From Mucilaginibacter frigoritolerans (lineage in GTDB: Bacteria > Bacteroidota > Bacteroidia > Sphingobacteriales > Sphingobacteriaceae): a DNA stretch of 64,000 nt. Numbering within the stretch: the first letter of the stretch is position 1; the number at the start of each line of letters is the position of its first letter. The stretch lies in contig NZ_VLLI01000004.1 in NCBI RefSeq assembly GCF_007830615.1, positions 62,001-126,000 on the forward strand, written 5' to 3'. A program made the position numbers and the translations under genes. Positions 1-64,000 of the stretch are shown piece after piece. The notes beneath the pieces are model-generated. The model was not told where the DNA came from, searched no databases, and worked only from the letters and a program-made list of their open reading frames with translations.

Positions 1-116
1 ACCTTGGTAATGGTGATTAGTGTGTTGGGTAAATAGTTAATCCCTTCGCGCTGAAATATCGCTGCAAGGTCCTGTTGTATTACTCCTGCAAATTTTTGCT
101 GACGTTTTGATTCCAT
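1..116 (-). CDS. rbfA: Ribosome-binding factor A, N-terminal part (cut by window edge)
   Basis: The first 38 residues read MESKRQQKFAGVIQQDLAA followed by IFQREGINYLPNTLITITKV, which has the pattern of the RbfA N-terminus in Bacteroidota: a basic start, the helix QQDLAAIF, then the first strand. RbfA is a KH-fold factor that binds the 30S subunit during late 16S rRNA maturation and cold adaptation. The ATG lies at 116 on the minus strand and the gene continues beyond base 1. It is the last gene of a minus-strand group behind an FtsX-like permease; that rbfA-permease neighbourhood is common in this phylum (recalled, not searched). Only the N-terminal third is seen, so the call rests on that segment plus context. 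Confidence 0.85.
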   Translation of the reverse strand, partial: MESKRQQKFAGVIQQDLAAIFQREGINYLPNTLITITK

Positions 117-238
117 GATTTTCTTTGAGCTGAAAGGTAAAAGCAGAAAGCTTAAAGCTAATATCTTTCGCGTAATTCTTTGTAAATTCTTTTGTTTTTA
201 TTCCCGTTTTCCAGCTTTCAGTTCAAAAAGTGATCCGC

Positions 239-604
239 TTAATTACACTTATCCTGCGGAATTACTTTTGTTATTTTTACTAGTTTTTTTACTACCAGCG
301 TACTATCATATTCTGATCCGAGGCCGTCCTTGCCCGATTTTACCTTTACGCCTTCTACCTCAACATAAACCGGCAAATAAGGTTTTTCGAAATTTAATTG
401 AGAGTATTTTAATTCCAGTTGGCGTGAACTATCCGTTACCCAAAACTCGGTGCCGTTATCGCAATCCTTAAATGATTTTACTTCGGGCCCAAAACTATAA
501 ACCCCTTTATAAATAAGCGGTTTATCATTGCCAGAATTGCCCTTGCAGGCAAAAAAAGCCATAGGTGCTATAAATAGTAAATATTTTACAGGCCTTAATT
601 GCAT
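239..604 (-). CDS. Small NlpE-C-like lipoprotein
   Basis: This 121-residue protein starts with a short basic stretch and a hydrophobic segment ending in the lipobox-like FFAC (Cys at about residue 20), so it is probably a lipoprotein. The rest has the pattern of the small OB-like domain found at the C-terminus of NlpE and related lipoproteins: a YSFGPEVKSFKDC segment, EFWVTDSS, then PYLPVYVEVEGVKV. Two cysteines (in KDCDNG and the C-terminal DKCN) could form a disulfide. It lies 12 bases downstream of the permease gene and ahead of rbfA on the same strand, which fits one transcript. The precise role is unknown; NlpE relation is inferred from sequence pattern only. Confidence 0.65.
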   Translation of the reverse strand: MQLRPVKYLLFIAPMAFFACKGNSGNDKPLIYKGVYSFGPEVKSFKDCDNGTEFWVTDSSRQLELKYSQLNFEKPYLPVYVEVEGVKVKSGKDGLGSEYDSTLVVKKLVKITKVIPQDKCN

Positions 605-616
605 AAGATAGAAATA

Positions 617-1843
617 TTATAAATCCTGTTTAATGTCGTTTAGTCCTTTGATACTTAACCTTGCGCTTATGCCTGATGCAATAACAGCTATTGCACCAAC
701 GGTTAAAAATACCAGGCCAAAGTCCGAAAGTCTTAATGCTACGGGGTATGCATCCATTACTGTCATCCGCGAACCCATTTTTACCAAACCAAAACGTTGT
801 TGCAATATACAAAATATCAAACCTAAAACTATACCTGCAATACATCCTATTATGGATATCATCATCCCCTCAAAAAAGAATATGCCCTGAATAAGTTGTT
901 TGTTGGCTCCTAAACTGGTTAAAACGGCAATATCTTTCCGTTTATCAATTACCAGCATGGTTAATGAGCCTATGATATTAAATATGGCAATAATCAGCAC
1001 AAAAGTTAATATCATAAATATAAACCAGCGCTCATAGTTTAATGTTTTATAAAGTTCGGTATCCTGCTCCCTTCGGTTCTTTACGGTAAAATCTGTGCCT
1101 ATTTTATTTTGGATGGAAAGCTGCACCTGATCAATATTAGTGCCTTTTTTGTAATCAATCTCAATGGATGATACATTTACCGGCTGACCCAATAAATCGC
1201 GTACAAAGCCAATTGGAGCTACGATGTTATCATCAAATTGTTGTTCAATGGCGAATACACCCGATGGATAAATGGAACGTACCACAAACTCATCCAACGG
1301 ATTGGTACCTGGCCGCGAATCCCGCCTGGGGGCGTATATCTCTAAAGGAGCAAACTGGTCGTGTATGTTTATACTCAGGCTGCTTTGTATGTTTGAACCA
1401 ATAACAGCGTAGTTTTTCCCTTCGGCTTTTAACGTAAATGAACCGCTTTGAATAGTACTATCCAGTTGTGGATTTTTTAAAAATTCATCACTTACGCCTC
1501 TTATGGTTCCGATGTATGGCTTGTTATCATACCTGATCAGCGCTTTTTCCTGTAAAACTTCGGTATAGGAAAATACTTTGGGGTCACGATGCAATGAATT
1601 AAAGTATACGGTGTTTGGATTAAACGTTTTACCCAGCCGTGGTTCTATTTTTATTTCAGGAGTAAAGTTGCTGTACAGGGACAGAATCACTTCTTCAAAG
1701 CCATTAAACACCGATAGAATAATAATTAAAGCTGCACTACCAATTAAAACCCCCAGCATGGAAATGCCCGAGATGATATTAATGGCATGCATTTTCTTAA
1801 GCGAAAATAAATACCTTTTTGCTATGTAAACGGAAGTGTTCAA
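617..1843 (-). CDS. FtsX/LolC-LolE-type ABC transporter permease
   Basis: The 408 residues show the standard plan of MacB/FtsX-family permeases. There is one N-terminal membrane segment after the YIAKRYLFSLKKMHAIN motif (residues about 20-48), a large extracytoplasmic domain (about 50-270), and three C-terminal membrane segments (about 272-298, 318-347 and 375-400). The glycine-rich GISMLGVLIGSAALIIILSVFNGFE segment is typical of LolC/LolE-like proteins, which drive release of lipoproteins from the inner membrane. No ATPase gene is adjacent, so the partner must be encoded elsewhere. It sits between the metallo-hydrolase and the small lipoprotein on the same strand. Assignment to the family is firm, the lipoprotein-release substrate is inference. 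Confidence 0.88.
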   Translation of the reverse strand: MNTSVYIAKRYLFSLKKMHAINIISGISMLGVLIGSAALIIILSVFNGFEEVILSLYSNFTPEIKIEPRLGKTFNPNTVYFNSLHRDPKVFSYTEVLQEKALIRYDNKPYIGTIRGVSDEFLKNPQLDSTIQSGSFTLKAEGKNYAVIGSNIQSSLSINIHDQFAPLEIYAPRRDSRPGTNPLDEFVVRSIYPSGVFAIEQQFDDNIVAPIGFVRDLLGQPVNVSSIEIDYKKGTNIDQVQLSIQNKIGTDFTVKNRREQDTELYKTLNYERWFIFMILTFVLIIAIFNIIGSLTMLVIDKRKDIAVLTSLGANKQLIQGIFFFEGMMISIIGCIAGIVLGLIFCILQQRFGLVKMGSRMTVMDAYPVALRLSDFGLVFLTVGAIAVIASGISARLSIKGLNDIKQDL

Positions 1844-1927
1844 ATGGTGGGTGAATTTTTAATTGATTGAATTTAATAGGTGACCGGTTTTTTAACCAAT
1901 GAACTATTGAACAGGTGGATTAATGGA

Positions 1928-2566
1928 CTAAGTTAAAAAAGGATTATTTTGTTTTTCGTATTCTATAGTAGTTTCAGGGCCATGGCCAGGGTATACGGTG
2001 CAATCATCAGGTAAAGTAAATAGTTTTTGTTCAATATTATCAACCAGTTGGGTAAAGTTACCGCCCGGTAAATCAGTGCGACCAATGCTATTTCTGAATA
2101 ACACATCACCGCCTACTAATATATTCGCTTCTTTGGCATAAAAACATAAGTGTGCCGGCGAATGGCCAGGTGCAAAAATGAGCGTAAGTTCTGTATTGCC
2201 AAATTTTATGGTACCGGTTTCAGGTAAATAGATGTCTGGTGTAGGTGATTGCTCATAGCGTATGCCCATGGCAGGTGCGTAGGCTATAACTGCTTCCAGC
2301 AATTCCTGTTCGCCTTTATTAAACTGTGGCTTTAATCCGTATTGATCAAAAATAAATTTATTGCCTAGTACGTGGTCAATATGGCAATGGGTATTGAGCA
2401 ATAAAACCGGTTTTAAATTATGTTCCTTTATAAAGTTCACTACTTTATTCTGCTCCGCCGCGGTTTCCATTCCCGGATCAATAATGGCACATTCACCGCT
2501 TTCATCATATAGCAGGTAAGTGTTTTCCTGGTATGGGTTATTTACAAAAGATCGGATGTTAGTCAT
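1928..2566 (-). CDS. MBL-fold hydrolase, glyoxalase II-like
   Basis: This 212-residue cytoplasmic protein carries the full metallo-beta-lactamase metal set: His60, His62, Asp64 and His65 in NTHCHIDHVLG, His135 in APGHSPAHL, Asp154 in VGGDVLF and His195 in VYPGHGPETT. The FRNSIGRTDLPGG segment after the bridging Asp is typical of the hydroxyacylglutathione hydrolase-like branch (YcbL/GloB2 type). Such enzymes hydrolyse thioesters, but the lack of the long C-terminal glutathione-binding domain of true GloB makes the substrate uncertain. It is the first gene of the minus-strand group at the left end, 84 bases upstream of the permease. Confidence 0.9.
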   Translation of the reverse strand: MTNIRSFVNNPYQENTYLLYDESGECAIIDPGMETAAEQNKVVNFIKEHNLKPVLLLNTHCHIDHVLGNKFIFDQYGLKPQFNKGEQELLEAVIAYAPAMGIRYEQSPTPDIYLPETGTIKFGNTELTLIFAPGHSPAHLCFYAKEANILVGGDVLFRNSIGRTDLPGGNFTQLVDNIEQKLFTLPDDCTVYPGHGPETTIEYEKQNNPFLT

Positions 2567-2721
2567 GGCGGTAAAAATACAGAATTATCAGTTTGGAATT
2601 TTCCATTTTAAATTAAAACAAAATTCAAAAAAAGTATATTGATGGTTAATGTAAAGTTTATTAACTTTAATCATTGATTTAATAAAAGCTTAGCCTTATT
2701 ATCCGATTTGTGACTAACATC

Positions 2722-3252
2722 ATGAAAAAAACAATCTTGATTTTGTGTTTAATAACGCTTGTTGGAGTTGCAACTAAAGCTCAATCAACTTCAATTAATT
2801 CTTTTATTGCTGATGATCAGGGGATTTTGATAAACTCCATTGCGCCGGATATTGTTTTGCCTGGAATTAATGGCTATGATATTGACGCCAATAAGTCGAA
2901 CTATAAATATCTGCTGGTTAACTTTTGGGCAAGCTGGGATAGGGCATCAAGAAAACAGAATCCTTATTTTATTAAAGCGTTAGATAAATTTCAGAGCCAG
3001 GGTTTTGGTATCATGTCAGTATCAGTCGACTCAAATGTTGATTTTTGGCAACAAGCCATAAAAGAGGATGGAACATCCGGATTTTTGCACTTGATAGACC
3101 GCGATGGATTGAAAAGCGTATACCTGAAAGAGTTTAAAGTGGATTTTATACCAGCCAATTTTTTAATTGACAACACAGGGAAGGTCATTGCCAAAAACCT
3201 GCGCAAAAATGAGCTTTATAAGCTACTGGCTACCCTACTGCCCGATCATTAA
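2722..3252 (+). CDS. Secreted thioredoxin-fold (TlpA/AhpC-TSA-like) protein without CxxC
   Basis: An N-terminal signal peptide (MKKTILILCLITLVGVATKAQ) is followed by a TlpA-like thioredoxin fold of about 155 residues: APDIVLPGINGYDI, then LLVNFWASW, and later the cis-proline region VDFIPANFLIDNTGKVIAKNLR. The position of the WCxxC active site reads WDRAS (Asp73 and Ser76 in place of cysteines), so it cannot act as a dithiol oxidoreductase. The start at 2722 gives a clean signal peptide; an in-frame GTG at 2710 is less likely. The stop codon overlaps the convergent oxyR stop by three bases. A binding or structural role in the periplasm is inferred. Confidence 0.8.
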   Translation: MKKTILILCLITLVGVATKAQSTSINSFIADDQGILINSIAPDIVLPGINGYDIDANKSNYKYLLVNFWASWDRASRKQNPYFIKALDKFQSQGFGIMSVSVDSNVDFWQQAIKEDGTSGFLHLIDRDGLKSVYLKEFKVDFIPANFLIDNTGKVIAKNLRKNELYKLLATLLPDH

Positions 3253-4184
3253 ATATCCATCACCTCTTTCTTTTTCTTGGTTTTCATCCGTTTAGGCAAA
3301 AAATCGAGGATTTCATTTTTTAGGGCTTCAATCATCCTGCGTTTTAAAAAATTCCGTTGTATCACTATACTAACCTCTCTTGCAGGTTCCGGCGATTTAA
3401 AGTAACGCACTTTATCCAGTTGTTTATCGGTCAGATCGGTTAGTGCCAGTTCGGGTAAAATAGTAGCACCGTTATTTTGGTCAACCATGCGTTTAAGGGT
3501 TTCAACACTGCCTGTATTGTATTCAAAATGTTTAAAACCCTGGGTAGACTTACGGCGTTGGCAAATATTCAGCACCTGTTCGCGCATGCAATGCCCTTCA
3601 TTTAATATCCATATCTCTTCCATATCAATATCATCTGGACTGATGGTTTTCTTTTTGGATAGATTGCTGTTTTTAGATACATAAGCCACAAAGTTTTCAT
3701 AAAAAACAGGTAGCTCGGTAAGGTTGCTTTCATGAAGCGGGGTTGAAAGTATGCCACAATCTATCATCCCCAGTTTTAGTTCATGAATTATTTGCTCAGT
3801 AGTCTGCTCCCAAACAACCAGTTTTACCTGTGGGTATTTTTCAATAAAGCCATGCAGTATTTTTGGTAAAATGTAAGGCGCAATGGTTGGGATAATGCCC
3901 ACTTTCAATTCGCCCGACAATTCTTTTTTCCTGTCGGTGATGATCTCTTTAATTTTTTCGCTTTCTGATAACAGTATCCGCGCCTGCGTAATAATCTCTG
4001 TGCCTATTTCTGTTGGGGTTACCGGTTGTTTACTACGGTCAAATAATTTAACACCAAGAGTGTCTTCAAGCTTTTGTACTTGCATACTTAATGTAGGCTG
4101 GGTAACAAAACACTTTTCGGCGGCCAATACAAAACTGCGGTAAGTATCAACTGCAACAATATATTCAAGCTGGGTAATAGTCAT
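3249..4184 (-). CDS. oxyR: LysR-family peroxide regulator OxyR
   Basis: With the start at the ATG at 4184 (not an upstream in-frame ATG at 4220) the 311-residue product begins MTITQLEYIVAVDTYRSF, an OxyR-type N-terminus with a winged helix-turn-helix at about residues 17-60 (SFVLAAEKCFVTQPTLSMQVQKLE). The two redox-sensing cysteines are in GHCMREQVLNIC at residues 199 and 208, which are exactly the numbers in Escherichia coli OxyR. OxyR forms an intramolecular disulfide with hydrogen peroxide and then activates target promoters. It is divergent from a catalase gene and shares its upstream region, the classic arrangement. Basic residues at the C-terminus (KRMKTKKKKE) form an unusual tail. Confidence 0.95.
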   Translation of the reverse strand: MTITQLEYIVAVDTYRSFVLAAEKCFVTQPTLSMQVQKLEDTLGVKLFDRSKQPVTPTEIGTEIITQARILLSESEKIKEIITDRKKELSGELKVGIIPTIAPYILPKILHGFIEKYPQVKLVVWEQTTEQIIHELKLGMIDCGILSTPLHESNLTELPVFYENFVAYVSKNSNLSKKKTISPDDIDMEEIWILNEGHCMREQVLNICQRRKSTQGFKHFEYNTGSVETLKRMVDQNNGATILPELALTDLTDKQLDKVRYFKSPEPAREVSIVIQRNFLKRRMIEALKNEILDFLPKRMKTKKKKEVMDI

Positions 4185-4495
4185 GATAGTGAAATTTAGA
4201 ATTTTAGTAGCCGGGGACAAAGATTCAACAATCGGGGGCAGGAATAAAGCAATATAAAATAAACGATTATTTATGACAAAAAATCAACAGATTATACTGT
4301 TTTTATAGTCAATTCGTTTAAGTTTTTTATTACCTTGGCTTATACCTGCTGGCTCCAGATTCTGCCAAATTGATTTTTTATTACGAGCCTTGATTTAATG
4401 TCCCTAATATAGTTTTTATCTATTCAAATATAGTAATTATTGATTTTTTCTATTGATTTATTATTCTGAAGTTTGAATTAAACTAAAAAACCTAT
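4185..4495. promoter_or_regulatory. oxyR-catalase divergent control region
   Basis: This 311-bp AT-rich stretch separates the two divergent start codons. It carries the OxyR-like element listed at 4409-4444 and, at 4468-4475, GAAGTTTG, a 7-of-8 match to the phylum's -7 element TAnnTTTG. Nearer to oxyR, at 4290-4309, an imperfect CTAT-N7-GTAT type motif is visible on the minus strand, but it is too weak to call. No small gene is evident. Confidence 0.6.
4409..4444. promoter_or_regulatory. OxyR-like operator upstream of catalase
   Basis: Bases 4409-4423 read ATAGTTTTTATCTAT, a perfect match to the OxyR half-site ATAGnTnnnAnCTAT defined in enterobacteria. Six bases later a degenerate second half (ATAGTAATTATTGAT, 4430-4444) follows, so the element resembles the tandem tetramer site with 6 instead of 7 spacer bases. 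The perfect half ends 44 bp before the -7-like GAAGTTTG at 4468. The adjacent regulator is an OxyR with both cysteines. A matching element with nearly the same spacing precedes ahpC at 53303. Confidence 0.65.
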
Positions 4496-5995
4496 ATGGA
4501 AACAAATAAAAAGAAGCTGACTACGGCATCAGGCATACCGTATGCAGAGAATGAAAACTCCATGACTGTTGGTCCTCGCGGTCCGATATTACTACAGGAT
4601 TTTATCCTGCACGAAAAGATGGCACACTTTAACCGTGAACGCATTCCGGAACGCGTTGTTCATGCTAAAGGATCGGGTGCTTATGGTACATTTACGGTTA
4701 CACATGATATTTCTAAATATACACGTGCCAAATTGTTTAATACTATAGGTAAGGAAACAAAAACTTTTCTTCGCTTTTCTACCGTAGGTGGTGAAAAAGG
4801 ATCTGCTGATACTGAGCGCGATCCACGCGGCTTTGCACTGAAGTTTTACACTGAAGAAGGTAACTGGGATTTGGTAGGTAACAATACACCGGTATTTTTT
4901 ATAAAAGATCCGAAAAAATTTGGTGATTTTATCCATACCCAAAAGCGTGATCCCTATACCAATTGCAAAAGTGCAACCATGATGTGGGATTTCTGGTCGT
5001 TAAATCCGGAAAGCTTGCACCAGGTAACTATCCTGATGTCGGATAGAGGTACCCCTTATGGTTACCGCCACATGGATGGGTTTGGTAGCCACACCTTCTC
5101 AATGATCAATGCCAATAATGAGCGTCATTGGGTGAAATTCCACTTTAAAACCGAACAGGGAATTAAAAACTTTACCGATGAAGAGGCCGGAGCAATGCGT
5201 GGCACCAATCCTGATTTCGCTCAGCACGACCTCTTAACCCACATTGATAAAGGTGATTTTCCAAAATGGAAATTGAAAATACAGGTAATGACCGAAGAGC
5301 AGGCAAAAACCTATAAATGGAATCCATTTGATTTAACCAAAGTTTGGCCCCATGCCGATTTTCCTTTAATTGATGTAGGTGTATTGGAACTAAACCAAAA
5401 CCCTGATAATTATTTTGCCCACGTTGAACAATCTGCATTTGCACCTGCACATGTGGTTGATGGGGTTGGTTATTCACCTGATAAAATGTTACAAGGCCGT
5501 TTATTGTCTTATCCGGATGCTCATCGTCATCGTTTGGGTGGTAATTATGAGCAGATTCCGGTAAACAGGTGCCCGTTTGCTGTAAATAACTACCAGCGCG
5601 ATGGACAAATGCGTGTTGATGGCAACCATGGCTCAGGACCCAACTATTTCCCTAATAGCTTTGATGATATTGTGGCCGACGAAAGCTACAAAGAACCAGC
5701 CTGGGATTTAGGAACAGGCCTTGCTGACTGGTATGACCGTAATGCCGAAGGAGAAAATGATCATTACACTCAACCTGGTAACCTGTACCGTTTAATGACG
5801 GAAGAAGCTAAATATGATCTGGTGAAAAATATTGTTCACTCCATGAGTGGTATTGATGGCCCTAAAAAAGAGCTGATTACAAACAGGCAACTTTGCCACT
5901 GGTTCAGGGCTGATATTGGCTTGGGCATGGCTATTGCAAAAGGCTTGCAGGTAGATATGGATGAAGCCATGAAAAATATGGCTGTACATGCCTGA
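4496..5995 (+). CDS. katA: Monofunctional haem catalase (small subunit type)
   Basis: The 499-residue product has the complete catalase core. The distal His56 is in RVVHAKGSGAYG, the Asn129-Asn130 pair in DLVGNNTPVFF, and the haem-ligand Tyr339 in RLLSYPDAHRHRLG. The length fits the small-subunit (clade 3) class, with no flavodoxin-like C-terminal domain. It has no signal peptide, so it acts in the cytoplasm, dismuting hydrogen peroxide to water and oxygen. Divergent oxyR and the OxyR-like box at 4409 indicate peroxide induction. A strong hairpin terminator follows at 6029. The symbol katA is by class and context. Confidence 0.97.
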   Translation: METNKKKLTTASGIPYAENENSMTVGPRGPILLQDFILHEKMAHFNRERIPERVVHAKGSGAYGTFTVTHDISKYTRAKLFNTIGKETKTFLRFSTVGGEKGSADTERDPRGFALKFYTEEGNWDLVGNNTPVFFIKDPKKFGDFIHTQKRDPYTNCKSATMMWDFWSLNPESLHQVTILMSDRGTPYGYRHMDGFGSHTFSMINANNERHWVKFHFKTEQGIKNFTDEEAGAMRGTNPDFAQHDLLTHIDKGDFPKWKLKIQVMTEEQAKTYKWNPFDLTKVWPHADFPLIDVGVLELNQNPDNYFAHVEQSAFAPAHVVDGVGYSPDKMLQGRLLSYPDAHRHRLGGNYEQIPVNRCPFAVNNYQRDGQMRVDGNHGSGPNYFPNSFDDIVADESYKEPAWDLGTGLADWYDRNAEGENDHYTQPGNLYRLMTEEAKYDLVKNIVHSMSGIDGPKKELITNRQLCHWFRADIGLGMAIAKGLQVDMDEAMKNMAVHA

Positions 5996-6028
5996 TTTTT
6001 CTGTTAATTAAATTATAAGAACACACCG

Positions 6029-6076
6029 AACGCCTGTAATGTTAAATTAATATTACAGGCGTTTAACTTTTTTGTG
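6029..6076 (+). terminator. Intrinsic terminator after catalase
   Basis: AACGCCTGTAAT (6029-6040) pairs perfectly with ATTACAGGCGTT (6052-6063), an 11-base loop between, followed by a T-rich tail containing TTTTTT at about 6067-6073. Confidence 0.85.
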
Positions 6077-6131
6077 AATTGGCAATAACCCACTGCAGTA
6101 TCCGTTCGGGTAATTTATAATCAAAATTTAA

Positions 6132-6941
6132 ATGAAGAAATATTTCCTTTCGGGCCTTGTATTTTTATGCTTATTTAGTTTAGCATCGTGGGGCCCTATA
6201 GGTCACCGGGCTGTTGGTCAGATAGCTGAAAATCATTTGACACCTGCGACAAAATTGGCTGTTAAAAACCTTTTGGGGGGTGAGTCTTTGGCTGATGTGA
6301 GCAATTATGCTGATGAGATCCGTAAAGATCCGGCATTTAAATACACCACTCCCTGGCATTACGTAAATATTACGCCGGGACTTACTTTTGAGCAGTTTGC
6401 CCATGAAGTGAGTAACATGCCACAGGATAATGTTTATAAAATGGTACTTAGCTGTGAGAGTGATTTGAAAAATCAGGATAAATCAAATGCACAAAAAGTT
6501 GCGGCATTAAAACTCCTTGTACATTTTGTGGGCGATTTACATCAGCCTATGCATGTAAGCAAAGCCGAAGATAAAGGCGGAAATGATATTGCCATAAAGT
6601 TTATGGGGATAGATGGTAATCTGCACAGTTTATGGGATAGCGGATTAATATCTCATCAGGGATTAACCTATGTGCAGATGGCTTCTACCTACGACACGGC
6701 TACACCTGCAGAGATTGCTAAATGGCAAAGTGACGATTTGATGGTGTGGTTATGGGAATCATACCAGATCAGCACTATTTTGTATAAGGAGGTAGCAGAT
6801 AATCCCGATTTTGATGAAGAATATTATAAAGCACACATTTCTATTGTTGAAAAAAGGATAGAAAAAGGTGGTATCAGGTTGGCTGGAACACTGAATGCTA
6901 TTTTTGATGCGCCAAATGCCGGCAGCCAGTCCGGAAAGTAA
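6132..6941 (+). CDS. S1/P1-family zinc nuclease, secreted
   Basis: The 269-residue protein has a signal peptide that ends so the mature chain would begin with Trp20 in WGPIGH, the N-terminal Trp whose backbone binds zinc in S1/P1 nucleases. Other family landmarks are HRAVGQIAENHL, PWHYVNI, HFVGDLHQPMHV and the GGNDI...LHSLWDSGLI region with metal-ligand His and Asp. These enzymes cut single-stranded nucleic acids and release nucleotides, here probably in the periplasm or outside. Its stop codon abuts the stop of the convergent kinase gene with no spacer, so no terminator lies between. Confidence 0.93.
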   Translation: MKKYFLSGLVFLCLFSLASWGPIGHRAVGQIAENHLTPATKLAVKNLLGGESLADVSNYADEIRKDPAFKYTTPWHYVNITPGLTFEQFAHEVSNMPQDNVYKMVLSCESDLKNQDKSNAQKVAALKLLVHFVGDLHQPMHVSKAEDKGGNDIAIKFMGIDGNLHSLWDSGLISHQGLTYVQMASTYDTATPAEIAKWQSDDLMVWLWESYQISTILYKEVADNPDFDEEYYKAHISIVEKRIEKGGIRLAGTLNAIFDAPNAGSQSGK

Positions 6942-9791
6942 TTATTGTTTAAACGGCAGCGTGAACCAAAAAGTGCTGCCCTTACCTAATTCGCTTGTAG
7001 CACCTATCTGACCACCATGACGTTTAATGATTTCGGCACTGATATATAAGCCCAGCCCCAAACCGGAATTTTGAAATCCTGATGAATCTGCCTGGTAATA
7101 CCGTTCAAATAAATGAGGGAGTTTATCAGCAGAAATGCCTGGGCCGAAATCGGTTACGGATATTTTGGCCGCATCAACTTCTTTTTCAACAGTCAGGATG
7201 ATTTCGAGCGAATCAGGCGCATATTTAACAGCATTATTCACCAGGTTAACCATTACCTGATCAATAGTATGTTCATCAGCATAAACCTGAAGGTCTTCAT
7301 CGCCTTTTATAATTAAAGTATATTTACCTGCTATCCGGATATGGTTACAACATGCATTCAGCATTTCGGCAATGGTAAACCTTGTTTTATTGAGTTTTAA
7401 TTGCTTTTCACTTGCACGGCTTACATTTAAAAGGTCTTCAACCAACATGCTTATTTTTTGCATGCTTTTGTTTGATTGACTGATCAATTTTGGCAATAAA
7501 CCCGGCGCTGCCCTGTCTTTCACTTTTTCAAGCAATTGTAATGATGCTTTTAAACTGGTGATGGGTGTTTTTAACTCATGACTGGCAATGCTTATAAAAT
7601 CGTCTTTTTGCTGCTGTAATTGTTTAAATTGAGTTATGTCAAGCAGGGTGCCTAATATTCTTACTGGTGTTTTGTTGTTATCAAAATAAACCTGCCCCTG
7701 TATCCTTACCCAATGAATAGAGCTATCCGGGTAAATAACCCTTGCTTCATAAAAAAGCTTGCCTGTTAAAAGTGCTATTTCATGCGCCGCTATGCGGCTT
7801 TCCTTGTCATCCGGATGAATTACTGATTTGAAAGTTTCCCATGAAACATGACTGTCAAACCCAAAAATATTATCGAAGCGGGAGGACGTAAGCATGGTTT
7901 GGTTAACTATATCCAAGTCAAAAGTGCCTATTTCAGCTGCTTCTACGGCAAGCCTAATACGCTCTTCCATTTCTTCAATGTTTTGCCGGGCTCTAACTTT
8001 ATCTGTAACATCAATTGCCAAAACCATTACTGCTTCAATAATTTCATCATCTGTCTTTATAGGCTCGTAAACAAAATCAAAAATAACTTTTTCTAAATTG
8101 CCGTTACGTGTCAGTGTAAGTTCATGCTCTTTGCCTTTAAAGGCCACTGCAGTTTTAATAACCGCATCCATAATTGGGCGGTAGGTTTCAGCAGCTTCAG
8201 GAAGAACATCCCATATAGCATGTTTTTCCATGTCATCACGTTTTTTATCTACCAGTTCAAGATAGTTATCATTTACCTCCATTACCACAAGATCATGGGC
8301 CCTTATAAGGCAAATGCCTACCGGTGCTTGTTTTATCAGTCCCCTTAAAAGATTTTCGTTTTCTATTAAATCATCATTAAGCGCCTGTAAACTCTTTTGC
8401 GACTGGTTTAACTCTTCATTAGCCGCATTGATTTCCTCGTTTGATGAGGATAGCTCTTCATTCATGGAGGCCAATTCCTCATTCAATTCCTGTACTTTAA
8501 TGCGGGAAATAACCTGTTCGGTAACGTTTGTAGCTACAGCCATTATTGAAGTGGTATGGCCCTCATCATTTGTTATTGGTTGGTAAACGTAATTGTAGTA
8601 ACCTTCAATCAGTTTACCACCACGTTCCAATTGTGCTTTTGCTTCGTTTTCGGCAACCATCCTGCCTGTTGTATAAGCATCGTGAAGCCGTTGTAAATAA
8701 GGCTGAGAGGACATCTCCGGAAGCGCTTTAGCGTAAGGCATGCCTATAATATTAGCCGACTTACCCAACAGCTTTAGCATCTCATCATTAACGGATTCAA
8801 AAATAAGGTCAGGGCCATTAATTACAGCAATAGCAACAGGTGCTTTTTTAACCATGATGCGAAAACGGGATTCACTTTCTTCAATCTTTTTTCTGGCTAT
8901 TACCGATGTGGTTACATCTGTCCCTATAGTTATAATACCATTAACTTTACCTTCGGCATCATAAAGAGCTTCGTATACAAAATTAATGTAGGCCGTTTCT
9001 AATTGTCCGTTTCTTAAAAGCTCCACCGGTAATTCAGTTGCAGAAAAAGGCTCTGCAGTTTGATATACATGATCCAGTAGTTGTTTTATCCCCTGTGGTT
9101 CCAGTTCAGGCATCAGTTCAAGAATAGGCTTGTTGGTTACCAATTCATCCTGGCGCCCCCAAAGCTCCAATGCGCGTTTATTGGCTATTTCAACCACATA
9201 ATCCGGTCCACGGAATATAGCAATGGCTACCTGTGCCTGTTCTATAATGAAACGCAAATTACGCTCGCTCTCTTCCGTTTTTCTTTTGGCAATAACTTTG
9301 TCAGTTGTTTCGGTAACGGTAACCATTACACCTGCCGGAAAACCTGTTTCATCTATCACAGGGCTATAGCTATAAGTGGCATAAAGATCTTCAACCCTGC
9401 CGTTGCGATATATTGGTGCCAACTGATCTTCGCTCCATGTTGCTCCGCCCAAAAGAACTTCTGCTGCTAAAGGATCAATAAAATCCCAAATTTCTTTCCA
9501 GGCAATTTTTCCGGGTATTCCTAAAATAAAAGGATGTTTCCCATCCTCTCCCAGAATGGTGCGGTAAGCATCGTTGTAAAAGCATAATAACTCTGAACCC
9601 CAGAATAGGAACATCGGGAATTTTGAATTGAGGATGATGCTTATGGTAGTTTTTAAACTTTGCGGCCATTCTCTGGGATCGCCAAGAGACGTTTGTTCCC
9701 AGTTTTTGGTACGCATTAACATTCCCATTTCGCCTCCATTGGCGAGAAACCTATATTTTATTTCTGAAATAGAGTTATTAGGGTTTTCCAC
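6942..9791 (-). CDS. Multi-PAS hybrid-type sensor histidine kinase (no receiver)
   Basis: The 949 residues begin with a PAS-like segment (ILNSKFPMFLFWGSELLCFYNDAYR), followed by at least four further PAS/PAC units, each ending in a pattern such as DITTVTETTDKV or AVATNVTEQVI. Between units three and four is a glutamate/asparagine-rich coiled coil (about residues 430-475, with repeats of NEEL/NEEI). The kinase core has the phospho-acceptor His738 in FISIASHELKTPI, an N-box around LVNNAVKY, and G-boxes DFGPGI and GLGLGLYI. No transmembrane segment or receiver domain is evident, so it is probably cytoplasmic and needs a response regulator from elsewhere. Its ligand is unknown. The first PAS units resemble those of light/redox sensing kinases of this group, but that is a guess. 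Confidence 0.93.
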   Translation of the reverse strand: MENPNNSISEIKYRFLANGGEMGMLMRTKNWEQTSLGDPREWPQSLKTTISIILNSKFPMFLFWGSELLCFYNDAYRTILGEDGKHPFILGIPGKIAWKEIWDFIDPLAAEVLLGGATWSEDQLAPIYRNGRVEDLYATYSYSPVIDETGFPAGVMVTVTETTDKVIAKRKTEESERNLRFIIEQAQVAIAIFRGPDYVVEIANKRALELWGRQDELVTNKPILELMPELEPQGIKQLLDHVYQTAEPFSATELPVELLRNGQLETAYINFVYEALYDAEGKVNGIITIGTDVTTSVIARKKIEESESRFRIMVKKAPVAIAVINGPDLIFESVNDEMLKLLGKSANIIGMPYAKALPEMSSQPYLQRLHDAYTTGRMVAENEAKAQLERGGKLIEGYYNYVYQPITNDEGHTTSIMAVATNVTEQVISRIKVQELNEELASMNEELSSSNEEINAANEELNQSQKSLQALNDDLIENENLLRGLIKQAPVGICLIRAHDLVVMEVNDNYLELVDKKRDDMEKHAIWDVLPEAAETYRPIMDAVIKTAVAFKGKEHELTLTRNGNLEKVIFDFVYEPIKTDDEIIEAVMVLAIDVTDKVRARQNIEEMEERIRLAVEAAEIGTFDLDIVNQTMLTSSRFDNIFGFDSHVSWETFKSVIHPDDKESRIAAHEIALLTGKLFYEARVIYPDSSIHWVRIQGQVYFDNNKTPVRILGTLLDITQFKQLQQQKDDFISIASHELKTPITSLKASLQLLEKVKDRAAPGLLPKLISQSNKSMQKISMLVEDLLNVSRASEKQLKLNKTRFTIAEMLNACCNHIRIAGKYTLIIKGDEDLQVYADEHTIDQVMVNLVNNAVKYAPDSLEIILTVEKEVDAAKISVTDFGPGISADKLPHLFERYYQADSSGFQNSGLGLGLYISAEIIKRHGGQIGATSELGKGSTFWFTLPFKQ

Positions 9792-9932
9792 TAAAAAATT
9801 AAATTATAAAATTTCTCAATTATGGGATATTATTTCTGTTTAGAATTATTTAAGTATTAAATATTCTTTTTAGATAAACAATAACATGAATAAAGAAATA
9901 AATGTTTGATTTTGTGAGAAAAAAGCAATCTG

Positions 9933-11234
9933 TTAAATGATTTCTTTTTCAATACTAATTAGCCTGAGCGAAACAATTGCTATTAATAACAATAATATAC
10001 TGGCTAATAAAAATACATTTTCCTGAAATTGATGATAAAGTAATGCGCCGGTTATTAATCCAATAATGCTGGCCATACTACCAGCGCTGCTTGCAAAACC
10101 CTGGATAGCTCCCTGGGTATTTTCATTTCCTAAATAGGACATCAGCCCCATAAATGATGGCCACATTAAGCCATTACCTAATGCAAAAAACAGGGCCCCA
10201 GCATAAATTAAAGGAAGATAATTATACCTGAACAAGAAGAAGCTGAGCGCCAGCAATACGCTTCCGGCGATAACCAGTATAGCGCCTGAAAACTTTTTAG
10301 CCATAAAGGTTAATACCGGACCCTGCACCAACACTAATGATCCGCTTAAAAATGCAAAGAAAACACCCAGTTGTAATACCGACCAGTGTAATTTACCTGC
10401 AGTATAAACCGGAAATGCCACATAAAAAAAGCTAAATCCTAAAAATATCAGGAAATATAGTACCATAAACAGGGCAATATAAGGCAGTTTTAATATGCTG
10501 AAAAAGCCAGTTGTGTTTTTACTTTTTAATCCCGAGCAATCTTTACACTGCTGGCTGAGCAGCTTGACTGATGGTTTTATTTCTATAGAAGATACTTTTG
10601 ACTGAACATGTACATCATGCAAACGGAAATAGATTACAATTACGGCCAGTAACGAGACAATGGCTGTTGCTATTACGGGTAATATGCTGCCCCAATGTGT
10701 AGCCCCAAGTAAACCGGCAAGCAAAGGGCCGAATATGAGCCCTAGGTTAGATGCTGCCGACATTTTACCAAAATTCTGTTTCCGCTCATCCTTTGCAGTA
10801 ATATCTGCCAGGTAAGCATTTGCTACGGATATATTGCCGCCGGTAATACCATCAACGGCCCTTGCTAAAAATATAAGTACCAGTGGAATACTGAAAATAT
10901 AATGATGAACAGTGCCCAAATGAATATTCATAAAGGTATTGGGGATCATTAAGCCCGTAAGGAATATGAGCCAGGCAACAAATGTTCCACCCTCGCTAAC
11001 CAGTAATATCTTTCGTCGGCCGTAACGATCAGACCATGCGCCTAAAATTGGGGCACCAATCAGCTGAAAAAACGAATATGTAGCTCCCAATAATCCATAA
11101 ACTATGGCATTGCCCCCCAGCCTCAAAACAATAACCACCAAAAACGGAAGCACAATGCTAAACCCAAGCGTGCCGATAAAATTTACCAGCAATATTGGAA
11201 ACAATAATGATCTGTTTGAGGGTTTACCTGGCAT
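9933..11234 (-). CDS. MFS drug-efflux-type transporter (TetA/MdtG-like)
   Basis: The 433 residues make 12 predicted membrane segments with the MFS motif A in GAWSDRYGRRKILLVSEGG (about residues 65-83) and motif C-like glycines in SNLGLIFGPLLAGLLG. The overall look is the TetA/multidrug DHA1 group: proton-driven export of small molecules. The cytoplasmic loop between segments 6 and 7 contains Cys230 and Cys233 in QQCKDCSG, which is unusual in this family. It is transcribed away from the unknown protein at 11465, and its own promoter lies at 11279-11311. Substrate unknown. Confidence 0.88.
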   Translation of the reverse strand: MPGKPSNRSLLFPILLVNFIGTLGFSIVLPFLVVIVLRLGGNAIVYGLLGATYSFFQLIGAPILGAWSDRYGRRKILLVSEGGTFVAWLIFLTGLMIPNTFMNIHLGTVHHYIFSIPLVLIFLARAVDGITGGNISVANAYLADITAKDERKQNFGKMSAASNLGLIFGPLLAGLLGATHWGSILPVIATAIVSLLAVIVIYFRLHDVHVQSKVSSIEIKPSVKLLSQQCKDCSGLKSKNTTGFFSILKLPYIALFMVLYFLIFLGFSFFYVAFPVYTAGKLHWSVLQLGVFFAFLSGSLVLVQGPVLTFMAKKFSGAILVIAGSVLLALSFFLFRYNYLPLIYAGALFFALGNGLMWPSFMGLMSYLGNENTQGAIQGFASSAGSMASIIGLITGALLYHQFQENVFLLASILLLLIAIVSLRLISIEKEII

Positions 11235-11278
11235 AAAGTGAAGGTACGCTATCCATTATAATTTAGCAGTCTGATACT

Positions 11279-11311
11279 CAAATTTAGCCTCAACTTATAA
11301 TTCTCTACAAA
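11279..11311 (-). promoter_or_regulatory. Promoter of the MFS gene
   Basis: On the minus strand TTTG (11308-11311) is followed after 21 bases by TAAATTTG (11279-11286), a full match to the Bacteroidota sigma-ABfr consensus TTTG-N19-21-TAnnTTTG. It lies 44 bp upstream of the ATG at 11234. Confidence 0.65.
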
Positions 11312-11409
11312 AGAATTGTCATATAAAAGCAAGACGGGTCAGCAATTTTATTCCAATTGTCATGCAGGTTCATTTTTGTGTCATAAAGTAGTGTTTTGAG
11401 TAAAAAATA

Positions 11410-11451
11410 GTAAACTTGATTGACTAATATCGTCAACTTAGTTTACCTTTG
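11410..11451 (+). promoter_or_regulatory. Promoter with paired MarR-type operators
   Basis: GTAAACTTGATTGAC (11410-11424) and GTCAACTTAGTTTAC (11432-11446) form an inverted pair, start-to-start 22 bp apart, about two helical turns. The second arm is the exact reverse complement of the 15-mer at 14479-14493 before the MarR gene. A -33-like ATTG (11419-11422) and a -7 TACCTTTG (11444-11451), 21 bases apart, overlap both arms, so a bound repressor would block RNA polymerase. Confidence 0.7.
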
Positions 11452-11464
11452 TTCTATCAAATCA

Positions 11465-11809
11465 ATGGTTATGAAAACACAATACGCAAACGAAATCCTT
11501 TCAGCAATAAATATGGTGAAAAGCATAGTTTATGAAAAGTTAGGAAACAAAAACCTTATTAACACCAAATGGGTTGATGCACTTCTTTCGTTTAAGTTTT
11601 CAAAACATGATATGGAGCATTACATGCTTTTGCTTACCAAAGCAATTATCAAAGAAGCCATTGGAGCCGATATTGAAATAAAGCTTTTATTGATGCTGAT
11701 AGGTGGCTATTTCATATCAGCTAAAGATGCTGTTGTTCACAGCACTTTAATTGAAAAAATAATGAAACCACAAACTGCATCCTATCACTTACCAGAAATG
11801 GCGGCCTAA
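11465..11809 (+). CDS. Small unknown helical protein
   Basis: I do not recognise this 114-residue protein (start at 11465, or ATG at 11471 for 112 residues). Starting further upstream would place the start inside the operator and promoter. It lacks a signal peptide and clear membrane segments; the composition suggests an all-helical soluble protein (LLLTKAIIKEAIGADIEIKLLLMLIGG is a hydrophobic helix pair). It is the first gene behind the MarR-type operators and is followed 10 bases later by the DUF5686 gene, so both are probably one transcript controlled by the MarR regulator downstream. Function unknown. Confidence 0.7.
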   Translation: MVMKTQYANEILSAINMVKSIVYEKLGNKNLINTKWVDALLSFKFSKHDMEHYMLLLTKAIIKEAIGADIEIKLLLMLIGGYFISAKDAVVHSTLIEKIMKPQTASYHLPEMAA

Positions 11810-11819
11810 TACTATTACA

Positions 11820-14381
11820 ATGAAACCTCTTTACATAAAACCCTTTGTTAAAATAATTGCATTGCTGCTGATGTTAATTCCGTCAGTAATATTTGCTCAA
11901 CAAACAGAGATAAAAGGAATTGTTACTGATGCCCGTACCAACGAGACCATGTCGGCAGTGACGGTTAATTTTGAGGGGACAACTATTGGCGCCAGTACCG
12001 ATAATAATGGAAAATATACCTTAATAGCTGATAAGCCGGTAACCCGTATTAAAGTTTCTTTTATAGGTTATAAAACCGTTGTTAAAGAAATTGTACCGGG
12101 CAAGGTTCAAACCATTAATATTGCCATGGCTGCTGATCATCAGGTGCTTGCCGAAGTGGTAGTAAAGAGTGCTAAGAGAGCAAAGTATACCAATAAAAAT
12201 AATCCTGCTGTTGAGTTGATCCGCAAGGTTATTGCCCATAAAAATCAAAACCGGATTGAGAATTATGACTATGCTGAATACAAACAGTATGAGAAAATGT
12301 CGTTTTACCTGAGTGACCTTACTGAGAAGTTCAAACAAAAAAAGATCTTCAAAAATTACCAGTTCCTGTTTGCCGAACAGGATTCTGATGCAATGGGTGG
12401 TAAAATTTTGCTGCCTATTTATATGGAAGAAAAGCTGTCAGATAATTATTTCCGCAAGGCTCCATATACAAAAAAACAAATTATACAGGCTAACAAACAG
12501 GTGAAATATGATGAAAACTTTGTAGATAACGAAGGTCTTAAAGCGTATTTTAACCGGATGTATATGGATATTGAAATTTATGATAACAATATTCCGCTAT
12601 TGGGTAACGAGTTATTAAGCCCTATTGCTGATGGCGCCCCGGCTTTTTACAAATTCTTTATAACAGATACTATTAAGGATGTTAGTCCGCAATTAATTGA
12701 ACTAAGCTTTACTCCCCGCAATACTGGTGATATGTTGTTCCAGGGACGGATATACATTACCATGGACGGCAATTATGCTGTGCAAAGAGCAGTGTTAACG
12801 GTAAATAAAAACATCAACCTAAACTTTGTGCGCCAGATGCAAACTACTTTGGCGTTTGAAAAAACAGAGACAGGAAAATACAGGTTAAGCCAAAGCGATT
12901 TGAAGATGGATTTTGGGCTGAACAAAAATAAAGGTGGTGGTGTTTATGGCGAACGGGTAGTGCTCATTAATAATTTTGAAGTTAATAAGCCCCGTCCGCA
13001 GTATGTTTATAACGGCCCGGCGCAAATGATTGCTTTTAACGCCTCCGAAAAAGGGGATGAGTTTTGGAAAGCAAATCGCCCGGATACCTTGAAACCACAA
13101 GAAGCAAATATTTACAAAAATATTGACAGCCTGCAAACTATTGCGTCATTTAAGCGGACAATGAAGCTTATTACCTTGTTTGTTGCAGGTTATGATAACT
13201 TGGGTCCGTTTGAAGTAGGGCCAGTAAATACGTTTTATCAATATAACCCGGTAGAAGGTTTCAGGCTAAGATTGGGTGGACGTACCACTACAACCTTAAG
13301 CAAACGATATTACCTTGAAACTTATGGCGCTTACGGTTTTAAGGATGATAAATTTAAGTACTTTTTGAGCGGCACTTATTCTATCAACGATAAATCTATT
13401 TATTCATTTCCGCAAGATTATGTAAGGGCCAGTATTCAACATGATACCAAAATTCCGGGTTTGGAATCGCAGTTTGTGCAGGAAGATAATTTCCTGATGT
13501 CATTTAAACGCGGACTCAATGAAATTTATACTTATAATGATGTCTTCAGGCTGGATTATGTGCACGAATATCTGAGCCATTTCTCTTATAAAATAGAATT
13601 AAAGAGCTGGAACCAGGCACCTGCAGGCGCTTTGTATTTCCATAATACATTGGATGGAGCACCAAACGTAATCAACGATTTGCAAACAACCGAGGTAATG
13701 GCCGAGTTACGTTATGCACCGCACGAAAAATTTTATCAGGGTAAATTGTACCGAATTCCTATTCCTGACAAATATCCTATATTTACTTTGCGTTACCAGG
13801 AAGGTATAAAAGGCTTGTTTAAGGGTCAGTATAACTATCAGCAGGTTACTGCCAATATTACCAAACGGTTTTATTTATCACAACTTGGTTTTACCGATGT
13901 GGATGCTGAAGGCGGATATATCTTTAACAAATTGCCTTATCCATTGCTGGATATTCACCATGCCAACCAGAGCTATTCTTTACAGCTTGACTCTTATAAC
14001 ATGATGAACTACCTGGAGTTTGTGAGTGACCATTATGCCAGTGTTAATATTGATCATCATTTTAATGGTTTCTTTTTTAACAAAGTGCCGCTGTTGCAAA
14101 AGCTAAAGTTAAGGGAAGTAGTATCCTTTAAATCACTATGGGGCGGTGTACGGTCTGAAAATAACCCGGCAAACGATCCATCATTATTGCAGTTCCCTGT
14201 GGCTGGCGATGGTAAGCCTATTACCTACACGCTTAATAATGGCCCTTACATGGAAACCAGTGCAGGTATCGAAAATATTTTTAAAGTGCTGAGAGTGGAT
14301 GTGGTTAGAAGGTTAACCTATCTTGATCACCCGGATGCACCGAAATGGGGTGTTCGTGCCCGCGTTTTAGTGCAATTTTAA
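11820..14381 (+). CDS. CarboxypepD_reg-like / DUF5686 outer-membrane protein
   Basis: The 853-residue product has a signal peptide (ending near SVIFAQ), then an immunoglobulin-like CarboxypepD_reg domain (about residues 28-100: IKGIVTDARTNETMSAVTVNF...ISFIGYKT pattern), and a long C-terminal region with many alternating aromatic strands that ends in the barrel-type sequence RARVLVQF. This matches the DUF5686 family of Bacteroidota, predicted outer-membrane barrels related in plan to TonB-dependent receptors but lacking a plug. The substrate is unknown. It shares the MarR-type control region at 11410 with the small gene before it and is followed by the marR gene. Confidence 0.88.
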   Translation: MKPLYIKPFVKIIALLLMLIPSVIFAQQTEIKGIVTDARTNETMSAVTVNFEGTTIGASTDNNGKYTLIADKPVTRIKVSFIGYKTVVKEIVPGKVQTINIAMAADHQVLAEVVVKSAKRAKYTNKNNPAVELIRKVIAHKNQNRIENYDYAEYKQYEKMSFYLSDLTEKFKQKKIFKNYQFLFAEQDSDAMGGKILLPIYMEEKLSDNYFRKAPYTKKQIIQANKQVKYDENFVDNEGLKAYFNRMYMDIEIYDNNIPLLGNELLSPIADGAPAFYKFFITDTIKDVSPQLIELSFTPRNTGDMLFQGRIYITMDGNYAVQRAVLTVNKNINLNFVRQMQTTLAFEKTETGKYRLSQSDLKMDFGLNKNKGGGVYGERVVLINNFEVNKPRPQYVYNGPAQMIAFNASEKGDEFWKANRPDTLKPQEANIYKNIDSLQTIASFKRTMKLITLFVAGYDNLGPFEVGPVNTFYQYNPVEGFRLRLGGRTTTTLSKRYYLETYGAYGFKDDKFKYFLSGTYSINDKSIYSFPQDYVRASIQHDTKIPGLESQFVQEDNFLMSFKRGLNEIYTYNDVFRLDYVHEYLSHFSYKIELKSWNQAPAGALYFHNTLDGAPNVINDLQTTEVMAELRYAPHEKFYQGKLYRIPIPDKYPIFTLRYQEGIKGLFKGQYNYQQVTANITKRFYLSQLGFTDVDAEGGYIFNKLPYPLLDIHHANQSYSLQLDSYNMMNYLEFVSDHYASVNIDHHFNGFFFNKVPLLQKLKLREVVSFKSLWGGVRSENNPANDPSLLQFPVAGDGKPITYTLNNGPYMETSAGIENIFKVLRVDVVRRLTYLDHPDAPKWGVRARVLVQF

Positions 14382-14478
14382 CCTGATTTAAACTGCTTTA
14401 CATCTACCTATAAATAAAACACATGGTGCCATATTTACATTTTTAAACTTTTAAAAAAGACAAATTATTTTTATATTC

Positions 14479-14493
14479 GTAAACTAAGTTGAC
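14479..14493. promoter_or_regulatory. MarR-type operator before marR
   Basis: GTAAACTAAGTTGAC is the exact reverse complement of the arm at 11432-11446. It immediately follows (sharing one base with) TATATTCG (14472-14479), a 7-of-8 match to the -7 element, and lies 48 bp before the marR ATG at 14542, as expected for autorepression. Only one arm is present here. Confidence 0.65.
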
Positions 14494-14541
14494 TATTTTA
14501 ACGTTTAATATTAAATATTGATTTTTAATCTTAATTAAGAG

Positions 14542-15000
14542 ATGGAAAAATATGAAGCTCCAAAAGTATTGCCCAAACTGGTATACTTATTAAAACGTTC
14601 ATTAGAGGATTGGATTGAAACAGGATTATGCTGCTCATGCAGTACAGATTTCAATAAAGCACAGCTGCCATTGTTTATGAGTATTGGTACCAATGGAATT
14701 TCAAACAGTAAACTTGCATCAAATCTTAACGTAAGCAAGCAGGCTGCCAGTAAAGTAATTAAAGAACTGGAAGAGCTGGACCTGGTTAGAAGTGAGAAAT
14801 GCAGCACCGATGGCCGCTCAATGTTATTGTCGCTTACTGATAATGGTATACAATTGTATAATCACATTAGTAACCAGATGCAGGAATTAGAGAAAGAATA
14901 TAAAAAAATAGTAGGCACCAAAAACTACGAAACTGCAATTGATGTAATGCAGAAACTAATTAACTACCACGAAGAGCATGCTAAAATAGCGCTCAATTAA
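14542..15000 (+). CDS. MarR-family regulator with cysteine cluster
   Basis: The 152-residue protein has a winged helix-turn-helix of the MarR type at about residues 45-105 (ISNSKLASNLNVSKQAASKVIKELEELDLV, then the wing with STDGRSMLLSLTDNG) and flanking helices for dimerisation. Cys30, Cys31 and Cys33 form a CCSC cluster near the N-terminal dimer helix, with Cys87 in the wing; such clusters can sense oxidants or thiol-reactive compounds in MarR/OhrR proteins, which is an inference here. The operator shared with the upstream operon suggests it represses itself and the DUF5686 unit. Confidence 0.88.
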   Translation: MEKYEAPKVLPKLVYLLKRSLEDWIETGLCCSCSTDFNKAQLPLFMSIGTNGISNSKLASNLNVSKQAASKVIKELEELDLVRSEKCSTDGRSMLLSLTDNGIQLYNHISNQMQELEKEYKKIVGTKNYETAIDVMQKLINYHEEHAKIALN

Positions 15001-15009
15001 AAAAGGCAG

Positions 15010-15046
15010 TCAAAATAAATTATCCGAATCAGGATTTTTATTTTGA
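15010..15046. terminator. Bidirectional hairpin between marR and esterase
   Basis: TCAAAATAAA (15010-15019) pairs with TTTATTTTGA (15037-15046), with an inner ATCC/GGAT stem (15022-15025 with 15032-15035). It overlaps the stop codon of the convergent esterase gene and can serve both genes. Confidence 0.6.
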
Positions 15047-16606
15047 TGCTTTGTTTACCATAAATTGTAATTCATCCTTATCGGGTAGTTGCTGTTTTAT
15101 GGCACCGTTGTTAAATACCATTGCCGGATAATTTTGTGTGTTAAATGCCGACCAAACCGGAAGGCCTTTTCCATTTGGATTACCGTTAGTAATAAAATTT
15201 ATCCAATAAGTGCTCATTACATTAGCCAATTGGTAATCAACAACCTGCCACGGGCGATGCAGGAACTTTAAATTATCCATTACATAAGCAACCTCGCCAG
15301 TGTGAAATGCGCCATACTTTACATAATCTGGCGTTGCTGGCAATTTGCGGGCAAAGTAATAAACATAAATTGGTGCTTTCCCCTGTTCGCTCTGTAAGCT
15401 TGCCCATTTAAATCCTGATGCAGCAAATATCATATCCCTGCTTAACTTAATTTGCGACCGCATGGCTTCTTCATCTGTGTTAGATGGATAATATTTTAAG
15501 AATTCATCGGCATCGTCGCCATATTGATCTTTTGCCTGCTGTTTAAACTCATCTTTGTTTTTAAATGAAGCAACAAAGCTTTCATCTGCATTCCAGCCAG
15601 TAAGCACCGGTACATTATTTTGTTTCCCTTCGGCAAAAGTTTGCGCCACAGGTTCAGGCAATACATACCCGTCAACAATTGGCGAATAACGACCCTGAAA
15701 CTTCATTAAATCCTCCGCCGATACCTTTCTTAATTCATTTAAAGTTGATGCATTTACAGCGGCAGCCAGTTTAACACCCTGCTGTTCTGCCGTATTCAGA
15801 TTATTTGTTTTTAAAGTAAGGTTGGCTAAAAATAAAGAGCCGCTTTCGGCAATGGCCCGGTTAAAAAGTCCTTTTACCAAAGGCGAGGCTACCAAACAAT
15901 TTACACTCATAGAGCCTGCCGATTGGCCTGCAATGGTTACATTATCCGGATCGCCACCAAAAGCATTGATGTTTCTTTTTATCCAGTTTAAAGCCGCAAT
16001 CTGATCAAGCAAACCATAATTACCGGAGGCATTATTGGGCGATTCTTTAGTCAGATCAGGATGTGCCAGGAAACCAAATACACCTACCCTGTAATTAACA
16101 GAAACAAATAATATCCCCTTTTGGGCCATTGCTTCACCATCATAAATAGGTACTGCTGTTCCGCCGCTGGTAAAGCCTCCTCCATAAATCCAAACAAAAA
16201 CAGGCCTTTTTGCCCCTCTTTTTGCTTTTGTCCAAACGTTAAGATATAGACAATCCTCACTTATGGGTATCTCAGGGATTAAAAACTCTGGTGTATACAC
16301 CATAAACGGAACCGGTTTTGCCTGCATAGGGCTTGGGCCAAAAGCATCACATTCTTTTACACCCTGCCATGGTTTTGCAGGCTGCGGCGCTTTCCATCTT
16401 AAATTGCCAACAGGTGGCGCGGCAAATGGAATACCCTTATAAGCAATAACATCACTCGAATCATTTTTAATTCCTGATATTAAACCTGTTTCAACTCTCA
16501 CTGTATCAGAGTTGTTACTGATAACTTTTGATAATTTAAAAGAGTAGCAAATAACAAGAATACTTACAAAAGCTGTGTAAACAGCTTTTGACGACATTTT
16601 TTTCAT
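15038..16606 (-). CDS. Type-B carboxylesterase, secreted
   Basis: The 522-residue protein is an alpha/beta hydrolase of the carboxylesterase type-B (cholinesterase-like) family. Features are the oxyanion motif YGGGF (141-145), the catalytic Ser229 in IAGQSAGS, the N-terminal GLISGI...AYKGIPFAAPPVGNLRW block and the EDCLYLNVW motif (about 117-125). An N-terminal hydrophobic segment (about 9-22) suggests export or anchoring. It hydrolyses esters of unknown type. It is divergent from the GH20 gene (142 bp between starts) and its 3' end is convergent with marR. Confidence 0.93.
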   Translation of the reverse strand: MKKMSSKAVYTAFVSILVICYSFKLSKVISNNSDTVRVETGLISGIKNDSSDVIAYKGIPFAAPPVGNLRWKAPQPAKPWQGVKECDAFGPSPMQAKPVPFMVYTPEFLIPEIPISEDCLYLNVWTKAKRGAKRPVFVWIYGGGFTSGGTAVPIYDGEAMAQKGILFVSVNYRVGVFGFLAHPDLTKESPNNASGNYGLLDQIAALNWIKRNINAFGGDPDNVTIAGQSAGSMSVNCLVASPLVKGLFNRAIAESGSLFLANLTLKTNNLNTAEQQGVKLAAAVNASTLNELRKVSAEDLMKFQGRYSPIVDGYVLPEPVAQTFAEGKQNNVPVLTGWNADESFVASFKNKDEFKQQAKDQYGDDADEFLKYYPSNTDEEAMRSQIKLSRDMIFAASGFKWASLQSEQGKAPIYVYYFARKLPATPDYVKYGAFHTGEVAYVMDNLKFLHRPWQVVDYQLANVMSTYWINFITNGNPNGKGLPVWSAFNTQNYPAMVFNNGAIKQQLPDKDELQFMVNKASK

Positions 16607-16747
16607 GATATTGGGTTTATAATACTTTTGGCTTATGCAATATAATAATTTAGCAATAATGATTTTATGGTTTATACTTTTTAATATTCTTTAAAAAGTA
16701 TAATTTGCAGTCTGTTATCGCCAATATAAACCCTTTATTGTTCCATT

Positions 16748-18643
16748 ATGAAAAAAATATTCCTGGCAGCGAGTTGTATTTTTATAGCTTATCTGTCATT
16801 TGGCCAGGCCAGCAAAACGGCTGTGGCAATAATACCCGAGCCTGTAAGCTTAATAGCTAAGCAAGGTAATTTTATTTTGCCTAAACGTGTATTAATTGCG
16901 GCTCCCTCACAAGCTGATGTACGGCTGGTTACCACTTATCTTAAAAACAAATTAACCACTTCGGCAGGTAGTTTAGTAACTGTTAAAAGTGCTTTTTCGA
17001 CGCCAACTACTATAAAGTTTACCTTAAATACTAAAGCGGATACTGTACTTGGTAAAGAAGGTTATCATTTATGGGTAACTAAAAAAGGCATTATTATAAG
17101 AGCTAATGAAGCTGCCGGTTTGTTTTATGGTGCACAAACGCTTATACAGCTATTGCCTAAACAGGTTGAAAGCAATGAGCTTGTAACCGGTGTAAAATGG
17201 GTTGTTCCCTGTGTAGATATAAAAGATTATCCGCGTTTTGCGTGGCGAGGCTTGATGCTTGATGTTTCGCGGCATTTTTTTACCAAGGATGAAGTTAAAC
17301 AGTACATTGACCAAATGGTGCGTTTTAAATTTAACCTGTTGCACATGCACCTTACTGATGATGAGGGCTGGCGGGTTGAAATAAAGAGTTTGCCTAAACT
17401 GACTACCGTTGGGGCCTATAATGTGAAAAAAGTAGGTGAGTTTGGCAGATTCTCGGCACCTACGCCAGATGAACCACGTACTTATGGGGGCTTTTACACA
17501 CAGGATGATATTAAAGAGCTGGTACAATATGGTAAGGAACGTTTCCTGAACATTATGCCCGAAATTGATGTCCCTGGTCATAGCCTTGCTGCTGTTGCTT
17601 CGTATCCTGAACTATCATGTACTCCAGGTGCTGATCAATATCAGACGCGGTCGGGCGAAAGGATGACAGTTGATAATACCCTGAACCCCTCGAGCGAAAA
17701 AACATATGATTTTTTGGATAAGGTAATCACCGAAGTTGCGCAGCTGTTCCCATTCGGATATATCCATATGGGAGGCGACGAGTGCAATAAATCATACTGG
17801 GCCAAAAGCGACTCGGTAACGGCCCTAATGAAACGCGAAAACCTAACCACTTATGAGCAGGTACAGAGTTACTTTGAAAAACGTGTAGAAAAGATTGTTG
17901 AAGCAAAAGGTAAAAAGTTTATGGGCTGGGATGAGATTATTGAAGGTGGTTTAGGCCCCAATGCAGCTGTGATGAGCTGGCGCGGCATACAGGGTGGCAT
18001 TACTGCGGCCAAACTAGGCCACGAGGTAGTAATGAGCCCAACCACCTTTGCTTACCTTGATTATATGCAAAGCGACCGCATTATGGAGCCACATGTATAT
18101 GCCACACTTCGCTTAAATACAACTTATGAGTTTGAGCCGGTGCCTGATAGTGTTGATGCTAAACTGATACTTGGCGGACAGGCCAACTTATGGACCGAAC
18201 AGGTATTTAACTTTAGGCAGGTGGAATATATGACTTGGCCACGTGGATTTGCCATTGCCGAGTCTGTTTGGTCGCCAAAAGAGAAAAAGAACTGGAATGA
18301 TTTTTACCCACGGGTTGAAAAACAATTTGCCCGCTTTAATGAGGCTGAAATTAAATATGCCCCAAGCATGTATGATCCAAGTTTTACCGCCCGCCCTGAT
18401 GCCAGCAATCAGTTGGTGGTTGAACTGACTAATGAAATTCCTGGTTTGGATATTTATTATAGTTTTGATAATTCTTATCCGGATAGGTTTTATCCTAAAT
18501 ACACCGGGCCTTTAACCGTACCTAAGGATGCGACTCAACTTAGGGTAATTACTTATCGTGGTAAAGAGCCTATAGGCCGCATGATCACTATGCCTGTATC
18601 AGAACTACAACAACGGGTTGATAGAAAATATGGAAAGCATTGA
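16748..18643 (+). CDS. GH20 beta-N-acetylhexosaminidase
   Basis: The 631 residues carry a signal peptide (about 1-21), an N-terminal GH20b domain (about 30-155), and a GH20 barrel (about 160-510) with catalytic Asp344-Glu345 in HMGGDECNKSYW and the substrate-binding segments HLTDDEGWRVEIKSLPKL and MSWRGIQGG. The C-terminal part (about 520-620) is a small beta domain of the chitobiase C type. It removes terminal N-acetylhexosamine from glycans or chitin-derived oligosaccharides in the periplasm. A strong hairpin terminator follows at 18692. Divergent from the esterase gene. Confidence 0.96.
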   Translation: MKKIFLAASCIFIAYLSFGQASKTAVAIIPEPVSLIAKQGNFILPKRVLIAAPSQADVRLVTTYLKNKLTTSAGSLVTVKSAFSTPTTIKFTLNTKADTVLGKEGYHLWVTKKGIIIRANEAAGLFYGAQTLIQLLPKQVESNELVTGVKWVVPCVDIKDYPRFAWRGLMLDVSRHFFTKDEVKQYIDQMVRFKFNLLHMHLTDDEGWRVEIKSLPKLTTVGAYNVKKVGEFGRFSAPTPDEPRTYGGFYTQDDIKELVQYGKERFLNIMPEIDVPGHSLAAVASYPELSCTPGADQYQTRSGERMTVDNTLNPSSEKTYDFLDKVITEVAQLFPFGYIHMGGDECNKSYWAKSDSVTALMKRENLTTYEQVQSYFEKRVEKIVEAKGKKFMGWDEIIEGGLGPNAAVMSWRGIQGGITAAKLGHEVVMSPTTFAYLDYMQSDRIMEPHVYATLRLNTTYEFEPVPDSVDAKLILGGQANLWTEQVFNFRQVEYMTWPRGFAIAESVWSPKEKKNWNDFYPRVEKQFARFNEAEIKYAPSMYDPSFTARPDASNQLVVELTNEIPGLDIYYSFDNSYPDRFYPKYTGPLTVPKDATQLRVITYRGKEPIGRMITMPVSELQQRVDRKYGKH

Positions 18644-18943
18644 TTTTTAATAAAGGATTGGTTTTTTTAATAAAAGTTAGTTTATCCTTTAAAAAGACAA
18701 ACTCCATGACATAACGCATGGAGTTTGTCTTTTAACCACACTTAAACATTCCCTGCTCTGCTTTATTAAAAGTAAATTTGGGAAGAAATAAGAAATATTT
18801 TTGCCGTAAAATTCCCTTTTCTTATAAGGTGTTTTTACGGTATTAAAAAAGGCACATTAGCGTTATTGGATGTCGTGTTTTATGCATTAATTTAGAAGGA
18901 ATTAATATATAAGTTATTCATCTTCTTTTAAATCCTTAACCAA
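18644..18943. other. Intergenic region after GH20 gene
   Basis: This 300-bp stretch holds the terminator listed at 18692-18733, a weaker upstream TAATAAAGGAT...ATCCTTTAA hairpin at about 18648-18693, and then about 200 bp of AT-rich DNA leading to the lipoprotein gene. I see no other gene. Confidence 0.5.
18692..18733 (+). terminator. Strong intrinsic terminator after GH20 gene
   Basis: AAAAGACAAACTCCATG (18692-18708) pairs perfectly over 17 bases with CATGGAGTTTGTCTTTT (18717-18733) around an 8-base loop. The A-rich and T-rich flanks make it efficient in either direction. Confidence 0.9.
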
Positions 18944-19843
18944 ATGAAAAAGACCGTATTACTATTGATGTGCTCCGTATTGATCTATGCTTCCTGTAAA
19001 CAAGGTGGTGGTAGTCAAACAAATTCCTTAGCTGCAACGCCCAATAAAATTGATTCCAATAGCTATACTTTAAATGGTATACCGTTTAAAAAAGCCAACA
19101 AAATGGTTAATCTTTTCATCAAGGACCCGGGAAGCTATACAGATACTTCTCAAACTTGCGTGTGGTTTACCGCAGCAGCACTTGATTCTATGTATCAAAC
19201 ATTGTTACGTACCAATGCTGATGGCATAAGATTTTATTTTGCCAGAACTATTGAGAATCATAAATATACAGTTGTTGCTGTATCAACTAAATATGGCGGC
19301 ATTGATTCAGTTACAAAAAGGAAAATACATGCCGACTTTTTTGAGGTGGATACCATAAATGTTGATGCCAAAGGAAAATTAGGATTAACAACGCCAGCGC
19401 AGGGTGCTTTGTTATATTCTAAAATATCTCCATGCCCTTCCACACCCGATACCTGCCCTAAATTGTTTCACTACATAACCTGTAATGAAGGCTATAAAAT
19501 GGTGAATTATTATGGAAGTGATCCGATTAATGTTACCAGCTCATGGTATGAAATTACGTTAATTGAAGCATTGGTAAAATCGCTTAAAACATATCATGGG
19601 GATGGTTTACGGATTTATTATGCAAGACATTTAAATCCGCATAGAGTTACCCCAACCGATACTATTCACAGACACGGATTTGCATTAATAACAACAGCTG
19701 CTACCAATAAAATTCATGTTGATTATTACGGATGTTTAGATTCAATACCGGTACCTGGCCACCCTCACCGTTTCTTTACAGGCGGTGCTGATAATGGCGA
19801 AGAATGCCCAACTAATTGCAATGGAATAACCTGGCCGAATTAA
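18944..19843 (+). CDS. Lipoprotein with two copies of an unknown domain
   Basis: This 299-residue product has a lipoprotein signal ending YASC (Cys18) and an internal duplication I recognise directly. Residues about 45-135 and 183-262 share KMVN(L/Y), DP at the same spacing, the motif DG(I/L)R(F/Y)Y(F/Y)AR (94-101 and 220-228) and a closing KIH(A/V)D(F/Y) strand. The domain family is not one I can name. It is the first gene of a run with a 7TM protein, a histidine kinase and a response regulator (gaps 18, overlap 34 and 3 bases), which suggests a role as an envelope sensor or ligand-binding partner for that system. Function inferred only from context. Confidence 0.75.
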   Translation: MKKTVLLLMCSVLIYASCKQGGGSQTNSLAATPNKIDSNSYTLNGIPFKKANKMVNLFIKDPGSYTDTSQTCVWFTAAALDSMYQTLLRTNADGIRFYFARTIENHKYTVVAVSTKYGGIDSVTKRKIHADFFEVDTINVDAKGKLGLTTPAQGALLYSKISPCPSTPDTCPKLFHYITCNEGYKMVNYYGSDPINVTSSWYEITLIEALVKSLKTYHGDGLRIYYARHLNPHRVTPTDTIHRHGFALITTAATNKIHVDYYGCLDSIPVPGHPHRFFTGGADNGEECPTNCNGITWPN

Positions 19844-19861
19844 TAATTATATACAGTATCC

Positions 19862-20548
19862 ATGATATCAGAATATTTAACCCTAAATACGAGTGCTGAA
19901 ATCATTTGTTTTGTAATAGCATTTATTTGTTTAATAAAAGATAAAAGCCTTGCATGGAGAAGCATGGTGCTGTTTTTATTGATTACATGTATTACAGAAC
20001 TGACAGGGATTTATATTAAAAAACTATATCTGGCTGATACGGTACACGTACGACCCAATATTTGGATATATAACGTTTTAATTATATTCCAGGCAGGGTT
20101 TACATCGCTAATGTTTTCGCACTTGTTAAATAAATATATCAATAGCAAGCCTATCATTATAGGTGGGCTTGCTATTCTTTTTATAATGTATGTTATTGAA
20201 ATATGTATACACGGCGTTTTTGAAAAGCACAATCTTACTACTACCACCATGTCGGTGTTGTTTGTATTGTTTAGTCTCTTTTATTTTTTCCAGCTGAATA
20301 ACGACGCCGATTATATCGTTTTAAAGAATTCACCAGCGTTTTGGTGGGTTTCTGGTGTTTTGTTTTTTTATTTTGGCAGAACAGCCTGCAATATTTTTTA
20401 TTACAAACTTTCATTAGTGGTAGTTACTCCTAGGCATTATTTAACTTATTATATTTATAATGCACTTAATATTTTACTATATGCTTGCTGGAGCTATTCA
20501 TTTATTTGCAGAAAATGGCTGACTACGACATCAAAGAGCTTGTATTAA
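19862..20548 (+). CDS. Seven-transmembrane protein of the kinase operon
   Basis: The 228 residues contain about seven hydrophobic helices (near 10-26, 33-51, 66-86, 97-115, 127-143, 159-179 and 195-214), with short loops and no recognised family. It overlaps the following histidine kinase gene by 34 bases, and follows the lipoprotein gene after 18. As the kinase itself has only a single membrane helix and no sensor domain, this 7TM protein is a good candidate for its membrane partner, either sensor or transducer; that is inference from gene order. Confidence 0.7.
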   Translation: MISEYLTLNTSAEIICFVIAFICLIKDKSLAWRSMVLFLLITCITELTGIYIKKLYLADTVHVRPNIWIYNVLIIFQAGFTSLMFSHLLNKYINSKPIIIGGLAILFIMYVIEICIHGVFEKHNLTTTTMSVLFVLFSLFYFFQLNNDADYIVLKNSPAFWWVSGVLFFYFGRTACNIFYYKLSLVVVTPRHYLTYYIYNALNILLYACWSYSFICRKWLTTTSKSLY

Positions 20549-21300
20549 TTACCACAATTATATTTTTAATTGCCCCCGCATTTATTATAGCCTATATTTC
20601 TGTCTATAACAGGCGAAAAAAGAAGCATATTGAAGAAAAGGTACAGATGCAGTTTAAGTTTGAGGCGGAGATAGCCAAGGCCCAATTGGAAGTGCAGGAA
20701 CAAACCATGCAAACCATAGGTGCTGATCTTCATGATAATATTGGACAGCTATTAAGTCTTACCTCATTAACTTTAAACTCGATAGAGTTGGATAAGATGG
20801 AAAAGGCGGAACAGAAAATAAATGCATCAATTGATTTGGTACTTCGTTCTATAAAAGAAATGCGCCTACTGGGGAAGTTGTTACAGGGCGACCAGTTGGT
20901 TGCTATGGGATTATCAGAGGCTATAAAGCATGAAATTAACTGGATGGAACGATCTGGTAAATATGAAGTAACCTATACACAGGCAGATGATATCCCTTTG
21001 ATTAAGAATGCGGATAAAGACCTGATTATTTTCCGTATTTTACAGGAAGTGCTGAACAATATTATTAAACATGCATTTGCATCGCAGATATATATTGATT
21101 TAGAATATATTGATAAGAAACTGAAACTGCAAATTGCTGACAACGGAGTTGGTTTTGCTTTGGGCAATATACCTGCTGAACAACGAGGCATGGGCCTGTT
21201 CAATATTCACAAAAGGGCCGGAATTATTGGCGGCGAAGCCAGCATTATTTCAAACCCGGGGGCAGGTACCAATGTTACAGTTTTTATACCCTATCCTTAA
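20515..21300 (+). CDS. HisKA_3-type sensor histidine kinase (LuxR-system)
   Basis: With the start at 20515 (MADYDIKELVL), overlapping the 7TM gene, the 261-residue protein has one N-terminal membrane helix (about 9-31) and a cytoplasmic HisKA_3 dimerisation domain with phospho-acceptor His73 in DLHDNIGQLL, then a HATPase domain (about 160-258) with N-box LNNIIKHA, G1 DNGVGF and a GMGLFNI segment. No extracytoplasmic sensor domain exists. The response regulator gene follows after three bases, so this pair is a cognate NarL/LuxR-type two-component system. Confidence 0.94.
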   Translation: MADYDIKELVLITTIIFLIAPAFIIAYISVYNRRKKKHIEEKVQMQFKFEAEIAKAQLEVQEQTMQTIGADLHDNIGQLLSLTSLTLNSIELDKMEKAEQKINASIDLVLRSIKEMRLLGKLLQGDQLVAMGLSEAIKHEINWMERSGKYEVTYTQADDIPLIKNADKDLIIFRILQEVLNNIIKHAFASQIYIDLEYIDKKLKLQIADNGVGFALGNIPAEQRGMGLFNIHKRAGIIGGEASIISNPGAGTNVTVFIPYP

Positions 21301-21303
21301 ACC

Positions 21304-21942
21304 ATGGAAACAGATCAAATAAATATAGCAATTGTTGATGACCATACGCTTTTCAGAAGCGGTATTGCAGCCTTAATGGGCGAATTTGATGAGCTAAAAG
21401 TAATTTTTGAAGCCGAAAATGGACAACATTTGCAGCAAATAATTGGCAATTATCCGTTGCCCCAGGTAATACTAATGGATATTAATATGCCGGGAATGGA
21501 TGGTTATGCGGCCACCCATTGGCTAAAGGAAAATTACCCACAAATAAGGGTTTTGGCACTCAGTATGTTTGAGGATGACCAGGCAGTTATTGGAATGATT
21601 AAAGCAGGAGCAGGAGGGTATGTATTGAAAGAGTCAAAACCCAGAGAATTGCTGGAAGCAATAATAGCCATTAATCAAAAAGGGGTTTATATTAATGAAC
21701 TGGTTTCGGGTAAATTAATCCGATCTGTTTCTGGTAACGAACATCCTGGTTTATCGAAAAAAGAATTAGAATTCATAAAATTATGCTGCTCCGAATTAAC
21801 CTATAAAGAAATTGCTGACCTAATGTTTGTTAGTCCCCGCACTGTTGATAATTACCGGGAAGCGCTCTTCCTAAAACTTAACCTTAAATCACGTACAGGC
21901 CTGGTTCTTTATGCCATTCAGAACGAAATATTTAAGTTTTAA
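21304..21942 (+). CDS. NarL/LuxR-type response regulator
   Basis: The 212-residue protein has a receiver domain (about 6-120) with the acidic pair Asp12-Asp13, phospho-acceptor Asp59 in VILMDINMPGMDG, then Lys at about 110 (YVLKESKP), and a LuxR C-terminal helix-turn-helix (about 150-205: LSKKELEFIKLCCSELTYKEIADLMFVSPRTVDNYR). It starts three bases after the kinase gene and is the last gene of the four-gene run that begins at 18944. Targets unknown; genes elsewhere or the operon's own promoter are possible. Confidence 0.95.
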   Translation: METDQINIAIVDDHTLFRSGIAALMGEFDELKVIFEAENGQHLQQIIGNYPLPQVILMDINMPGMDGYAATHWLKENYPQIRVLALSMFEDDQAVIGMIKAGAGGYVLKESKPRELLEAIIAINQKGVYINELVSGKLIRSVSGNEHPGLSKKELEFIKLCCSELTYKEIADLMFVSPRTVDNYREALFLKLNLKSRTGLVLYAIQNEIFKF

Positions 21943-22059
21943 ATCTTCTTGTACTTTCTGGTATCAGGCGTTAACCTCAATGAGTAAATATTAATCAGCC
22001 CCTATATTAAAATCTACAAAACTACGTTTTTAGTTCATTGTTTTATATATCAACTAAAA

Positions 22060-22755
22060 ATGCAGTTTTCAGTCTCGCGTAGTGTTATCTGTACTTTATT
22101 TCCCCTTTTCACTTTTACATTAAAAATTTCGGGGCAACAAAAAAATCTCGTTTTCAAAGTAGTTAAGCCGGATACTAATCAAAGAGCCACCGACACCGAT
22201 GTGTTTATTAAGCATGTACCTATACCTCAAAAAGAAAAATTATATCATCCTGATAGTACGCATAGTCCAGCTAAGGCTATATTAAAATCGGCCATTGTAC
22301 CAGGCTTGGGGCAGGTTTATAATAATAACATATGGAAAGTGCCATTGATTTATGGTGCATTAAGCTCGCTTACAGTTACCGCTATTTATAATAATCGCAA
22401 TTATCAACGGTATTTAAGACTTTATCATTACTATAATGATATTTCCAAAATCACCATTAAAACCCGGGACTATGTTTATTTCGAAAAACTGTTAAAGGAT
22501 AACATCAGTCAGGCTGAAGTTGCAGGTGCTGCTGATGATTCTCAGCGTTACTTTCAGTTGAGTATTTTAGGCTTAGCAGCAGTGTGGGGGATACAGATGA
22601 TAGATGCTTATATTGATGCTAAGTTTGCCCATTCTTTTTCAATGGATAATAATTTAAGCATTAAAATAAGTCCGTCTTTAACAACACAACCGGTATATGC
22701 CGCCAATTTTGGTGCAGCATTTATACCGGTTGTGAAAATTACTTTGGCCTTTTAG
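22060..22755 (+). CDS. DUF5683 membrane protein
   Basis: The 231 residues start with a signal-like hydrophobic stretch and contain the DUF5683 signature AKAILKSAIVPGLGQVYNNNIWKVPLIYGAL (about 82-115), followed by two further hydrophobic helices and a C-terminal tail with barrel-like aromatic strands. The DUF5683 family is common in Bacteroidota and is not functionally assigned. Convergent with kup; the stop codons are separated by only five bases within a short hairpin. Confidence 0.85.
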   Translation: MQFSVSRSVICTLFPLFTFTLKISGQQKNLVFKVVKPDTNQRATDTDVFIKHVPIPQKEKLYHPDSTHSPAKAILKSAIVPGLGQVYNNNIWKVPLIYGALSSLTVTAIYNNRNYQRYLRLYHYYNDISKITIKTRDYVYFEKLLKDNISQAEVAGAADDSQRYFQLSILGLAAVWGIQMIDAYIDAKFAHSFSMDNNLSIKISPSLTTQPVYAANFGAAFIPVVKITLAF

Positions 22756-22760
22756 GCCAA
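22744..22760. terminator. Hairpin spanning the convergent stops of DUF5683 and kup
   Basis: TTGGCCT (22744-22750) pairs with AGGCCAA (22754-22760) around a three-base loop; the DUF5683 stop codon (22753-22755) lies in it. There is no strong T tract, so efficient termination is not certain. Confidence 0.4.
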
Positions 22761-24743
22761 TTAGTGTATTGATGCGATATCCACTCGCTTCAATATAATA
22801 TTGCCTACCGGTTTTACAACCAGAGGTATTTTTTCAACATAGGTTTCGCTGGTATCCAAACCAAAAGCTTTCGCTTCTGATTGGGCCAGTTTTTTAATGG
22901 CAAAATAACTGTTCAATATAAACCCTTCTTTTACACTGAAGGAGTTGTTATAAGAAAGGAATTTTTCCATTATCACAAACCTGAAATCGGCGTTTACTTT
23001 AAACCTATGCAATGATTCGTAATGGCTGGTTATATCAATCTCGTTGCGGGCTACCATGTCCTCAATTACCTTGCGGTATAATACATTTACCCTTGGCTGT
23101 ATCCTGAATCCTAACCTAAACTCAACCCTTATTATTTTACCAGGATCCAACTGATCAACGGTATATTCCATGGTATATGGTTCGTTTGTGGTTTCGATAT
23201 GGATAAACCAATACGTATCAGCCCTTTTAGGTTTACGGCTCATAATGGAGTACATAATCTTTTCCTCTATCTGTTTAGCATTATTGGCTTTTGTAAGATA
23301 GATGAGGTGGGTAGAGTATTTACTTACTGACTCATCGGCGCTTAATGCGTTTAACAGTGGGATTTGGTCTTTAAGGTCGATAAAATTAAGGAAACGGTTG
23401 TTGATTTTACGCGCCTTAAACCAAATGTACATGGTAAATATCAGGCCTATCTCAAACACCACAAAGAACAGCCTCTTTAATAATTTCACTGCATTGGCAA
23501 CAAAGAAAGAGAACTCAACTGTAAGGAATACGCATAAAATAATAACCACCAGCCAAAGTGGCCAATGCTTAACATACCGCATAAAGTACGACATTAATAT
23601 GGTGGTCATCAGCATAGCTATGGTAATAGAGAAGCCATAGGCAGCTGTCATCGCTTCAGAAGTTTGGAAATATAGTGTTACCAGGATACATCCTATACAC
23701 AATATCCAGTTAATGCTTGGAATATAAATTTGACCGCGGATGTTTGAAGGATATTTGATGGTGATTCGAGGCCAAAAATTCATGCTTACTGCTTCGCTGA
23801 TCAGCGTAAACGAACCACTTATTAATGCCTGGCTGGCTATAATGGTTGCCATGGTAGCCAAAGCTACACAAGGTATCATTAATAGGTGCGGGTTGGGAAC
23901 AATAGCATAAAAAGGATTAATATCAGCAAATTTAGTTGTCGATGGCTGAGCCAGTACCCATGCACCTTGCCCCAGGTAGTTCAATACTAAGGTGGTTTTT
24001 ACAAATATCCACGTTGCCTGAATGTTTTTGCGCCCGCAATGACCAAGGTCAGAATATAGTGCTTCAGCTCCCGTAGTACACAAAAACACGGCTCCTAAAA
24101 GCCAAAAGCCATCTTTATGATCCATTAATAACCTGTAACCATAATAAGGATTTAATGCTTTGAAAATTCCAGGGTTATGAACAAGTTGCAATGAACCTAA
24201 AGCACCTATCATAATAAACCACAGTAACATTATAGGGCCAAAAGCTGAGCCAACCACTTTGGTCCCAAATTGCTGAAAGAAAAACAGCGCCACCATAATG
24301 CCAATAACAATGCCTAATATAAGCTTGCTTCCTGGTACAAATGATTGCGCCAGTGCAGGTACGTTGCTTAAACCTTCAATAGCTGATGATACAGAAATAG
24401 GTGGGGTTATAATACCATCGGCAAGGAGGGTGCCTGCACCAATTATAGCAGGTATAGCAAGCCATTTACCATAACGCCTAACCAATGCATATAAAGAAAA
24501 TATACCGCCTTCGCCATGATTATCTGCTTGTAGGGTAATTAAAATATATTTGAATGTTGTTTGTAAGGTGAGGGTCCAGAAGATACAGGATATTGCGCCG
24601 AACACCAGCCCCTGATCAACCTTGCCACCCTGAATCATTAGGGTTTGAAATGTGTAAAGTGGCGATGTACCAATATCGCCAAAAATAATACCCAGAGTGA
24701 TCAATGCACCCGCAGCTGTTAGTTTTTTAATGTGTGATTGCAT
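22761..24743 (-). CDS. kup: Kup-type low-affinity potassium transporter
   Basis: The 660-residue protein has the KUP/HAK/KT family signature GIIFGDIGTSPLYTFQTL (about 18-35), the GGIFSLYALVRRYGKW loop (about 80-96) and around 12 membrane segments up to residue about 440, followed by a soluble C-terminal domain of about 220 residues. Kup imports potassium with protons. It is transcribed leftward; upstream lies the repeat cluster at 24948-25029. Family call is firm; the affinity class is inferred. Confidence 0.95.
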   Translation of the reverse strand: MQSHIKKLTAAGALITLGIIFGDIGTSPLYTFQTLMIQGGKVDQGLVFGAISCIFWTLTLQTTFKYILITLQADNHGEGGIFSLYALVRRYGKWLAIPAIIGAGTLLADGIITPPISVSSAIEGLSNVPALAQSFVPGSKLILGIVIGIMVALFFFQQFGTKVVGSAFGPIMLLWFIMIGALGSLQLVHNPGIFKALNPYYGYRLLMDHKDGFWLLGAVFLCTTGAEALYSDLGHCGRKNIQATWIFVKTTLVLNYLGQGAWVLAQPSTTKFADINPFYAIVPNPHLLMIPCVALATMATIIASQALISGSFTLISEAVSMNFWPRITIKYPSNIRGQIYIPSINWILCIGCILVTLYFQTSEAMTAAYGFSITIAMLMTTILMSYFMRYVKHWPLWLVVIILCVFLTVEFSFFVANAVKLLKRLFFVVFEIGLIFTMYIWFKARKINNRFLNFIDLKDQIPLLNALSADESVSKYSTHLIYLTKANNAKQIEEKIMYSIMSRKPKRADTYWFIHIETTNEPYTMEYTVDQLDPGKIIRVEFRLGFRIQPRVNVLYRKVIEDMVARNEIDITSHYESLHRFKVNADFRFVIMEKFLSYNNSFSVKEGFILNSYFAIKKLAQSEAKAFGLDTSETYVEKIPLVVKPVGNIILKRVDIASIH

Positions 24744-24947
24744 AAATCAGGATAAAATAAACGGTTTGTTAATTACGGGAATAGCGTAAATCTCAAGCGA
24801 TGTGAGATTTAATGGAAAGATATGAATCATTGAAATAAAAATCAATTATTTGTAACTAGTGAATAGTGCAAGCCAATACACATGCCATAAAGCCGCATGA
24901 TGTAATTTGTGTAATTAATTAATTGATTATAAGATATTTAAATAGAT

Positions 24948-25029
24948 AGTGTAAATATTACACTGTTATTTTATCCTATCAAAATGATAGTGTGATTATC
25001 AAAATGATAGTGTGCTATCATTTTGATAG
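24948..25029. repeat. Cluster of palindromic repeats (3 x CTATCAAAATGATAG type)
   Basis: AGTGTAAATATTACACT (24948-24964) is a near-palindrome. It is followed by CTATCAAAATGATAG (24976-24990), TTATCAAAATGATAG (24996-25010) and CTATCATTTTGATAG (25015-25029), the last being the exact reverse complement of the first. Copy starts are 20 and 19 bp apart, close to two helical turns. The block lies 205-286 bp upstream of the kup start codon. Confidence 0.8.
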
Positions 25030-25158
25030 AATTTGATTTGGCTGTTTTTATTGCAGAATAGAATGGTTTTACTGTTAATATGGCAATAAATATACACAAA
25101 ACTGGTAAGATAAATCAGAATTAAACAGCAAAACTAAGATGGAATACTATAGCACACA

Positions 25159-25203
25159 AAACAAAATAGGCCGCCCTTCATTTTGAGACAGCCTATTTTG
25201 TTT
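25159..25203 (-). terminator. Terminator of the PEBP-like gene
   Basis: AAACAAAATAGGC (25159-25171) pairs with GCCTATTTTGTTT (25191-25203), 13 bp around a 19-base loop; on the minus strand the run after the stem is T-rich (TTTTGTTTT). It lies just after the stop of the minus-strand PEBP-like gene at 25227. Confidence 0.7.
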
Positions 25204-25226
25204 AAGGGCGGGGTTGGTGTTAGCTA

Positions 25227-25769
25227 CTATCTTTTACAATAAGCTATTATGGAAGCTTTTGCCAAAACCTGCTGATTAAGCATAAAGCCTGTTAATGCGG
25301 CGGTTGATGACAACGATGTTCCGAGTACAGCAGTTTTAAGGGCATAAACAGTAATCGTATATTTATGTGCAGCGTCTCCCTGTGGTGGACATGGGCCTAG
25401 ATAACCTGGGAATCCGGCATCATTTATAGTCTGTAAACTTTCTTTTGGAGCTATTGTGGCTTTTGCATCTCCTGCACCTTCTTTAAGCTCCGTTACGCCG
25501 GCTGGTATATTTACAATTACCCAGTGCCAAAAACCACTTCCGGTTGGGGCATCAGCATCATACATAGTTACAGCAAAGCTTTGTGTACCTGCAGGCGTAT
25601 TTACCCAGCTTAGCTGCGGTGAACTATTACTGCCCGTACAGCCAAAGGTATTTGCGGTGAACTCATTGGTAAACTGACCGCCAAGTGAATTGCTTTTTAA
25701 GGTAAAAGTTTGCGAAAAGGTGGCATGCGTAATCATCATGCCTAATAAAAATACGAATAGTTTTTTCAT
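25227..25769 (-). CDS. YbhB/YbcL-type PEBP-like (Raf-kinase-inhibitor-like) protein
   Basis: The start at 25769 gives a 180-residue chain with a signal peptide (MKKLFVFLLGMMITHATFSQ). The body has the YbhB/YbcL/PEBP pattern: NSSPQLSWVNTPAGTQSFAVTMYDADAP and FWHWVIVNIPAGVTEL, then the GYLGPCPPQGDAAHKYTITVYAL anion-binding loop. The family binds phospholipid-like or phosphate ligands; the biological role in bacteria is not settled. It lies 85 bases downstream of an AraC-family gene on the same strand. Confidence 0.93.
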   Translation of the reverse strand: MKKLFVFLLGMMITHATFSQTFTLKSNSLGGQFTNEFTANTFGCTGSNSSPQLSWVNTPAGTQSFAVTMYDADAPTGSGFWHWVIVNIPAGVTELKEGAGDAKATIAPKESLQTINDAGFPGYLGPCPPQGDAAHKYTITVYALKTAVLGTSLSSTAALTGFMLNQQVLAKASIIAYCKR

Positions 25770-25854
25770 AATATAACCGATTTTGTTATTGCAAAGTTGA
25801 AGCAAATGCTATCGCTTTTTTATTGCTATCGGTTCATATGGTGGTGCGTAAAGC

Positions 25855-26724
25855 TCAAACTTCAGCTTTATTAAGCTGAGCGGGTGTTACGCCAAACTTT
25901 TTCTTGAAGGCTGTATTAAAGTTAGACAGGTTTTCGTAGCCATAGGGTATGTAAAGTTCTGTGGCTCTTTTCCCTTTGCTTATTTCGTGCCGGGCAGCTT
26001 CCAGTTTCTTTTCCCTGATGTATTTTTGTGGGGCTATGCCGTAAGCTTTTTCAAAATCGCGTTTAAAAGATGATAAGCTCCTGTTAGCCAGAAAGGCCAA
26101 TTCGGTTAACGACAGGTTATTCATCAGGTTATTTTCCACTATCTTTTTTAATGATTGTTGTTGCTGGTCAGCATCAGCAATAAACAGAGCTGTCAGTTCA
26201 TCAGGATAGAGTTCATACAATACTAATAAAAGTTCTTCCAGCTTATGCTTAGCAATGGTATAAGAAAGCTGTTGCTGCTGACGAATAAGCTCCTGGATGG
26301 TTTTAACATATTCATTTAGATAGGCCGTTAGCTTAAAGGGGATAAAGTCGCGTTTTGCTTTAGGGTTATGGTTATTTGGCGATTTTTTTTGGTTCAGATT
26401 TAAAAAGTTAATAATGAACTGAACGGGGAAAACAGCCAGCAAACTGTTGTATGGTTTATCATTATTACTGTGTTCGGCCATGATGGAGTTTCCTGCCGGG
26501 ATAACAATACCAAAGCCAGGTGTAATAACAGCACGCTCTGCTGATAGATAGATTTCCTTTACCCCATTCAAAACAAAGGAAACAATCACTTGTTCGAAAA
26601 TAACCAGGCTTTTATCAAATTGCTTATCCGGATTGTTTTTCTCAGAATACCATATAAAAGAAATATCACCTGCTATAATTTGTTCATGATGCCTTATAGC
26701 CGCAGGTACAGAAACGCTGGTCAT
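25855..26724 (-). CDS. AraC-family transcription regulator
   Basis: The 289-residue protein has an N-terminal cupin-like sensor part (about 15-130) and a C-terminal AraC pair of helix-turn-helix motifs (about 190-285: LSLTELAFLANRSLSSFKRDFEKAYGIAPQKYIREKKLEAA, then RATELYIPYGYENLSNFNTAFKKKFGVTPAQ). It is upstream of and on the same strand as the PEBP-like gene and may control it, but no operator is obvious. Confidence 0.93.
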   Translation of the reverse strand: MTSVSVPAAIRHHEQIIAGDISFIWYSEKNNPDKQFDKSLVIFEQVIVSFVLNGVKEIYLSAERAVITPGFGIVIPAGNSIMAEHSNNDKPYNSLLAVFPVQFIINFLNLNQKKSPNNHNPKAKRDFIPFKLTAYLNEYVKTIQELIRQQQQLSYTIAKHKLEELLLVLYELYPDELTALFIADADQQQQSLKKIVENNLMNNLSLTELAFLANRSLSSFKRDFEKAYGIAPQKYIREKKLEAARHEISKGKRATELYIPYGYENLSNFNTAFKKKFGVTPAQLNKAEV

Positions 26725-26822
26725 AATTGTTTATTTATATAAATGAAGATTGCTAATATAATATAAAGGCCCGGAGTATTATATTACCTGCATTTATTTT
26801 GCTTTTAAATTGTCCATAAAAA

Positions 26823-26851
26823 AACGCCCCATAATTTACTTATGGGGCGTT
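26823..26851 (-). terminator. Strong intrinsic terminator after the T9SS giant
   Basis: AACGCCCCATAA (26823-26834) pairs with TTATGGGGCGTT (26840-26851), 12 bp around a 5-base loop; on the minus strand a T run follows, since an A run precedes it on the plus strand. It lies 24 bases past the stop of the large gene at 26875. Confidence 0.9.
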
Positions 26852-26874
26852 AAGCTTTATTTTTAGCTGGTATT

Positions 26875-29800
26875 TTATAGCTTCACAAATGTGCTTCTGC
26901 CTACCAGACTTTGGTTACTGTTATTAACAACTTGTATTATATAAGTTCCTGGAGCCAGATTGCTAACATTATCCTGCCAGTTTATTGTTGATGAAGTAGC
27001 GGTTTTTACAACAGCACCTGCAAGGCTTATAATTTTGATGGCGTATGATGATGAAGTGGTTGATGTGCTGGCCAATGTAGGCGTACTGCTAACGCTTTGT
27101 AATAAAGATAAACCGGATGAATTGGTAGTACTGTTACTGCCTTGTATAGATAAATTGATAATGCCATTAGAAGGGTTAGGGTATACACTCAGATTACTTG
27201 CAGCAACATTGGTAGCGTTGCCATAAATCAATTTAACTGTATTTGAATAGGTTGTAGTTCCGTTTAAATCTGTTATTGCCAGGCGATAGATATCTGCCCC
27301 GGCAACCGGATTTTTATCAAGGAAACTGTAAGTTGATAATGAGCTTGAGCTTACACCGCCAATAGTTACAAAAGTTACGCCACCATCTGTACTTCTCTGA
27401 ACAGTAAAGTTGGTGTAATTCTCTTCGTTTTCAGTTTTCCATACAACTTCTGATCCGCTTGTTTCTTTAGTAGCAGCAAAGCTTAACAAGTGAACACCTA
27501 ATGCCGGGTTTTGACGGATTACTATCGAAAAGCGGTTATTCCCAAAGCTGGCGGTATCTGTAAGAACGACATTGAAAACATAGTTGGTATTGGCACGAAG
27601 ATCTAATGAATCTTTTTTGTACTTATCCATTAACCATACCTCATATAATTGTGGTACAGATTGTAATTCGTAACGTTTAAGGGTGTACTGTCCGCTTGTA
27701 GCAACGTTTGCAGATAGCCTTATAGTTAAAGGTGCTTTTTGATTAGGGAAAGGGAGACGGTTGATAGCCAGTTTTACACTATCGCTTGATATACTTGCCA
27801 GGCTTTCAAGTGCGCTCATACCAGGGAAGTATTTGGCATCTTCCATAGGGTTGTAACCTGTACTGGCTGTTGATTTAAAGAAAACCAGCATATCGTCGTT
27901 ATTGACAGAGTCTGTTTGCAAAACCAAACGCATGTATTGGGATACATTGGTAGTTGGAGGTGCGCCCATCAGTAAATAGCTTGATGATGGTTGTTTAGAT
28001 GTTTTTGCAGATTCGGTAAAGGTTATTGTTGAAGCATGGTTTACTGCCATTACAAAAAAGCCCTGACCGCTGGCAATAATATTGGCACTGGTGTTGCCTG
28101 TAGCTGTTCCATTAAGCCCTTTTCCTACACCTCCGTCACCTTTCATGTAGGTGTTATACTGATTGGTAAATGGATTGAAAACCCAAATAGTTGGTGCCAC
28201 GTTAGGTACACCTGATGTAGTATTTACCACTATACCTGTGGCGCCTGATGTTGCATAAGTTTCCCAGTCAACTGAACATGGGTATGGATTACCAATCAGG
28301 TTAAATCCGCGCACAGCTGCATTGTTTTCTGATATACCGTTGTAGGTTGGGTTTGTTTCATATTTTAAACTTCCGCCACCTACTACCCAGTTTTGCACCT
28401 GGTAAGATTGTTGATTTAAATATCCGTTAGCTGTAAAAACAACACCCTCTGGCGCAACAAACGGACTGGTAGTTTTACCAGGGTTAGTGCCTACGTTATT
28501 AATTCTATCACCTCTGAAAAAGAAGAAAAAACCGTTTCCTACAGATACTTTAGGCGAAGTTCCATCAGAAAGTCCTATAGTAGTGGCTTGGGTAAGGTCA
28601 GTTACTCCAGTAAAATTAGCGCCGGTAAAGGATGCGTTGCTAGGTGTTATATCTTCCCTGAAAAAATATATTGTGGGATTTCCATAAGCTGTACTTGAAT
28701 TAAAAGTGCTTGGAAAGGCATAACCCCCTTTAGCGCCAGTAACAATTGCGCTGTTTGCAAGGTATTGCAAATTGATGCCATATTGATTTGCTAAGCCAGT
28801 ATTTACACTAAAGGTATTTACTGGTGATGACATTAACCGGTAATTACGGTATACCCATCTGGTGCCTATTTTAAGCGTGCCGCCTGATAAATAACGCTGA
28901 ACGTTAAAAATGCCAGTGGTAGAACTTGTTGAAGCCATTGCCAATAACGATGCAGTGCCATATTGATCAGATTGGAAAGTGAAAGTGCCCGGACTGGTGT
29001 TGGTTATTGTAACAGAAGTTCCGTATGGGCTGATAATAGAGGTTGAACCAACACTGAATGTACCTGTATTGGCAATGTATGAACTTTGACCCTTCATGGT
29101 TAATAAACAGGATGAGTTTGATGTGCCTACATAGAAAAATCCGGTATTGTTAATGGCATCAGTCTGTTGATATAACTTTATAAATGAACCAGAATCAAGC
29201 TTCATTATTGATGTGGCACTTGAGTTATTAATGGAAAAGGAGTTGCTACCATTGGTAGAATCACTTATAGTAGTGCCACTGCCATGGAAGTTGCCCGATC
29301 CGCTGTTGTTTAAGGTTACATTTTGACCGGTTATATTGAATGAAGATTTGTGATCTGTGAAAGCGCCTGTATTGTTAATGGAATAGTTTGAACTACCACC
29401 CGTAAAGTTATAGGTTGAAGCGTTGGAATTAACGGTTCCTGAATTAACCATATAGGAGCTGTAGCCAAATTTAAAAGTGCATCCTGACTGTATATTCAGT
29501 GTTCCATTGTTAGTTATAGTACTTTGACTATTTGACCAATCTGCTATAGCATTAGCATTTAAGTAGACAGTAGCACCTGATGCTATAGTTAATGATGCTT
29601 GATAACCTGCAGTTATTGTTCCGCTTATTTTTGTGGTTCCGGCACCTGAAAATGTGAAGCCATTTGCTGCACTGCTTGCCTGAGCCGTGGTTATGCCGCC
29701 GCTGATATTAAGCGTGCTTCCGGAATTTACATTAACAGTGATACCGCTAATACCATAAAAAGCAGTATTCATTGATGCTATGGTAATAGTGCTTGGTAAT

Positions 29801-30003
29801 GTTACAGTAACGTTACTGGTGATAAAACTAGCAACATCTGTGGCTGATTGGCCAGGGTAGCCGGTATTTGGTAACCAATTGGATGCGGTAGTCCAACTGC
29901 CACTTGCTCCACCATTCCAGATGTAGGTGGTTGCACCTGCAGTATTATTAAACATAATAATACTACAAAAAACTAATACAATGGACAATAATTGTGTTTT
30001 CAA
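26875..30003 (-). CDS. Large T9SS-exported protein (1042 aa), unknown function
   Basis: After a signal peptide (ending near NTAGA) the first about 370 residues are Asn/Ser/Thr/Gly-rich with regularly recurring short motifs such as NNTGxF, NNSGSGN and IANTGTF, which look like the rungs of a parallel beta-helix. A middle part (about 380-760) shows extracellular-type domains. Residues about 875-935 form a fibronectin-like domain (TNFTVQRSTDGG...VAGADIYRLAITDLNG) and the last about 85 form the T9SS type A sorting domain (SVYPNPSNGIINLSI...LAPGTYIIQVVNNSNQ). It is probably cell-surface or secreted and may act in adhesion. Homology would need a search. Confidence 0.85.
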   Translation of the reverse strand: MKTQLLSIVLVFCSIIMFNNTAGATTYIWNGGASGSWTTASNWLPNTGYPGQSATDVASFITSNVTVTLPSTITIASMNTAFYGISGITVNVNSGSTLNISGGITTAQASSAANGFTFSGAGTTKISGTITAGYQASLTIASGATVYLNANAIADWSNSQSTITNNGTLNIQSGCTFKFGYSSYMVNSGTVNSNASTYNFTGGSSNYSINNTGAFTDHKSSFNITGQNVTLNNSGSGNFHGSGTTISDSTNGSNSFSINNSSATSIMKLDSGSFIKLYQQTDAINNTGFFYVGTSNSSCLLTMKGQSSYIANTGTFSVGSTSIISPYGTSVTITNTSPGTFTFQSDQYGTASLLAMASTSSTTGIFNVQRYLSGGTLKIGTRWVYRNYRLMSSPVNTFSVNTGLANQYGINLQYLANSAIVTGAKGGYAFPSTFNSSTAYGNPTIYFFREDITPSNASFTGANFTGVTDLTQATTIGLSDGTSPKVSVGNGFFFFFRGDRINNVGTNPGKTTSPFVAPEGVVFTANGYLNQQSYQVQNWVVGGGSLKYETNPTYNGISENNAAVRGFNLIGNPYPCSVDWETYATSGATGIVVNTTSGVPNVAPTIWVFNPFTNQYNTYMKGDGGVGKGLNGTATGNTSANIIASGQGFFVMAVNHASTITFTESAKTSKQPSSSYLLMGAPPTTNVSQYMRLVLQTDSVNNDDMLVFFKSTASTGYNPMEDAKYFPGMSALESLASISSDSVKLAINRLPFPNQKAPLTIRLSANVATSGQYTLKRYELQSVPQLYEVWLMDKYKKDSLDLRANTNYVFNVVLTDTASFGNNRFSIVIRQNPALGVHLLSFAATKETSGSEVVWKTENEENYTNFTVQRSTDGGVTFVTIGGVSSSSLSTYSFLDKNPVAGADIYRLAITDLNGTTTYSNTVKLIYGNATNVAASNLSVYPNPSNGIINLSIQGSNSTTNSSGLSLLQSVSSTPTLASTSTTSSSYAIKIISLAGAVVKTATSSTINWQDNVSNLAPGTYIIQVVNNSNQSLVGRSTFVKL

Positions 30004-30408
30004 CAGTTTAAATTTTTAGGGTGTATTAATAGTGCGCTTTGTAATAATTATATTATTTTTTACTTATTTAATATTTTTTGATAACTATGTGTCTGTTATT
30101 ATTCCAAAATGTAGTGAGTATACATTGCCGAGGTCTTTTACGCTTGCCCTAATAACATAGTTTCAATTATTTCATATCTGTAATATTAAGAAATATTTAA
30201 TCTTTAGGTTAAATATTGCAGTTCTTAATAGTTAATATTAAAATTATATAGCCATTTCTAAATTAATATAAATTTTAATAAATACGGAACTTTTTTTGAG
30301 GCAGTTTGTAATTAATTGGAAATAAAACATATTTTTTATAGCGATATAAAATATGCTAACTTGTTTCCGTGATAATTACCTTCAAAAGCCCTTGTCCGGT
30401 ATATAATT
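30004..30408. other. Divergent intergenic region between two T9SS giants
   Basis: These 405 bp are strongly AT-rich, with many short A/T runs. They must carry the promoters for both divergent large genes. I see no clear sigma-ABfr -7 element in it that I would defend, and no small gene. Confidence 0.45.
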
Positions 30409-33400
30409 ATGTGTAAATTTTGTTTGAGTAAGCTTTTTTCGCCCGTTGCCGGATTACTTTTATTACTGTGTATATCAGCTGAAACTTATGGTCAGCAGGT
30501 ATTGGTAACGGAAGCAAACAAGAAAGAACTGCAAGGCCTTTCATCAAGGTTTAATAATCTATTTCTTAATAACCATCAAAAGGCGCTTGGGTTGGCCAAT
30601 ATTCATGGATGGCCCGTTGTTCGTAAAACGAAAATGGGAAAACTGGTGTTGTTGCAGGGAGTAAACAGTTTGGGCTTTCCGGTGTACCTTGTAACGGATA
30701 ACAATGTCATTGCTGCTGCAACAACAGGTACAAATAGCGTACAACCGGGAGGAATATTGGGGTTAAACCTTTCCGGGTCTAGTAATATTATAAATAATAA
30801 ACTAGCCATATGGGATGGCGGGGCGGTGTATAAGGGGCATCAGGAATTTACGGGAAAAACAATTACTATTGAAGATACCGTATCAATACTTGACCATTCT
30901 ACGCATGTGGCGGGTACCATGGTAGCTAAGGGGATATATGCACCGGCAAAAGGGATGGCTTTTAATGCTACTACCCTACATTCTTATTATTTCGATAATG
31001 ATATAACTAAGATGAGTTCCGCGGCATCAAATCTGTTGCTTTCTAATCATTCGTATGGTGATGTGGCAGGCTGGGATTTTAACGATTTAGCCAACCGTTG
31101 GGAATGGTATGGCTTGCCCGGAGATACGGTTGATTATAACTTTGGCTTTTACGGGCAAAGGACTCAGCAATGGGATCAGATTGCGTTTAATGCCCCATAT
31201 TACTTGATTGTTGAATCGGCTGGTAATGCACATGCATATCCGGGCCCGGCAGTAGGGAGTGATTATTACGGTTATGCAAGTGCCTCCAATCAAACACTGG
31301 TTGATAAAGGACCGAGGCCTGCCAGTATAAGCAGCAATACAGGATACGATGTAATAAGTACCACTGGCAATGCTAAAAATATACTTACAGTGGGGGCGGT
31401 AAACCCTTTACCGTATGGCCCTGCAACCAGCTCATCTATTTCCATTGCATCATTTAGCAGCTGGGGGCCAACAGATGATGGTCGTATTAAGCCGGATATT
31501 GTAGGTGATGGAGTAGATGTTCTTTCAGCTGGAACGTCTGGACCTCAATCATATATAACCATGTCAGGTACTTCCATGTCGGCACCAAATATTACCGGCT
31601 CCTTATATTTATTGCAGGAGTATTATGCCGAAAAAAATGGCGGCAGTTTTATGCGCGCGGCAACTTTAAAAGGTTTAGCCTGTCATACAGCTGTTGATGC
31701 TGGAAATACTGGCCCCGATTATATTTATGGATGGGGTTTGCTCAATACAGGAAATGCTGCGCAGGTTATAACTAATAACGGATCAAAAAGTATAATCAAA
31801 GAAAGCATCCTGCAACAGGGACAGCAGCAAACCTATAACGTTATTGCATCGGGTGATGGTATTTTATCAGCCACTATATCATGGACAGATCCGATGGGGA
31901 CACAAACACCCGACGGTACAGTGAATAGCCGTACACCCAAACTGGTTAATGATCTTGATATAAGGATAAGTGATGGGACAGTTACATTTATGCCCTGGAT
32001 ACTGGATCCTAATAATCCATCGGCTATTGCCAAAACTGGTGATAATATTGTAGATAATATTGAACAGGTTTATATCGCCGGAGCTGTGCCGGGTAAGGCT
32101 TATACCATAACTGTTTCGCACAAAGGGACGCTAACAGGAGGATCACAGGCTTATTCGCTTATAGCCACTGGCATTGGCGGAACAGCTTATTGCACTTCTG
32201 CACCCTTATCAAATGCCGATTCCCGTATTAATAATGTAACGCTTGCCAATATTAATTATACTCCAGTTGCCGGATGTACCAGTTATACCAATCTCACTAA
32301 CTTAACTGTGCAGTTAGAGCAAGGCAAAACCTATCCGCTGAGTTTAACGTTAGGTACCTGTAGTGCTAATTTTAATAAAGCTGCCAAAGTTTTTATTGAC
32401 TGGAATGGCAACGGTGTGTTTGATGCTAACGAATTGGTAGCTACCACCTCTATATTGAATACCACCGGAACTTACAATACTAATATTACTGTACCGGCAT
32501 CTGTAATTGCAGGTAATTACAGTTTAATGCGTGTGGTGCTGAACGAAACAAGCGATACATCAACCATAAAAGCATGCGGTACTTATGGCAAAGGCGAAAC
32601 ACAAGATTACCGGGTTCAATTTTTACAAAGTACTACCGATGCAGGAGTAATAGCCATTGTTAGTCCTGATTCTACAGGTTCATGTTCATCAGCCACACAG
32701 GTAACGGTAACACTAAAGAATTTTGGGAGCGCGACGATAAATAATATCCCGGTTACAGTAACTGTTACTGCGCCAGATAACACCACAACTACTTTACAAC
32801 AAACTTATACCGGTTCATTAGCTCCGCTGGAGCAGGAAGATTTTACGCTTAACGGTACCTTTAATGCTATTGCGGGTGCAACCTATCATATTACGGCAAC
32901 CAGTAACCTGCCGGGTGACCCCAACACTTCCAATAACCAGGTTAGTGAAACCGTTCTGATAAGTTTGCCTCCTTCGGCATCAGATTTAACGGCTTATTAT
33001 TGTAATAACAGCAATCAATATCAGTTATCAGGCTCGGGCGATAGTGAACTGTTATGGTATCAAAATATAACTGATAATGTTCCTATAGCTTTCGGGGCAA
33101 CTGCATTGACAAGCAAAGCTCCTGTCAATAATACCTATTACGCTGGTGTAAATGATTTTAGCGGTACAGTTGGCCCGGCTACTAAGACTGCTTTTTCTGG
33201 GGGCGGCTACAACCAGTTTACCCCATCTATTAATGTAAGTGCCAATATTCCGGTTATTATTGAGAGCGCCCGTTTATATGTTGGTAATTCGGGTAAGGTA
33301 ACGTTTCAGGTAGCTAATACCAATGGTGAAATTGTATCCCAAGCCACTATAAACGCAGTGGCCACCAGCTCACATCCGCAGCCCTCCGCACAAGCCGATG

Positions 33401-34158
33401 ATCCAAACGATCAGGGTGTAGTTTACAACCTTAATTTATTACTACCTGCTGCAGGAGCCTATACTATTACCGCTGTTTTTGACAGCACAGCAACACTTTA
33501 CCGGAGTAATGCAGGAGTTACCGGTTATCCATTCAGCGCTGGCGATGTATTTAGTATTACAGGCAATACGGCAACATCATCAACAGATACAACTTATTAT
33601 AAGGGCTTTTACTATTATTTTTATGATATAAAGTTGAAAAGCGCAGGCTGTGCTTCAACTGCCAGGCAGGCAGTAATAGTATCTAACCCTGTAATAACCC
33701 AGAACGGTGCAGTGCTTAGTTCCAATTTTTCCTCAGGAAATCAATGGTATTTGGATGGTGCACCTATAGCAGGGGCAACTAACGCCACTTACCGGCCAAT
33801 TGAGAGCGGGAATTATCAGACTAAAATAAATCTGGTGAGCGGTTGTCAACTCATATCAAATACTTTGTATGATTTAGTGCAGGGTAGTTCAGCAAATAAT
33901 ACTGATATAGGTTTAGTATTGTTTCCGGTTCCGGCAAACAGTCAGTTGAATATTCTTTTTGTTGCAAAAACAAGTAGCAATTTAACATTGTCGCTTATAA
34001 ACGCGGCAGGTAAAATTGTTTCCAGCAGCTCACAAATTGTTGCCGCCGGAAACTTTAATACAGCGCTTGATGTATCTAACCAGTCGCCCGGAACCTATAT
34101 TTTAAAGTTAATACTTGGTGAAAAGACTTATAACAATAAAATTATCATTGCAAGATAA
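30409..34158 (+). CDS. T9SS-exported subtilisin-like (S8) protease with GEVED domain
   Basis: The 1249-residue protein begins with a signal peptide (about 1-29). The S8 peptidase domain (about 130-460) keeps the triad Asp136 (IWDGG), His163 (DHSTHVAGT) and Ser389 (MSGTSMSAP). Beyond it are a jelly-roll beta domain (about 470-590), a GEVED domain (about 655-745: VFIDWNGNGVFDANE...GETQDYRV), CARDB-like and Ig-like regions, and a C-terminal T9SS sorting domain (last 80 residues: FPVPANSQLNIL...PGTYILKLILGEK). It degrades proteins at or beyond the cell surface. Convergent with the small barrel-like gene, eight bases apart. Confidence 0.93.
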   Translation: MCKFCLSKLFSPVAGLLLLLCISAETYGQQVLVTEANKKELQGLSSRFNNLFLNNHQKALGLANIHGWPVVRKTKMGKLVLLQGVNSLGFPVYLVTDNNVIAAATTGTNSVQPGGILGLNLSGSSNIINNKLAIWDGGAVYKGHQEFTGKTITIEDTVSILDHSTHVAGTMVAKGIYAPAKGMAFNATTLHSYYFDNDITKMSSAASNLLLSNHSYGDVAGWDFNDLANRWEWYGLPGDTVDYNFGFYGQRTQQWDQIAFNAPYYLIVESAGNAHAYPGPAVGSDYYGYASASNQTLVDKGPRPASISSNTGYDVISTTGNAKNILTVGAVNPLPYGPATSSSISIASFSSWGPTDDGRIKPDIVGDGVDVLSAGTSGPQSYITMSGTSMSAPNITGSLYLLQEYYAEKNGGSFMRAATLKGLACHTAVDAGNTGPDYIYGWGLLNTGNAAQVITNNGSKSIIKESILQQGQQQTYNVIASGDGILSATISWTDPMGTQTPDGTVNSRTPKLVNDLDIRISDGTVTFMPWILDPNNPSAIAKTGDNIVDNIEQVYIAGAVPGKAYTITVSHKGTLTGGSQAYSLIATGIGGTAYCTSAPLSNADSRINNVTLANINYTPVAGCTSYTNLTNLTVQLEQGKTYPLSLTLGTCSANFNKAAKVFIDWNGNGVFDANELVATTSILNTTGTYNTNITVPASVIAGNYSLMRVVLNETSDTSTIKACGTYGKGETQDYRVQFLQSTTDAGVIAIVSPDSTGSCSSATQVTVTLKNFGSATINNIPVTVTVTAPDNTTTTLQQTYTGSLAPLEQEDFTLNGTFNAIAGATYHITATSNLPGDPNTSNNQVSETVLISLPPSASDLTAYYCNNSNQYQLSGSGDSELLWYQNITDNVPIAFGATALTSKAPVNNTYYAGVNDFSGTVGPATKTAFSGGGYNQFTPSINVSANIPVIIESARLYVGNSGKVTFQVANTNGEIVSQATINAVATSSHPQPSAQADDPNDQGVVYNLNLLLPAAGAYTITAVFDSTATLYRSNAGVTGYPFSAGDVFSITGNTATSSTDTTYYKGFYYYFYDIKLKSAGCASTARQAVIVSNPVITQNGAVLSSNFSSGNQWYLDGAPIAGATNATYRPIESGNYQTKINLVSGCQLISNTLYDLVQGSSANNTDIGLVLFPVPANSQLNILFVAKTSSNLTLSLINAAGKIVSSSSQIVAAGNFNTALDVSNQSPGTYILKLILGEKTYNNKIIIAR

Positions 34159-34166
34159 ATTTCTCG

Positions 34167-34676
34167 TTATTTAAAAACGTATTTGATGCCTATGGCGGGG
34201 GCTATATCACCGAATGGGCCGGTAGCCAGCTCCAGACGCGGATTAAGATCAAGACTGACGGCTATAGGTGATTGTGGAATGATGTATTCCAGACCCAGAA
34301 CACCATCAACCCCTAACAATAAATGGCCGGTGTTATAAACTTCATTGTCGCCGCCAAAACGTTGATATACGCCACTGCCGATGGCGCCAATATGGACACC
34401 TGCGCCATAGTAAAATCTTAATTCGGGTACATTAAATGCTACCTGGTAAAATTCATATAGCCCGGTTATTACTACACCATGTTGTCTGAAACCTAATTCA
34501 CCTTCAATGGCAATATCCTTGTCGGTAAAATATTTTCCGGCTATGCCGTCTTCATATCCGCCAAATTTAAAACCTACAGCGCCTGTATAAGAATCACCAT
34601 TTGATTGCGCATTAGAATGCTTGCTAACCAATAAAAAAGAGATTAGCATCAATAAACTTAAGAATGTTTTTTTCAT
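34167..34676 (-). CDS. Small secreted barrel-like protein
   Basis: The 169 residues have a signal peptide (MKKTFLSLLMLISFLLVSKHSNAQ). The mature part has alternating Gly/Tyr/Phe strands such as GAVGFKFGGYEDGIAGKYF, LRFYYGAGVHIGAIG and GVDGVLGLEYIIPQSPIAVSLDLNPRLEL, ending in YVFK, a typical outer-membrane beta-barrel pattern of about eight strands. No named family is recognised. Its only neighbour link is convergence with the S8 protease gene. Confidence 0.75.
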   Translation of the reverse strand: MKKTFLSLLMLISFLLVSKHSNAQSNGDSYTGAVGFKFGGYEDGIAGKYFTDKDIAIEGELGFRQHGVVITGLYEFYQVAFNVPELRFYYGAGVHIGAIGSGVYQRFGGDNEVYNTGHLLLGVDGVLGLEYIIPQSPIAVSLDLNPRLELATGPFGDIAPAIGIKYVFK

Positions 34677-34880
34677 AGAATGTATTTGAACTTGAACGGC
34701 GAAATTGCGTTTTTATGACCTTTTAATCAAAATGGAATAGTTTTTAAATTGTAAATAATTGATTATCAACAAGTAAATAATATGCATTTGTAACAAAAAG
34801 GATACATTTGGCAACGTTCAAGTATGGTTTGAGATATGTTTAATAATTATTAATGATGTTTATTATCCGGTTGAAAATGA

Positions 34881-34888
34881 TAAATTCG
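34881..34888 (+). promoter_or_regulatory. Candidate -7 element of ggt
   Basis: TAAATTCG matches TAnnTTTG at seven of eight bases, and lies 19 bp before the ATG at 34908. A T-rich -33 candidate is at about 34857-34861. Confidence 0.4.
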
Positions 34889-34907
34889 TGGATATAATTA
34901 GAAATTC

Positions 34908-36638
34908 ATGAATTACCCCCCCTCGCAAATGTCAGTAATTAACACCCGCAAATTTTTCAAGTGTTTTCAAAAGGTAGCATGCCTTATTTTGCCTGTAATG
35001 CTTTTAATACAGGTGGCAAAGGCACAAGATGACCATTATAAAAACGGGATGGTTGTTTGTGCTACTCCCAATGCATCAAAAGTGGGGCTTGATGTTTTGA
35101 AAAAAGGCGGTAACGCTATTGATGCTGCTGTAGCCGTGCAGTTTGCTTTGGAAGTTACCCATCCCGAAGCCGGTAATATAGGCGGTGGTGGTTTTTTGGT
35201 TTACCGTTCTGCAAAAGGTATTACCAATACGCTTGATTTTAGGGAAAAGGCTCCTGCCAGGGCCAGTCAAAATATGTACCTGGACAGCGCGGGTAATGTG
35301 GTGCCAGGGATGAGTATTTCAACCCACCAGGCATCGGGCGTGCCAGGCTCGGTAGACGGAATGGTGCAAGCTCATAATAACTATGGTAAGCTAAAATGGG
35401 CCGAACTGGTACAGCCTGCCATTGATCTGGCACGTAACGGGTTTAAAGTTACCGCCAAACTGGCTTCAGCACTAAACCATAACCGTACCCAGTTTATGAA
35501 ACTGAATGCTGGTAAAAACTATTTATTGAAGGATGATGGCTGGAAAGAAGGCGATTTATTAGTACAGGAAGATTTGGCTAAAACCCTGGAGTTGATACGT
35601 GATAATGGAAGAGATGGCTTTTATAAAGGGAAAGTTGCAGATGAATTAATAACTGAAATGAACCAAGGCAATGGCCTAATATCACAAATTGATTTGGATA
35701 ATTATCATTCAGTTTGGCGTAAAGCAATTACGGGTAATTATAAAGGGTATAAAATTATTACAATGGCACCGCCATCCAGCGGAGGGATAGCATTATTGCA
35801 ATTGCTACACTCGGTTGAGCAATATCCTTTAAAAAGATGGGGACATAATACCGATTCAACTGTACAATTAATAGTAGAAGCAGAGCGTAGGGTTTATGCA
35901 GACCGGTCAAAATATTTAGGAGATCCTGATTTTTATAAAGTGCCTGTAGATAGTTTGCTTAATCCGGCGTATATAGATGCCCGTATGAAAAGCTTTAACT
36001 GGAGTGCTGCCACCCCAAGCACCAGTATTGAGCCCGGTAAATTTGTAGGGTATGAAAGCGATCAGACTACCCATTATTCTATTGTTGATAAAGATGGCAA
36101 CGCGGTATCCATTACCACTACTTTAAATGATTCATTCGGGTCAAAAATATTTGTTAGCGGAGCCGGGTTTTTGTTGAATAACGAAATGGATGATTTTAGT
36201 TCCAAACCGGGCGTACCAAATATGTTTGGCCTGGTAGGCGGAAAAGCAAATAGTATTCAGCCCAATAAGCGCATGTTATCGTCTATGACACCTACCATTG
36301 TTGAAAAAAATGGTAAGCTGTTTATGGTTGTTGGTACTCCTGGAGGGTCAACCATTATAACATCAGTATTTCAAACCATTTTGAATGTTATTGATTTTAG
36401 TATGGATATGCAGCAGGCTGTTACCGCCAAACGCTTTCATCACCAATGGCTGCCCGATGATGTAGAAACAGAAACAAATGCTTTAGATAGCGCTACTATA
36501 AATATACTACAACAAAAAGGATATAAAGTAATTTCGCGCGGTAACATTGGCCGGGTTGATGCTATTTTGGTTACTGGTGATGGTTATTATCAAGGCGGCG
36601 CCGACCCCCGCGGAGATGATACCAAGCTGGGCTTTTAG
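34908..36638 (+). CDS. ggt: Gamma-glutamyltransferase, periplasmic
   Basis: The 576-residue proenzyme has an N-terminal signal-like segment (about 20-40) and the full GGT fold. The predicted autocatalytic cleavage is at Gln386-Thr387 in DQTTHYSIVDKDGNA, as in Escherichia coli where Thr391 is the nucleophile, giving a large subunit of about 386 and a small one of 190 residues. Other landmarks are the GNIGGGGFLVYR, ITTTLNDSFGSKI and PGGSTIITS segments. It splits gamma-glutamyl bonds such as glutathione. An in-frame ATG at 34929 is a possible start; a C7 run in codons 3-5 (34916-34922) precedes it. Confidence 0.96.
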   Translation: MNYPPSQMSVINTRKFFKCFQKVACLILPVMLLIQVAKAQDDHYKNGMVVCATPNASKVGLDVLKKGGNAIDAAVAVQFALEVTHPEAGNIGGGGFLVYRSAKGITNTLDFREKAPARASQNMYLDSAGNVVPGMSISTHQASGVPGSVDGMVQAHNNYGKLKWAELVQPAIDLARNGFKVTAKLASALNHNRTQFMKLNAGKNYLLKDDGWKEGDLLVQEDLAKTLELIRDNGRDGFYKGKVADELITEMNQGNGLISQIDLDNYHSVWRKAITGNYKGYKIITMAPPSSGGIALLQLLHSVEQYPLKRWGHNTDSTVQLIVEAERRVYADRSKYLGDPDFYKVPVDSLLNPAYIDARMKSFNWSAATPSTSIEPGKFVGYESDQTTHYSIVDKDGNAVSITTTLNDSFGSKIFVSGAGFLLNNEMDDFSSKPGVPNMFGLVGGKANSIQPNKRMLSSMTPTIVEKNGKLFMVVGTPGGSTIITSVFQTILNVIDFSMDMQQAVTAKRFHHQWLPDDVETETNALDSATINILQQKGYKVISRGNIGRVDAILVTGDGYYQGGADPRGDDTKLGF

Positions 36639-36688
36639 GTTATAAAATTTGTAAATAGATAAAACAATCTATCCTGCAGCCAATTCTC

Positions 36689-36776
<88 letters not shown>

Positions 36777-36784
36777 ATTTTCCG

Positions 36785-36816
36785 CTTGCATATTCAATTT
36801 TCGTAGTTTAAGTTTG
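36785..36816 (+). promoter_or_regulatory. Promoter of the second MarR gene
   Basis: CTTG (36785-36788) and TAAGTTTG (36809-36816) are separated by 20 bases and fit the consensus TTG-N19-21-TAnnTTTG. The -7 box ends only six bases before the ATG at 36823, which implies a leaderless or near-leaderless mRNA. Confidence 0.7.
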
Positions 36817-36822
36817 TTGGTT

Positions 36823-37269
36823 ATGCAAGGCAGCGTAAAACATCAGGAAACAATTGACTATTTTTTGAAAATAGTTTGGCAAACAGTTGCTAACCGTTAT
36901 AACCAGTTAGTGACAGATTTTGGCATAACCCAATCAATTGGCTACTTGCTTATTAATATCGACGAAAAAGAAGGTACTACAGTTTCCCAGGCTGCTGCAT
37001 TGCTTGGTCTTAAATCAACCAGTTTATCGCGGATGTTGCGCCAATTGGAAAAATCAGGATTAATCTATCGGGAATCAAACGAGGGAGATAAACGTTCGGT
37101 TAAAATATATTTAACTGCCTTAGGAAAAGAAAAACGACAAATGGCCCGAACGGTTGTTAAACAATTTAATAATTACCTCAACAACCATATCAGCGAGGCA
37201 GATAAGGAATATCTGGTAAAAACCCTTAAAAAAATAAATCAGCTTACGCTCAATTATAAACCGGAGTAG
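36823..37269 (+). CDS. MarR-family regulator
   Basis: The start at 36823 (MQGSVKHQETIDYF) gives 148 residues. The winged helix-turn-helix occupies about residues 45-105 (GTTVSQAAALLGLKSTSLSRMLRQLEKSGLIYRES, then the wing EGDKRSVKIYLTALG), with dimerisation helices at both ends. In this phylum such regulators often stand before fatty-acid breakdown genes (general recollection), but here no such gene follows, so its target is unknown. It has no cysteine cluster. The heptamer tract before its promoter is the notable context. It is preceded by ggt. Confidence 0.9.
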   Translation: MQGSVKHQETIDYFLKIVWQTVANRYNQLVTDFGITQSIGYLLINIDEKEGTTVSQAAALLGLKSTSLSRMLRQLEKSGLIYRESNEGDKRSVKIYLTALGKEKRQMARTVVKQFNNYLNNHISEADKEYLVKTLKKINQLTLNYKPE

Positions 37270-37552
37270 TTAAGCGTGAATATTCTGTTAAGCTGAGTCT
37301 TATCAGACTTAAATTACCTGTAACAAATCATAAATCAGTACACGTTTATTGAAAATTATACGTTAGTTGGTTGAATTTGATGTCAAATTATAGCCGGATG
37401 CAGATATTAATTGTTAAAAAATGTTAAGCTGCTGTTTTTGACATATAAAAGAATAAATTTGCCGATTGAAACAGCTTTGCATAATAGCAGATTAAAATGA
37501 TGCAACCGGGTTTACAAAAGGCAAAATTAACTGAATTGGAAAAAGAAAACGG

Positions 37553-38089
37553 ATGAACCGGATATTGTTAATTTTATTGCTTTTTGCTGCGGGTTTATCA
37601 GGTTGCAGTAAGTCTACCACAGGTGCAGACCAGGTGGCGGCCCAATTAGCTATAGATACCAAAATAATTACGAATTATTTACAAGCTAATAATATTACTG
37701 CAAAAGAGGTAGACTCGGCAAATGTTGTTACAGGTATTTATTATACCATTGATACGGTTGGAACAGGAGTAACACCATTGTATACTAATTCAACCCAGGT
37801 TACCATTGGTTATACAGGTTATTTGTTAAATACAAACGGAACGGTAGCTGCTACACCATTTGTGCAAACAAAAACGGCAACAACTGATTTTCATCCGTCG
37901 TACGTTTTAGGGGCGGTGATTGAGGGATGGGCCTTAGGTTTTGAACAGGCAAAGGTGCCAATTGGGAGTACTTTTACGTTGTATATACCGTCAAAGTATG
38001 CTTATGGGCCTTATGCCCAGCCACAAGTAGGGTTACCTGCCAATGCGGTGCTGATATTTCATATTAAAGTGTATAACGTAACAAACTAA
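37553..38089 (+). CDS. FKBP-type peptidyl-prolyl isomerase lipoprotein
   Basis: The 178-residue product has a lipoprotein signal ending LSGC (Cys18), a linker, and one FKBP domain (about 70-178): TQVTIGYTGYLLNTNG, then VIEGWALGFEQAKVPIGSTFTLYIPSKYAYGPYAQPQVGLPANAVLIFHIKV. Aromatic and Ala-Tyr-Gly residues of the active pocket are conserved. It speeds proline isomerisation in folding proteins in the periplasm, anchored in a membrane. A second FKBP lipoprotein gene follows at 38170. Confidence 0.93.
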   Translation: MNRILLILLLFAAGLSGCSKSTTGADQVAAQLAIDTKIITNYLQANNITAKEVDSANVVTGIYYTIDTVGTGVTPLYTNSTQVTIGYTGYLLNTNGTVAATPFVQTKTATTDFHPSYVLGAVIEGWALGFEQAKVPIGSTFTLYIPSKYAYGPYAQPQVGLPANAVLIFHIKVYNVTN

Positions 38090-38169
38090 AAAATAAAGCA
38101 TATTAAAAACTATAATAAAAGATAGTAGCAATGCGGGCTGAGGAGCCGTTTAAAAACAATTTATTACAA

Positions 38170-39138
38170 ATGAAACAAACAACTTTTATTCTTTTATTAT
38201 TTTGTGTTATAGGGTTATTATCATGCCGCAAAGACAAAATTGAGCCTACCATTAAACAGTACGATCAGCAGCAAATACTAAATTACATAAAGGTACATGG
38301 CTTAACCAATATGGTACGCGATACCGTTGGTGGCGATACTACCGGCATTTATTATGAAATTCTTTCGCCAGGAAACACTGCTCATAGGTTGCAATATCCC
38401 AGTTTGATTTCGCTAGTGTACACGCTTCGTACACTTGATGGTGTATACACATCAATTGATACTATTAATAATCACTTTTATGATTATTTGGGTCATATAG
38501 CTACTGATAACTTACCACTTGGTTTGCAAACTGCATTGATAAACGATTTGAAATATAGCGGTGGCCGTATGCGTGTGTTAATACCATCGCATCTGGCTTA
38601 TGGTGTTAACGGTACAGGTTCCGGAAGCTCGCAGGTGGCTAACAATCGTATTACGGGTAATGAATGCCTTGATTATTATATTAATGTTGTGGATAGCCAA
38701 CCGGTATACGATGATCTGGTAATTAACAATTACATGAAGAATAACAGCCTTACAGGTTATACTAAAATTACCACAGGCACAGGTGCAGGTACTTATTATA
38801 AAGTATTAACAGTGCCAACCGGTACTGATATTATAGATTCTTCAAAAACCATTACTTATACTGCAACCGGGCAATTGTTAAATGGTATTATTTTTAATAA
38901 TCAGAATGTATCAGGTGTCACTAATTCTGGTGACGTTGACAATTTATATGTAGGTATACAACAAGCAATGTATGCCAGCCAGGCAAGTGTAGGTACTAAA
39001 ATTTCAATTTTGCTTCCGTCAGCGCTTGGGATTGGAACAACTTCAAGTACCGGTACAGATCAAAATAATAACTCTGTTACCATACCTGCTAACAGCTGTA
39101 TGCGGTTTACCTTTATTATTGATACGGTAACGCCATAG
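38170..39138 (+). CDS. Two-domain FKBP-like lipoprotein, second domain degenerate
   Basis: The start at 38170 (MKQTTFILLLFCVIGLLSC, Cys19) gives a lipobox and 322 residues. Two FKBP-like domains follow in tandem, each opening with a helix of the type QQQILNYIKVHGL / NNYMKNNSLTGY: about 30-190 (including LPLGLQTALINDLKYSGGRMRVLIPSHLAYG) and about 190-320 (QLLNGIIFNNQNVSG...GTKISILLPSALGIG). The second lacks the usual active-pocket residues, so only the first looks competent. It is 80 bases after the first FKBP gene, probably the same transcript. Confidence 0.88.
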   Translation: MKQTTFILLLFCVIGLLSCRKDKIEPTIKQYDQQQILNYIKVHGLTNMVRDTVGGDTTGIYYEILSPGNTAHRLQYPSLISLVYTLRTLDGVYTSIDTINNHFYDYLGHIATDNLPLGLQTALINDLKYSGGRMRVLIPSHLAYGVNGTGSGSSQVANNRITGNECLDYYINVVDSQPVYDDLVINNYMKNNSLTGYTKITTGTGAGTYYKVLTVPTGTDIIDSSKTITYTATGQLLNGIIFNNQNVSGVTNSGDVDNLYVGIQQAMYASQASVGTKISILLPSALGIGTTSSTGTDQNNNSVTIPANSCMRFTFIIDTVTP

Positions 39139-39157
39139 GGCTAAATAAAAAGTTATT

Positions 39158-39206
39158 AATGGGTTTTTAGTAATTGCTTTGAGGCAGCTATTCAAAACCC
39201 ATTTTT
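39158..39206. terminator. Bidirectional terminator between FKBP and photolyase genes
   Basis: AATGGGTTTT (39158-39167) pairs with AAAACCCATT (39194-39203); T runs on both strands flank it. It lies between the convergent stops at 39138 and 39205. Confidence 0.75.
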
Positions 39207-40512
39207 ATTTAGTCAGGGCCTCTTTAAAAACTTTTAAACATCTGTCGCGAGCGAAGGCGTGATCAATAATGGGTTGTGGATATTTGCTAATGTCGGCATA
39301 TTCCGGAACCCATTTTTTGATGTATTTAAGTTCGGGGTCAAATTTTTTGAGCTGCGCATCCGGGCTAAATATCCTGAAATAGGGTGCCGCATCTGTACCG
39401 CAGCCGGCCGCCCATTGCCAGCCGCCTACGTTGCTGGCCATTTCATAATCCAGCAGTTTCTGGGCGAAGTAGCGTTCGCCCCAGCGCCAATCAATGAGCA
39501 AATGCTTACTTAAAAAGCTGGCTACCAGCATCCGTACACGGTTGTGCATATAACCGGTGGCATTTAACTCGCGCATACCGGCATCTACTAATGGAAAACC
39601 CGTTTCGCCTTTGCACCAGGCTTCAAATTGTTTTTCATCATTCACCCATTTAATATGGTCATATTCTGGCCTGAAAGCATGATTGGCTGTTTGGGGGAAA
39701 TGATAAAGGATCATCATATAAAATTCCCTCCAGATGAGTTCATTGAGCCATGTTTTTTGACTGAAAGTACTGGCGGTGCTTGCCAGTTCCCTGATGCTAA
39801 CCGTACCAAAGCGTAAATGCAAGCCGATATGGCTGGTTCCTTTTATAGCGGGGAAGTTCCGCTTTTCGGCATAATCAAGTATCAGTTCTTTATAGTGAAT
39901 GGCAGGAAATTCAAGATCGCTCTTTTCAAACCCCAGGTCTTTTAAAGCAGGGAGCGGGAATGGTTTTGTTTTAAAAAGATGAGCAAAATACTTTTTATTG
40001 GGATAGGGCTTCAAATAAAATGGGGTAAGCTTGCTGTACCATTTGCGGTTATAAGGTGTATAAACTGTATAGGGCTTGCCATCATCCTTTACTATTTCAT
40101 CTTTTTCAAAAATAACCTGGTCCTTAAAGGTATTAAAGCTGATATTGTGTTTTTTTAGATTTTGGGCAACTGCTTCATCACGTTTTTTAGCGTATGGCTC
40201 ATAATCATGATTGGTATAAACCGCTTTGATGTTGTATTTAGTTAAAAGCTTTTTCCACGCTTCTTCAGGTGTATCATAAATTACTAATAAACTACTGTCC
40301 AGCTTTTGCAACCCCTCATTAAGTGCTTTAATAGTTTGATAAATAAAGGTTACCCGGGCATCGCTTTTATCTTCAAGGTTTTTGAGTATCTCTTTGTCGA
40401 AAATAAAAATGGGTAATACAGGTAATCCACTTTTTAAGGCATGATACAAACCGGCATTATCCTCCAAACGCAAATCGCGCCTGAACCAGAATATCGCTAT
40501 TGCATTATCCAT
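39205..40512 (-). CDS. phrB: Class I CPD photolyase-like (cryptochrome/photolyase family)
   Basis: The 435 residues have the N-terminal antenna domain (about 5-130: IFWFRRDLRLEDNAGLY) and the C-terminal FAD domain (about 180-420) with TGFPLVDAGMRELNATGYMHNRVRMLVASFL, then KHLLIDWRWGERYFAQKLLDYEMASNVGGWQWAAGCGTDAAPYFRIFSP, the canonical motif set of class I photolyases. It repairs UV-made pyrimidine dimers with blue light. Its start overlaps the stop of the TIGR01777 gene by eight bases, so they are co-translated. The symbol is by family; a (6-4) photolyase is less likely from the motifs. Confidence 0.92.
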   Translation of the reverse strand: MDNAIAIFWFRRDLRLEDNAGLYHALKSGLPVLPIFIFDKEILKNLEDKSDARVTFIYQTIKALNEGLQKLDSSLLVIYDTPEEAWKKLLTKYNIKAVYTNHDYEPYAKKRDEAVAQNLKKHNISFNTFKDQVIFEKDEIVKDDGKPYTVYTPYNRKWYSKLTPFYLKPYPNKKYFAHLFKTKPFPLPALKDLGFEKSDLEFPAIHYKELILDYAEKRNFPAIKGTSHIGLHLRFGTVSIRELASTASTFSQKTWLNELIWREFYMMILYHFPQTANHAFRPEYDHIKWVNDEKQFEAWCKGETGFPLVDAGMRELNATGYMHNRVRMLVASFLSKHLLIDWRWGERYFAQKLLDYEMASNVGGWQWAAGCGTDAAPYFRIFSPDAQLKKFDPELKYIKKWVPEYADISKYPQPIIDHAFARDRCLKVFKEALTK

Positions 40513-41437
40513 AAATCTGTTTTAAGGCGGGTACTATTTCAGGATATTTAAATTTAAACCCGGCGTCTGCTATTTTTTGTGCCGATACTTTAGTACTGCC
40601 TAAAACAATGGTACTCATTTCGCCCATAATCAGTTTTAACAAAAATGCAGGTACATTGGGCGCCCATAAAGGTTTGTGCAAAGTTTTGGCCACTGCCTGG
40701 GTAAGCTGTTTATTGGTAAGCGGGTTAGGGGCAACCATGTTGTAAATACCTTCGAGGTTTTCTTTCTCAATAGCAAACAGGTACATGTCAACCACATCCT
40801 GCCAATGGATCCAGGGCACCCATTGCCTGCCATTGCCTAATGGCGAGCCTACCCAAAGTTTGATAGGCATAGCCAGTTTTGCCAGCGCACCACCTGTATC
40901 CAGCACCACACCGGTTCGGTATTTTACTATACGCAGACCCAGGCTTTTACCTTCATCAACCACGGCTTCCCAGTCAAGGCAGCATTGTGCCATAAAATCG
41001 GTATTAGGGGGGCTTTCTTCGGTTTGCAATTCATCCCCCTTGTCGCTATAATAACCTATAGCCGATGCAGAAATTACCGATTTTACCTGATGAGGTTTTT
41101 CATGCAGTAATTCATAAATCAGACTAATGGATTTGGTACGGCTATCAACCAGCTCCCGTTTGCGAGCATCCGTCCATGGTTTATCAGCAATACCTGCCCC
41201 GGCAAGGTGAATGATGATATTAACCCCATCAATAGCGTGTTCATCAATCTGGCCCTTGTCAATATCCCACAAAAAAGTTTTCACCCCTGCGTCTTTACCC
41301 GGTGAGCGGCTTAAATGGCTCACGCTATAGCCCTTTGCCAATAATTGTTTGGTAAGGCTAAGGCCGATAAGACCCGTGCCACCGGTGAGGAGGATGCTTT
41401 TTTGAGAATGGTTCATAGCCGGTAGTTCATTGTTCAT
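40505..41437 (-). CDS. TIGR01777-family SDR/epimerase
   Basis: The 310 residues (start 41437; a later ATG at 41416, MNHSQKS, is also reasonable) show the Rossmann NAD(P)-binding motif GGTGLIG (about 19-25) and the TIGR01777 / SulA-like NAD-dependent epimerase pattern: ISASAIGYYSDKGDE (about 121-135), YRTGVVLDTGGALAKL (about 168-183), WIHWQDVVDMYLFAIE, and a DUF1731-like C-terminus. Its substrate is unknown. The gene overlaps the photolyase start by eight bases. Confidence 0.9.
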   Translation of the reverse strand: MNNELPAMNHSQKSILLTGGTGLIGLSLTKQLLAKGYSVSHLSRSPGKDAGVKTFLWDIDKGQIDEHAIDGVNIIIHLAGAGIADKPWTDARKRELVDSRTKSISLIYELLHEKPHQVKSVISASAIGYYSDKGDELQTEESPPNTDFMAQCCLDWEAVVDEGKSLGLRIVKYRTGVVLDTGGALAKLAMPIKLWVGSPLGNGRQWVPWIHWQDVVDMYLFAIEKENLEGIYNMVAPNPLTNKQLTQAVAKTLHKPLWAPNVPAFLLKLIMGEMSTIVLGSTKVSAQKIADAGFKFKYPEIVPALKQIYG

Positions 41438-41532
41438 GGCAGGATGATTGTTTTATTGTCTGCTTAATTTAATATGGTGTGCTCATATCAATAAATTGTA
41501 GCTGCTATGAACTATTATCAATACGCCATTAA

Positions 41533-41847
41533 CTAAAAAACGTTCACACTATCAGATACAACAACCTTGCTGCATAGCGGTTTTGCATAGTTTTCTACAA
41601 ATAATAAATGGATAGGATCATCCTGATAGGCTTCCTGTGCTTCAGGAGTATCGAATAATATTAAAAGAGATACATCATAGGAGCGATCAACCACATCGCG
41701 AAAAGTTTCGGCCGCAACACCGATATGAATATCGCGGATGTAGGTAATAGGCACCAGGGTGTATAATCCCTCAATTAATTTTTGTTTGTCGGCTTTATCT
41801 TTCAGCCATAAATGTACGTGGTGTACGAAGGTGTTTTGGAGTAGCAT
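41533..41847 (-). CDS. Dabb (stress-responsive A/B barrel) domain protein
   Basis: The 104-residue protein has the Dabb (A/B barrel) family plan: FVHHVHLWLKDKADKQKLIEGLYTL at the start, a GVAAET segment in the middle, then YDVSLLILFDTPEAQEAYQDDPIHLLFVENY. The His pair in FVHHVHL and the DDPIH motif are typical. The family forms dimeric beta barrels; some members are stress-induced, others are cyclases, and the role here is unknown. The gene stands alone between neighbours on the same strand. Confidence 0.88.
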   Translation of the reverse strand: MLLQNTFVHHVHLWLKDKADKQKLIEGLYTLVPITYIRDIHIGVAAETFRDVVDRSYDVSLLILFDTPEAQEAYQDDPIHLLFVENYAKPLCSKVVVSDSVNVF

Positions 41848-42001
41848 GTTACGGTGGTTTTATTGCTGAAAGATGCTAAGAATAATGCCGTTTTACAATA
41901 GCGGCTCGGTGGTAAAGGAAATTTTACTATCAGATTAATATCTATATTACTGTTAACCTCTTCATCTATACCTTAAAAATGGGAACGAAACCAACCGTCC
42001 G

Positions 42002-43324
42002 TTAATACGCCAACACCACATGTGGCTTAAAAGTATCCGTTTTTACCTCAGCTTTTAGCTCATGTAAAATATTGTATAAACCAAAATTGGTGCGGTTTAC
42101 ATAAATAAAGTGCTTTACACCACGTGCCTGTTTAAACTCGGGCATTTTTGATACCTTTTCGCCAAAGCCATATAGCTCTTCAAAAAAAGCAGTTTGGCTA
42201 AAATCAAAACGATCATTAATATAAGGTTTGGCAAACAGGCCAATCATTTGCTTATACATGGTATAATAAAACTCAATTTGTGCAGGGGTATCATCCTTAT
42301 GGATCATTTCCAGCTGACGGAAGGCTTTTATGGTTTCGTCCTTATTATCCATCAAACCGGTTGAGGTAAGCGAGAAGAAGGGATAATAAAAATCTTCGGG
42401 CATCTCTTTAATACAGCCAAAATCAATAATACCCAGTTTGCCTTCGGGCGTTATCATAAAGTTGCCCGGATGTGGATCAGCGTGTACGGCGCGTAGTTCG
42501 TGCTGCTGAAAATTATAGAAATCCCATAGCGCCTGACCAATGGTGTTTCTTAATTGCTGCGATGGATTAGTATTTAAAAATTCACGCAGGTGCTGTCCTT
42601 CCAGCCAATCCATAGTGATGATGCGCTTGCTGGATAACTCCGGATAATATTTAGGGAAAACCACATTATCCAGATTGGCACATGCGGTAGAAAATTCAAT
42701 GGAACGGCGCACTTCCAGTTCATAGTCCGTTTCTTCCAGCAGGCGCTCTTCTACCTCGCGCATGTAAATATCCAGTTCTTTTTCGCTCATGCCCAAAAGG
42801 CGGAAAGCAAAAGGTTTTACCAGTTTTAAATCGGATGATATGGAATCGCCCACGCCTGGATACTGGATTTTTACAGCCAGTTTTTTGCCATTCAGTTCTG
42901 CCTCATGCACCTGCCCAATAGAGGCTGCATTTGATGAGCGAACGTTAAACTTATCGTAAATCTTCTCGGGTGATTTACCGAAATACTTTTTAAATGTTTG
43001 AACAATCAGCGGACCTGATAGTGGCGGGGCATTATATTGCGATTGCGAAAACTTATCAGTGTAAGCTTGCGGCAGCAGGTTTTTATCCATGCTGAGCATT
43101 TGCGCTACTTTAAGTGCGCTGCCCTTCAGTTCACTTAAAGATTCATATATATCGGCTGCATTATCCTCATTCAATTCTGATTTATCCATATCCGGATTAA
43201 ACAGTTTTTTAGAATAATGCTTTATATAATTGCCACCCACTTTTATCCCTGTTTTTACAAACTTGGCAGAGCGTTGAACTTTGCTGGTAGGTATGCTGTT
43301 TTGTTCTTTCGGTGTATCACTCAT
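42002..43324 (-). CDS. AarF/ABC1/UbiB-type atypical kinase
   Basis: With the start at 43324 (MSDTPKEQNS, just after the HAD stop at 43332) the protein has 440 residues. Seen are the AarF/ABC1 N-terminal KxGQ-like region (LKGSALKVAQMLSMDKN), the ATP-binding AASIGQVHEAELNGKKLAVKIQYPG (about 120-145), the catalytic VHADPHPGNFMI (about 285-296) and the DFG-like IIDFGCIKEMP. UbiB-type proteins support quinone synthesis and lipid handling; here quinone (menaquinone) is the likely link but is inferred. It ends a TetR-HAD-AarF gene run. Confidence 0.93.
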   Translation of the reverse strand: MSDTPKEQNSIPTSKVQRSAKFVKTGIKVGGNYIKHYSKKLFNPDMDKSELNEDNAADIYESLSELKGSALKVAQMLSMDKNLLPQAYTDKFSQSQYNAPPLSGPLIVQTFKKYFGKSPEKIYDKFNVRSSNAASIGQVHEAELNGKKLAVKIQYPGVGDSISSDLKLVKPFAFRLLGMSEKELDIYMREVEERLLEETDYELEVRRSIEFSTACANLDNVVFPKYYPELSSKRIITMDWLEGQHLREFLNTNPSQQLRNTIGQALWDFYNFQQHELRAVHADPHPGNFMITPEGKLGIIDFGCIKEMPEDFYYPFFSLTSTGLMDNKDETIKAFRQLEMIHKDDTPAQIEFYYTMYKQMIGLFAKPYINDRFDFSQTAFFEELYGFGEKVSKMPEFKQARGVKHFIYVNRTNFGLYNILHELKAEVKTDTFKPHVVLAY

Positions 43325-43331
43325 CTTTCTG

Positions 43332-44024
43332 TTATTCAAATAATGCAGCGAGCCTTTGTACACTCAACTCTGTATAATCATTTATCACCAGGTTTACCGG
43401 CTGTAAATCGGCTGCCGGGTGCCCGGTAGTGATGCCTACAACTTTCATACCCGCGCTGTTACCGGCCTTAAGGCCAGCTAATGAATCTTCAAATACGATG
43501 CATTTTTCAGGCGGTACGTTGAGCATTTCGGCAGCTTTTAAAAATATATCAGGATTGGGCTTTGGCCTGCTCACCATGCTTGTATTTACAATCTCTTCAA
43601 AATCGCTTCTTATGGGTACCCTATCCAGTATGAAATTAATGTCTTCAACTGTTGCTGAAGTTGCCATGGCCATTTTTATGCCTGCCTCTTTTAATTCGTA
43701 AAGGAAGTTTTCCAAACCTTTTATTGCGGTAACAAAGGGTGCATACAATTGCCTGTAGTAACTTTCTTTTTCGTTTAGCAGCGCTTTTAAAGTTGCTTCA
43801 TCATCGGTATTAAAAAGCCTTTTCAGGGTTTCCTTTATTGGTACTCCGCTTATTTCGGTGTAATAAGTTGTTTTGCTTAGCTCACCTTTATCGTACTTTT
43901 TAAAAAGTGCCTGCCATGATTTGTAGTGATATGGTGTATTATCAATTAGTGTCCCATCCATATCAAAAATTACTGCGAATGTATTAGTTGCTTCCAAATC
44001 CCATACTTTCTTTAAGACCGCCAT
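43332..44024 (-). CDS. HAD-family phosphatase (beta-phosphoglucomutase-like)
   Basis: The 230-residue protein is a subfamily IA HAD hydrolase. Asp21 and Asp23 in VIFDMDGTLIDNT form the catalytic pair, a helical cap spans about 30-95, motif II is in MAMATSATVED, and motif IV in CIVFEDSLAGLKAGNSAGM (about 163-182). Phosphatase or phosphoglucomutase activity on a sugar phosphate is likely, but the substrate is unknown. Its start lies 41 bases inside the TetR-like gene and its stop is seven bases before the AarF start, so the three genes are one operon. Confidence 0.92.
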   Translation of the reverse strand: MAVLKKVWDLEATNTFAVIFDMDGTLIDNTPYHYKSWQALFKKYDKGELSKTTYYTEISGVPIKETLKRLFNTDDEATLKALLNEKESYYRQLYAPFVTAIKGLENFLYELKEAGIKMAMATSATVEDINFILDRVPIRSDFEEIVNTSMVSRPKPNPDIFLKAAEMLNVPPEKCIVFEDSLAGLKAGNSAGMKVVGITTGHPAADLQPVNLVINDYTELSVQRLAALFE

Positions 44025-44646
44025 GTTTGGCTAAAAATTTACCATACTCAAACAGGTTGTCGATAGGAGAACGCTGAAACAGATCAAAAGTAACGTTGAT
44101 GCCTTTTTCAATGGCTTCGTCAGTTTTTTCAAACCCGGTAGAATTATCGTTTATCCAGAAGTTAAGGATAAAAACAAACTGCACCCAAAGGGCATCTTTA
44201 TAGCGGTTAGAAAAGAATTTACGCTCGGACAATTCATTCGATTCAATACCTTCTGCAATAAGCGATTGACAAAAGTTTTCAAAAACTTCTTTCACTCCGG
44301 TAAATGTTTGCGGAGTTGAAAAACTTTTGGGTTGTTTTTTTACGCTGTAAACCACAAAACTCCGGTTACCTTTAATCAACTCAAAAAAGCTGTAAAAAAA
44401 CGACAGTGCTTTTTCGCGTGAGGTGTATTGCGACCAAACTTCCTGGGTTTTTATCTCAGTGATGGTTTTTACCGCAAAATTTGTCCAAAGATTTTGTTCA
44501 ATCGCGTCGAACGAGGAGAAGAATTGGTAAAATTCTTCCTCTGTCATTTTGTTTTTTTTAGCAAAAATATAAACCGACTTGGGCTGCTGGCCCTCTGTAA
44601 GTACAAAGTCTATATATGCTTTCCGGATGCTCTCAACAGTAGCCAT
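43984..44646 (-). CDS. TetR-like regulator
   Basis: The 220-residue protein has a short N-terminal TetR-type helix-turn-helix (about 1-50: ESIRKAYIDFVLTEGQQPKSVYIFAKKNKMTEEEFYQFFSSFD) and a long helical ligand-binding part with a TetR C-terminal pattern. The DNA-binding part is divergent, so the call is at family level. It is the first gene of the run with the HAD and AarF genes and probably controls it. Confidence 0.75.
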   Translation of the reverse strand: MATVESIRKAYIDFVLTEGQQPKSVYIFAKKNKMTEEEFYQFFSSFDAIEQNLWTNFAVKTITEIKTQEVWSQYTSREKALSFFYSFFELIKGNRSFVVYSVKKQPKSFSTPQTFTGVKEVFENFCQSLIAEGIESNELSERKFFSNRYKDALWVQFVFILNFWINDNSTGFEKTDEAIEKGINVTFDLFQRSPIDNLFEYGKFLAKHGGLKESMGFGSN

Positions 44647-44975
44647 AAAAAGAGATTTTTAATGATAACTATAAAAATATAACATTATCACAATGAAAAT
44701 GTCATTACTATCTATAATTAACGATTGGTTTTGAGCGATAGTACAAAAAGTATTAATTGAAGGTGTTTAGCGATTGAGATATTTAGTAAAAAAATAGAAT
44801 AATTTGGAAAAAGATCATGCATAATCACTGAAAGATGGCACAGTCAAGAGCAGACACTTGATGAGAATGTTCGTAAAAACCTCCTAAACAACAAAATCAT
44901 GCAACGTTTCCTTCTAAGTTACCTCTTATTAAATAAATGTTTTATCAACGGTTTTAAACAATTAAAATACATTGT
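44647..44975. other. Intergenic region between divergent TetR-like and GT39 genes
   Basis: The 329-bp gap is AT-rich and holds only short frames (up to 26 codons) with no coding character. Promoters of both divergent genes are expected here; I see no perfect -7 box that I would mark. Confidence 0.5.
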
Positions 44976-46577
44976 ATGAATTCAGCACTATCTTCTTCGG
45001 TATTTTCAAAGCAAAAAAATCTGGTGAACCTTGTGTACTTATTGGCTTTAATAAAATTTATTCTTCCTTACCTCATCCAAAACCCGGTATACGAGCCGCA
45101 CAGGGATGAGTTTTTATATCTTGCTGAAAGCCATCATATGGCATGGGGATATCTTGAAGTACCTCCACTGATGTCGGTATTTGGTTACCTCACCAATATT
45201 ATGGGCGGTGGTATTTTTTGGATCAAATTATGGCCCTCTCTCTTCGGAGCATTCACTTATATCCTTGTTGCACGCCTCATATTTTTATTCGGGGGGCAAT
45301 TGTTTGCCGTTATTGCAGGTTTTATGCCTTTTGTGTTTGGATATTTTATGCATGTTCATTTTATGTTTCAGCCTAATTTTTTAGACATGTTTTTTTGGAC
45401 ACTTATGGCCTATGGCCTTGTTCTTTATATAAAAACTGAAAAAACAAGTGGATTATACATCGCAGGTATTGCGTTAGGCATGGGTATAATGAGTAAATAT
45501 TCAATTGTATTTTTCGCAATAAGTTTGCTGATAGGATTATTATTGACTACTGAACGGAATATATTGCTAAAAAAACATTTTTACTATGCATTGCTTATTG
45601 GCTTGATCATCTGTTTGCCTAATCTTATCTGGCAATATCTACATGGGTTCCCTTTCGTTACCCAAGCGAAAGAGTTACAGGATAAGCAACTTCAAAACGT
45701 AAACCGGATCGATTTTTTGAAATTTCAATTATTGTATAATATTCCTTGCATATTCACATGGCTATCAGGATTATATTGGCTGTTTTTTATAAGTGCCGGC
45801 AGGCAATACAGGTTTATTGGCTGGGCATTTTTAATTGTAATGGCAATTTTTGTGATGGGTCAGGGTAAAGGTTATTATGGAATGAGTGCCTATCCGGTGT
45901 TGTTTGGCTTTGGAGCGGTTTTCCTTGAACGCTTAACTACCGGCCGGTTTAAATACATGCGCTATGTTATTATAGGTTACGCTGTATTGATTGGCTGTTT
46001 CCTGAATACAATTACGCTCCCATTTCTTCCACCACAACAATTAGTCACATATTACGTGCACAACAGTATATTCAGGAAATTAGGGTTCCTTACATGGGAA
46101 GACCGGAAATCCCATCCCTTGCCCCAGGATTTTGCAGATATGCTTGGATGGGAAGAAATGACAGCAAAAGTTGCGAGGGTTCGTAATATTTTACCAGACT
46201 CGGTGAAAAATAAATTCGTAATTGATTGCGATAATTATGGGGAAGGTGCTGCAATTGATCATTATGGCCCGCTGTATCACATTGGATCGCCTATCGGACA
46301 GAGCGCAAGCTATTTATTCTGGACACCTTTGACGGATTTTTATGATAGAGATACATTTGTTATAGTTACAGATGATCGTGACGAAATTCACGCGGACTTT
46401 ATAAGAGAGTTTGAATCTGCTTCTGTAATTGACAGTATTACTAATCGGTACTCACGTGAATTTGGCAGTTATATAATCTTATTAAAACAACCCAGCCAAA
46501 AATTCAGGAAGATTTGGAAAGGCCATTACGAATCTGCAAGGCAGAAAACCTCATTATTCAGCAATAAGGAAAACTAA
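44976..46577 (+). CDS. GT39/ArnT-like membrane glycosyltransferase
   Basis: The 533 residues have about ten membrane segments and the periplasmic acidic loop of the GT-C fold near the N-terminus (NPVYEPHRDEFLYLAESHHMAWGYLEVPPLMSVFGYL, with the Asp-Glu pair at about 45). This is the pattern of the ArnT/PMT-like GT39/GT83 superfamily that transfers sugars from lipid-linked donors outside the cytoplasmic membrane. Acceptor and sugar are unknown. The soluble C-terminal part (about 370-533) follows. It is monocistronic; a related gene is at 54811. Confidence 0.9.
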   Translation: MNSALSSSVFSKQKNLVNLVYLLALIKFILPYLIQNPVYEPHRDEFLYLAESHHMAWGYLEVPPLMSVFGYLTNIMGGGIFWIKLWPSLFGAFTYILVARLIFLFGGQLFAVIAGFMPFVFGYFMHVHFMFQPNFLDMFFWTLMAYGLVLYIKTEKTSGLYIAGIALGMGIMSKYSIVFFAISLLIGLLLTTERNILLKKHFYYALLIGLIICLPNLIWQYLHGFPFVTQAKELQDKQLQNVNRIDFLKFQLLYNIPCIFTWLSGLYWLFFISAGRQYRFIGWAFLIVMAIFVMGQGKGYYGMSAYPVLFGFGAVFLERLTTGRFKYMRYVIIGYAVLIGCFLNTITLPFLPPQQLVTYYVHNSIFRKLGFLTWEDRKSHPLPQDFADMLGWEEMTAKVARVRNILPDSVKNKFVIDCDNYGEGAAIDHYGPLYHIGSPIGQSASYLFWTPLTDFYDRDTFVIVTDDRDEIHADFIREFESASVIDSITNRYSREFGSYIILLKQPSQKFRKIWKGHYESARQKTSLFSNKEN

Positions 46578-46890
46578 ATAAACTTTACAATATATCAACC
46601 ATATCAAACACGGGCTTGCTGCTTCATTCTTAATCACTAAACAAGTTTATTGAATATATAAACCTGTTGATGTCAATCAATCTAAATGAATATATTTAAA
46701 ACCCATAATTGCTGCCATACGTAAACAGAATGGAGGATGATTTATCTTTATTGCTTTTAAACAGGGCTTTTATTGATGCTAAATCAAACAAAATGTTTAC
46801 CCGGCGTCAAATATTGCTTACAATTGTTGTTAAGAAATAAATAAATCGCAAATTTGTACGCTGCGTTCACTTAATCCCTTTGAATTTACT
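46578..46890. other. Intergenic region before DASH cryptochrome
   Basis: The 313 bp hold a 36-codon frame at 46730-46840 that is not convincing, and a candidate promoter: TTG at 46827-46829 and CAAATTTG (46849-46856, seven of eight bases of TAnnTTTG), 19 bases apart, 34 bases before the ATG. Nothing else is evident. Confidence 0.45.
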
Positions 46891-48228
46891 ATGAGTGAAA
46901 GAACGATATTGGTGTGGTTTAGAAATGATTTACGTATTCGTGATAATGAAATATTGTTAGAAGCGGTACGTAAAGCAGATAAAGTATTGCCTGTATATTG
47001 TTTCGATCCTTATTATTTCAAGAAAAACGCTTCCGGCAATTCAAAAACAGGCAATGTACGTGCGCGTTTCCTTTTAGAGTCTGTTGCCGACCTTCGGAAG
47101 AACCTTCAATTAATAGGTGGCAACCTAATTGTGCGGATAGGTAATCCCGCCGAGATATTGCCCCAACTGGCTGAAGAATATCATGTAAATGAGGTTTATC
47201 ATCACCGCGAGGTTGCCTATGAAGAAACTGCAATATCTGAACAGGTAGAAGCTGCTTTATGGAAGATGAAGCTTAACTTAAAGCATTTTATTGGCCATAC
47301 CTTATATCATAAAGAAGATCTGCCTTTCCCGATAAAAGACATTCCGGATAGTTTTGCTGTATTTAAAAAGAAAGTGGAGCGTGATAGTGACGTGCGCCCT
47401 TGCATAGGAACACCGGATGCGATCTATACTCCGGAAATTGCTGATGCAGGTGAATTGCCCACATTACAATCCCTTGGTTTGGATGATGTTTTTGAGGATG
47501 TCAGGGTTACCACCAATTTTATAGGCGGCGAAACAACTGCGCTGGCTCAGCTGGAACAGGTTTTTTCAGCTGGATTTCAGTATACTAATGGTAAAACAAA
47601 TCGCAATCAATCAGCTGCAGGGCCTTCGTCAAAATTGTCACCATGGATAGCTTTGGGTTGTATCTCTTTGCGGCAGGTTTATTGGGAAATTCATAAACAC
47701 CAGCATTCGGCCCCTGCTAATTACTTTAATGCTTTGGTACTCGATCTTTTATGGCGCGATTATTTCAGGTTTATGTTTAAAAAACATGGACAGAAATTTA
47801 TAGCCGCCAAAAATGAAGATGAACAGGCTTTAATGACTATTAGTGAAGATGAGCTTTTTGAAAGCTGGAAAAACGGCGAAACCGGAGTGCCATTGGTTGA
47901 TGCTGTTATGCATGAACTAAACGCTACCGGCTTTATTAATAATTGCGCCAGGCAGATAGTGGCGGTATTTTTAGTGAATGACCTTAAGGTTGACTGGATA
48001 AAAGGAGCCGCTTACTTTGAAGAAAAGCTAATTGATTATTCGCCTGCCAGTAACTGGGGTAATTGGGCTTTTATTGCAGGTGTGAATGATGCCCGCGAAA
48101 GTAAATATGCTATTGTAGCCAAGCCCGCTATTGAATTTGAAATAAGAAGTGATTATATTGATACCTGGTTGCCCATTGTAAAGAATGTTGATTACCAGGA
48201 TTTTTCTGACACAGTTGTAGTTAAATAA
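46891..48228 (+). CDS. DASH-family cryptochrome
   Basis: The 445-residue protein has the antenna domain (about 4-130: ILVWFRNDLRIRDNEIL) and FAD domain with TGVPLVDAVMHELNATGFINNCARQIVAVFLVNDLKVDWIKGAAYFEEKLIDYSPASNWGNWAF, the Cry-DASH pattern (Asn/Trp-rich SNWGNWAF motif). Cry-DASH proteins repair single-stranded or loop pyrimidine dimers and can act as blue-light sensors. It is a second photolyase-family protein beside the CPD-type at 39205. No partner gene is adjacent. Confidence 0.92.
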   Translation: MSERTILVWFRNDLRIRDNEILLEAVRKADKVLPVYCFDPYYFKKNASGNSKTGNVRARFLLESVADLRKNLQLIGGNLIVRIGNPAEILPQLAEEYHVNEVYHHREVAYEETAISEQVEAALWKMKLNLKHFIGHTLYHKEDLPFPIKDIPDSFAVFKKKVERDSDVRPCIGTPDAIYTPEIADAGELPTLQSLGLDDVFEDVRVTTNFIGGETTALAQLEQVFSAGFQYTNGKTNRNQSAAGPSSKLSPWIALGCISLRQVYWEIHKHQHSAPANYFNALVLDLLWRDYFRFMFKKHGQKFIAAKNEDEQALMTISEDELFESWKNGETGVPLVDAVMHELNATGFINNCARQIVAVFLVNDLKVDWIKGAAYFEEKLIDYSPASNWGNWAFIAGVNDARESKYAIVAKPAIEFEIRSDYIDTWLPIVKNVDYQDFSDTVVVK

Positions 48229-48275
48229 TAGGTTAAAGTGTAACTTTATTTTTAAATAAGCGTCAAATAAGTATT

Positions 48276-48377
48276 ATGAACCCATTTGAACAATTTACAG
48301 TGATTATAGGTGTACTGGCCGTTCTTTTTGAGGGGATTTCCTACTTGCGCGGTTTCCTGCACAAACTGTTTCACTAA
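48276..48377 (+). CDS. Possible 33-residue membrane peptide
   Basis: ATG at 48276 opens a 33-codon frame ending TAA at 48375-48377. It encodes MNPFEQFTVIIGVLAVLF followed by EGISYLRGFLHKLFH: one hydrophobic helix and a basic amphipathic tail. The start is preceded by an AT-rich stretch without a clear ribosome binding site, which is usual here. It could be real or chance; conservation in relatives would decide. Gene lies in the gap between Cry-DASH and sucA. Confidence 0.35.
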   Translation: MNPFEQFTVIIGVLAVLFEGISYLRGFLHKLFH

Positions 48378-48624
48378 AAAGGCGGAATATATTTCCGTGC
48401 TTTTCAATTACTCAAAATATTAAAGGTGTTGTAAAATTATTTACTGTGCCACGTGTACCAGGTGGCACATCTGGTACACTTTTTTTAACCTTTAAAAGCG
48501 AATATTCGTTAAACAGTTGTAACAATAAGGTATCAAATAAAAAGCCGGTTAACTTTTATGAATAAATTATAAAGTTTGTTAACCGATATGCTTACTTTTG
48601 TACCGTTTTAAAGATTGGTTTCTC
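48378..48624. promoter_or_regulatory. sucA upstream region with paired CGGTTAAC motifs
   Basis: CGGTTAAC (48546-48553) and GTTAACCG (48578-48585) form an 8-bp inverted repeat, start-to-start 32 bp, about three helical turns. The -7 element TACTTTTG (48593-48600) follows eight bases later, 24 bp before the ATG at 48625. This fits a dimeric regulator at the promoter. Confidence 0.5.
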
Positions 48625-51429
48625 ATGGATCGTCTAAATTATATAAATAGCGGAAACGCTGCCTACATAGATTCCTTATACGAAGACTATAAAAAAGACC
48701 CTGAATCGGTTGACTTTGGATGGCAAAAATTTTTTGAAGGGTTTGATTTTGGTCGTGATGCACAAGCACCCGCTGCTCAAAATACAGGTACCCCCGAGCA
48801 TTTTTTAAAGGAGATAAATGTGCTGAATATGATAGATGGTTACCGTACACGCGGCCATTTATTCACCAAAACAAATCCCGTTCGCGAAAGACGCAAATAC
48901 TTCCCGGGCAAAGAACTGGAAACATTTGGCTTAAGCGATGCCGATATGGACACCGTATTTAACGCGGGTGTTGAAGTTGGCCTGGGCCCTGCCAAACTGC
49001 GCGATATCCGCCAGTTACTGGAAGATACCTATTGCCAATCGATAGGCGCCGAATACCGCTACATTCGTAATCCCATTAAAATAAAATGGTTTGAAGACCG
49101 GATGGAAAGCAAGCGCAATACAGCATCATTCAAAGTTGAAGAGAAAAAACTGATGCTGAATAAGCTGAATGAAGCAGTGGTGTTCGAAAACTTTTTAGGT
49201 ACCAAATTCCTGGGTCAAAAACGTTTCTCGCTTGAAGGTGCTGAAGCTTTGATCCCTGCGCTTGATTCTGTTATTGAGAATGGATCAGAACTGGGCATTG
49301 AGGAATTTGTGATTGGTATGGCTCACCGCGGAAGGTTGAACGTACTAACCAACATTATGGAAAAACCTTACAAAGAGGTTTTTTTAGAGTTTGAAGGTAA
49401 AAATTTTGACGAAGATACTCCATTTGGCGGCGACGTAAAATATCACCTGGGTTACTCAACCGATGTGGTAACTGTTGGCGGTAAAAAAGTACACTTAAGC
49501 CTTTGCCCTAACCCAAGTCACCTGGAAGCAGTTGATCCGGTTGTAGAAGGTTTAACCCGCTCAAAAGTTGATTTCAAATACAAAGGCGATCATGCTAAAA
49601 TTGCTCCTATCCTTATTCATGGTGATGCTTCAGTAGCCGGTCAGGGAATTGTATATGAGGTGTTGCAAATGGAAAAACTGGATGGCTACCGAACAGGTGG
49701 TACAATCCATATTGTTATAAATAACCAAATAGGTTTTACTACTAACTTTAAAGATGCCCGCTCAAGTACATATTGTACCGATGTGGCAAAAACAGTATTA
49801 TCTCCCGTGTTTCACGTAAATGGTGATGATGTTGAAGCATTGGCTTACGTAGTGAACCTTGCAATGGAGTACCGCCAGGTATTTCATGAAGATGTGTTTA
49901 TTGATATTTTATGCTACCGCCGATATGGACATAATGAAGCTGATGAGCCTAAGTTCACCCAGCCTTTATTATACAAAGCGATTGAAGCGCATCCAAACCC
50001 GCTTGAAATTTACAAGCAAAAATTATTGAGCGAGGGTAGTATCAATGAAACCTATGCAGCAGAGCTGGAAAAAACTTTCCGCGCCGAGTTACAGCAAAAA
50101 TTAGACGAGTCAAAAGCCGAAGACAGGTTTACCGATACCATTCAAATGTTTGAAGGTGCCTGGCATGGCTTGCACATAGCCAGTACCAGGGAGTTTTTTA
50201 CACCAATTGATACTGCCGTTGCAAAAGAAGAGCTGCTGGCAATTGGTAAAAAACTAACTGTTTTGCCCTCGGGAAAAGAGTTTTTCAAAAAGATTGAAAA
50301 GCTGTTTGAAGAGCGCAATAAAATGGTTACCCAAACCCACGTGTTTGACTGGGCCATGGGCGAACTGCTTGCTTATGGTACTTTATTAAAAGAAGGCCAC
50401 CCGGTAAGGTTAAGTGGTGAAGATGTAAAACGTGGTACTTTCTCTCATCGTCATGCCGTATTAACACTGGTTGATTCGGAAGATGAGTATACCCCATTTG
50501 ATACCATTGAAGATTCAGCTAAATTCAGTATTTACAACTCTTTACTATCTGAATATGGTGTTTTAGGTTTTGAGTATGGCTATGCCCTGGCAAATCCTAA
50601 CGCTTTAACCATTTGGGAAGCGCAGTTTGGCGACTTCTTTAACGGAGCACAAATTATAGTTGACCAATATATAGCCAGTGCCGAAACTAAATGGCAACGC
50701 GGTAATGGTTTGGTAATGTTATTGCCGCATGGTTATGAGGGGCAGGGTCCTGAACACTCATCGGCACGTGTTGAGCGTTTTCTGGAGCTTTGTGCCGATA
50801 GTAACATTCAGGTAGCTAACTGTACTACCCCGGCAAACTTCTTCCATATTTTGAGAAGACAGATGCTGCGGGATTTCCGTAAGCCGCTGATCATCTTTAC
50901 ACCAAAGAGCTTATTGCGTAGCCCTAAGTGCGTATCAAAACTGGAAGAGTTTACTGAAGGTAAGTTCCACGAGTTAATTGATGATACTTATGCTGATCCT
51001 AAAAAAGTAAAACGCGTATTGCTGTGCACAGGTAAAATCTACTATGATCTGCTTGAGAAACAACAGGTTGATAAACGTAAGGATGTAGCCATAGTAAGAA
51101 TTGAGCAATTATATCCAACACCAGTAGTGCAGATATTAAAGATAAAAGCAAAATATAACAAAGCCACTGAGTTTTTCTGGGTACAGGAAGAACCTGAAAA
51201 CATGGGGGCATGGCCATATATTTGCCGCAAGTTCCATAACGATAAAGTAATTAACCTGAATGTGATTTCTCGCCATGAGGGTAGCAGTACCGCAACAGGT
51301 TTTGCTAAACAACATGCTGCGCAGCAATTGCACATTGTTTCAAAAGCCTTTGAAGCACCTGCAGGCAAGGCGGTAAAAGCTGCTGTAAAACAAACAGCCG
51401 AAAAAATGGCTAATGTTGGAGCCGATTGA
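48625..51429 (+). CDS. sucA: 2-oxoglutarate dehydrogenase E1 component
   Basis: The start at 48625 (MDRLNYINSGNAAYIDSLYEDY) gives 934 residues; an upstream in-frame start at 48598 would sit inside the -7 element. Family motifs are YIDSLYEDYKKDPESVDFGWQKFF near the N-terminus, EEFVIGMAHRGRLNVL (about residue 228), the thiamine-diphosphate-binding HGDASVAGQGIVYEV region and the DAFRSSTYCTD-type segment, then PHGYEGQGPEHSSARVERFLE near 700. It decarboxylates 2-oxoglutarate and passes the succinyl group to the E2 lipoyl domain. sucB follows after 76 bases, in the same direction. Confidence 0.97.
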   Translation: MDRLNYINSGNAAYIDSLYEDYKKDPESVDFGWQKFFEGFDFGRDAQAPAAQNTGTPEHFLKEINVLNMIDGYRTRGHLFTKTNPVRERRKYFPGKELETFGLSDADMDTVFNAGVEVGLGPAKLRDIRQLLEDTYCQSIGAEYRYIRNPIKIKWFEDRMESKRNTASFKVEEKKLMLNKLNEAVVFENFLGTKFLGQKRFSLEGAEALIPALDSVIENGSELGIEEFVIGMAHRGRLNVLTNIMEKPYKEVFLEFEGKNFDEDTPFGGDVKYHLGYSTDVVTVGGKKVHLSLCPNPSHLEAVDPVVEGLTRSKVDFKYKGDHAKIAPILIHGDASVAGQGIVYEVLQMEKLDGYRTGGTIHIVINNQIGFTTNFKDARSSTYCTDVAKTVLSPVFHVNGDDVEALAYVVNLAMEYRQVFHEDVFIDILCYRRYGHNEADEPKFTQPLLYKAIEAHPNPLEIYKQKLLSEGSINETYAAELEKTFRAELQQKLDESKAEDRFTDTIQMFEGAWHGLHIASTREFFTPIDTAVAKEELLAIGKKLTVLPSGKEFFKKIEKLFEERNKMVTQTHVFDWAMGELLAYGTLLKEGHPVRLSGEDVKRGTFSHRHAVLTLVDSEDEYTPFDTIEDSAKFSIYNSLLSEYGVLGFEYGYALANPNALTIWEAQFGDFFNGAQIIVDQYIASAETKWQRGNGLVMLLPHGYEGQGPEHSSARVERFLELCADSNIQVANCTTPANFFHILRRQMLRDFRKPLIIFTPKSLLRSPKCVSKLEEFTEGKFHELIDDTYADPKKVKRVLLCTGKIYYDLLEKQQVDKRKDVAIVRIEQLYPTPVVQILKIKAKYNKATEFFWVQEEPENMGAWPYICRKFHNDKVINLNVISRHEGSSTATGFAKQHAAQQLHIVSKAFEAPAGKAVKAAVKQTAEKMANVGAD

Positions 51430-51505
51430 TTTGATAATTAATTAGATTTTCATTGTAGCGGCGCAATACATTGCGTCGCTATCTAATACATACAAAAATT
51501 CAAAT

Positions 51506-53101
51506 ATGAGTTTAACTATCAAAGTTCCGCCGGTTGGCGAATCAATTACGGAAGTAACCCTGTCAAGCTGGATTAAAAAAGATGGCGATGCAGTTAAAAT
51601 GGATGAAGTAATTGCCGAGTTAGAATCAGATAAAGCAACCTTTGAGCTTACCGCTGAAAAAGCCGGAATTTTAAAAACTGTAGCTAAAGAAGGTGATACC
51701 TTACCTATTGGTGCTGTTGTTGCCACGATTGAAGAAGGCGGCGCAGCCTCAGCAAGCGATGCTAAGCCTGCCGCACAGCCTCAACCAGAAGTTGTTGCAA
51801 ATGCACCGGCTCCTGCACCAGTTGGGGGTACACCAGTAAATGCTACTCCTGCACCAGCTGCAGGCGGTTCTTTACAGGTGAAAGTTCCAACCGTAGGCGA
51901 ATCAATTACCGAAGTTACTTTATCCCGCTGGATAAAAAAGGATGGTGATAGCGTTGCTATGGATGAAGCTATTGCCGAACTGGAATCAGATAAAGCTACA
52001 TTTGAATTAACTGCCGAAAAAGCGGGAACTTTAAAAACTATTGCCAAAGAAGGCGATGTATTGCCAATTGGCGCTGTAGTTTGTACTATTGAAGGTGCCG
52101 GGGCTGTTAAAGCTGCCGCTCCTGTAGCTGCACCAACTGCAACTACCGAAACAACAAAACAAGCAACTTACGCTTCAGGTACCCCATCACCTGCTGCTGC
52201 TAAAATATTGGCAGAAAAAGGTGTCGATACCAAATCTGTATCAGGCACAGGTGTTGCTGGCCGCATAACAAAAGAAGATGCGCTGCTTGCTGAAAAAGTA
52301 TCTGAAAATCCACAGGTTAGCAAGGATGCAGAGAAATTGCAGGTTTCCAGTCCGAAACCAGGCATTGCAAGCCCTGCACCGGCCCCTGCATCAACAGGCC
52401 CGAGAGGCGATCGTCGCGAAAAAATGTCTTCATTGCGTAAAACAGTAGCCAAACGTTTGGTAGCCGTTAAAAATGAAACAGCGATGCTAACTACTTTTAA
52501 CGAAGTAGATATGTCGCCGATTATGGAGATCCGTAGTAAATACAAAGATAAATTTAAAGAAAAACATGGCGTAGGTTTAGGCTTTATGTCATTCTTTACC
52601 AAAGCGGTTTGTGAGGCATTGAAAGATTGGCCGGCTGTTAACGCACGTATTGAAGGTGAAGAAGTAGTATACAGCAACTTTGCTGATATTTCTATCGCGG
52701 TATCTGCTCCAAAAGGACTGGTTGTGCCGGTTATCCGAAATGCAGAAAGCATGAGCCTGGCTGATATTGAAAAGGCAGTTGCAGCATTAGCTGTTAAAGC
52801 CCGCGAAAACAAACTAACATTGGAAGAAATGACAGGCGGTACCTTTACCATTACTAATGGAGGTGTATTTGGTTCCATGATGTCAACCCCGATATTAAAT
52901 TCACCGCAATCAGCTATTTTAGGAATGCACAATATTATTGAGCGCCCGGTTGCTGTAAACGGACAAGTAGTTATCCGCCCGATGATGTATTTGGCATTAT
53001 CTTATGATCACCGTATAATTGATGGACGTGAATCAGTTAGCTTTCTGGTAAGGGTAAAACAATTACTGGAAGATCCTGCAAGGTTACTTTTAGGTGTATA
53101 A
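51506..53101 (+). CDS. sucB: Dihydrolipoamide succinyltransferase E2, two lipoyl domains
   Basis: The 531-residue E2 has two lipoyl domains: 3-78 with lipoyl Lys43 in [17 protein letters not shown], and 123-198 with Lys163 in the same motif. A flexible Ala/Pro linker joins them, then the peripheral subunit-binding domain (about 230-270: [32 protein letters not shown]) and the catalytic domain (about 300-531) with His502 in SYDHRIIDG. Many SucB proteins have one lipoyl domain; here are two, near identical in protein but clearly diverged at silent sites. A terminator follows at 53121. Confidence 0.96.
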
Positions 53102-53120
53102 GCAAAAGATTTTAAATATT

Positions 53121-53146
53121 AAAACCCGGTTAAAGCCGGGTTTTTT
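53121..53146 (+). terminator. Terminator after sucB
   Basis: AAAACCCGG (53121-53129) pairs with CCGGGTTTT (53136-53144) around a 6-base loop, with a run of T (53141-53146). Confidence 0.9.
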
Positions 53147-53302
53147 GTTACTACTTTCTTTGTAATAAGGTATGCTTTTGAACCAACCCGCATTTTCTTT
53201 TTTACAATTCTTTCATGTCTTTTTTGAAAACGTCTAAATTTTCCTTTTGTAAAAAGATGCTTTTTAATATATTGGTAAAAATGATAATAAAAACAACTTG
53301 TT

Positions 53303-53346
53303 ATAGATTTTAACTATAAGCTATCGATTCTTTATATATGATAGCT
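53303..53346. promoter_or_regulatory. OxyR-like operator before ahpC
   Basis: ATAGATTTTAACTAT (53303-53317) is a perfect match to the half-site ATAGnTnnnAnCTAT. AGCTATC (53319-53325) and GATAGCT (53340-53346) form a further inverted pair just downstream. The perfect half ends 43 bp before the -7 element TATATTTG at 53361, almost the same as at catalase (44 bp). Confidence 0.65.
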
Positions 53347-53360
53347 GTTTTAAAAAGTGG

Positions 53361-53368
53361 TATATTTG
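53361..53368 (+). promoter_or_regulatory. -7 element of ahpC
   Basis: TATATTTG is a full match to TAnnTTTG, 27 bp before the ATG at 53396. A good -33 element is not visible 19-21 bases upstream, which suits a promoter that depends on an activator. Confidence 0.65.
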
Positions 53369-53395
53369 CATTAAAGAAATAAAAAAATTATCAAT

Positions 53396-53941
53396 ATGTT
53401 AACTATAGGACAAAAATTCCCTGACTTTTCTAAAACCGCGGTAGTAAGTATCGAAAAAGGTAAAGAGTTTGAAACCATCACTTCTGAGTTTCTTGTAAAC
53501 GATGAAAACGTGTGGACAGTAATGTTCTGGTGGCCAAAAGACTTTACTTTTGTTTGCCCTACAGAGATCGCTGAATTCAACAAAAGCTACGGCGAATTCC
53601 GTGACCGTGATACCCGTTTAATTGGAGCTTCAACTGATACTGAATTTGTTCACGCTGCATGGAGAAGAGATCACGCTGATTTACGTGACCTTAAATTTCC
53701 AATGCTTGCTGATACTTCAAAATCATTAGCGGAAGATTTAGGCATATTAGAGCCAAATGAAAAAATTGCTTACCGTGCTACTTTCATCATCGATCCTACC
53801 GGTATCATCCGTTGGGTATCTGTTAATGATTTAAGCGTAGGCCGTAACGTAAAAGAAGTTTTACGCGTACTTGACGGTTTGCAAACTGACGAACTTTGCC
53901 CTTGCAACTGGGTTAAAGGTGAAGAAACTATAACTGTTTAA
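53396..53941 (+). CDS. ahpC: AhpC-type peroxiredoxin (AhpD-dependent class)
   Basis: The 181-residue protein has the peroxidatic Cys54 in DFTFVCPTE and a C-terminal CPC motif (Cys168 and Cys170 in ELCPCNWVKG). The CxC pair is known from Mycobacterium-type AhpC, which is reduced by AhpD instead of AhpF. It detoxifies hydroperoxides. ahpD follows after 71 bases, with a hairpin between. The OxyR-like box and -7 element at 53303-53368 point to peroxide induction. Confidence 0.96.
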   Translation: MLTIGQKFPDFSKTAVVSIEKGKEFETITSEFLVNDENVWTVMFWWPKDFTFVCPTEIAEFNKSYGEFRDRDTRLIGASTDTEFVHAAWRRDHADLRDLKFPMLADTSKSLAEDLGILEPNEKIAYRATFIIDPTGIIRWVSVNDLSVGRNVKEVLRVLDGLQTDELCPCNWVKGEETITV

Positions 53942-53960
53942 TTAAAACTACCCCTATAGT

Positions 53961-53991
53961 CCCCGTATTTTATCATAATGCGGGGATTTTT
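53961..53991 (+). terminator. Hairpin with T run between ahpC and ahpD
   Basis: CCCCGTATT (53961-53969) pairs with AATGCGGGG (53977-53985) through one G-T pair, then ATTTTTTAT. It could terminate after ahpC or lower ahpD expression relative to ahpC. Confidence 0.75.
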
Positions 53992-54012
53992 TATACCTTA
54001 ATATTTAAATAA

Positions 54013-54597
54013 ATGAATGAATCTACCGAATTAGTAATCGAGATATTACAAGGCCTAGGCGTTGATCCCGCATACCGTAACAGCAGTTTAAACTTACTTG
54101 AAAAAGGCGAATCACGCTATTTACGTGACTTAAAACTTAATTTTACCAGCACACTTACTTCTGAGCATTTAAGTACAAAAGAATGTGCATTGCTTGGCTT
54201 ATCAACTGCCATCAATAATAACAATACCATTTTAACGGACTATTTTACCCGTTATGCTGAAGAGCAGGGTGCTACTGCCGCTGAAACAGGCGAAGCTGCT
54301 GGTTGTGCCTCATTGCTGGCATCAAACAATGTGTTTTATCGTTTCCGTCACTTTACCCAAAAGGAAAAGTACACGCAAATACCTGCACGTATCCGCATGC
54401 AGTTAATGATGAAACCGGTAACGGGTAAAGAATTTTTTGAATTGATGAGTTTGGCCATTTCAGCAGTAAACGGCTGTGAAATGTGTGTAAACGCTCACGA
54501 AGATTCCTTAATTAAATTAGGAACTACCGAAGAACGTATTTTTGATGCAGTAAGAATTGCATCATTGGTAACCTCTTTTGGTAAAGTGATATTCTAA
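54013..54597 (+). CDS. ahpD: AhpD-type alkylhydroperoxidase
   Basis: The 194-residue all-helical protein has the AhpD active motif NGCEMCVNAHED with Cys155, Cys158 and His162. AhpD-like proteins carry peroxidase activity of their own and reduce AhpC; the adjacent AhpC has the matching CxC tail. It follows ahpC and its transcript may be partly attenuated by the hairpin at 53961. A long hairpin (54604) lies past its stop codon. Confidence 0.95.
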   Translation: MNESTELVIEILQGLGVDPAYRNSSLNLLEKGESRYLRDLKLNFTSTLTSEHLSTKECALLGLSTAINNNNTILTDYFTRYAEEQGATAAETGEAAGCASLLASNNVFYRFRHFTQKEKYTQIPARIRMQLMMKPVTGKEFFELMSLAISAVNGCEMCVNAHEDSLIKLGTTEERIFDAVRIASLVTSFGKVIF

Positions 54598-54603
54598 ATT
54601 TAA

Positions 54604-54643
54604 ATTTAATCTGTGATGGATGATCATTCATCACAGATTAAAT
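54604..54643. terminator. Long hairpin after ahpD
   Basis: ATTTAATCTGTGATG (54604-54618) pairs perfectly over 15 bases with CATCACAGATTAAAT (54629-54643). It follows the ahpD stop codon (54597) and overlaps the start of the small frame at 54616. Confidence 0.7.
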
Positions 54644-54780
54644 ATTATTCGCTTAAAAATCTTTTCATCGCCATAATATACCCAGGCGAAGTTCTTTGTG
54701 AAAAGATAAAAAACTATCGCATCATCAAAACCGGTACGTTTATAGCAATTGCCCTGTTAGCCTTATTGGTTTTATATTAA
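54616..54780 (+). CDS. Possible 54-residue single-helix membrane protein
   Basis: ATG at 54616 opens 54 codons ending TAA at 54778-54780. The product begins MDDHSSQIKYYSLKNLF, has a middle with IYPGEVLCEKIKNYRIIKTG, and ends in a strongly hydrophobic helix (TFIAIALLALLVLY). The length without a stop in AT-rich DNA and the terminal helix are suggestive, but no family is recognised. The start overlaps the hairpin at 54604, which could affect translation. It would precede the GT39 gene at 54811. Confidence 0.4.
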   Translation: MDDHSSQIKYYSLKNLFIAIIYPGEVLCEKIKNYRIIKTGTFIAIALLALLVLY

Positions 54781-54785
54781 CTTTG
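54778..54785 (+). promoter_or_regulatory. -7 element of the second GT39 gene
   Basis: TAACTTTG matches TAnnTTTG perfectly, 25 bp before the ATG at 54811. The first three bases overlap the stop of the small frame at 54616-54780. Confidence 0.55.
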
Positions 54786-54810
54786 CAGTTCAAAAATTAC
54801 CGCGTAATAA

Positions 54811-56529
54811 ATGATTAACGGCACCCTAAATAAATCATCACAATCAGGCAAGATCGTTTTTTATTTTCTGCTGTTTTGGACGTTGTTAAACGTTATACAA
54901 GCATCTACTTTAGAATTACAGGGCGATGAAGCTTATTACTGGCTTTACTCAAGATACCTGGATTGGGGGTATTTTGATCATCCTCCAATGGTGGCCATCT
55001 TTATCCGTATTGGCGATAGTATAATGCACAATGAGTTTGGCTTAAGGATGCTTACCGTTTTAGCCAGCTCTGTTTCCATCTACTTGTTATGGCTTATCTT
55101 AAAGAAGTATGCGATTGATGCGGTTGCTTTTGTGTTGGTAATATCCGGCATTTTTATATTTCATATTTATGGATTCACTACCACGCCAGATGCTCCTCTT
55201 TTCTTTTTTACCGTATTGTTTTATTTCTTTTACCAGCAATATATTGAAAAAGATAAGCTATGGCTGGCATTGGTATTAGCAATTGTAATAGCAGGCTTAT
55301 TATACAGCAAATACAATGGCGTATTGGTTATTGGCTTTACCTTATTGGCTAATTGGAAATTGTTAAAGCGATGGTCGTTTTGGTTAATAGTGGTATTGGC
55401 TGTTGGTTTGTATGTGCCACATATTATTTGGCAGGCGCAGCATGGTTATCCATCTGTAAATTATCACCTGTTTGAGCGCTCGGCAGATCATTACAGTTTT
55501 TTAAATACTTTTTCTTATATCCCTGGCCAATTGTTAATGGCTGGTCCGCTTATAGGGTGGTTTTTGTTTTGTAAGGCTTTTACCGTACGCATAAAGGATG
55601 CTTTTATCAGGTGCCTGCTGGTAAATTGTATAGGTACTTTTACCTTCTTTTTAATTAGCAGTGCCAGGGGCGAAGTACAGCCACAATGGACATTTATTCT
55701 TTTTGCACCTTTAGTGATGCTGGTGCTCATTCATTTTAAACAGCGGGGCGGCAGGCCAAAATGGTTAATGCCGCTTGCCATAGTAAATCTAAGCATCATT
55801 ATAATTGTAAGGGTTATTATTATTGCTGGTTTTGGTTTTGCTAAAACCTACGGACATTTAAAAAGCTATTATGGATTTAAAGAATGGGCAAACGTGGTAA
55901 AGCAAAAGGCTGGTGACTCGTATGTAATAATGATGGAAGGGTTTCAAAATCCATCAAAATATGATTACTATACCAACAGCCTGAAGTGTTTTGCTTATGA
56001 TACACGCTATTATCGCCTAACCCAGTTTGACATATGGCCAATGGAAGATAGTCTGCAGCATAAGCGGGCATATTACCTGACTTATTATCCAATAAAAGGA
56101 CTTTCGACAGATACCATTAAATTACCTGCCGGGACATGGTATGGGGCTTGGGTTAATGATGTGCGTACCTATCAAAAAGTGAAGATTGAAACATCTTTAT
56201 ATAAGATAAATGCGTCAACAAAACAAAAGATTGTTTTTGATTTGAAAATAATCAACCCATATGCTTACTCCATTAATTTTGCTAATGACCCGTCACAGCA
56301 TCAGGTTGTTATGGAGTCTTGTTTGTTTAAAGGAGATACTTTGGTTGATGTACAAAGAGCATCTGATAGCTTTAATAGTATTAAATTACAACCTGGCGAC
56401 AGTACACATTATTCTTTCACCTTAACTTCGCCGTTGAAGAAAGGTGTTTTTGACCTCATTTTTTCAATTCGGACTGATCCCTTTCTGGGTAGTAAAAACA
56501 GCAGGATAATTAAATTGACAGTTAATTAA
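54811..56529 (+). CDS. GT39/ArnT-like membrane glycosyltransferase
   Basis: The 572 residues have about nine to ten membrane helices in the first 350 residues. The first luminal loop has the acidic motif LELQGDEAYYWLYSRYLDWGYFDHPPMVAIFIRIGD (about 35-70), the GT39/PMT-type signature with the DE pair and HPP. The C-terminal about 170 residues are a soluble beta-type part. A sugar from a lipid carrier is transferred outside the membrane, acceptor unknown. Related in plan to the 44976 protein but not close in sequence. Confidence 0.9.
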   Translation: MINGTLNKSSQSGKIVFYFLLFWTLLNVIQASTLELQGDEAYYWLYSRYLDWGYFDHPPMVAIFIRIGDSIMHNEFGLRMLTVLASSVSIYLLWLILKKYAIDAVAFVLVISGIFIFHIYGFTTTPDAPLFFFTVLFYFFYQQYIEKDKLWLALVLAIVIAGLLYSKYNGVLVIGFTLLANWKLLKRWSFWLIVVLAVGLYVPHIIWQAQHGYPSVNYHLFERSADHYSFLNTFSYIPGQLLMAGPLIGWFLFCKAFTVRIKDAFIRCLLVNCIGTFTFFLISSARGEVQPQWTFILFAPLVMLVLIHFKQRGGRPKWLMPLAIVNLSIIIIVRVIIIAGFGFAKTYGHLKSYYGFKEWANVVKQKAGDSYVIMMEGFQNPSKYDYYTNSLKCFAYDTRYYRLTQFDIWPMEDSLQHKRAYYLTYYPIKGLSTDTIKLPAGTWYGAWVNDVRTYQKVKIETSLYKINASTKQKIVFDLKIINPYAYSINFANDPSQHQVVMESCLFKGDTLVDVQRASDSFNSIKLQPGDSTHYSFTLTSPLKKGVFDLIFSIRTDPFLGSKNSRIIKLTVN

Positions 56530-56548
56530 GAAGAAGATATAAAATGAA

Positions 56549-56594
56549 AAACCCTCGTTAAAGTGCATTTATAAATGGGCTTTAATGAGGGTTT
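56549..56594. terminator. Bidirectional terminator between GT39 and unknown gene
   Basis: AAACCCTCGTTAAAG (56549-56563) pairs with CTTTAATGAGGGTTT (56580-56594), one G-T pair. It serves the convergent genes ending at 56529 and 56618. Confidence 0.85.
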
Positions 56595-56617
56595 CTTATT
56601 GTGATAAGCTTGTATGC

Positions 56618-57733
56618 TTAATCTGGATCTTTGAATCTGGCAATTATTTTTCTGCCGATATCATATACAATCTTGAAGCCGGGTTCGCTGTCAGTTAAAC
56701 GCGCCGGCGATTGGTACAATGCTAAAAAGAACTGACCCTTTAAATGCTTGCCTACAAAAGCGGTATACATAAAATCAGCACGGTTGAAAATGGATTTTGT
56801 GTAAAAAGGATCGGCATAAGTTAAATCACTTGGGGTGCCTTTATAAAACTGATCATCCAAAGAGAAGCGTTTGTAGCCGATATAAACATTAGCAACAAAT
56901 CCGCGGGAAAATTCGAACTGATACTGTGAACGCACTCGATGCCCTGTAAACTGGGCGCCTGCTTCAAATCGTAAGGAGTCAAATATGGTTTTGTGGCTAT
57001 AATCTAAACCTAAACGAAGCTGGCCGCCTCCGCTATCCTGTATATCAGCTGCGGTGTCGCTTTTTGAACCCGCATTGTGCTCAAATAAGAAAGCATGCGA
57101 AATATAAAATGCATGGCCCGGATTTGGTATATAGGTGCCCAACTCTCCAGCCATAAACTGATTTCTGTTTGTTGCTGTTTGGCGGCTTACCCAATCAATA
57201 AACCCGGTTTCTACACCGTGTATGCCTTTATGGCTCAATAACAAACCTTCCACATTAGGACGGTAATATTGGGCAGAGTCTATATTGTATAATCCGCGTG
57301 GTAATTGAAGTAAGCTATCGCGTGGAAATTCACCAGCATTAAACAACCAGTTTTTATTTTTAAAACTATAGTAAGCAACCGGATTGACTTGCACAAAATA
57401 AGGAACACCTCCAAATTCATGCAGTGCATTTGTACCAACTACAAAGTGGTTTAAACTGTCAACATTGTAGCCAATGTCTATGGCTGTACGTGTGCCGGAG
57501 TTGGTTTTGCGTATAGGAATTAAAGCGTCGTATTCATGGTCATCTAAAAAAGCCAAACCATTAAAGTGAATATCAAGTGTGCTTTGTTTTACCACACCTG
57601 TAGTTCCGGATTTTGCTGTTTTTGAGGTATCAGTCTTATTTGTTACTTGCGTATTGGCTGAAGGTCCCTGCGCAAAGGAGGCAGAAACCACAAATAAAGA
57701 AGCAATAACAATAGCGTAAATCTTTTTAATCAT
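56618..57733 (-). CDS. Secreted, probable outer-membrane protein of unknown function
   Basis: The 371 residues start with a signal peptide (about 1-21, ending SASFAQ) and a Thr/Ser-rich linker. The rest is rich in aromatic beta strands (for example SLRFEAGAQFTGHRVRSQYQFEFSRGFVANVYIGYKRFSL), suggestive of a barrel or an all-beta secreted protein. I do not recognise a named family. It is convergent with the GT39 gene; the GIN-domain gene lies upstream on the same strand. Confidence 0.7.
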   Translation of the reverse strand: MIKKIYAIVIASLFVVSASFAQGPSANTQVTNKTDTSKTAKSGTTGVVKQSTLDIHFNGLAFLDDHEYDALIPIRKTNSGTRTAIDIGYNVDSLNHFVVGTNALHEFGGVPYFVQVNPVAYYSFKNKNWLFNAGEFPRDSLLQLPRGLYNIDSAQYYRPNVEGLLLSHKGIHGVETGFIDWVSRQTATNRNQFMAGELGTYIPNPGHAFYISHAFLFEHNAGSKSDTAADIQDSGGGQLRLGLDYSHKTIFDSLRFEAGAQFTGHRVRSQYQFEFSRGFVANVYIGYKRFSLDDQFYKGTPSDLTYADPFYTKSIFNRADFMYTAFVGKHLKGQFFLALYQSPARLTDSEPGFKIVYDIGRKIIARFKDPD

Positions 57734-57838
57734 ATAGAGGCATTTGGGCGGTAAAATTACAACTATTAGCCGAAAAGCCTAATGTCATTGTTCTGTTATC
57801 CGTCACAAATGCATCATAATATGATGGTTTTAGCATAC

Positions 57839-57873
57839 TTATAGGGCGAACTGCTTGTCAGGCCGCCCTATAA
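57839..57873 (-). terminator. Hairpin after GIN-domain gene
   Basis: TTATAGGGCG (57839-57848) pairs perfectly over 10 bases with CGCCCTATAA (57864-57873), just past the stop of the minus-strand gene at 57880. A U tract is missing, so its efficiency is uncertain. Confidence 0.55.
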
Positions 57874-57879
57874 ATTAAC

Positions 57880-58617
57880 TCAAAATCTTGAAATATCCCC
57901 ACTGCCTGTTTTTGAACTGGAAACATTATGTGCAGCACCGGTATAGTGAATATCGCCGGAACCATGGAGTGCCGCATCAATTTTATCACTCGCGTTAACT
58001 TCTGCATCTCCTGATCCTGAAAGACGAACTGCGGTACTTACGGTAAGCAGTTTAGCCGCAGTATAATCACCCGAGCCCACTAAATCTACCGTTGAACTTT
58101 CAGCACGGCCTGATAAAGTCATATCGCCCGAACCTGTAATGCTGCTTTCCAGCATTTTTACATCAATCTTTCCGCTCATATCACCCGAGCCGCTGATCTT
58201 CAATTTTAAGGAATTTGCCGCAAGGCCATCTTTAAAAGCAACATCCCCTGAACCAGATATATAAACGCTGTTGATGTTTTTTACGGTAACGTATATAATT
58301 ATTTTTTTATGATGGCCCCACCAATCGCCCCAGTTCCAATTATCATGTTTGTTATAAATTTTTAAAACGCCATTATTTACTTCTGTTAAAATGTGATCCA
58401 TTACTTCTGCCGGTGCATCTATATTTACCGATTCAGCACCTGTTTGGGCAATTTTTACATCAAACGAACCGGCAACGTTTACTGCGTTGAAACCTGAAAG
58501 ATGACGGTCGACAATTTCATTAACATGAACTTTAACAGTTGGAGTTGGGATAGCATAGCTATAAACGCTGCCTGCTAAAATAGCCACAGCCAGTAGGATT
58601 TTACTCATTGATTTCAT
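57880..58617 (-). CDS. GIN-domain (DUF2807) exported protein
   Basis: The 245 residues have a signal peptide (about 1-23) and the head GIN domain of the DUF2807 family. The repeated SGSGDV/TGSGDM motifs (about residues 125-240, at least six copies with about 18-20 residue spacing) form a right-handed beta-helix with the GSGD turns on one side. The function is unknown; many such proteins sit at the envelope of Bacteroidota. It precedes the unknown protein at 56618 on the same strand. Confidence 0.9.
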   Translation of the reverse strand: MKSMSKILLAVAILAGSVYSYAIPTPTVKVHVNEIVDRHLSGFNAVNVAGSFDVKIAQTGAESVNIDAPAEVMDHILTEVNNGVLKIYNKHDNWNWGDWWGHHKKIIIYVTVKNINSVYISGSGDVAFKDGLAANSLKLKISGSGDMSGKIDVKMLESSITGSGDMTLSGRAESSTVDLVGSGDYTAAKLLTVSTAVRLSGSGDAEVNASDKIDAALHGSGDIHYTGAAHNVSSSKTGSGDISRF

Positions 58618-58702
58618 AATGTATCAGTTTTGAAAATAAGACGTGTTGAAAATTAATAAGGTTGCAGCCAATCAAAAAATAATGATGACTGGCGAAAACA
58701 AC

Positions 58703-58735
58703 AAAGCCTGATGAATTTAGTATTCACCCGGCTTT
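58703..58735 (-). terminator. Hairpin after M1 peptidase gene
   Basis: AAAGCC (58703-58708) pairs with GGCTTT (58730-58735), with an inner TGAAT/ATTCA stem; on the minus strand it is followed by a T-rich stretch. It lies 27 bases past the stop of the peptidase at 58762. Confidence 0.6.
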
Positions 58736-58761
58736 GCCAGATTGAGTCCTTATGCAGTTGA

Positions 58762-60417
58762 TTAGTCTATAAGCACCCCTATGTAATAATCAAAGGTATC
58801 CACTTCAATATTATCTTTGGTTGCATCTGCAATTTCAACTGGTTTAAAATCAGTTGTTGGGGTGATGAATTGATAATCACCACCTTTTATCCGAACTCTA
58901 ACAGGCATATTAAAGCCTTTTGCATCGGCTATCCAGCGGCAATATAATTTGCCCCTCATATACATGAAGTTAAGAATTGGGATGTTTTTATAATGCAGGT
59001 ACTGATCAAAAACAGGACTGAGATCTTTCCCCGCCTGTTCATTGATGTAGTTTACAACCTGATCATAAGTAACCGTTTGGTGATAAAAAGTTTTGTTTAA
59101 ACCGCGTAATATGCTGCGCCATTTTTCATCGTCGTTAATAATGGTACGTATCATATTCAGCATGTTACCGCCTTTATAATACATATCACCCGATCCTTCT
59201 TTGTTTACATTGTAAGGGCCAATTATAGGGCGGTCATTTTGAATAGCCATCCTGGTGCCATGTACATATTCCTGTCCGGCCTGTTTGCCGTAACGTTGTT
59301 CAATAAACAGCGATTCTGAGTAATTGGTAAAGCTTTCATGAATCCACATATCGGCAAGGTCTTTGGAGGTAATGTTATTGCCAAACCACTCGTGCCCGCT
59401 TTCATGCACGATGATAAAATCCCACTTCAAGCCCCATCCCGTACCTGAAAGATCGCGACCAAGGTACCCGTTTTTGTAATGGTTTCCATAAGCTGTTCCG
59501 CTTTGGTGTTCCATTCCAAGGTGTGGTGTTTCTATCAGTTTATAGCCATCTTCATAAAAAGGATAAGGGCCAAACCAATGTTCAAAAGCTTTGATCATAT
59601 CCTTTACATTTTCGCCAAATTGTTTTTTGGCTTTGTCAAGGTTATAAGTAAGTACCCAGTAATCAAGGCTCAGATTTCCCTTTTCGCCGGCGTAAGTATC
59701 ACTAAAATGAGTGTATTTGCCAATATTGGCTTCAATATCATAGTTGTTAATAGGGTTTGCAACAAACCAATCGTACCGGGTATAGCCATTTTTAAGGTCA
59801 GTAACCTTACGCAGACGGCCGTTTGATACATCCTGCAGGCCAGTAGGTACGCTAATGCTGATCAGTGCGCTGTCCACTTCATCATATTGATGATCTTTAT
59901 TGGGCCACCATATACTGGCGCCCACGCCCTGGCAGGCAGTAGCTACCCATGGATTACCCACAGAATCTTTGGTAAAAACCACTCCACCATCCCATGGTGC
60001 ACGTTTAGCTATGGTTGGATTACCTGAGTAGTAAACTTTAAACTCATCCTTGCTATCCTTTTTTATAGTTTTAGGAAAGGTTATAAAAACGGCATTGTAC
60101 TCGCGGGTATAAGGCAGCTCTTGGCCTTTATAAACTACTTTTTCAACCTTTAGGTTAGCAAAAAGGTCAAATTGAAGTTTGGTGAAATCTTGCGTGGCGG
60201 TAAATTTAAAAAGGTTGCTGCCGCTGATGAATTTCTGATCAATATCAAACTTAACATCAAGGTGATAGTAGTCAATATCGTAACAGGTACGTAATGGTGT
60301 TAAGTTTCCGCGCAATGAATCGGCGCGGGTAAATTTTTCTTTTGGAACACCTAATTGCGCCTTTGCACTAAAGGTAATTAGTGCAAGGGCGCAAATTAAT
60401 AAGTTGTTTATTTTCAT
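58762..60417 (-). CDS. M1-family zinc aminopeptidase, secreted
   Basis: The start at 60417 (MKINNLLICALALITFSAKAQ, a clean signal peptide) gives 551 residues. Zinc ligands are in HESGHEW (His338, His342) with the third, Glu361, in WIHESF; Glu339 is the catalytic base. The exopeptidase-type motif is GMEHQSG rather than the usual GAMEN, a variant I associate with Bacteroidota M1 members. The chain lacks the long C-terminal helical domain of classical PepN. It removes N-terminal residues from peptides in the periplasm or outside. The CocE-like gene lies upstream on the same strand. Confidence 0.94.
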   Translation of the reverse strand: MKINNLLICALALITFSAKAQLGVPKEKFTRADSLRGNLTPLRTCYDIDYYHLDVKFDIDQKFISGSNLFKFTATQDFTKLQFDLFANLKVEKVVYKGQELPYTREYNAVFITFPKTIKKDSKDEFKVYYSGNPTIAKRAPWDGGVVFTKDSVGNPWVATACQGVGASIWWPNKDHQYDEVDSALISISVPTGLQDVSNGRLRKVTDLKNGYTRYDWFVANPINNYDIEANIGKYTHFSDTYAGEKGNLSLDYWVLTYNLDKAKKQFGENVKDMIKAFEHWFGPYPFYEDGYKLIETPHLGMEHQSGTAYGNHYKNGYLGRDLSGTGWGLKWDFIIVHESGHEWFGNNITSKDLADMWIHESFTNYSESLFIEQRYGKQAGQEYVHGTRMAIQNDRPIIGPYNVNKEGSGDMYYKGGNMLNMIRTIINDDEKWRSILRGLNKTFYHQTVTYDQVVNYINEQAGKDLSPVFDQYLHYKNIPILNFMYMRGKLYCRWIADAKGFNMPVRVRIKGGDYQFITPTTDFKPVEIADATKDNIEVDTFDYYIGVLID

Positions 60418-60461
60418 TTTCAATTTTTGATCTGTGTAATTTAACAATATGCAAGCTGTTT

Positions 60462-62339
60462 TTATTGCAATACTGTAACTTTTACACTCGATTTATTTGC
60501 GGTATCATGATAAATCCTGATGGTTGCCTTTTGGAAGTCTGAATCTTTAGCTTGGTTGATGTCTTCAAATTGCTGCGGATTGCGGTCAACCAAGGGGAAC
60601 CAGGTATTTTGAACCTGAATCATAATGCGGTGACCTTTTCTGAAAGTATGTGCTACATCTGGAAGGTTATATTTTACCTCGGTTACTTTACCTGGTACAA
60701 ATGGTTCAGGTTTTTCAAATGAGTTACGGAACTTGCCTCTGAAAACCTCCCCACGAACCAGCATCTGGTAACCAGCTAAAGTTACGTTTTTAGGGTTTGG
60801 AACCGGATTAGGGTAGTTATCAGGGAAAACGTCAATTATTTTCACAACATAATCTGCATCTGTACCTGTTGTTGAGGTTAACAAGTCGGCAATTACCGGA
60901 CCGGTTAGGGTGATATCTTCATTTAAGGCATCAGTTTGATAAACTTTTACGTCTGGTCTGCGGCTTGCAAAACGCTGGTCATCAAGCATATACTCTCTTG
61001 TTCGGCGTGATTGGATCCCATCCTGATAAGGTACGGGTGAACTTGGATCACTTACGTATTCGTCAAAGCTATCGGTAGCACTAGGCTCATCAAATGATAA
61101 TTTGCCGTTCGGTTGAAAATAAAGTGTTTTTTCAACGGTATTTTTTGGCGGCCATTCGCTGAATTTTTTCCATTCGTTGCTTCCGCTGATGAAGATAGTT
61201 GCTTTTGGCAAATCTAATTCTCCTTCACCTTTGAGGTAATATTTGAAGAAAGGAAGCTCTACGTTTTCTTCAAACCAGGCACTGGTTTTTGAACCAAAGT
61301 CCTGATCGCCAAAAAACTGACCATCGCCACGCTCCCAGCCGCCATGGAACCAAGGGCCCATAACCAGCATGTTTTTGTGTGTAGCCGGGTTTTGTTCTTC
61401 CAGTGCCTTAAATACGTGTAACGCACCAAAGCAATCTTCGGCATCAAAAAAACCGCCCACAGTCATAGTTGCAGGGGTAATGTTTTTTAAATGCGGACGG
61501 ATGTTCATATCCTGCCAAAAGCTGTCGTAGTTTGGATGTGCCATCATGTTGTCCCAAAACTTAACAGAATCACCGAAGTAATATTTTTTAAAGTTTGGCA
61601 GCGCACCTAATTCCAGGTAAAATTTATAGTTGTCGGCTTCTTTGTATTTAATCGCAGTTTTAAATTCTGCAGGGGTAATAGGTTTTGGTCTTGGTACGCC
61701 AAAGCTGGTAATAAATGCAAAAGCATCCATCTGGAACAAAGCACCATTGTGGTGAAAGTCATCACCAATAAACCAATCGGTAACCGGTGCCTGCGGCGAT
61801 ACTGCTTTTAATGCAGGGTGTGCATTTGGTAATGATGCAGTAGAGTAAAAGCCAGGATATGAAATGCCTTCAATACCTACTTTGCCATTATTGTTGGGGA
61901 TGTTTTTTACCAGCCAGTCAATAGTGTCATAAGTGTCAGAGCTTTCGTCAACATCTTTTTTGCTTTTTTTATTGTCGATATCGGGGCGTACATCTACATA
62001 ATCACCTTCGCTCATCCATTTACCGCGTACATCCTGGTAAACAAAAATAAAGCCTTCTCTTTCCAGAAACTTGTTTTGACCCAACGATCTTTTATAAGCA
62101 TTTGCACCATAGGGAGCCACTGTATACGGCGTACGCGTCATCAACATTGGGTATTTTTTTGATTGATCCTTCGGCATGTAAATGGATGTGAAAAGACGTT
62201 TACCATCGCGCATGGTAATGTACGTTTCCATCTTGGTGTAATGATCCCTTACATAGGAAGTGTCTTCGGCTGCGGGCGCCTGGGCGAAGGTAATGGAATA
62301 CCACAACACCAGCCCGGTTAAGAGTAGTAATTTTTTCAT
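60462..62339 (-). CDS. CocE/NonD-family hydrolase (S15-like), secreted
   Basis: The 625-residue protein has a signal peptide (about 1-19) and the X-Pro dipeptidyl-peptidase S15 / CocE alpha-beta hydrolase domain with nucleophile Ser160 in IEGISYPGFY (GxSYxG) and a C-terminal beta jelly roll (about 390-620: KTLYFQPNGKLSFDEP...VTEVKYNLPDVAHTFRKGHRIMIQVQNTWFP). Such enzymes cleave esters or amides such as alpha-amino acid esters; the natural substrate is unknown. It lies 44 bases upstream of the M1 peptidase start on the same strand, so a peptide-degrading pair is likely. Confidence 0.94.
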   Translation of the reverse strand: MKKLLLLTGLVLWYSITFAQAPAAEDTSYVRDHYTKMETYITMRDGKRLFTSIYMPKDQSKKYPMLMTRTPYTVAPYGANAYKRSLGQNKFLEREGFIFVYQDVRGKWMSEGDYVDVRPDIDNKKSKKDVDESSDTYDTIDWLVKNIPNNNGKVGIEGISYPGFYSTASLPNAHPALKAVSPQAPVTDWFIGDDFHHNGALFQMDAFAFITSFGVPRPKPITPAEFKTAIKYKEADNYKFYLELGALPNFKKYYFGDSVKFWDNMMAHPNYDSFWQDMNIRPHLKNITPATMTVGGFFDAEDCFGALHVFKALEEQNPATHKNMLVMGPWFHGGWERGDGQFFGDQDFGSKTSAWFEENVELPFFKYYLKGEGELDLPKATIFISGSNEWKKFSEWPPKNTVEKTLYFQPNGKLSFDEPSATDSFDEYVSDPSSPVPYQDGIQSRRTREYMLDDQRFASRRPDVKVYQTDALNEDITLTGPVIADLLTSTTGTDADYVVKIIDVFPDNYPNPVPNPKNVTLAGYQMLVRGEVFRGKFRNSFEKPEPFVPGKVTEVKYNLPDVAHTFRKGHRIMIQVQNTWFPLVDRNPQQFEDINQAKDSDFQKATIRIYHDTANKSSVKVTVLQ

Positions 62340-62609
62340 AATGAATTGGTCAGTTAATAGCTAATTAGAGGCCTAATTTAGTAAGTTAATCGTTTATTGA
62401 TGTATTGGTGATAATACTGTTACAAAGCACTAAGAAAGAAATGCTTAAAAAAAACGATTTTGTTTCTTTACAATGTTAATTTTAATAAATTTAACATCGT
62501 TATAAACCAAGTGTTCATCAGAGGAGTTACCGGAAAATAATTAATGGGATATTTTATGTAGCCCAATTAATTCTATAACGGCACTTTGAATAATTTAAAC
62601 CAATTATAA

Positions 62610-63176
62610 ATGCCCCATATACCATTAGATGAGAATCTGCCCGGTATCACCGGTTTGCTGAGTTACCGGCAGGATACTGCTTTGCCTATCAGGCAGCTTA
62701 CGCAAATATTGTTACGCGGCGAATCAACCTTAACCGAAGGTGAAAGGGAATTGATTGCCACTGTTACCTCACAGGGTAACCAATGCAGGTTTTGTACTGC
62801 GGCCCATACCGCAGTTGCCGATGTACTTTTAGGCGAACGGGAGACAGCTGAAATGGTAAAAAACAATCCCGAACATGCACCGGTAAGCGCTAAGATGAAG
62901 CAATTGCTTGAGATAGCCCGGCGCACCCAGGCCGATGCACGAACTGTAAGCCTTGAACTGGTGGAAAAAGCCCGCGCCGCAGGTGCAACTGATTTGGAAA
63001 TTCATGATACGGTATTGATAGCCGCCCTGTTTTGCCTATATAATAAGTATGTTGATGGTTTGGCCACCGTTACTCCAACAGATCCGGCTTTTTATGACCG
63101 GTTAGCCAATATTTTAAAAACCAGTGGCTATATGCCCTCGCCTAACCGCTATGCAAGCCTGAACGAAACCAAATGA
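62610..63176 (+). CDS. AhpD-like carboxymuconolactone decarboxylase-family protein
   Basis: The 188-residue helical protein carries a CMD/AhpD-type active site Cys59-x-x-Cys62 with His66 in QCRFCTAAH, and the LTEGERELIATVTSQ lead-in typical of the peroxidase-related group. Reductase activity towards peroxides or another thiol function is likely. Its stop overlaps the start of the DUF3179 gene (ATGA), so the two are translationally coupled. No OxyR-like box was found ahead of it. The link to the DUF3179 protein is the best clue to its role. Confidence 0.9.
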   Translation: MPHIPLDENLPGITGLLSYRQDTALPIRQLTQILLRGESTLTEGERELIATVTSQGNQCRFCTAAHTAVADVLLGERETAEMVKNNPEHAPVSAKMKQLLEIARRTQADARTVSLELVEKARAAGATDLEIHDTVLIAALFCLYNKYVDGLATVTPTDPAFYDRLANILKTSGYMPSPNRYASLNETK

Positions 63177-64000
63177 AAAAGCGAAACAGATCAATAATTT
63201 TTTGGATAGGGGTAATTTTACTGGTAGTACCTGGATTAATTCATGCTTACCTGCTAATGCCGTTTCCTGGTAGCCAGGAACTCAATGCCATAACCGTATC
63301 TTATTACCTGGAAAAAATAGTAATGCCCTTACGGCTGATAGGTGCCATATTTATTTTGTGGTACCTGTTTAAAGGTTTTGCCAGAAATTCAACCTCGGGT
63401 AAATTGGTTAAAGGAACAGTGCTGGTACTATGCCTGGTTAGTTTTTACTTTACCGACGTAATGTTTAAAGCCGAAAGCATGTTTGAAGAGCCGCAAACTA
63501 TCAAATTTGCCAATGCAATCCACAACAAAGTGCCCGAAAGCTTTATAATTATAGGTGTGGTTAATAATGGTGTGGCCAAAGCCTATCCGCTGGTGTATTT
63601 GGGCTATCATCATAAAGTGCAGGACAATGTGGGCAACGAGCCTGTATTGGTTACCTATTGCACCATGTGCCGTACAGGCAGGGTTTATAGTCCGATTGTA
63701 AACGGCAAAAGACAAAATTTCAGGCTGGTGGGTGCAAGGCATTATAATGCTATTATTGAGGATCAGGATACCAAAACATGGTGGTACCAGGCGACTGGAA
63801 ACGCCGCCGTAGGAAAATTAAAGGGCAATCATTTGCAGGAACTGCCCTATGAACAATCAACCCTTAGCGCTTGGCTGGAAAAACACCCTGGCTCGCTTAT
63901 CCTGCAGCCTGATGAACATTACCTGAATGACTATAACGACTTAAAAAACTACGATCGATTGCAGGCGGTTGATCGGGATAGCACCATCAAAAATAAGGAC
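63173..64000 (+). CDS. DUF3179 membrane protein (cut by window edge)
   Basis: From the ATG at 63173 (overlapping the previous stop as ATGA) 276 codons are open to base 64000. There are two N-terminal hydrophobic segments (about 8-30 and 44-66) and possibly a third (about 78-95), then a DUF3179-type domain with VTYCTMCRTGRVY (Cys at about 160 and 163), the family's CxxC signature. The family is usually in oxidising compartments or membranes and has no firm function. The gene continues past the window. Confidence 0.85.
   Translation, partial: MKKRNRSIIFWIGVILLVVPGLIHAYLLMPFPGSQELNAITVSYYLEKIVMPLRLIGAIFILWYLFKGFARNSTSGKLVKGTVLVLCLVSFYFTDVMFKAESMFEEPQTIKFANAIHNKVPESFIIIGVVNNGVAKAYPLVYLGYHHKVQDNVGNEPVLVTYCTMCRTGRVYSPIVNGKRQNFRLVGARHYNAIIEDQDTKTWWYQATGNAAVGKLKGNHLQELPYEQSTLSAWLEKHPGSLILQPDEHYLNDYNDLKNYDRLQAVDRDSTIKNKD

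Follow-up and report, generated by a model that had tools for sequence, protein, structure and literature searches.

Predicted tandem OxyR operators upstream of katA and ahpC in Mucilaginibacter frigoritolerans and their conservation in the Bacteroidota

Peroxide genes and their putative operators

The divergent oxyR-katA locus of M. frigoritolerans raises the question of whether a short palindromic core preceding its catalase gene, and recurring before an ahpC gene, is part of an OxyR operator in this Bacteroidota lineage, and whether such a core suffices to predict a regulon. In the window (the whole 64-kb stretch of DNA analyzed, searched on both strands), exactly two exact matches to ATAGnTnnnAnCTAT were identified, one between the divergent oxyR and katA genes (ATAGTTTTTATCTAT) and one 78 bp upstream of ahpC (ATAGATTTTAACTAT), both agreeing with the consensus at 10/10 positions. 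Dinucleotide shuffles of the window contained a mean of 0.08 matches and none of the 100 shuffles contained two, in agreement with the sequence-only reading, which had placed both perfect cores upstream of peroxide genes and had put the chance expectation at well under one per 64 kb. Its distances from the end of box 1 to the -7 element, 44 bp at katA and 43 bp at ahpC, were reproduced upon re-measurement. The features of the oxyR-katA locus were as follows:

3249..4184, minus strand: oxyR, LysR-type regulator; start at Met13 of the 323-aa ORF 3249-4220
4409..4423, plus strand: box 1 (IR1) of the predicted oxyR-katA operator; 10/10 consensus positions
4430..4444, plus strand: box 2 (IR2), ATAGTAATTATTGAT; 7/10 positions, starting at +21 from box 1
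4439..4453, plus strand: box 3 (IR3), ATTGATTTTTTCTAT; 8/10 positions, starting at +30 and overlapping box 2
4468..4475, plus strand: katA -7-like element, GAAGTTTG; 44 bp past box 1
4496..5995, plus strand: katA, monofunctional haem catalase; Pfam Catalase, 654 bits

The katA -7 element reads GAnnTTTG and so departs from the perfect TAnnTTTG. The features of the ahpC locus were:

53303..53317, plus strand: box 1 of the predicted ahpC operator; 10/10 consensus positions
53323..53337, plus strand: box 2, ATCGATTCTTTATAT; 7/10 positions, starting at +20
53361..53368, plus strand: ahpC -7 element, TATATTTG; 43 bp past box 1
53396..53941, plus strand: ahpC-like peroxiredoxin; Pfam AhpC-TSA, top NCBIfam model AhpC, under its cut-off
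54013..54597, plus strand: ahpD-like alkylhydroperoxidase; NCBIfam ahpD_dom above cut-off, Pfam CMD

The ahpD-like gene is probably co-transcribed with ahpC, as the intergenic gap is 71 bp.

The OxyR protein

The regulator encoded in the window was 34% identical to E. coli OxyR across 294 aa, matched both Pfam HTH_1 and LysR_substrate above their cut-offs, and carried a DNA-binding helix region closely resembling that of E. coli OxyR (QPTLSxQxxKLED). Its top NCBIfam model was PRK11151 OxyR at 229.8 bits compared to a curated cut-off of 329, a value calibrated on proteins closely related to E. coli OxyR. Counting from the homologous start Met13, cysteines were located at exactly 199 and 208 and this pair was kept in 40/40 Bacteroidota orthologues checked, confirming the earlier assignment of Cys199 and Cys208.

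Geometry of the operators

Both window sites open a tandem operator in which box 1 is followed by a weaker second box at +21 (katA/oxyR) or +20 (ahpC), in phase and on the same face of the DNA, one or two bases under the period of 22 in E. coli. A second box at +21 was enriched in oxyR-linked sites (z 8.5) and upstream of ahpC (z 5.2) in other genera, and at +20 upstream of ahpC within the genus (z 8.6) and of katG (z 9.0), where all box z values were calculated against within-sequence shuffles of non-redundant footprints and ignore shared ancestry. A third box overlapping the second was detected at +30 in oxyR-linked sites (z 8.7), with a weaker counterpart at +29 upstream of katG (z 5.4); the same offset-enrichment analysis showed no third box at ahpC.

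Conservation in relatives

The sequence-only reading had also pointed to the catalase and ahpC upstream regions of relatives, and the sites proved to be conserved in both. Among 80 named Mucilaginibacter oxyR loci, katA was the divergent neighbor at 54, with a box of at most one mismatch upstream of katA in 43 of these 54. Where found, the box was mostly situated 85-94 bp upstream of the katA start and was followed by a strongly conserved CAAATATAGTAATTATTGATTTTTTCTATTGAA, and a -7 element lay 44 bp past box 1 in 35 of the 36 relatives having one (none was found in nine more). For ahpC, a box with at most one mismatch was identified in 18/30 upstream regions of the genus, mostly 90-95 bp before the start, with the -7 element 42-43 bp past box 1 in 17/18 genus relatives. 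The core was present at the same stringency in 33 of 46 ahpC upstream regions from family and phylum samples (including a few from Mucilaginibacter), in 17/30 katG upstream regions, and in 18 of 40 oxyR upstream regions from other genera and families; a close box was absent from the remaining 22 of these 40, Bacteroidales-like regions among them. The corresponding frequencies in shuffled DNA were 2.5-3.7% for the katA and ahpC upstream regions and 2.4% for katG. The operator is conserved within the genus, family-wide at ahpC, and phylum-wide at many oxyR genes.

The length of the oxyR-katA intergenic region was variable. Where the gap is short, the box in many species directly adjoins the oxyR start codon. 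In the relatives L016, L028, L038, L039, and L058, an extra 120-200 bp of DNA separates oxyR from the operator; it is composed of inverted repeats (CAAGAATCAAGA...TCTTGATTCTTG type) and may represent a dispersed palindromic element. The corresponding gap in the window (4187-4408) is comparably long and shows no clear repeats.

Genome-wide prediction of targets

The core had been suggested as a means to predict the whole regulon, including dps, and this suggestion was not supported. In the 5.66-Mb genome, the exact core gave 15 matches compared to 11 for a reversed-pattern control, and with one mismatch 332 compared to 318. The 15-bp core alone is no regulon predictor because these counts barely exceed the control, and the core-only scan was rejected for this use; regulon prediction must not rely on the short core by itself. 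Of the 13 exact copies outside the window, most lay inside ORFs. As the core is not rare genome-wide, the window sites are distinguished by position and conservation rather than by rarity. No operator was found in the ferritin and dps regions, although weaker sites at dps could escape the model.

What does serve as a predictor is the longer operator with two boxes, which marked only katA and ahpC in this genome and also katG in relatives. A matrix of both boxes, trained on sites from other genera, ranked the katA site first (31.3 bits) and the ahpC site second (21.6 bits) in the window; its best scores on 30 random sequences of 64 kb had a mean of 12.3, and one of them reached 27.5. A second model (R1) was built from 49 sites of relatives, with the window's own sites left out and no katG site included. 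Across the whole genome, R1 ranked the window sites first and second (E 9e-4 and 2.4e-3), a rank that is not fully independent as the training set held close orthologues of both. The third match (E 0.07) was inside an ORF, as were most lower ones, which were dismissed as chance; C8:34774 and C14:96340 (<13 bits) lie between ORFs without a recognized peroxide gene downstream and were likewise attributed to chance.

In 60-61 genomes, mostly of relatives, 45 of the 48 R1 matches at E<0.01 were located at oxyR/katA, ahpC, or katG (by coordinate tally 16, 16, and 13, respectively, with three elsewhere). The recovery of katG operators by the katG-free R1 in at least 13 relatives is a stronger test of the model than the genome rank of the window sites. 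A two-box operator upstream of katG was present in many Mucilaginibacter species (L269, L271, L272, L274-L277, L279-L286); katG itself is absent from the genome of the window, so its strong-site regulon comprises katA and ahpC(D). One of the matches elsewhere (L273) was rejected since it lies inside a methyltransferase-like ORF, and another (L278) was ambiguous. In L270, a full two-box site (868-902) is intergenic, 157 bp upstream of a gene for a thiamine-diphosphate enzyme resembling pyruvate oxidase/dehydrogenase; this site may be real and an extra OxyR target. These data provide a computationally tested operator model, with katA, ahpC, and katG as targets, for peroxide defense across a large section of the Bacteroidota that has received little study.

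Regulator of the sites and proposed mechanism

The sites 4409-4423 and 53303-53317 are very probably OxyR operators; they are conserved in relatives and have a core in common with E. coli. Chance matches in AT-rich intergenic DNA would be consistent with the missing genome-wide enrichment of the core, but this interpretation is very improbable and was refuted by the orthologous sites, which dozens of species and other genera keep at a fixed position with the second box in phase. Binding by a different LysR-type regulator encoded in the genome, in place of the OxyR encoded at 3249-4184, was also considered, as the genome contains at least seven LysR-type matches to the OxyR protein and the general palindromic form is common to LysR-type sites. 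However, the site is conserved beside oxyR across the phylum, its ATAG-n7-CTAT pattern matches the published OxyR core (PMC5002191), the sites mark peroxide genes only, and the paralogues are approximately 25-33% identical with varied contexts, making such a regulator an unlikely occupant. PerR/Fur-type boxes have a minimal probability: katA and ahpC are under PerR in other bacteria and the PerR box is also a 15-bp AT-rich palindrome, but its sequence TTATAATNATTATAA (PMC3953959) is without the G4 and C12 conserved in these sites, and a tandem arrangement of boxes repeating every 20-21 bp suits a LysR-type tetramer.

It is highly likely that both tandem sites are operators of OxyR 3249-4184 and represent ordinary control by OxyR in the Bacteroidota, the spacer being shorter by one or two bases. 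Sequence, spacing, conservation, target association, and the cysteines were observed directly; the disulfide switch, the occupancy by a tetramer, activation, and the repression of oxyR by its own product are proposed by analogy with E. coli. Each operator would consist of tandem dimer sites: the upstream box is strong, and the second, weaker one starts 20-21 bp further on and ends approximately 23 bp upstream of the -7 element. Cys199 and Cys208 would be oxidized by peroxide to a disulfide, and the oxidized OxyR tetramer would fill boxes 1 and 2 and recruit RNA polymerase to katA and to ahpC (with ahpD). At oxyR-katA, box 3 (4439-4453) is proposed as a candidate site for reduced OxyR across the expected -33 region, its function being assigned after PMC5002191; reduced OxyR on boxes 1 and 3, the latter also lying over box 2, would keep katA off. 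OxyR on the oxyR-proximal box 1 may repress oxyR, and ahpC, lacking box 3, would be controlled by oxidized OxyR alone. As the switch is conserved across a large bacterial group, this extends a known system in a way that is well supported yet largely to be expected. A complete three-box redox-switch operator common to the Gammaproteobacteria and Bacteroidota, with box 3 at oxyR-linked promoters and not at ahpC such that its presence could show the redox state of the controlling OxyR, is a more tentative proposal and somewhat doubtful. Should the third box have the role put forward for it in E. coli, the redox switch of OxyR, together with its DNA geometry, would be an ancient mechanism held in common.

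Comparison with known systems

The OxyR operator of E. coli oxyR-oxyS (Toledano 1994, as cited in PMC5002191) has the published ATAG-n7-CTAT core, and footprinting-by-conservation assigned to oxyS three inverted repeats, of which IR1 and IR2 serve activation by the induced regulator and IR1 and IR3 are used without inducer (PMC5002191). In this analysis, the E. coli oxyS boxes were placed at 0, +22, and +31. The operators share with oxyR-oxyS the core and the placement of tandem boxes on a single face of the DNA, and the oxyR-katA operator also shares a position divergent from oxyR and a third box that overlaps the second at the same 9-bp step. They differ in the period between boxes 1 and 2 (20-21 compared to 22 bp) and in box 1, which lies closer to the consensus than do the E. 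coli sites checked. The earlier suggestion that an enterobacterial motif was retained therefore stood for the shared core, although the label "enterobacterial" is misleading given the weaker fit of the E. coli promoters and the longer oxyS period. R1 gave no detection on the E. coli oxyS, ahpC, and katG regions, indicating that the operators of the Bacteroidota and of E. coli, though related, cannot be exchanged for one another at the sequence level.

OxyR is a peroxide-responsive activator in Bacteroides, Porphyromonas, Tannerella, and Prevotella (PMC8115020; PMC7999485), and the system described here resembles these as a peroxide-responsive activator in the Bacteroidota. That role is already known, and what is new is modest, namely the geometry of the complete operator and the list of targets; a literature search found no earlier account of this operator anatomy in the Bacteroidota, which is weak evidence as key older work was outside its reach. 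The divergent target also differs, being a catalase in the window and the small RNA oxyS in E. coli. In some Bacteroidota (L176, L228), ahpC instead of catalase is divergent from oxyR, and in L176 a one-mismatch box sits between the two genes.

Follow-up and report, generated by a model that had tools for sequence, protein, structure and literature searches.

The window, the whole 64,000-nt stretch of the Mucilaginibacter frigoritolerans genome analysed here, contains a unit of three genes: a gene for a small protein of 114 aa (11465–11809, + strand; its start may be 11471), a gene for an 853-aa DUF5686 outer-membrane protein with a signal helix, a CarbopepD_reg domain and a C-terminal barrel (11820–14381, +), and a gene for a 152-aa putative repressor of the MarR family with the recognition helix SKQAASK (14542–15000, +). 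A Tet-like MFS gene (9933–11234), which scores far below its equivalog cut-off, diverges from the unit. It was considered as a member of the circuit described below and set aside: among the named loci scanned, the nearest relative, X4EP1 (L042), was alone in showing an adjacent MFS match, although some contigs are too short to judge.

Two candidate operators precede the small gene and a third precedes marR. The proximal site GTCAACTTAGTTTAC (11432–11446, +) overlaps the −7 element TACCTTTG of the small–DUF5686 promoter (11444–11451, +), a match to the Bacteroidetes form TAHHTTTG; its weaker mirror copy, the distal site GTAAACTTGATTGAC (11410–11424, +), lies 22 bp from it, centre to centre, and overlaps the −33 region; and the marR site (14479–14493, −) is the exact reverse complement of the proximal one. 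Each 15-mer is also a near-palindrome by itself (GTAAAC-TAA-GTTGAC). The sequence thus bears out the first-pass annotation, which had described a 15-mer at 11432 with its exact reverse complement at 14479, an inverted pair with 22-bp spacing over the promoter, and a second element directly after the marR −7; here the −7-like element TATATTCG (14472–14479, +; one mismatch to TAHHTTTG, assigned from sequence) ends on the first base of the site. The operator overlap with −33 is soft, because the −33 element is weak in the Bacteroidetes promoters described in PMC6847099, which gives TAHHTTTG as the −7 consensus; in the window it amounts to a mere TTG (11420–11422). Further upstream, TGTCA stands at 11358 and 11379, that is, at −52 and −31 relative to the pair.

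Searching the whole genome (5.66 Mb, 32 contigs) for GTNAACTNAGTTNAC at zero mismatches returned two places only, 11432–11446 and 14479–14493, so that the many unrelated sites which the first-pass annotation had named as evidence against its reading did not appear. Looser forms were rejected as a signal: at up to three mismatches the window has five matches against 2.26 expected, which is near chance, and GTNAAYYNRGTTNAC at one mismatch is at chance level genome-wide (125/131 versus 148/151). Since the loose motif is at chance, it is the exact form, together with its conservation, that carries the argument, and the counts are limited to exact or near-exact sites.

The window protein is assigned to the MarR family by its winged helix, which scores above the curated cut-offs for PF01047 (35.7 bits; cut-off 24.6) and PF12802 (33.7; 27). 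In an alignment of 38 MarRs, ten of them distant (of 13) and 28 close (of 46), the residues K66, Q67, A68, S70 and K71 and the wing residues D90 and R92 are invariant (38/38), although the loci had been retrieved with a pattern containing the helix peptide, and conservation of the helix is to that extent partly by choice; the DNA site lay outside that choice. Residues predicted to read the DNA make up most of this invariant set, and the ten distant proteins in the alignment share 22–28% identity with the window protein. Of the 13 distant MarRs (L087–L099; twelve from Actinobacteria and one from a Bacteroidetes MAG), 10 have the site at one mismatch or fewer in the 450 bp upstream, against 3 of 2600 for base-shuffled upstream DNA. 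The neighbours of these genes include cupin genes (L087, L093) and an HlyD–MFS efflux pair (L089), which suggests that the operator is common to the distant MarRs while their targets differ. In the two actinobacterial loci L087 and L093 the operator-bearing MarR adjoins a Cupin_2 gene, which is divergent in L087; in L093 the site overlaps the cupin start.

The arrangement recurs in relatives, an outcome that the first-pass annotation had named as support. A family search of 151 genomes found this MarR in 11 and the strict 15-mer in 6, and the first regions compared had operators ahead of small–DUF5686–marR. A scan of named genomes then yielded 58 loci, of which 45 are close (L042–L086) and 13 are the distant ones; with the window, the close loci number 46. 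They are nearly all from Mucilaginibacter; the others come from Arcticibacter, a Sphingobacteriaceae bacterium of a lichen and three MAGs labelled otherwise. The recurrent layout consists of two mirror 15-bp sites with a centre distance of 22 bp, a TACMTTTG element overlapping them, a gene of about 100 aa, DUF5686 and then marR. Of the 46 close loci, 40 show the pair pattern, 39 of them with a total length of 37 bp and one with 38 bp; two more, L044 and L045, have a pair whose distal site is a GTCAA variant. Every locus that has this DUF5686 clade and enough upstream DNA has the pair (41/41); outside this set are L047 and L070, which begin too near DUF5686, and L061, L066 and L085, which have no DUF5686 of the clade beside marR. 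The putative operators at the marR promoter and at the neighbouring target promoter are both found in the window, and the site upstream of marR recurs at zero or one mismatch in 40 of the 46 close loci. At the other six the marR-proximal site is poor (3–4 mismatches), and autoregulation there may be indirect. In Arcticibacter (L039/L085) marR has one internal stop, yet a perfect palindromic site, GTAAACTTAGTTTAC, lies upstream; there is no adjacent DUF5686 of this clade.

When 39 of the 40 pair-bearing loci were aligned on the pair (L056, with spacing 38, was left out), a footprint emerged over 37 bp, with 1.68 bits per column where the preceding 60 bp have 0.39, a value to be read with the knowledge that 20 of the 37 columns are invariant by the search pattern; for the 17 columns left free the mean is about 1.3 bits. 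Directly 3′ of the proximal site, in columns free of the search pattern, TTTG is invariant in 39/39 loci and completes a TACMTTTG element that fits the Bacteroidetes TAHHTTTG consensus. The proximal site covers the −7 element in all 39 loci. The DNA upstream of the pair is A/T-rich.

Across the genus, 57 of 149 Mucilaginibacter genomes contain the site pair, against 0 of 149 for a control pattern read backwards. This MarR (profile search, E ≤ 1e-60) is likewise found in 57 of the 149, a count taken from 66 genomes with matches, the nine with weaker matches only (7e-49 or worse) being scored as absent. The two go together: marR is present in 56 of the 57 pair-bearing genomes and in 1 of the other 92 (Fisher 7e-39, a value that ignores shared ancestry). 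The exceptions are G230, 86% complete, with the pair and no marR detected, and G252, with marR and no strict pair. Pair and marR share a contig in 52 of the 56 genomes; in 51 the pair lies 2949–3259 bp upstream of marR, and in G211 the distance is 492 bp. Such co-occurrence is partly a matter of common descent, the genes travelling as a unit. A natural control is provided by Mucilaginibacter genomes that have the clade DUF5686 (64–69% identity) and lack this marR: at these loci, drawn from the best-scoring part of a 143-genome list and not at random, 0 of 19 have a site at two mismatches or fewer within 800 bp upstream. Twenty such loci were examined, and L156 (G225) was excluded, since it has the operators, the small gene and START, and its contig ends right after DUF5686; three of the 19 genomes (G165, G259 and G157) have a weak marR paralogue elsewhere. 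The 0/19 result indicates that the sites go with this MarR and not with DUF5686. At five loci in genomes without this marR (L140, L141, L142, L144 and L149), DUF5686 of the clade sits just downstream of RND and TolC-like genes, by Pfam in L140.

The promoter region holds one further recurrent element, which bears on whether a different regulator binds the sites while MarR is a mere neighbour. In 33 of 40 loci a TGTCA motif precedes the operator pair (7.5% when shuffled), mostly at −31/−32, −50, −61/−62, −20 or −10, with a phasing of about 10 bp relative to the operators; it perhaps represents extra half-sites or a second regulator, and in the latter sense it suggests another protein at this promoter. 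However, the site is absent at 19/19 DUF5686 loci without this marR, and it precedes distant MarRs whose similarity to the window protein lies chiefly in the DNA-reading residues, so we regard binding by another regulator as highly unlikely. The uniqueness of the sites, the conserved layout, the co-occurrence, the control loci and the distant MarR sites instead point to this MarR as the predicted binder, and they support the proposal of the first-pass annotation that the MarR controls its own operon and itself.

We therefore consider it very probable, judging from sequence comparison, that the three genes form a local MarR circuit under autorepression that would induce an outer-membrane DUF5686 module upon ligand binding. 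In our model the 15-bp pseudo-palindrome GTAAACYNRGTTGAC would be the binding site of one MarR dimer. The small–DUF5686 promoter would be shut by a pair of dimers sitting on its −33 and −7 regions at a distance of roughly two helical turns, and one dimer at the marR start site would limit MarR synthesis. A ligand, probably hydrophobic or membrane-active, would release MarR and so induce the outer-membrane DUF5686 protein, joined in certain species by a periplasmic START lipid-binding protein; their task would be to deal with lipids or hydrophobic compounds at the outer membrane. Some MarR proteins activate transcription, and a distal site near −33, with A/T-rich DNA upstream, could in principle help polymerase at the DUF5686 promoter. 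Yet the proximal site lies over the −7 element in 39/39 aligned loci and the marR site covers the expected start point, the classical position of a repressor; we accordingly judge an activating or dual role of MarR at the DUF5686 promoter very unlikely, and prefer repression.

With regard to the ligand, AdcR (NF038251) is the best NCBIfam match of the window MarR, and Cys30 is conserved in the aligned Mucilaginibacter MarRs; the MarR could thus bind a metal, as in an AdcR-like zinc sensor, or react through a thiol, as in a Cys30 redox switch, in place of a hydrophobic ligand. AdcR holds its zinc through H42 and a helix-5 His pair. In the window MarR the H42-like position is Gln, it varies in relatives, and the helix-5 His pair is absent; with 47 bits, the score falls well short of the equivalog cut-off of 175, and membership in AdcR was rejected on this ground. 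The comparison with AdcR/ZitR extends to the top NCBIfam match and stops at the zinc ligands, which are not conserved, and at the operator, which is arranged differently in the AdcR described in PMC6224198. We find a metal- or thiol-based mechanism unlikely. The hydrophobic ligand that we favour is itself a guess, as is the physiological role of the unit, and for the class of ligand it draws on neighbour genes only.

Those neighbours include START-domain genes. In 8 of the 46 close loci a second operator pair lies about 0.9 kb upstream, ahead of a START-domain gene with a signal-like N-terminus (PF01852 was checked in L049 and L066), and two pairs per genome were counted in 10 of 149 Mucilaginibacter genomes. 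The gene order varies: START follows marR in L061, and it follows DUF5686 in L150, which is without this marR. L066 has the small gene and marR without DUF5686. RND or TolC-type genes lie upstream in some loci (checked in L140; OEP also in L048 and L156). The START, RND and TolC-type association makes the handling of lipids or hydrophobic compounds by an inducible outer-membrane module our best guess. The circuit had been called self-contained in the first-pass annotation; this holds in the window genome, where no START gene lies beside the unit, and fails at those eight loci, where a START gene joins the predicted regulon. A START paralogue of the window genome (C1:586914) has GTTGAT-N7-GTCAAC upstream (G000:C1:586874-586892, L132), the inner half-sites at the same spacing. 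As a third target it was not retained, since this form occurs three times genome-wide and three times in the control; it remains a lead.

Circuits of this kind are known, as MexR and MepR are local autoregulated members of the MarR family. In common with YvmB/PchR, CrtR and the present unit, they have a MarR-type repressor next to the gene that it targets, a palindromic site at each of the two promoters and a small regulon. YvmB/PchR of B. subtilis is self-regulating and has multiple boxes at its promoters (PMC4992311), and CrtR of C. glutamicum controls the crt operon and its own gene (PMC5401885). The YvmB box GTTYMMYMGTAAAC differs from the site found here, and, unlike circuits of the YvmB or CrtR type, the present one has an outer-membrane DUF5686 target in Bacteroidota and a strict mirror pair at 22 bp. 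Among the papers listed in the open PMC literature for MarR in Bacteroidetes or Mucilaginibacter, GTAAAC/GTTTAC, periplasmic START, START–DUF5686/MarR and two-operator MarR/MepR, no description of this regulon was found. So far as those listings go, the putative regulon would be a new example of a familiar kind of system, and the comparative support for the predicted circuit is unusually good. For a MarR subfamily found in both Bacteroidota and Actinobacteria and so far uncharacterised, it would provide a consensus operator together with a ready-made regulon.

The predicted target is a DUF5686 protein by a wide score (PF18939, 204 bits; gathering score 39.2), and PF18939 is matched in 26/26 aligned DUF5686 proteins; PF13715 (CarbopepD_reg) is matched as well, and this N-terminal domain matches TonB-linked receptors such as RagA and a SusC homologue. 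The structure model is of low confidence (mean pLDDT 47, pTM 0.41; residues 107–509 mostly below pLDDT 50). In comparisons with Foldseek and VIA its C-terminal barrel found Omp85-type proteins only, among the 50 matches listed, at sequence identities of 7–12% among those listed, and the C-terminal ~390 residues superpose best on Sam50 (Z 19.5, 293 residues, rmsd 4.2). The low-confidence model thus suggests a C-terminus resembling the barrel of the Omp85 superfamily (BamA, Sam50, TamA, FhaC). The VRGF/Y motif is a feature of that superfamily, and because a VRGF/Y-like motif ([VILMTAF]RG[FYWHLA]) is absent in 26/26 DUF5686 sequences, we do not file DUF5686 as Omp85. DUF5686 further differs from Omp85 proteins in its N-terminal CarbopepD_reg domain of the SusC type, and no POTRA family is among the Pfam matches at E ≤ 1 in the 26 members. 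A PDB sequence search with the C-terminal half gave no match, and we found no paper on DUF5686 in the open PMC literature. A bolder reading is an inducible outer-membrane assembly or lipid-export route particular to Bacteroidota, in which a MarR-controlled, POTRA-less, Omp85-like DUF5686 barrel with a SusC-type N-terminal domain would be fed by a periplasmic START lipid carrier and tuned by the small protein, perhaps as an antirepressor; we hold it to be unlikely as a whole. DUF5686 can now be tied, in part through the model, to START lipid-binding proteins and a putative Omp85-like barrel, and its function becomes testable through simple induction and deletion.

The small protein has no Pfam or NCBIfam match, and its structure model is unusable (pLDDT 52). 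Its ORF is called at the same place in 37 of the 40 loci with the pair, and dN/dS is 0.18 and 0.15 in two unsaturated close pairs, a third pair being saturated; these ratios point to a real protein gene, fast evolving and under protein-level selection. Rather than belonging to the envelope machinery, the small protein could be a cytoplasmic antirepressor of MarR, as ArmR is for MexR: it has no signal sequence by eye, it accompanies marR and the operators in those 37 loci and even in L066, where DUF5686 is absent, and it is unrecognised at the 19 DUF5686 loci without this marR. At about 100 aa it is longer than ArmR, however, and the idea draws on gene linkage alone, the model being of no help at its pLDDT; we would call an antirepressor role tentative and rather unlikely. 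In one MAG (L068, 4931–7876) the small ORF is joined to DUF5686 in one open frame of 981 aa.
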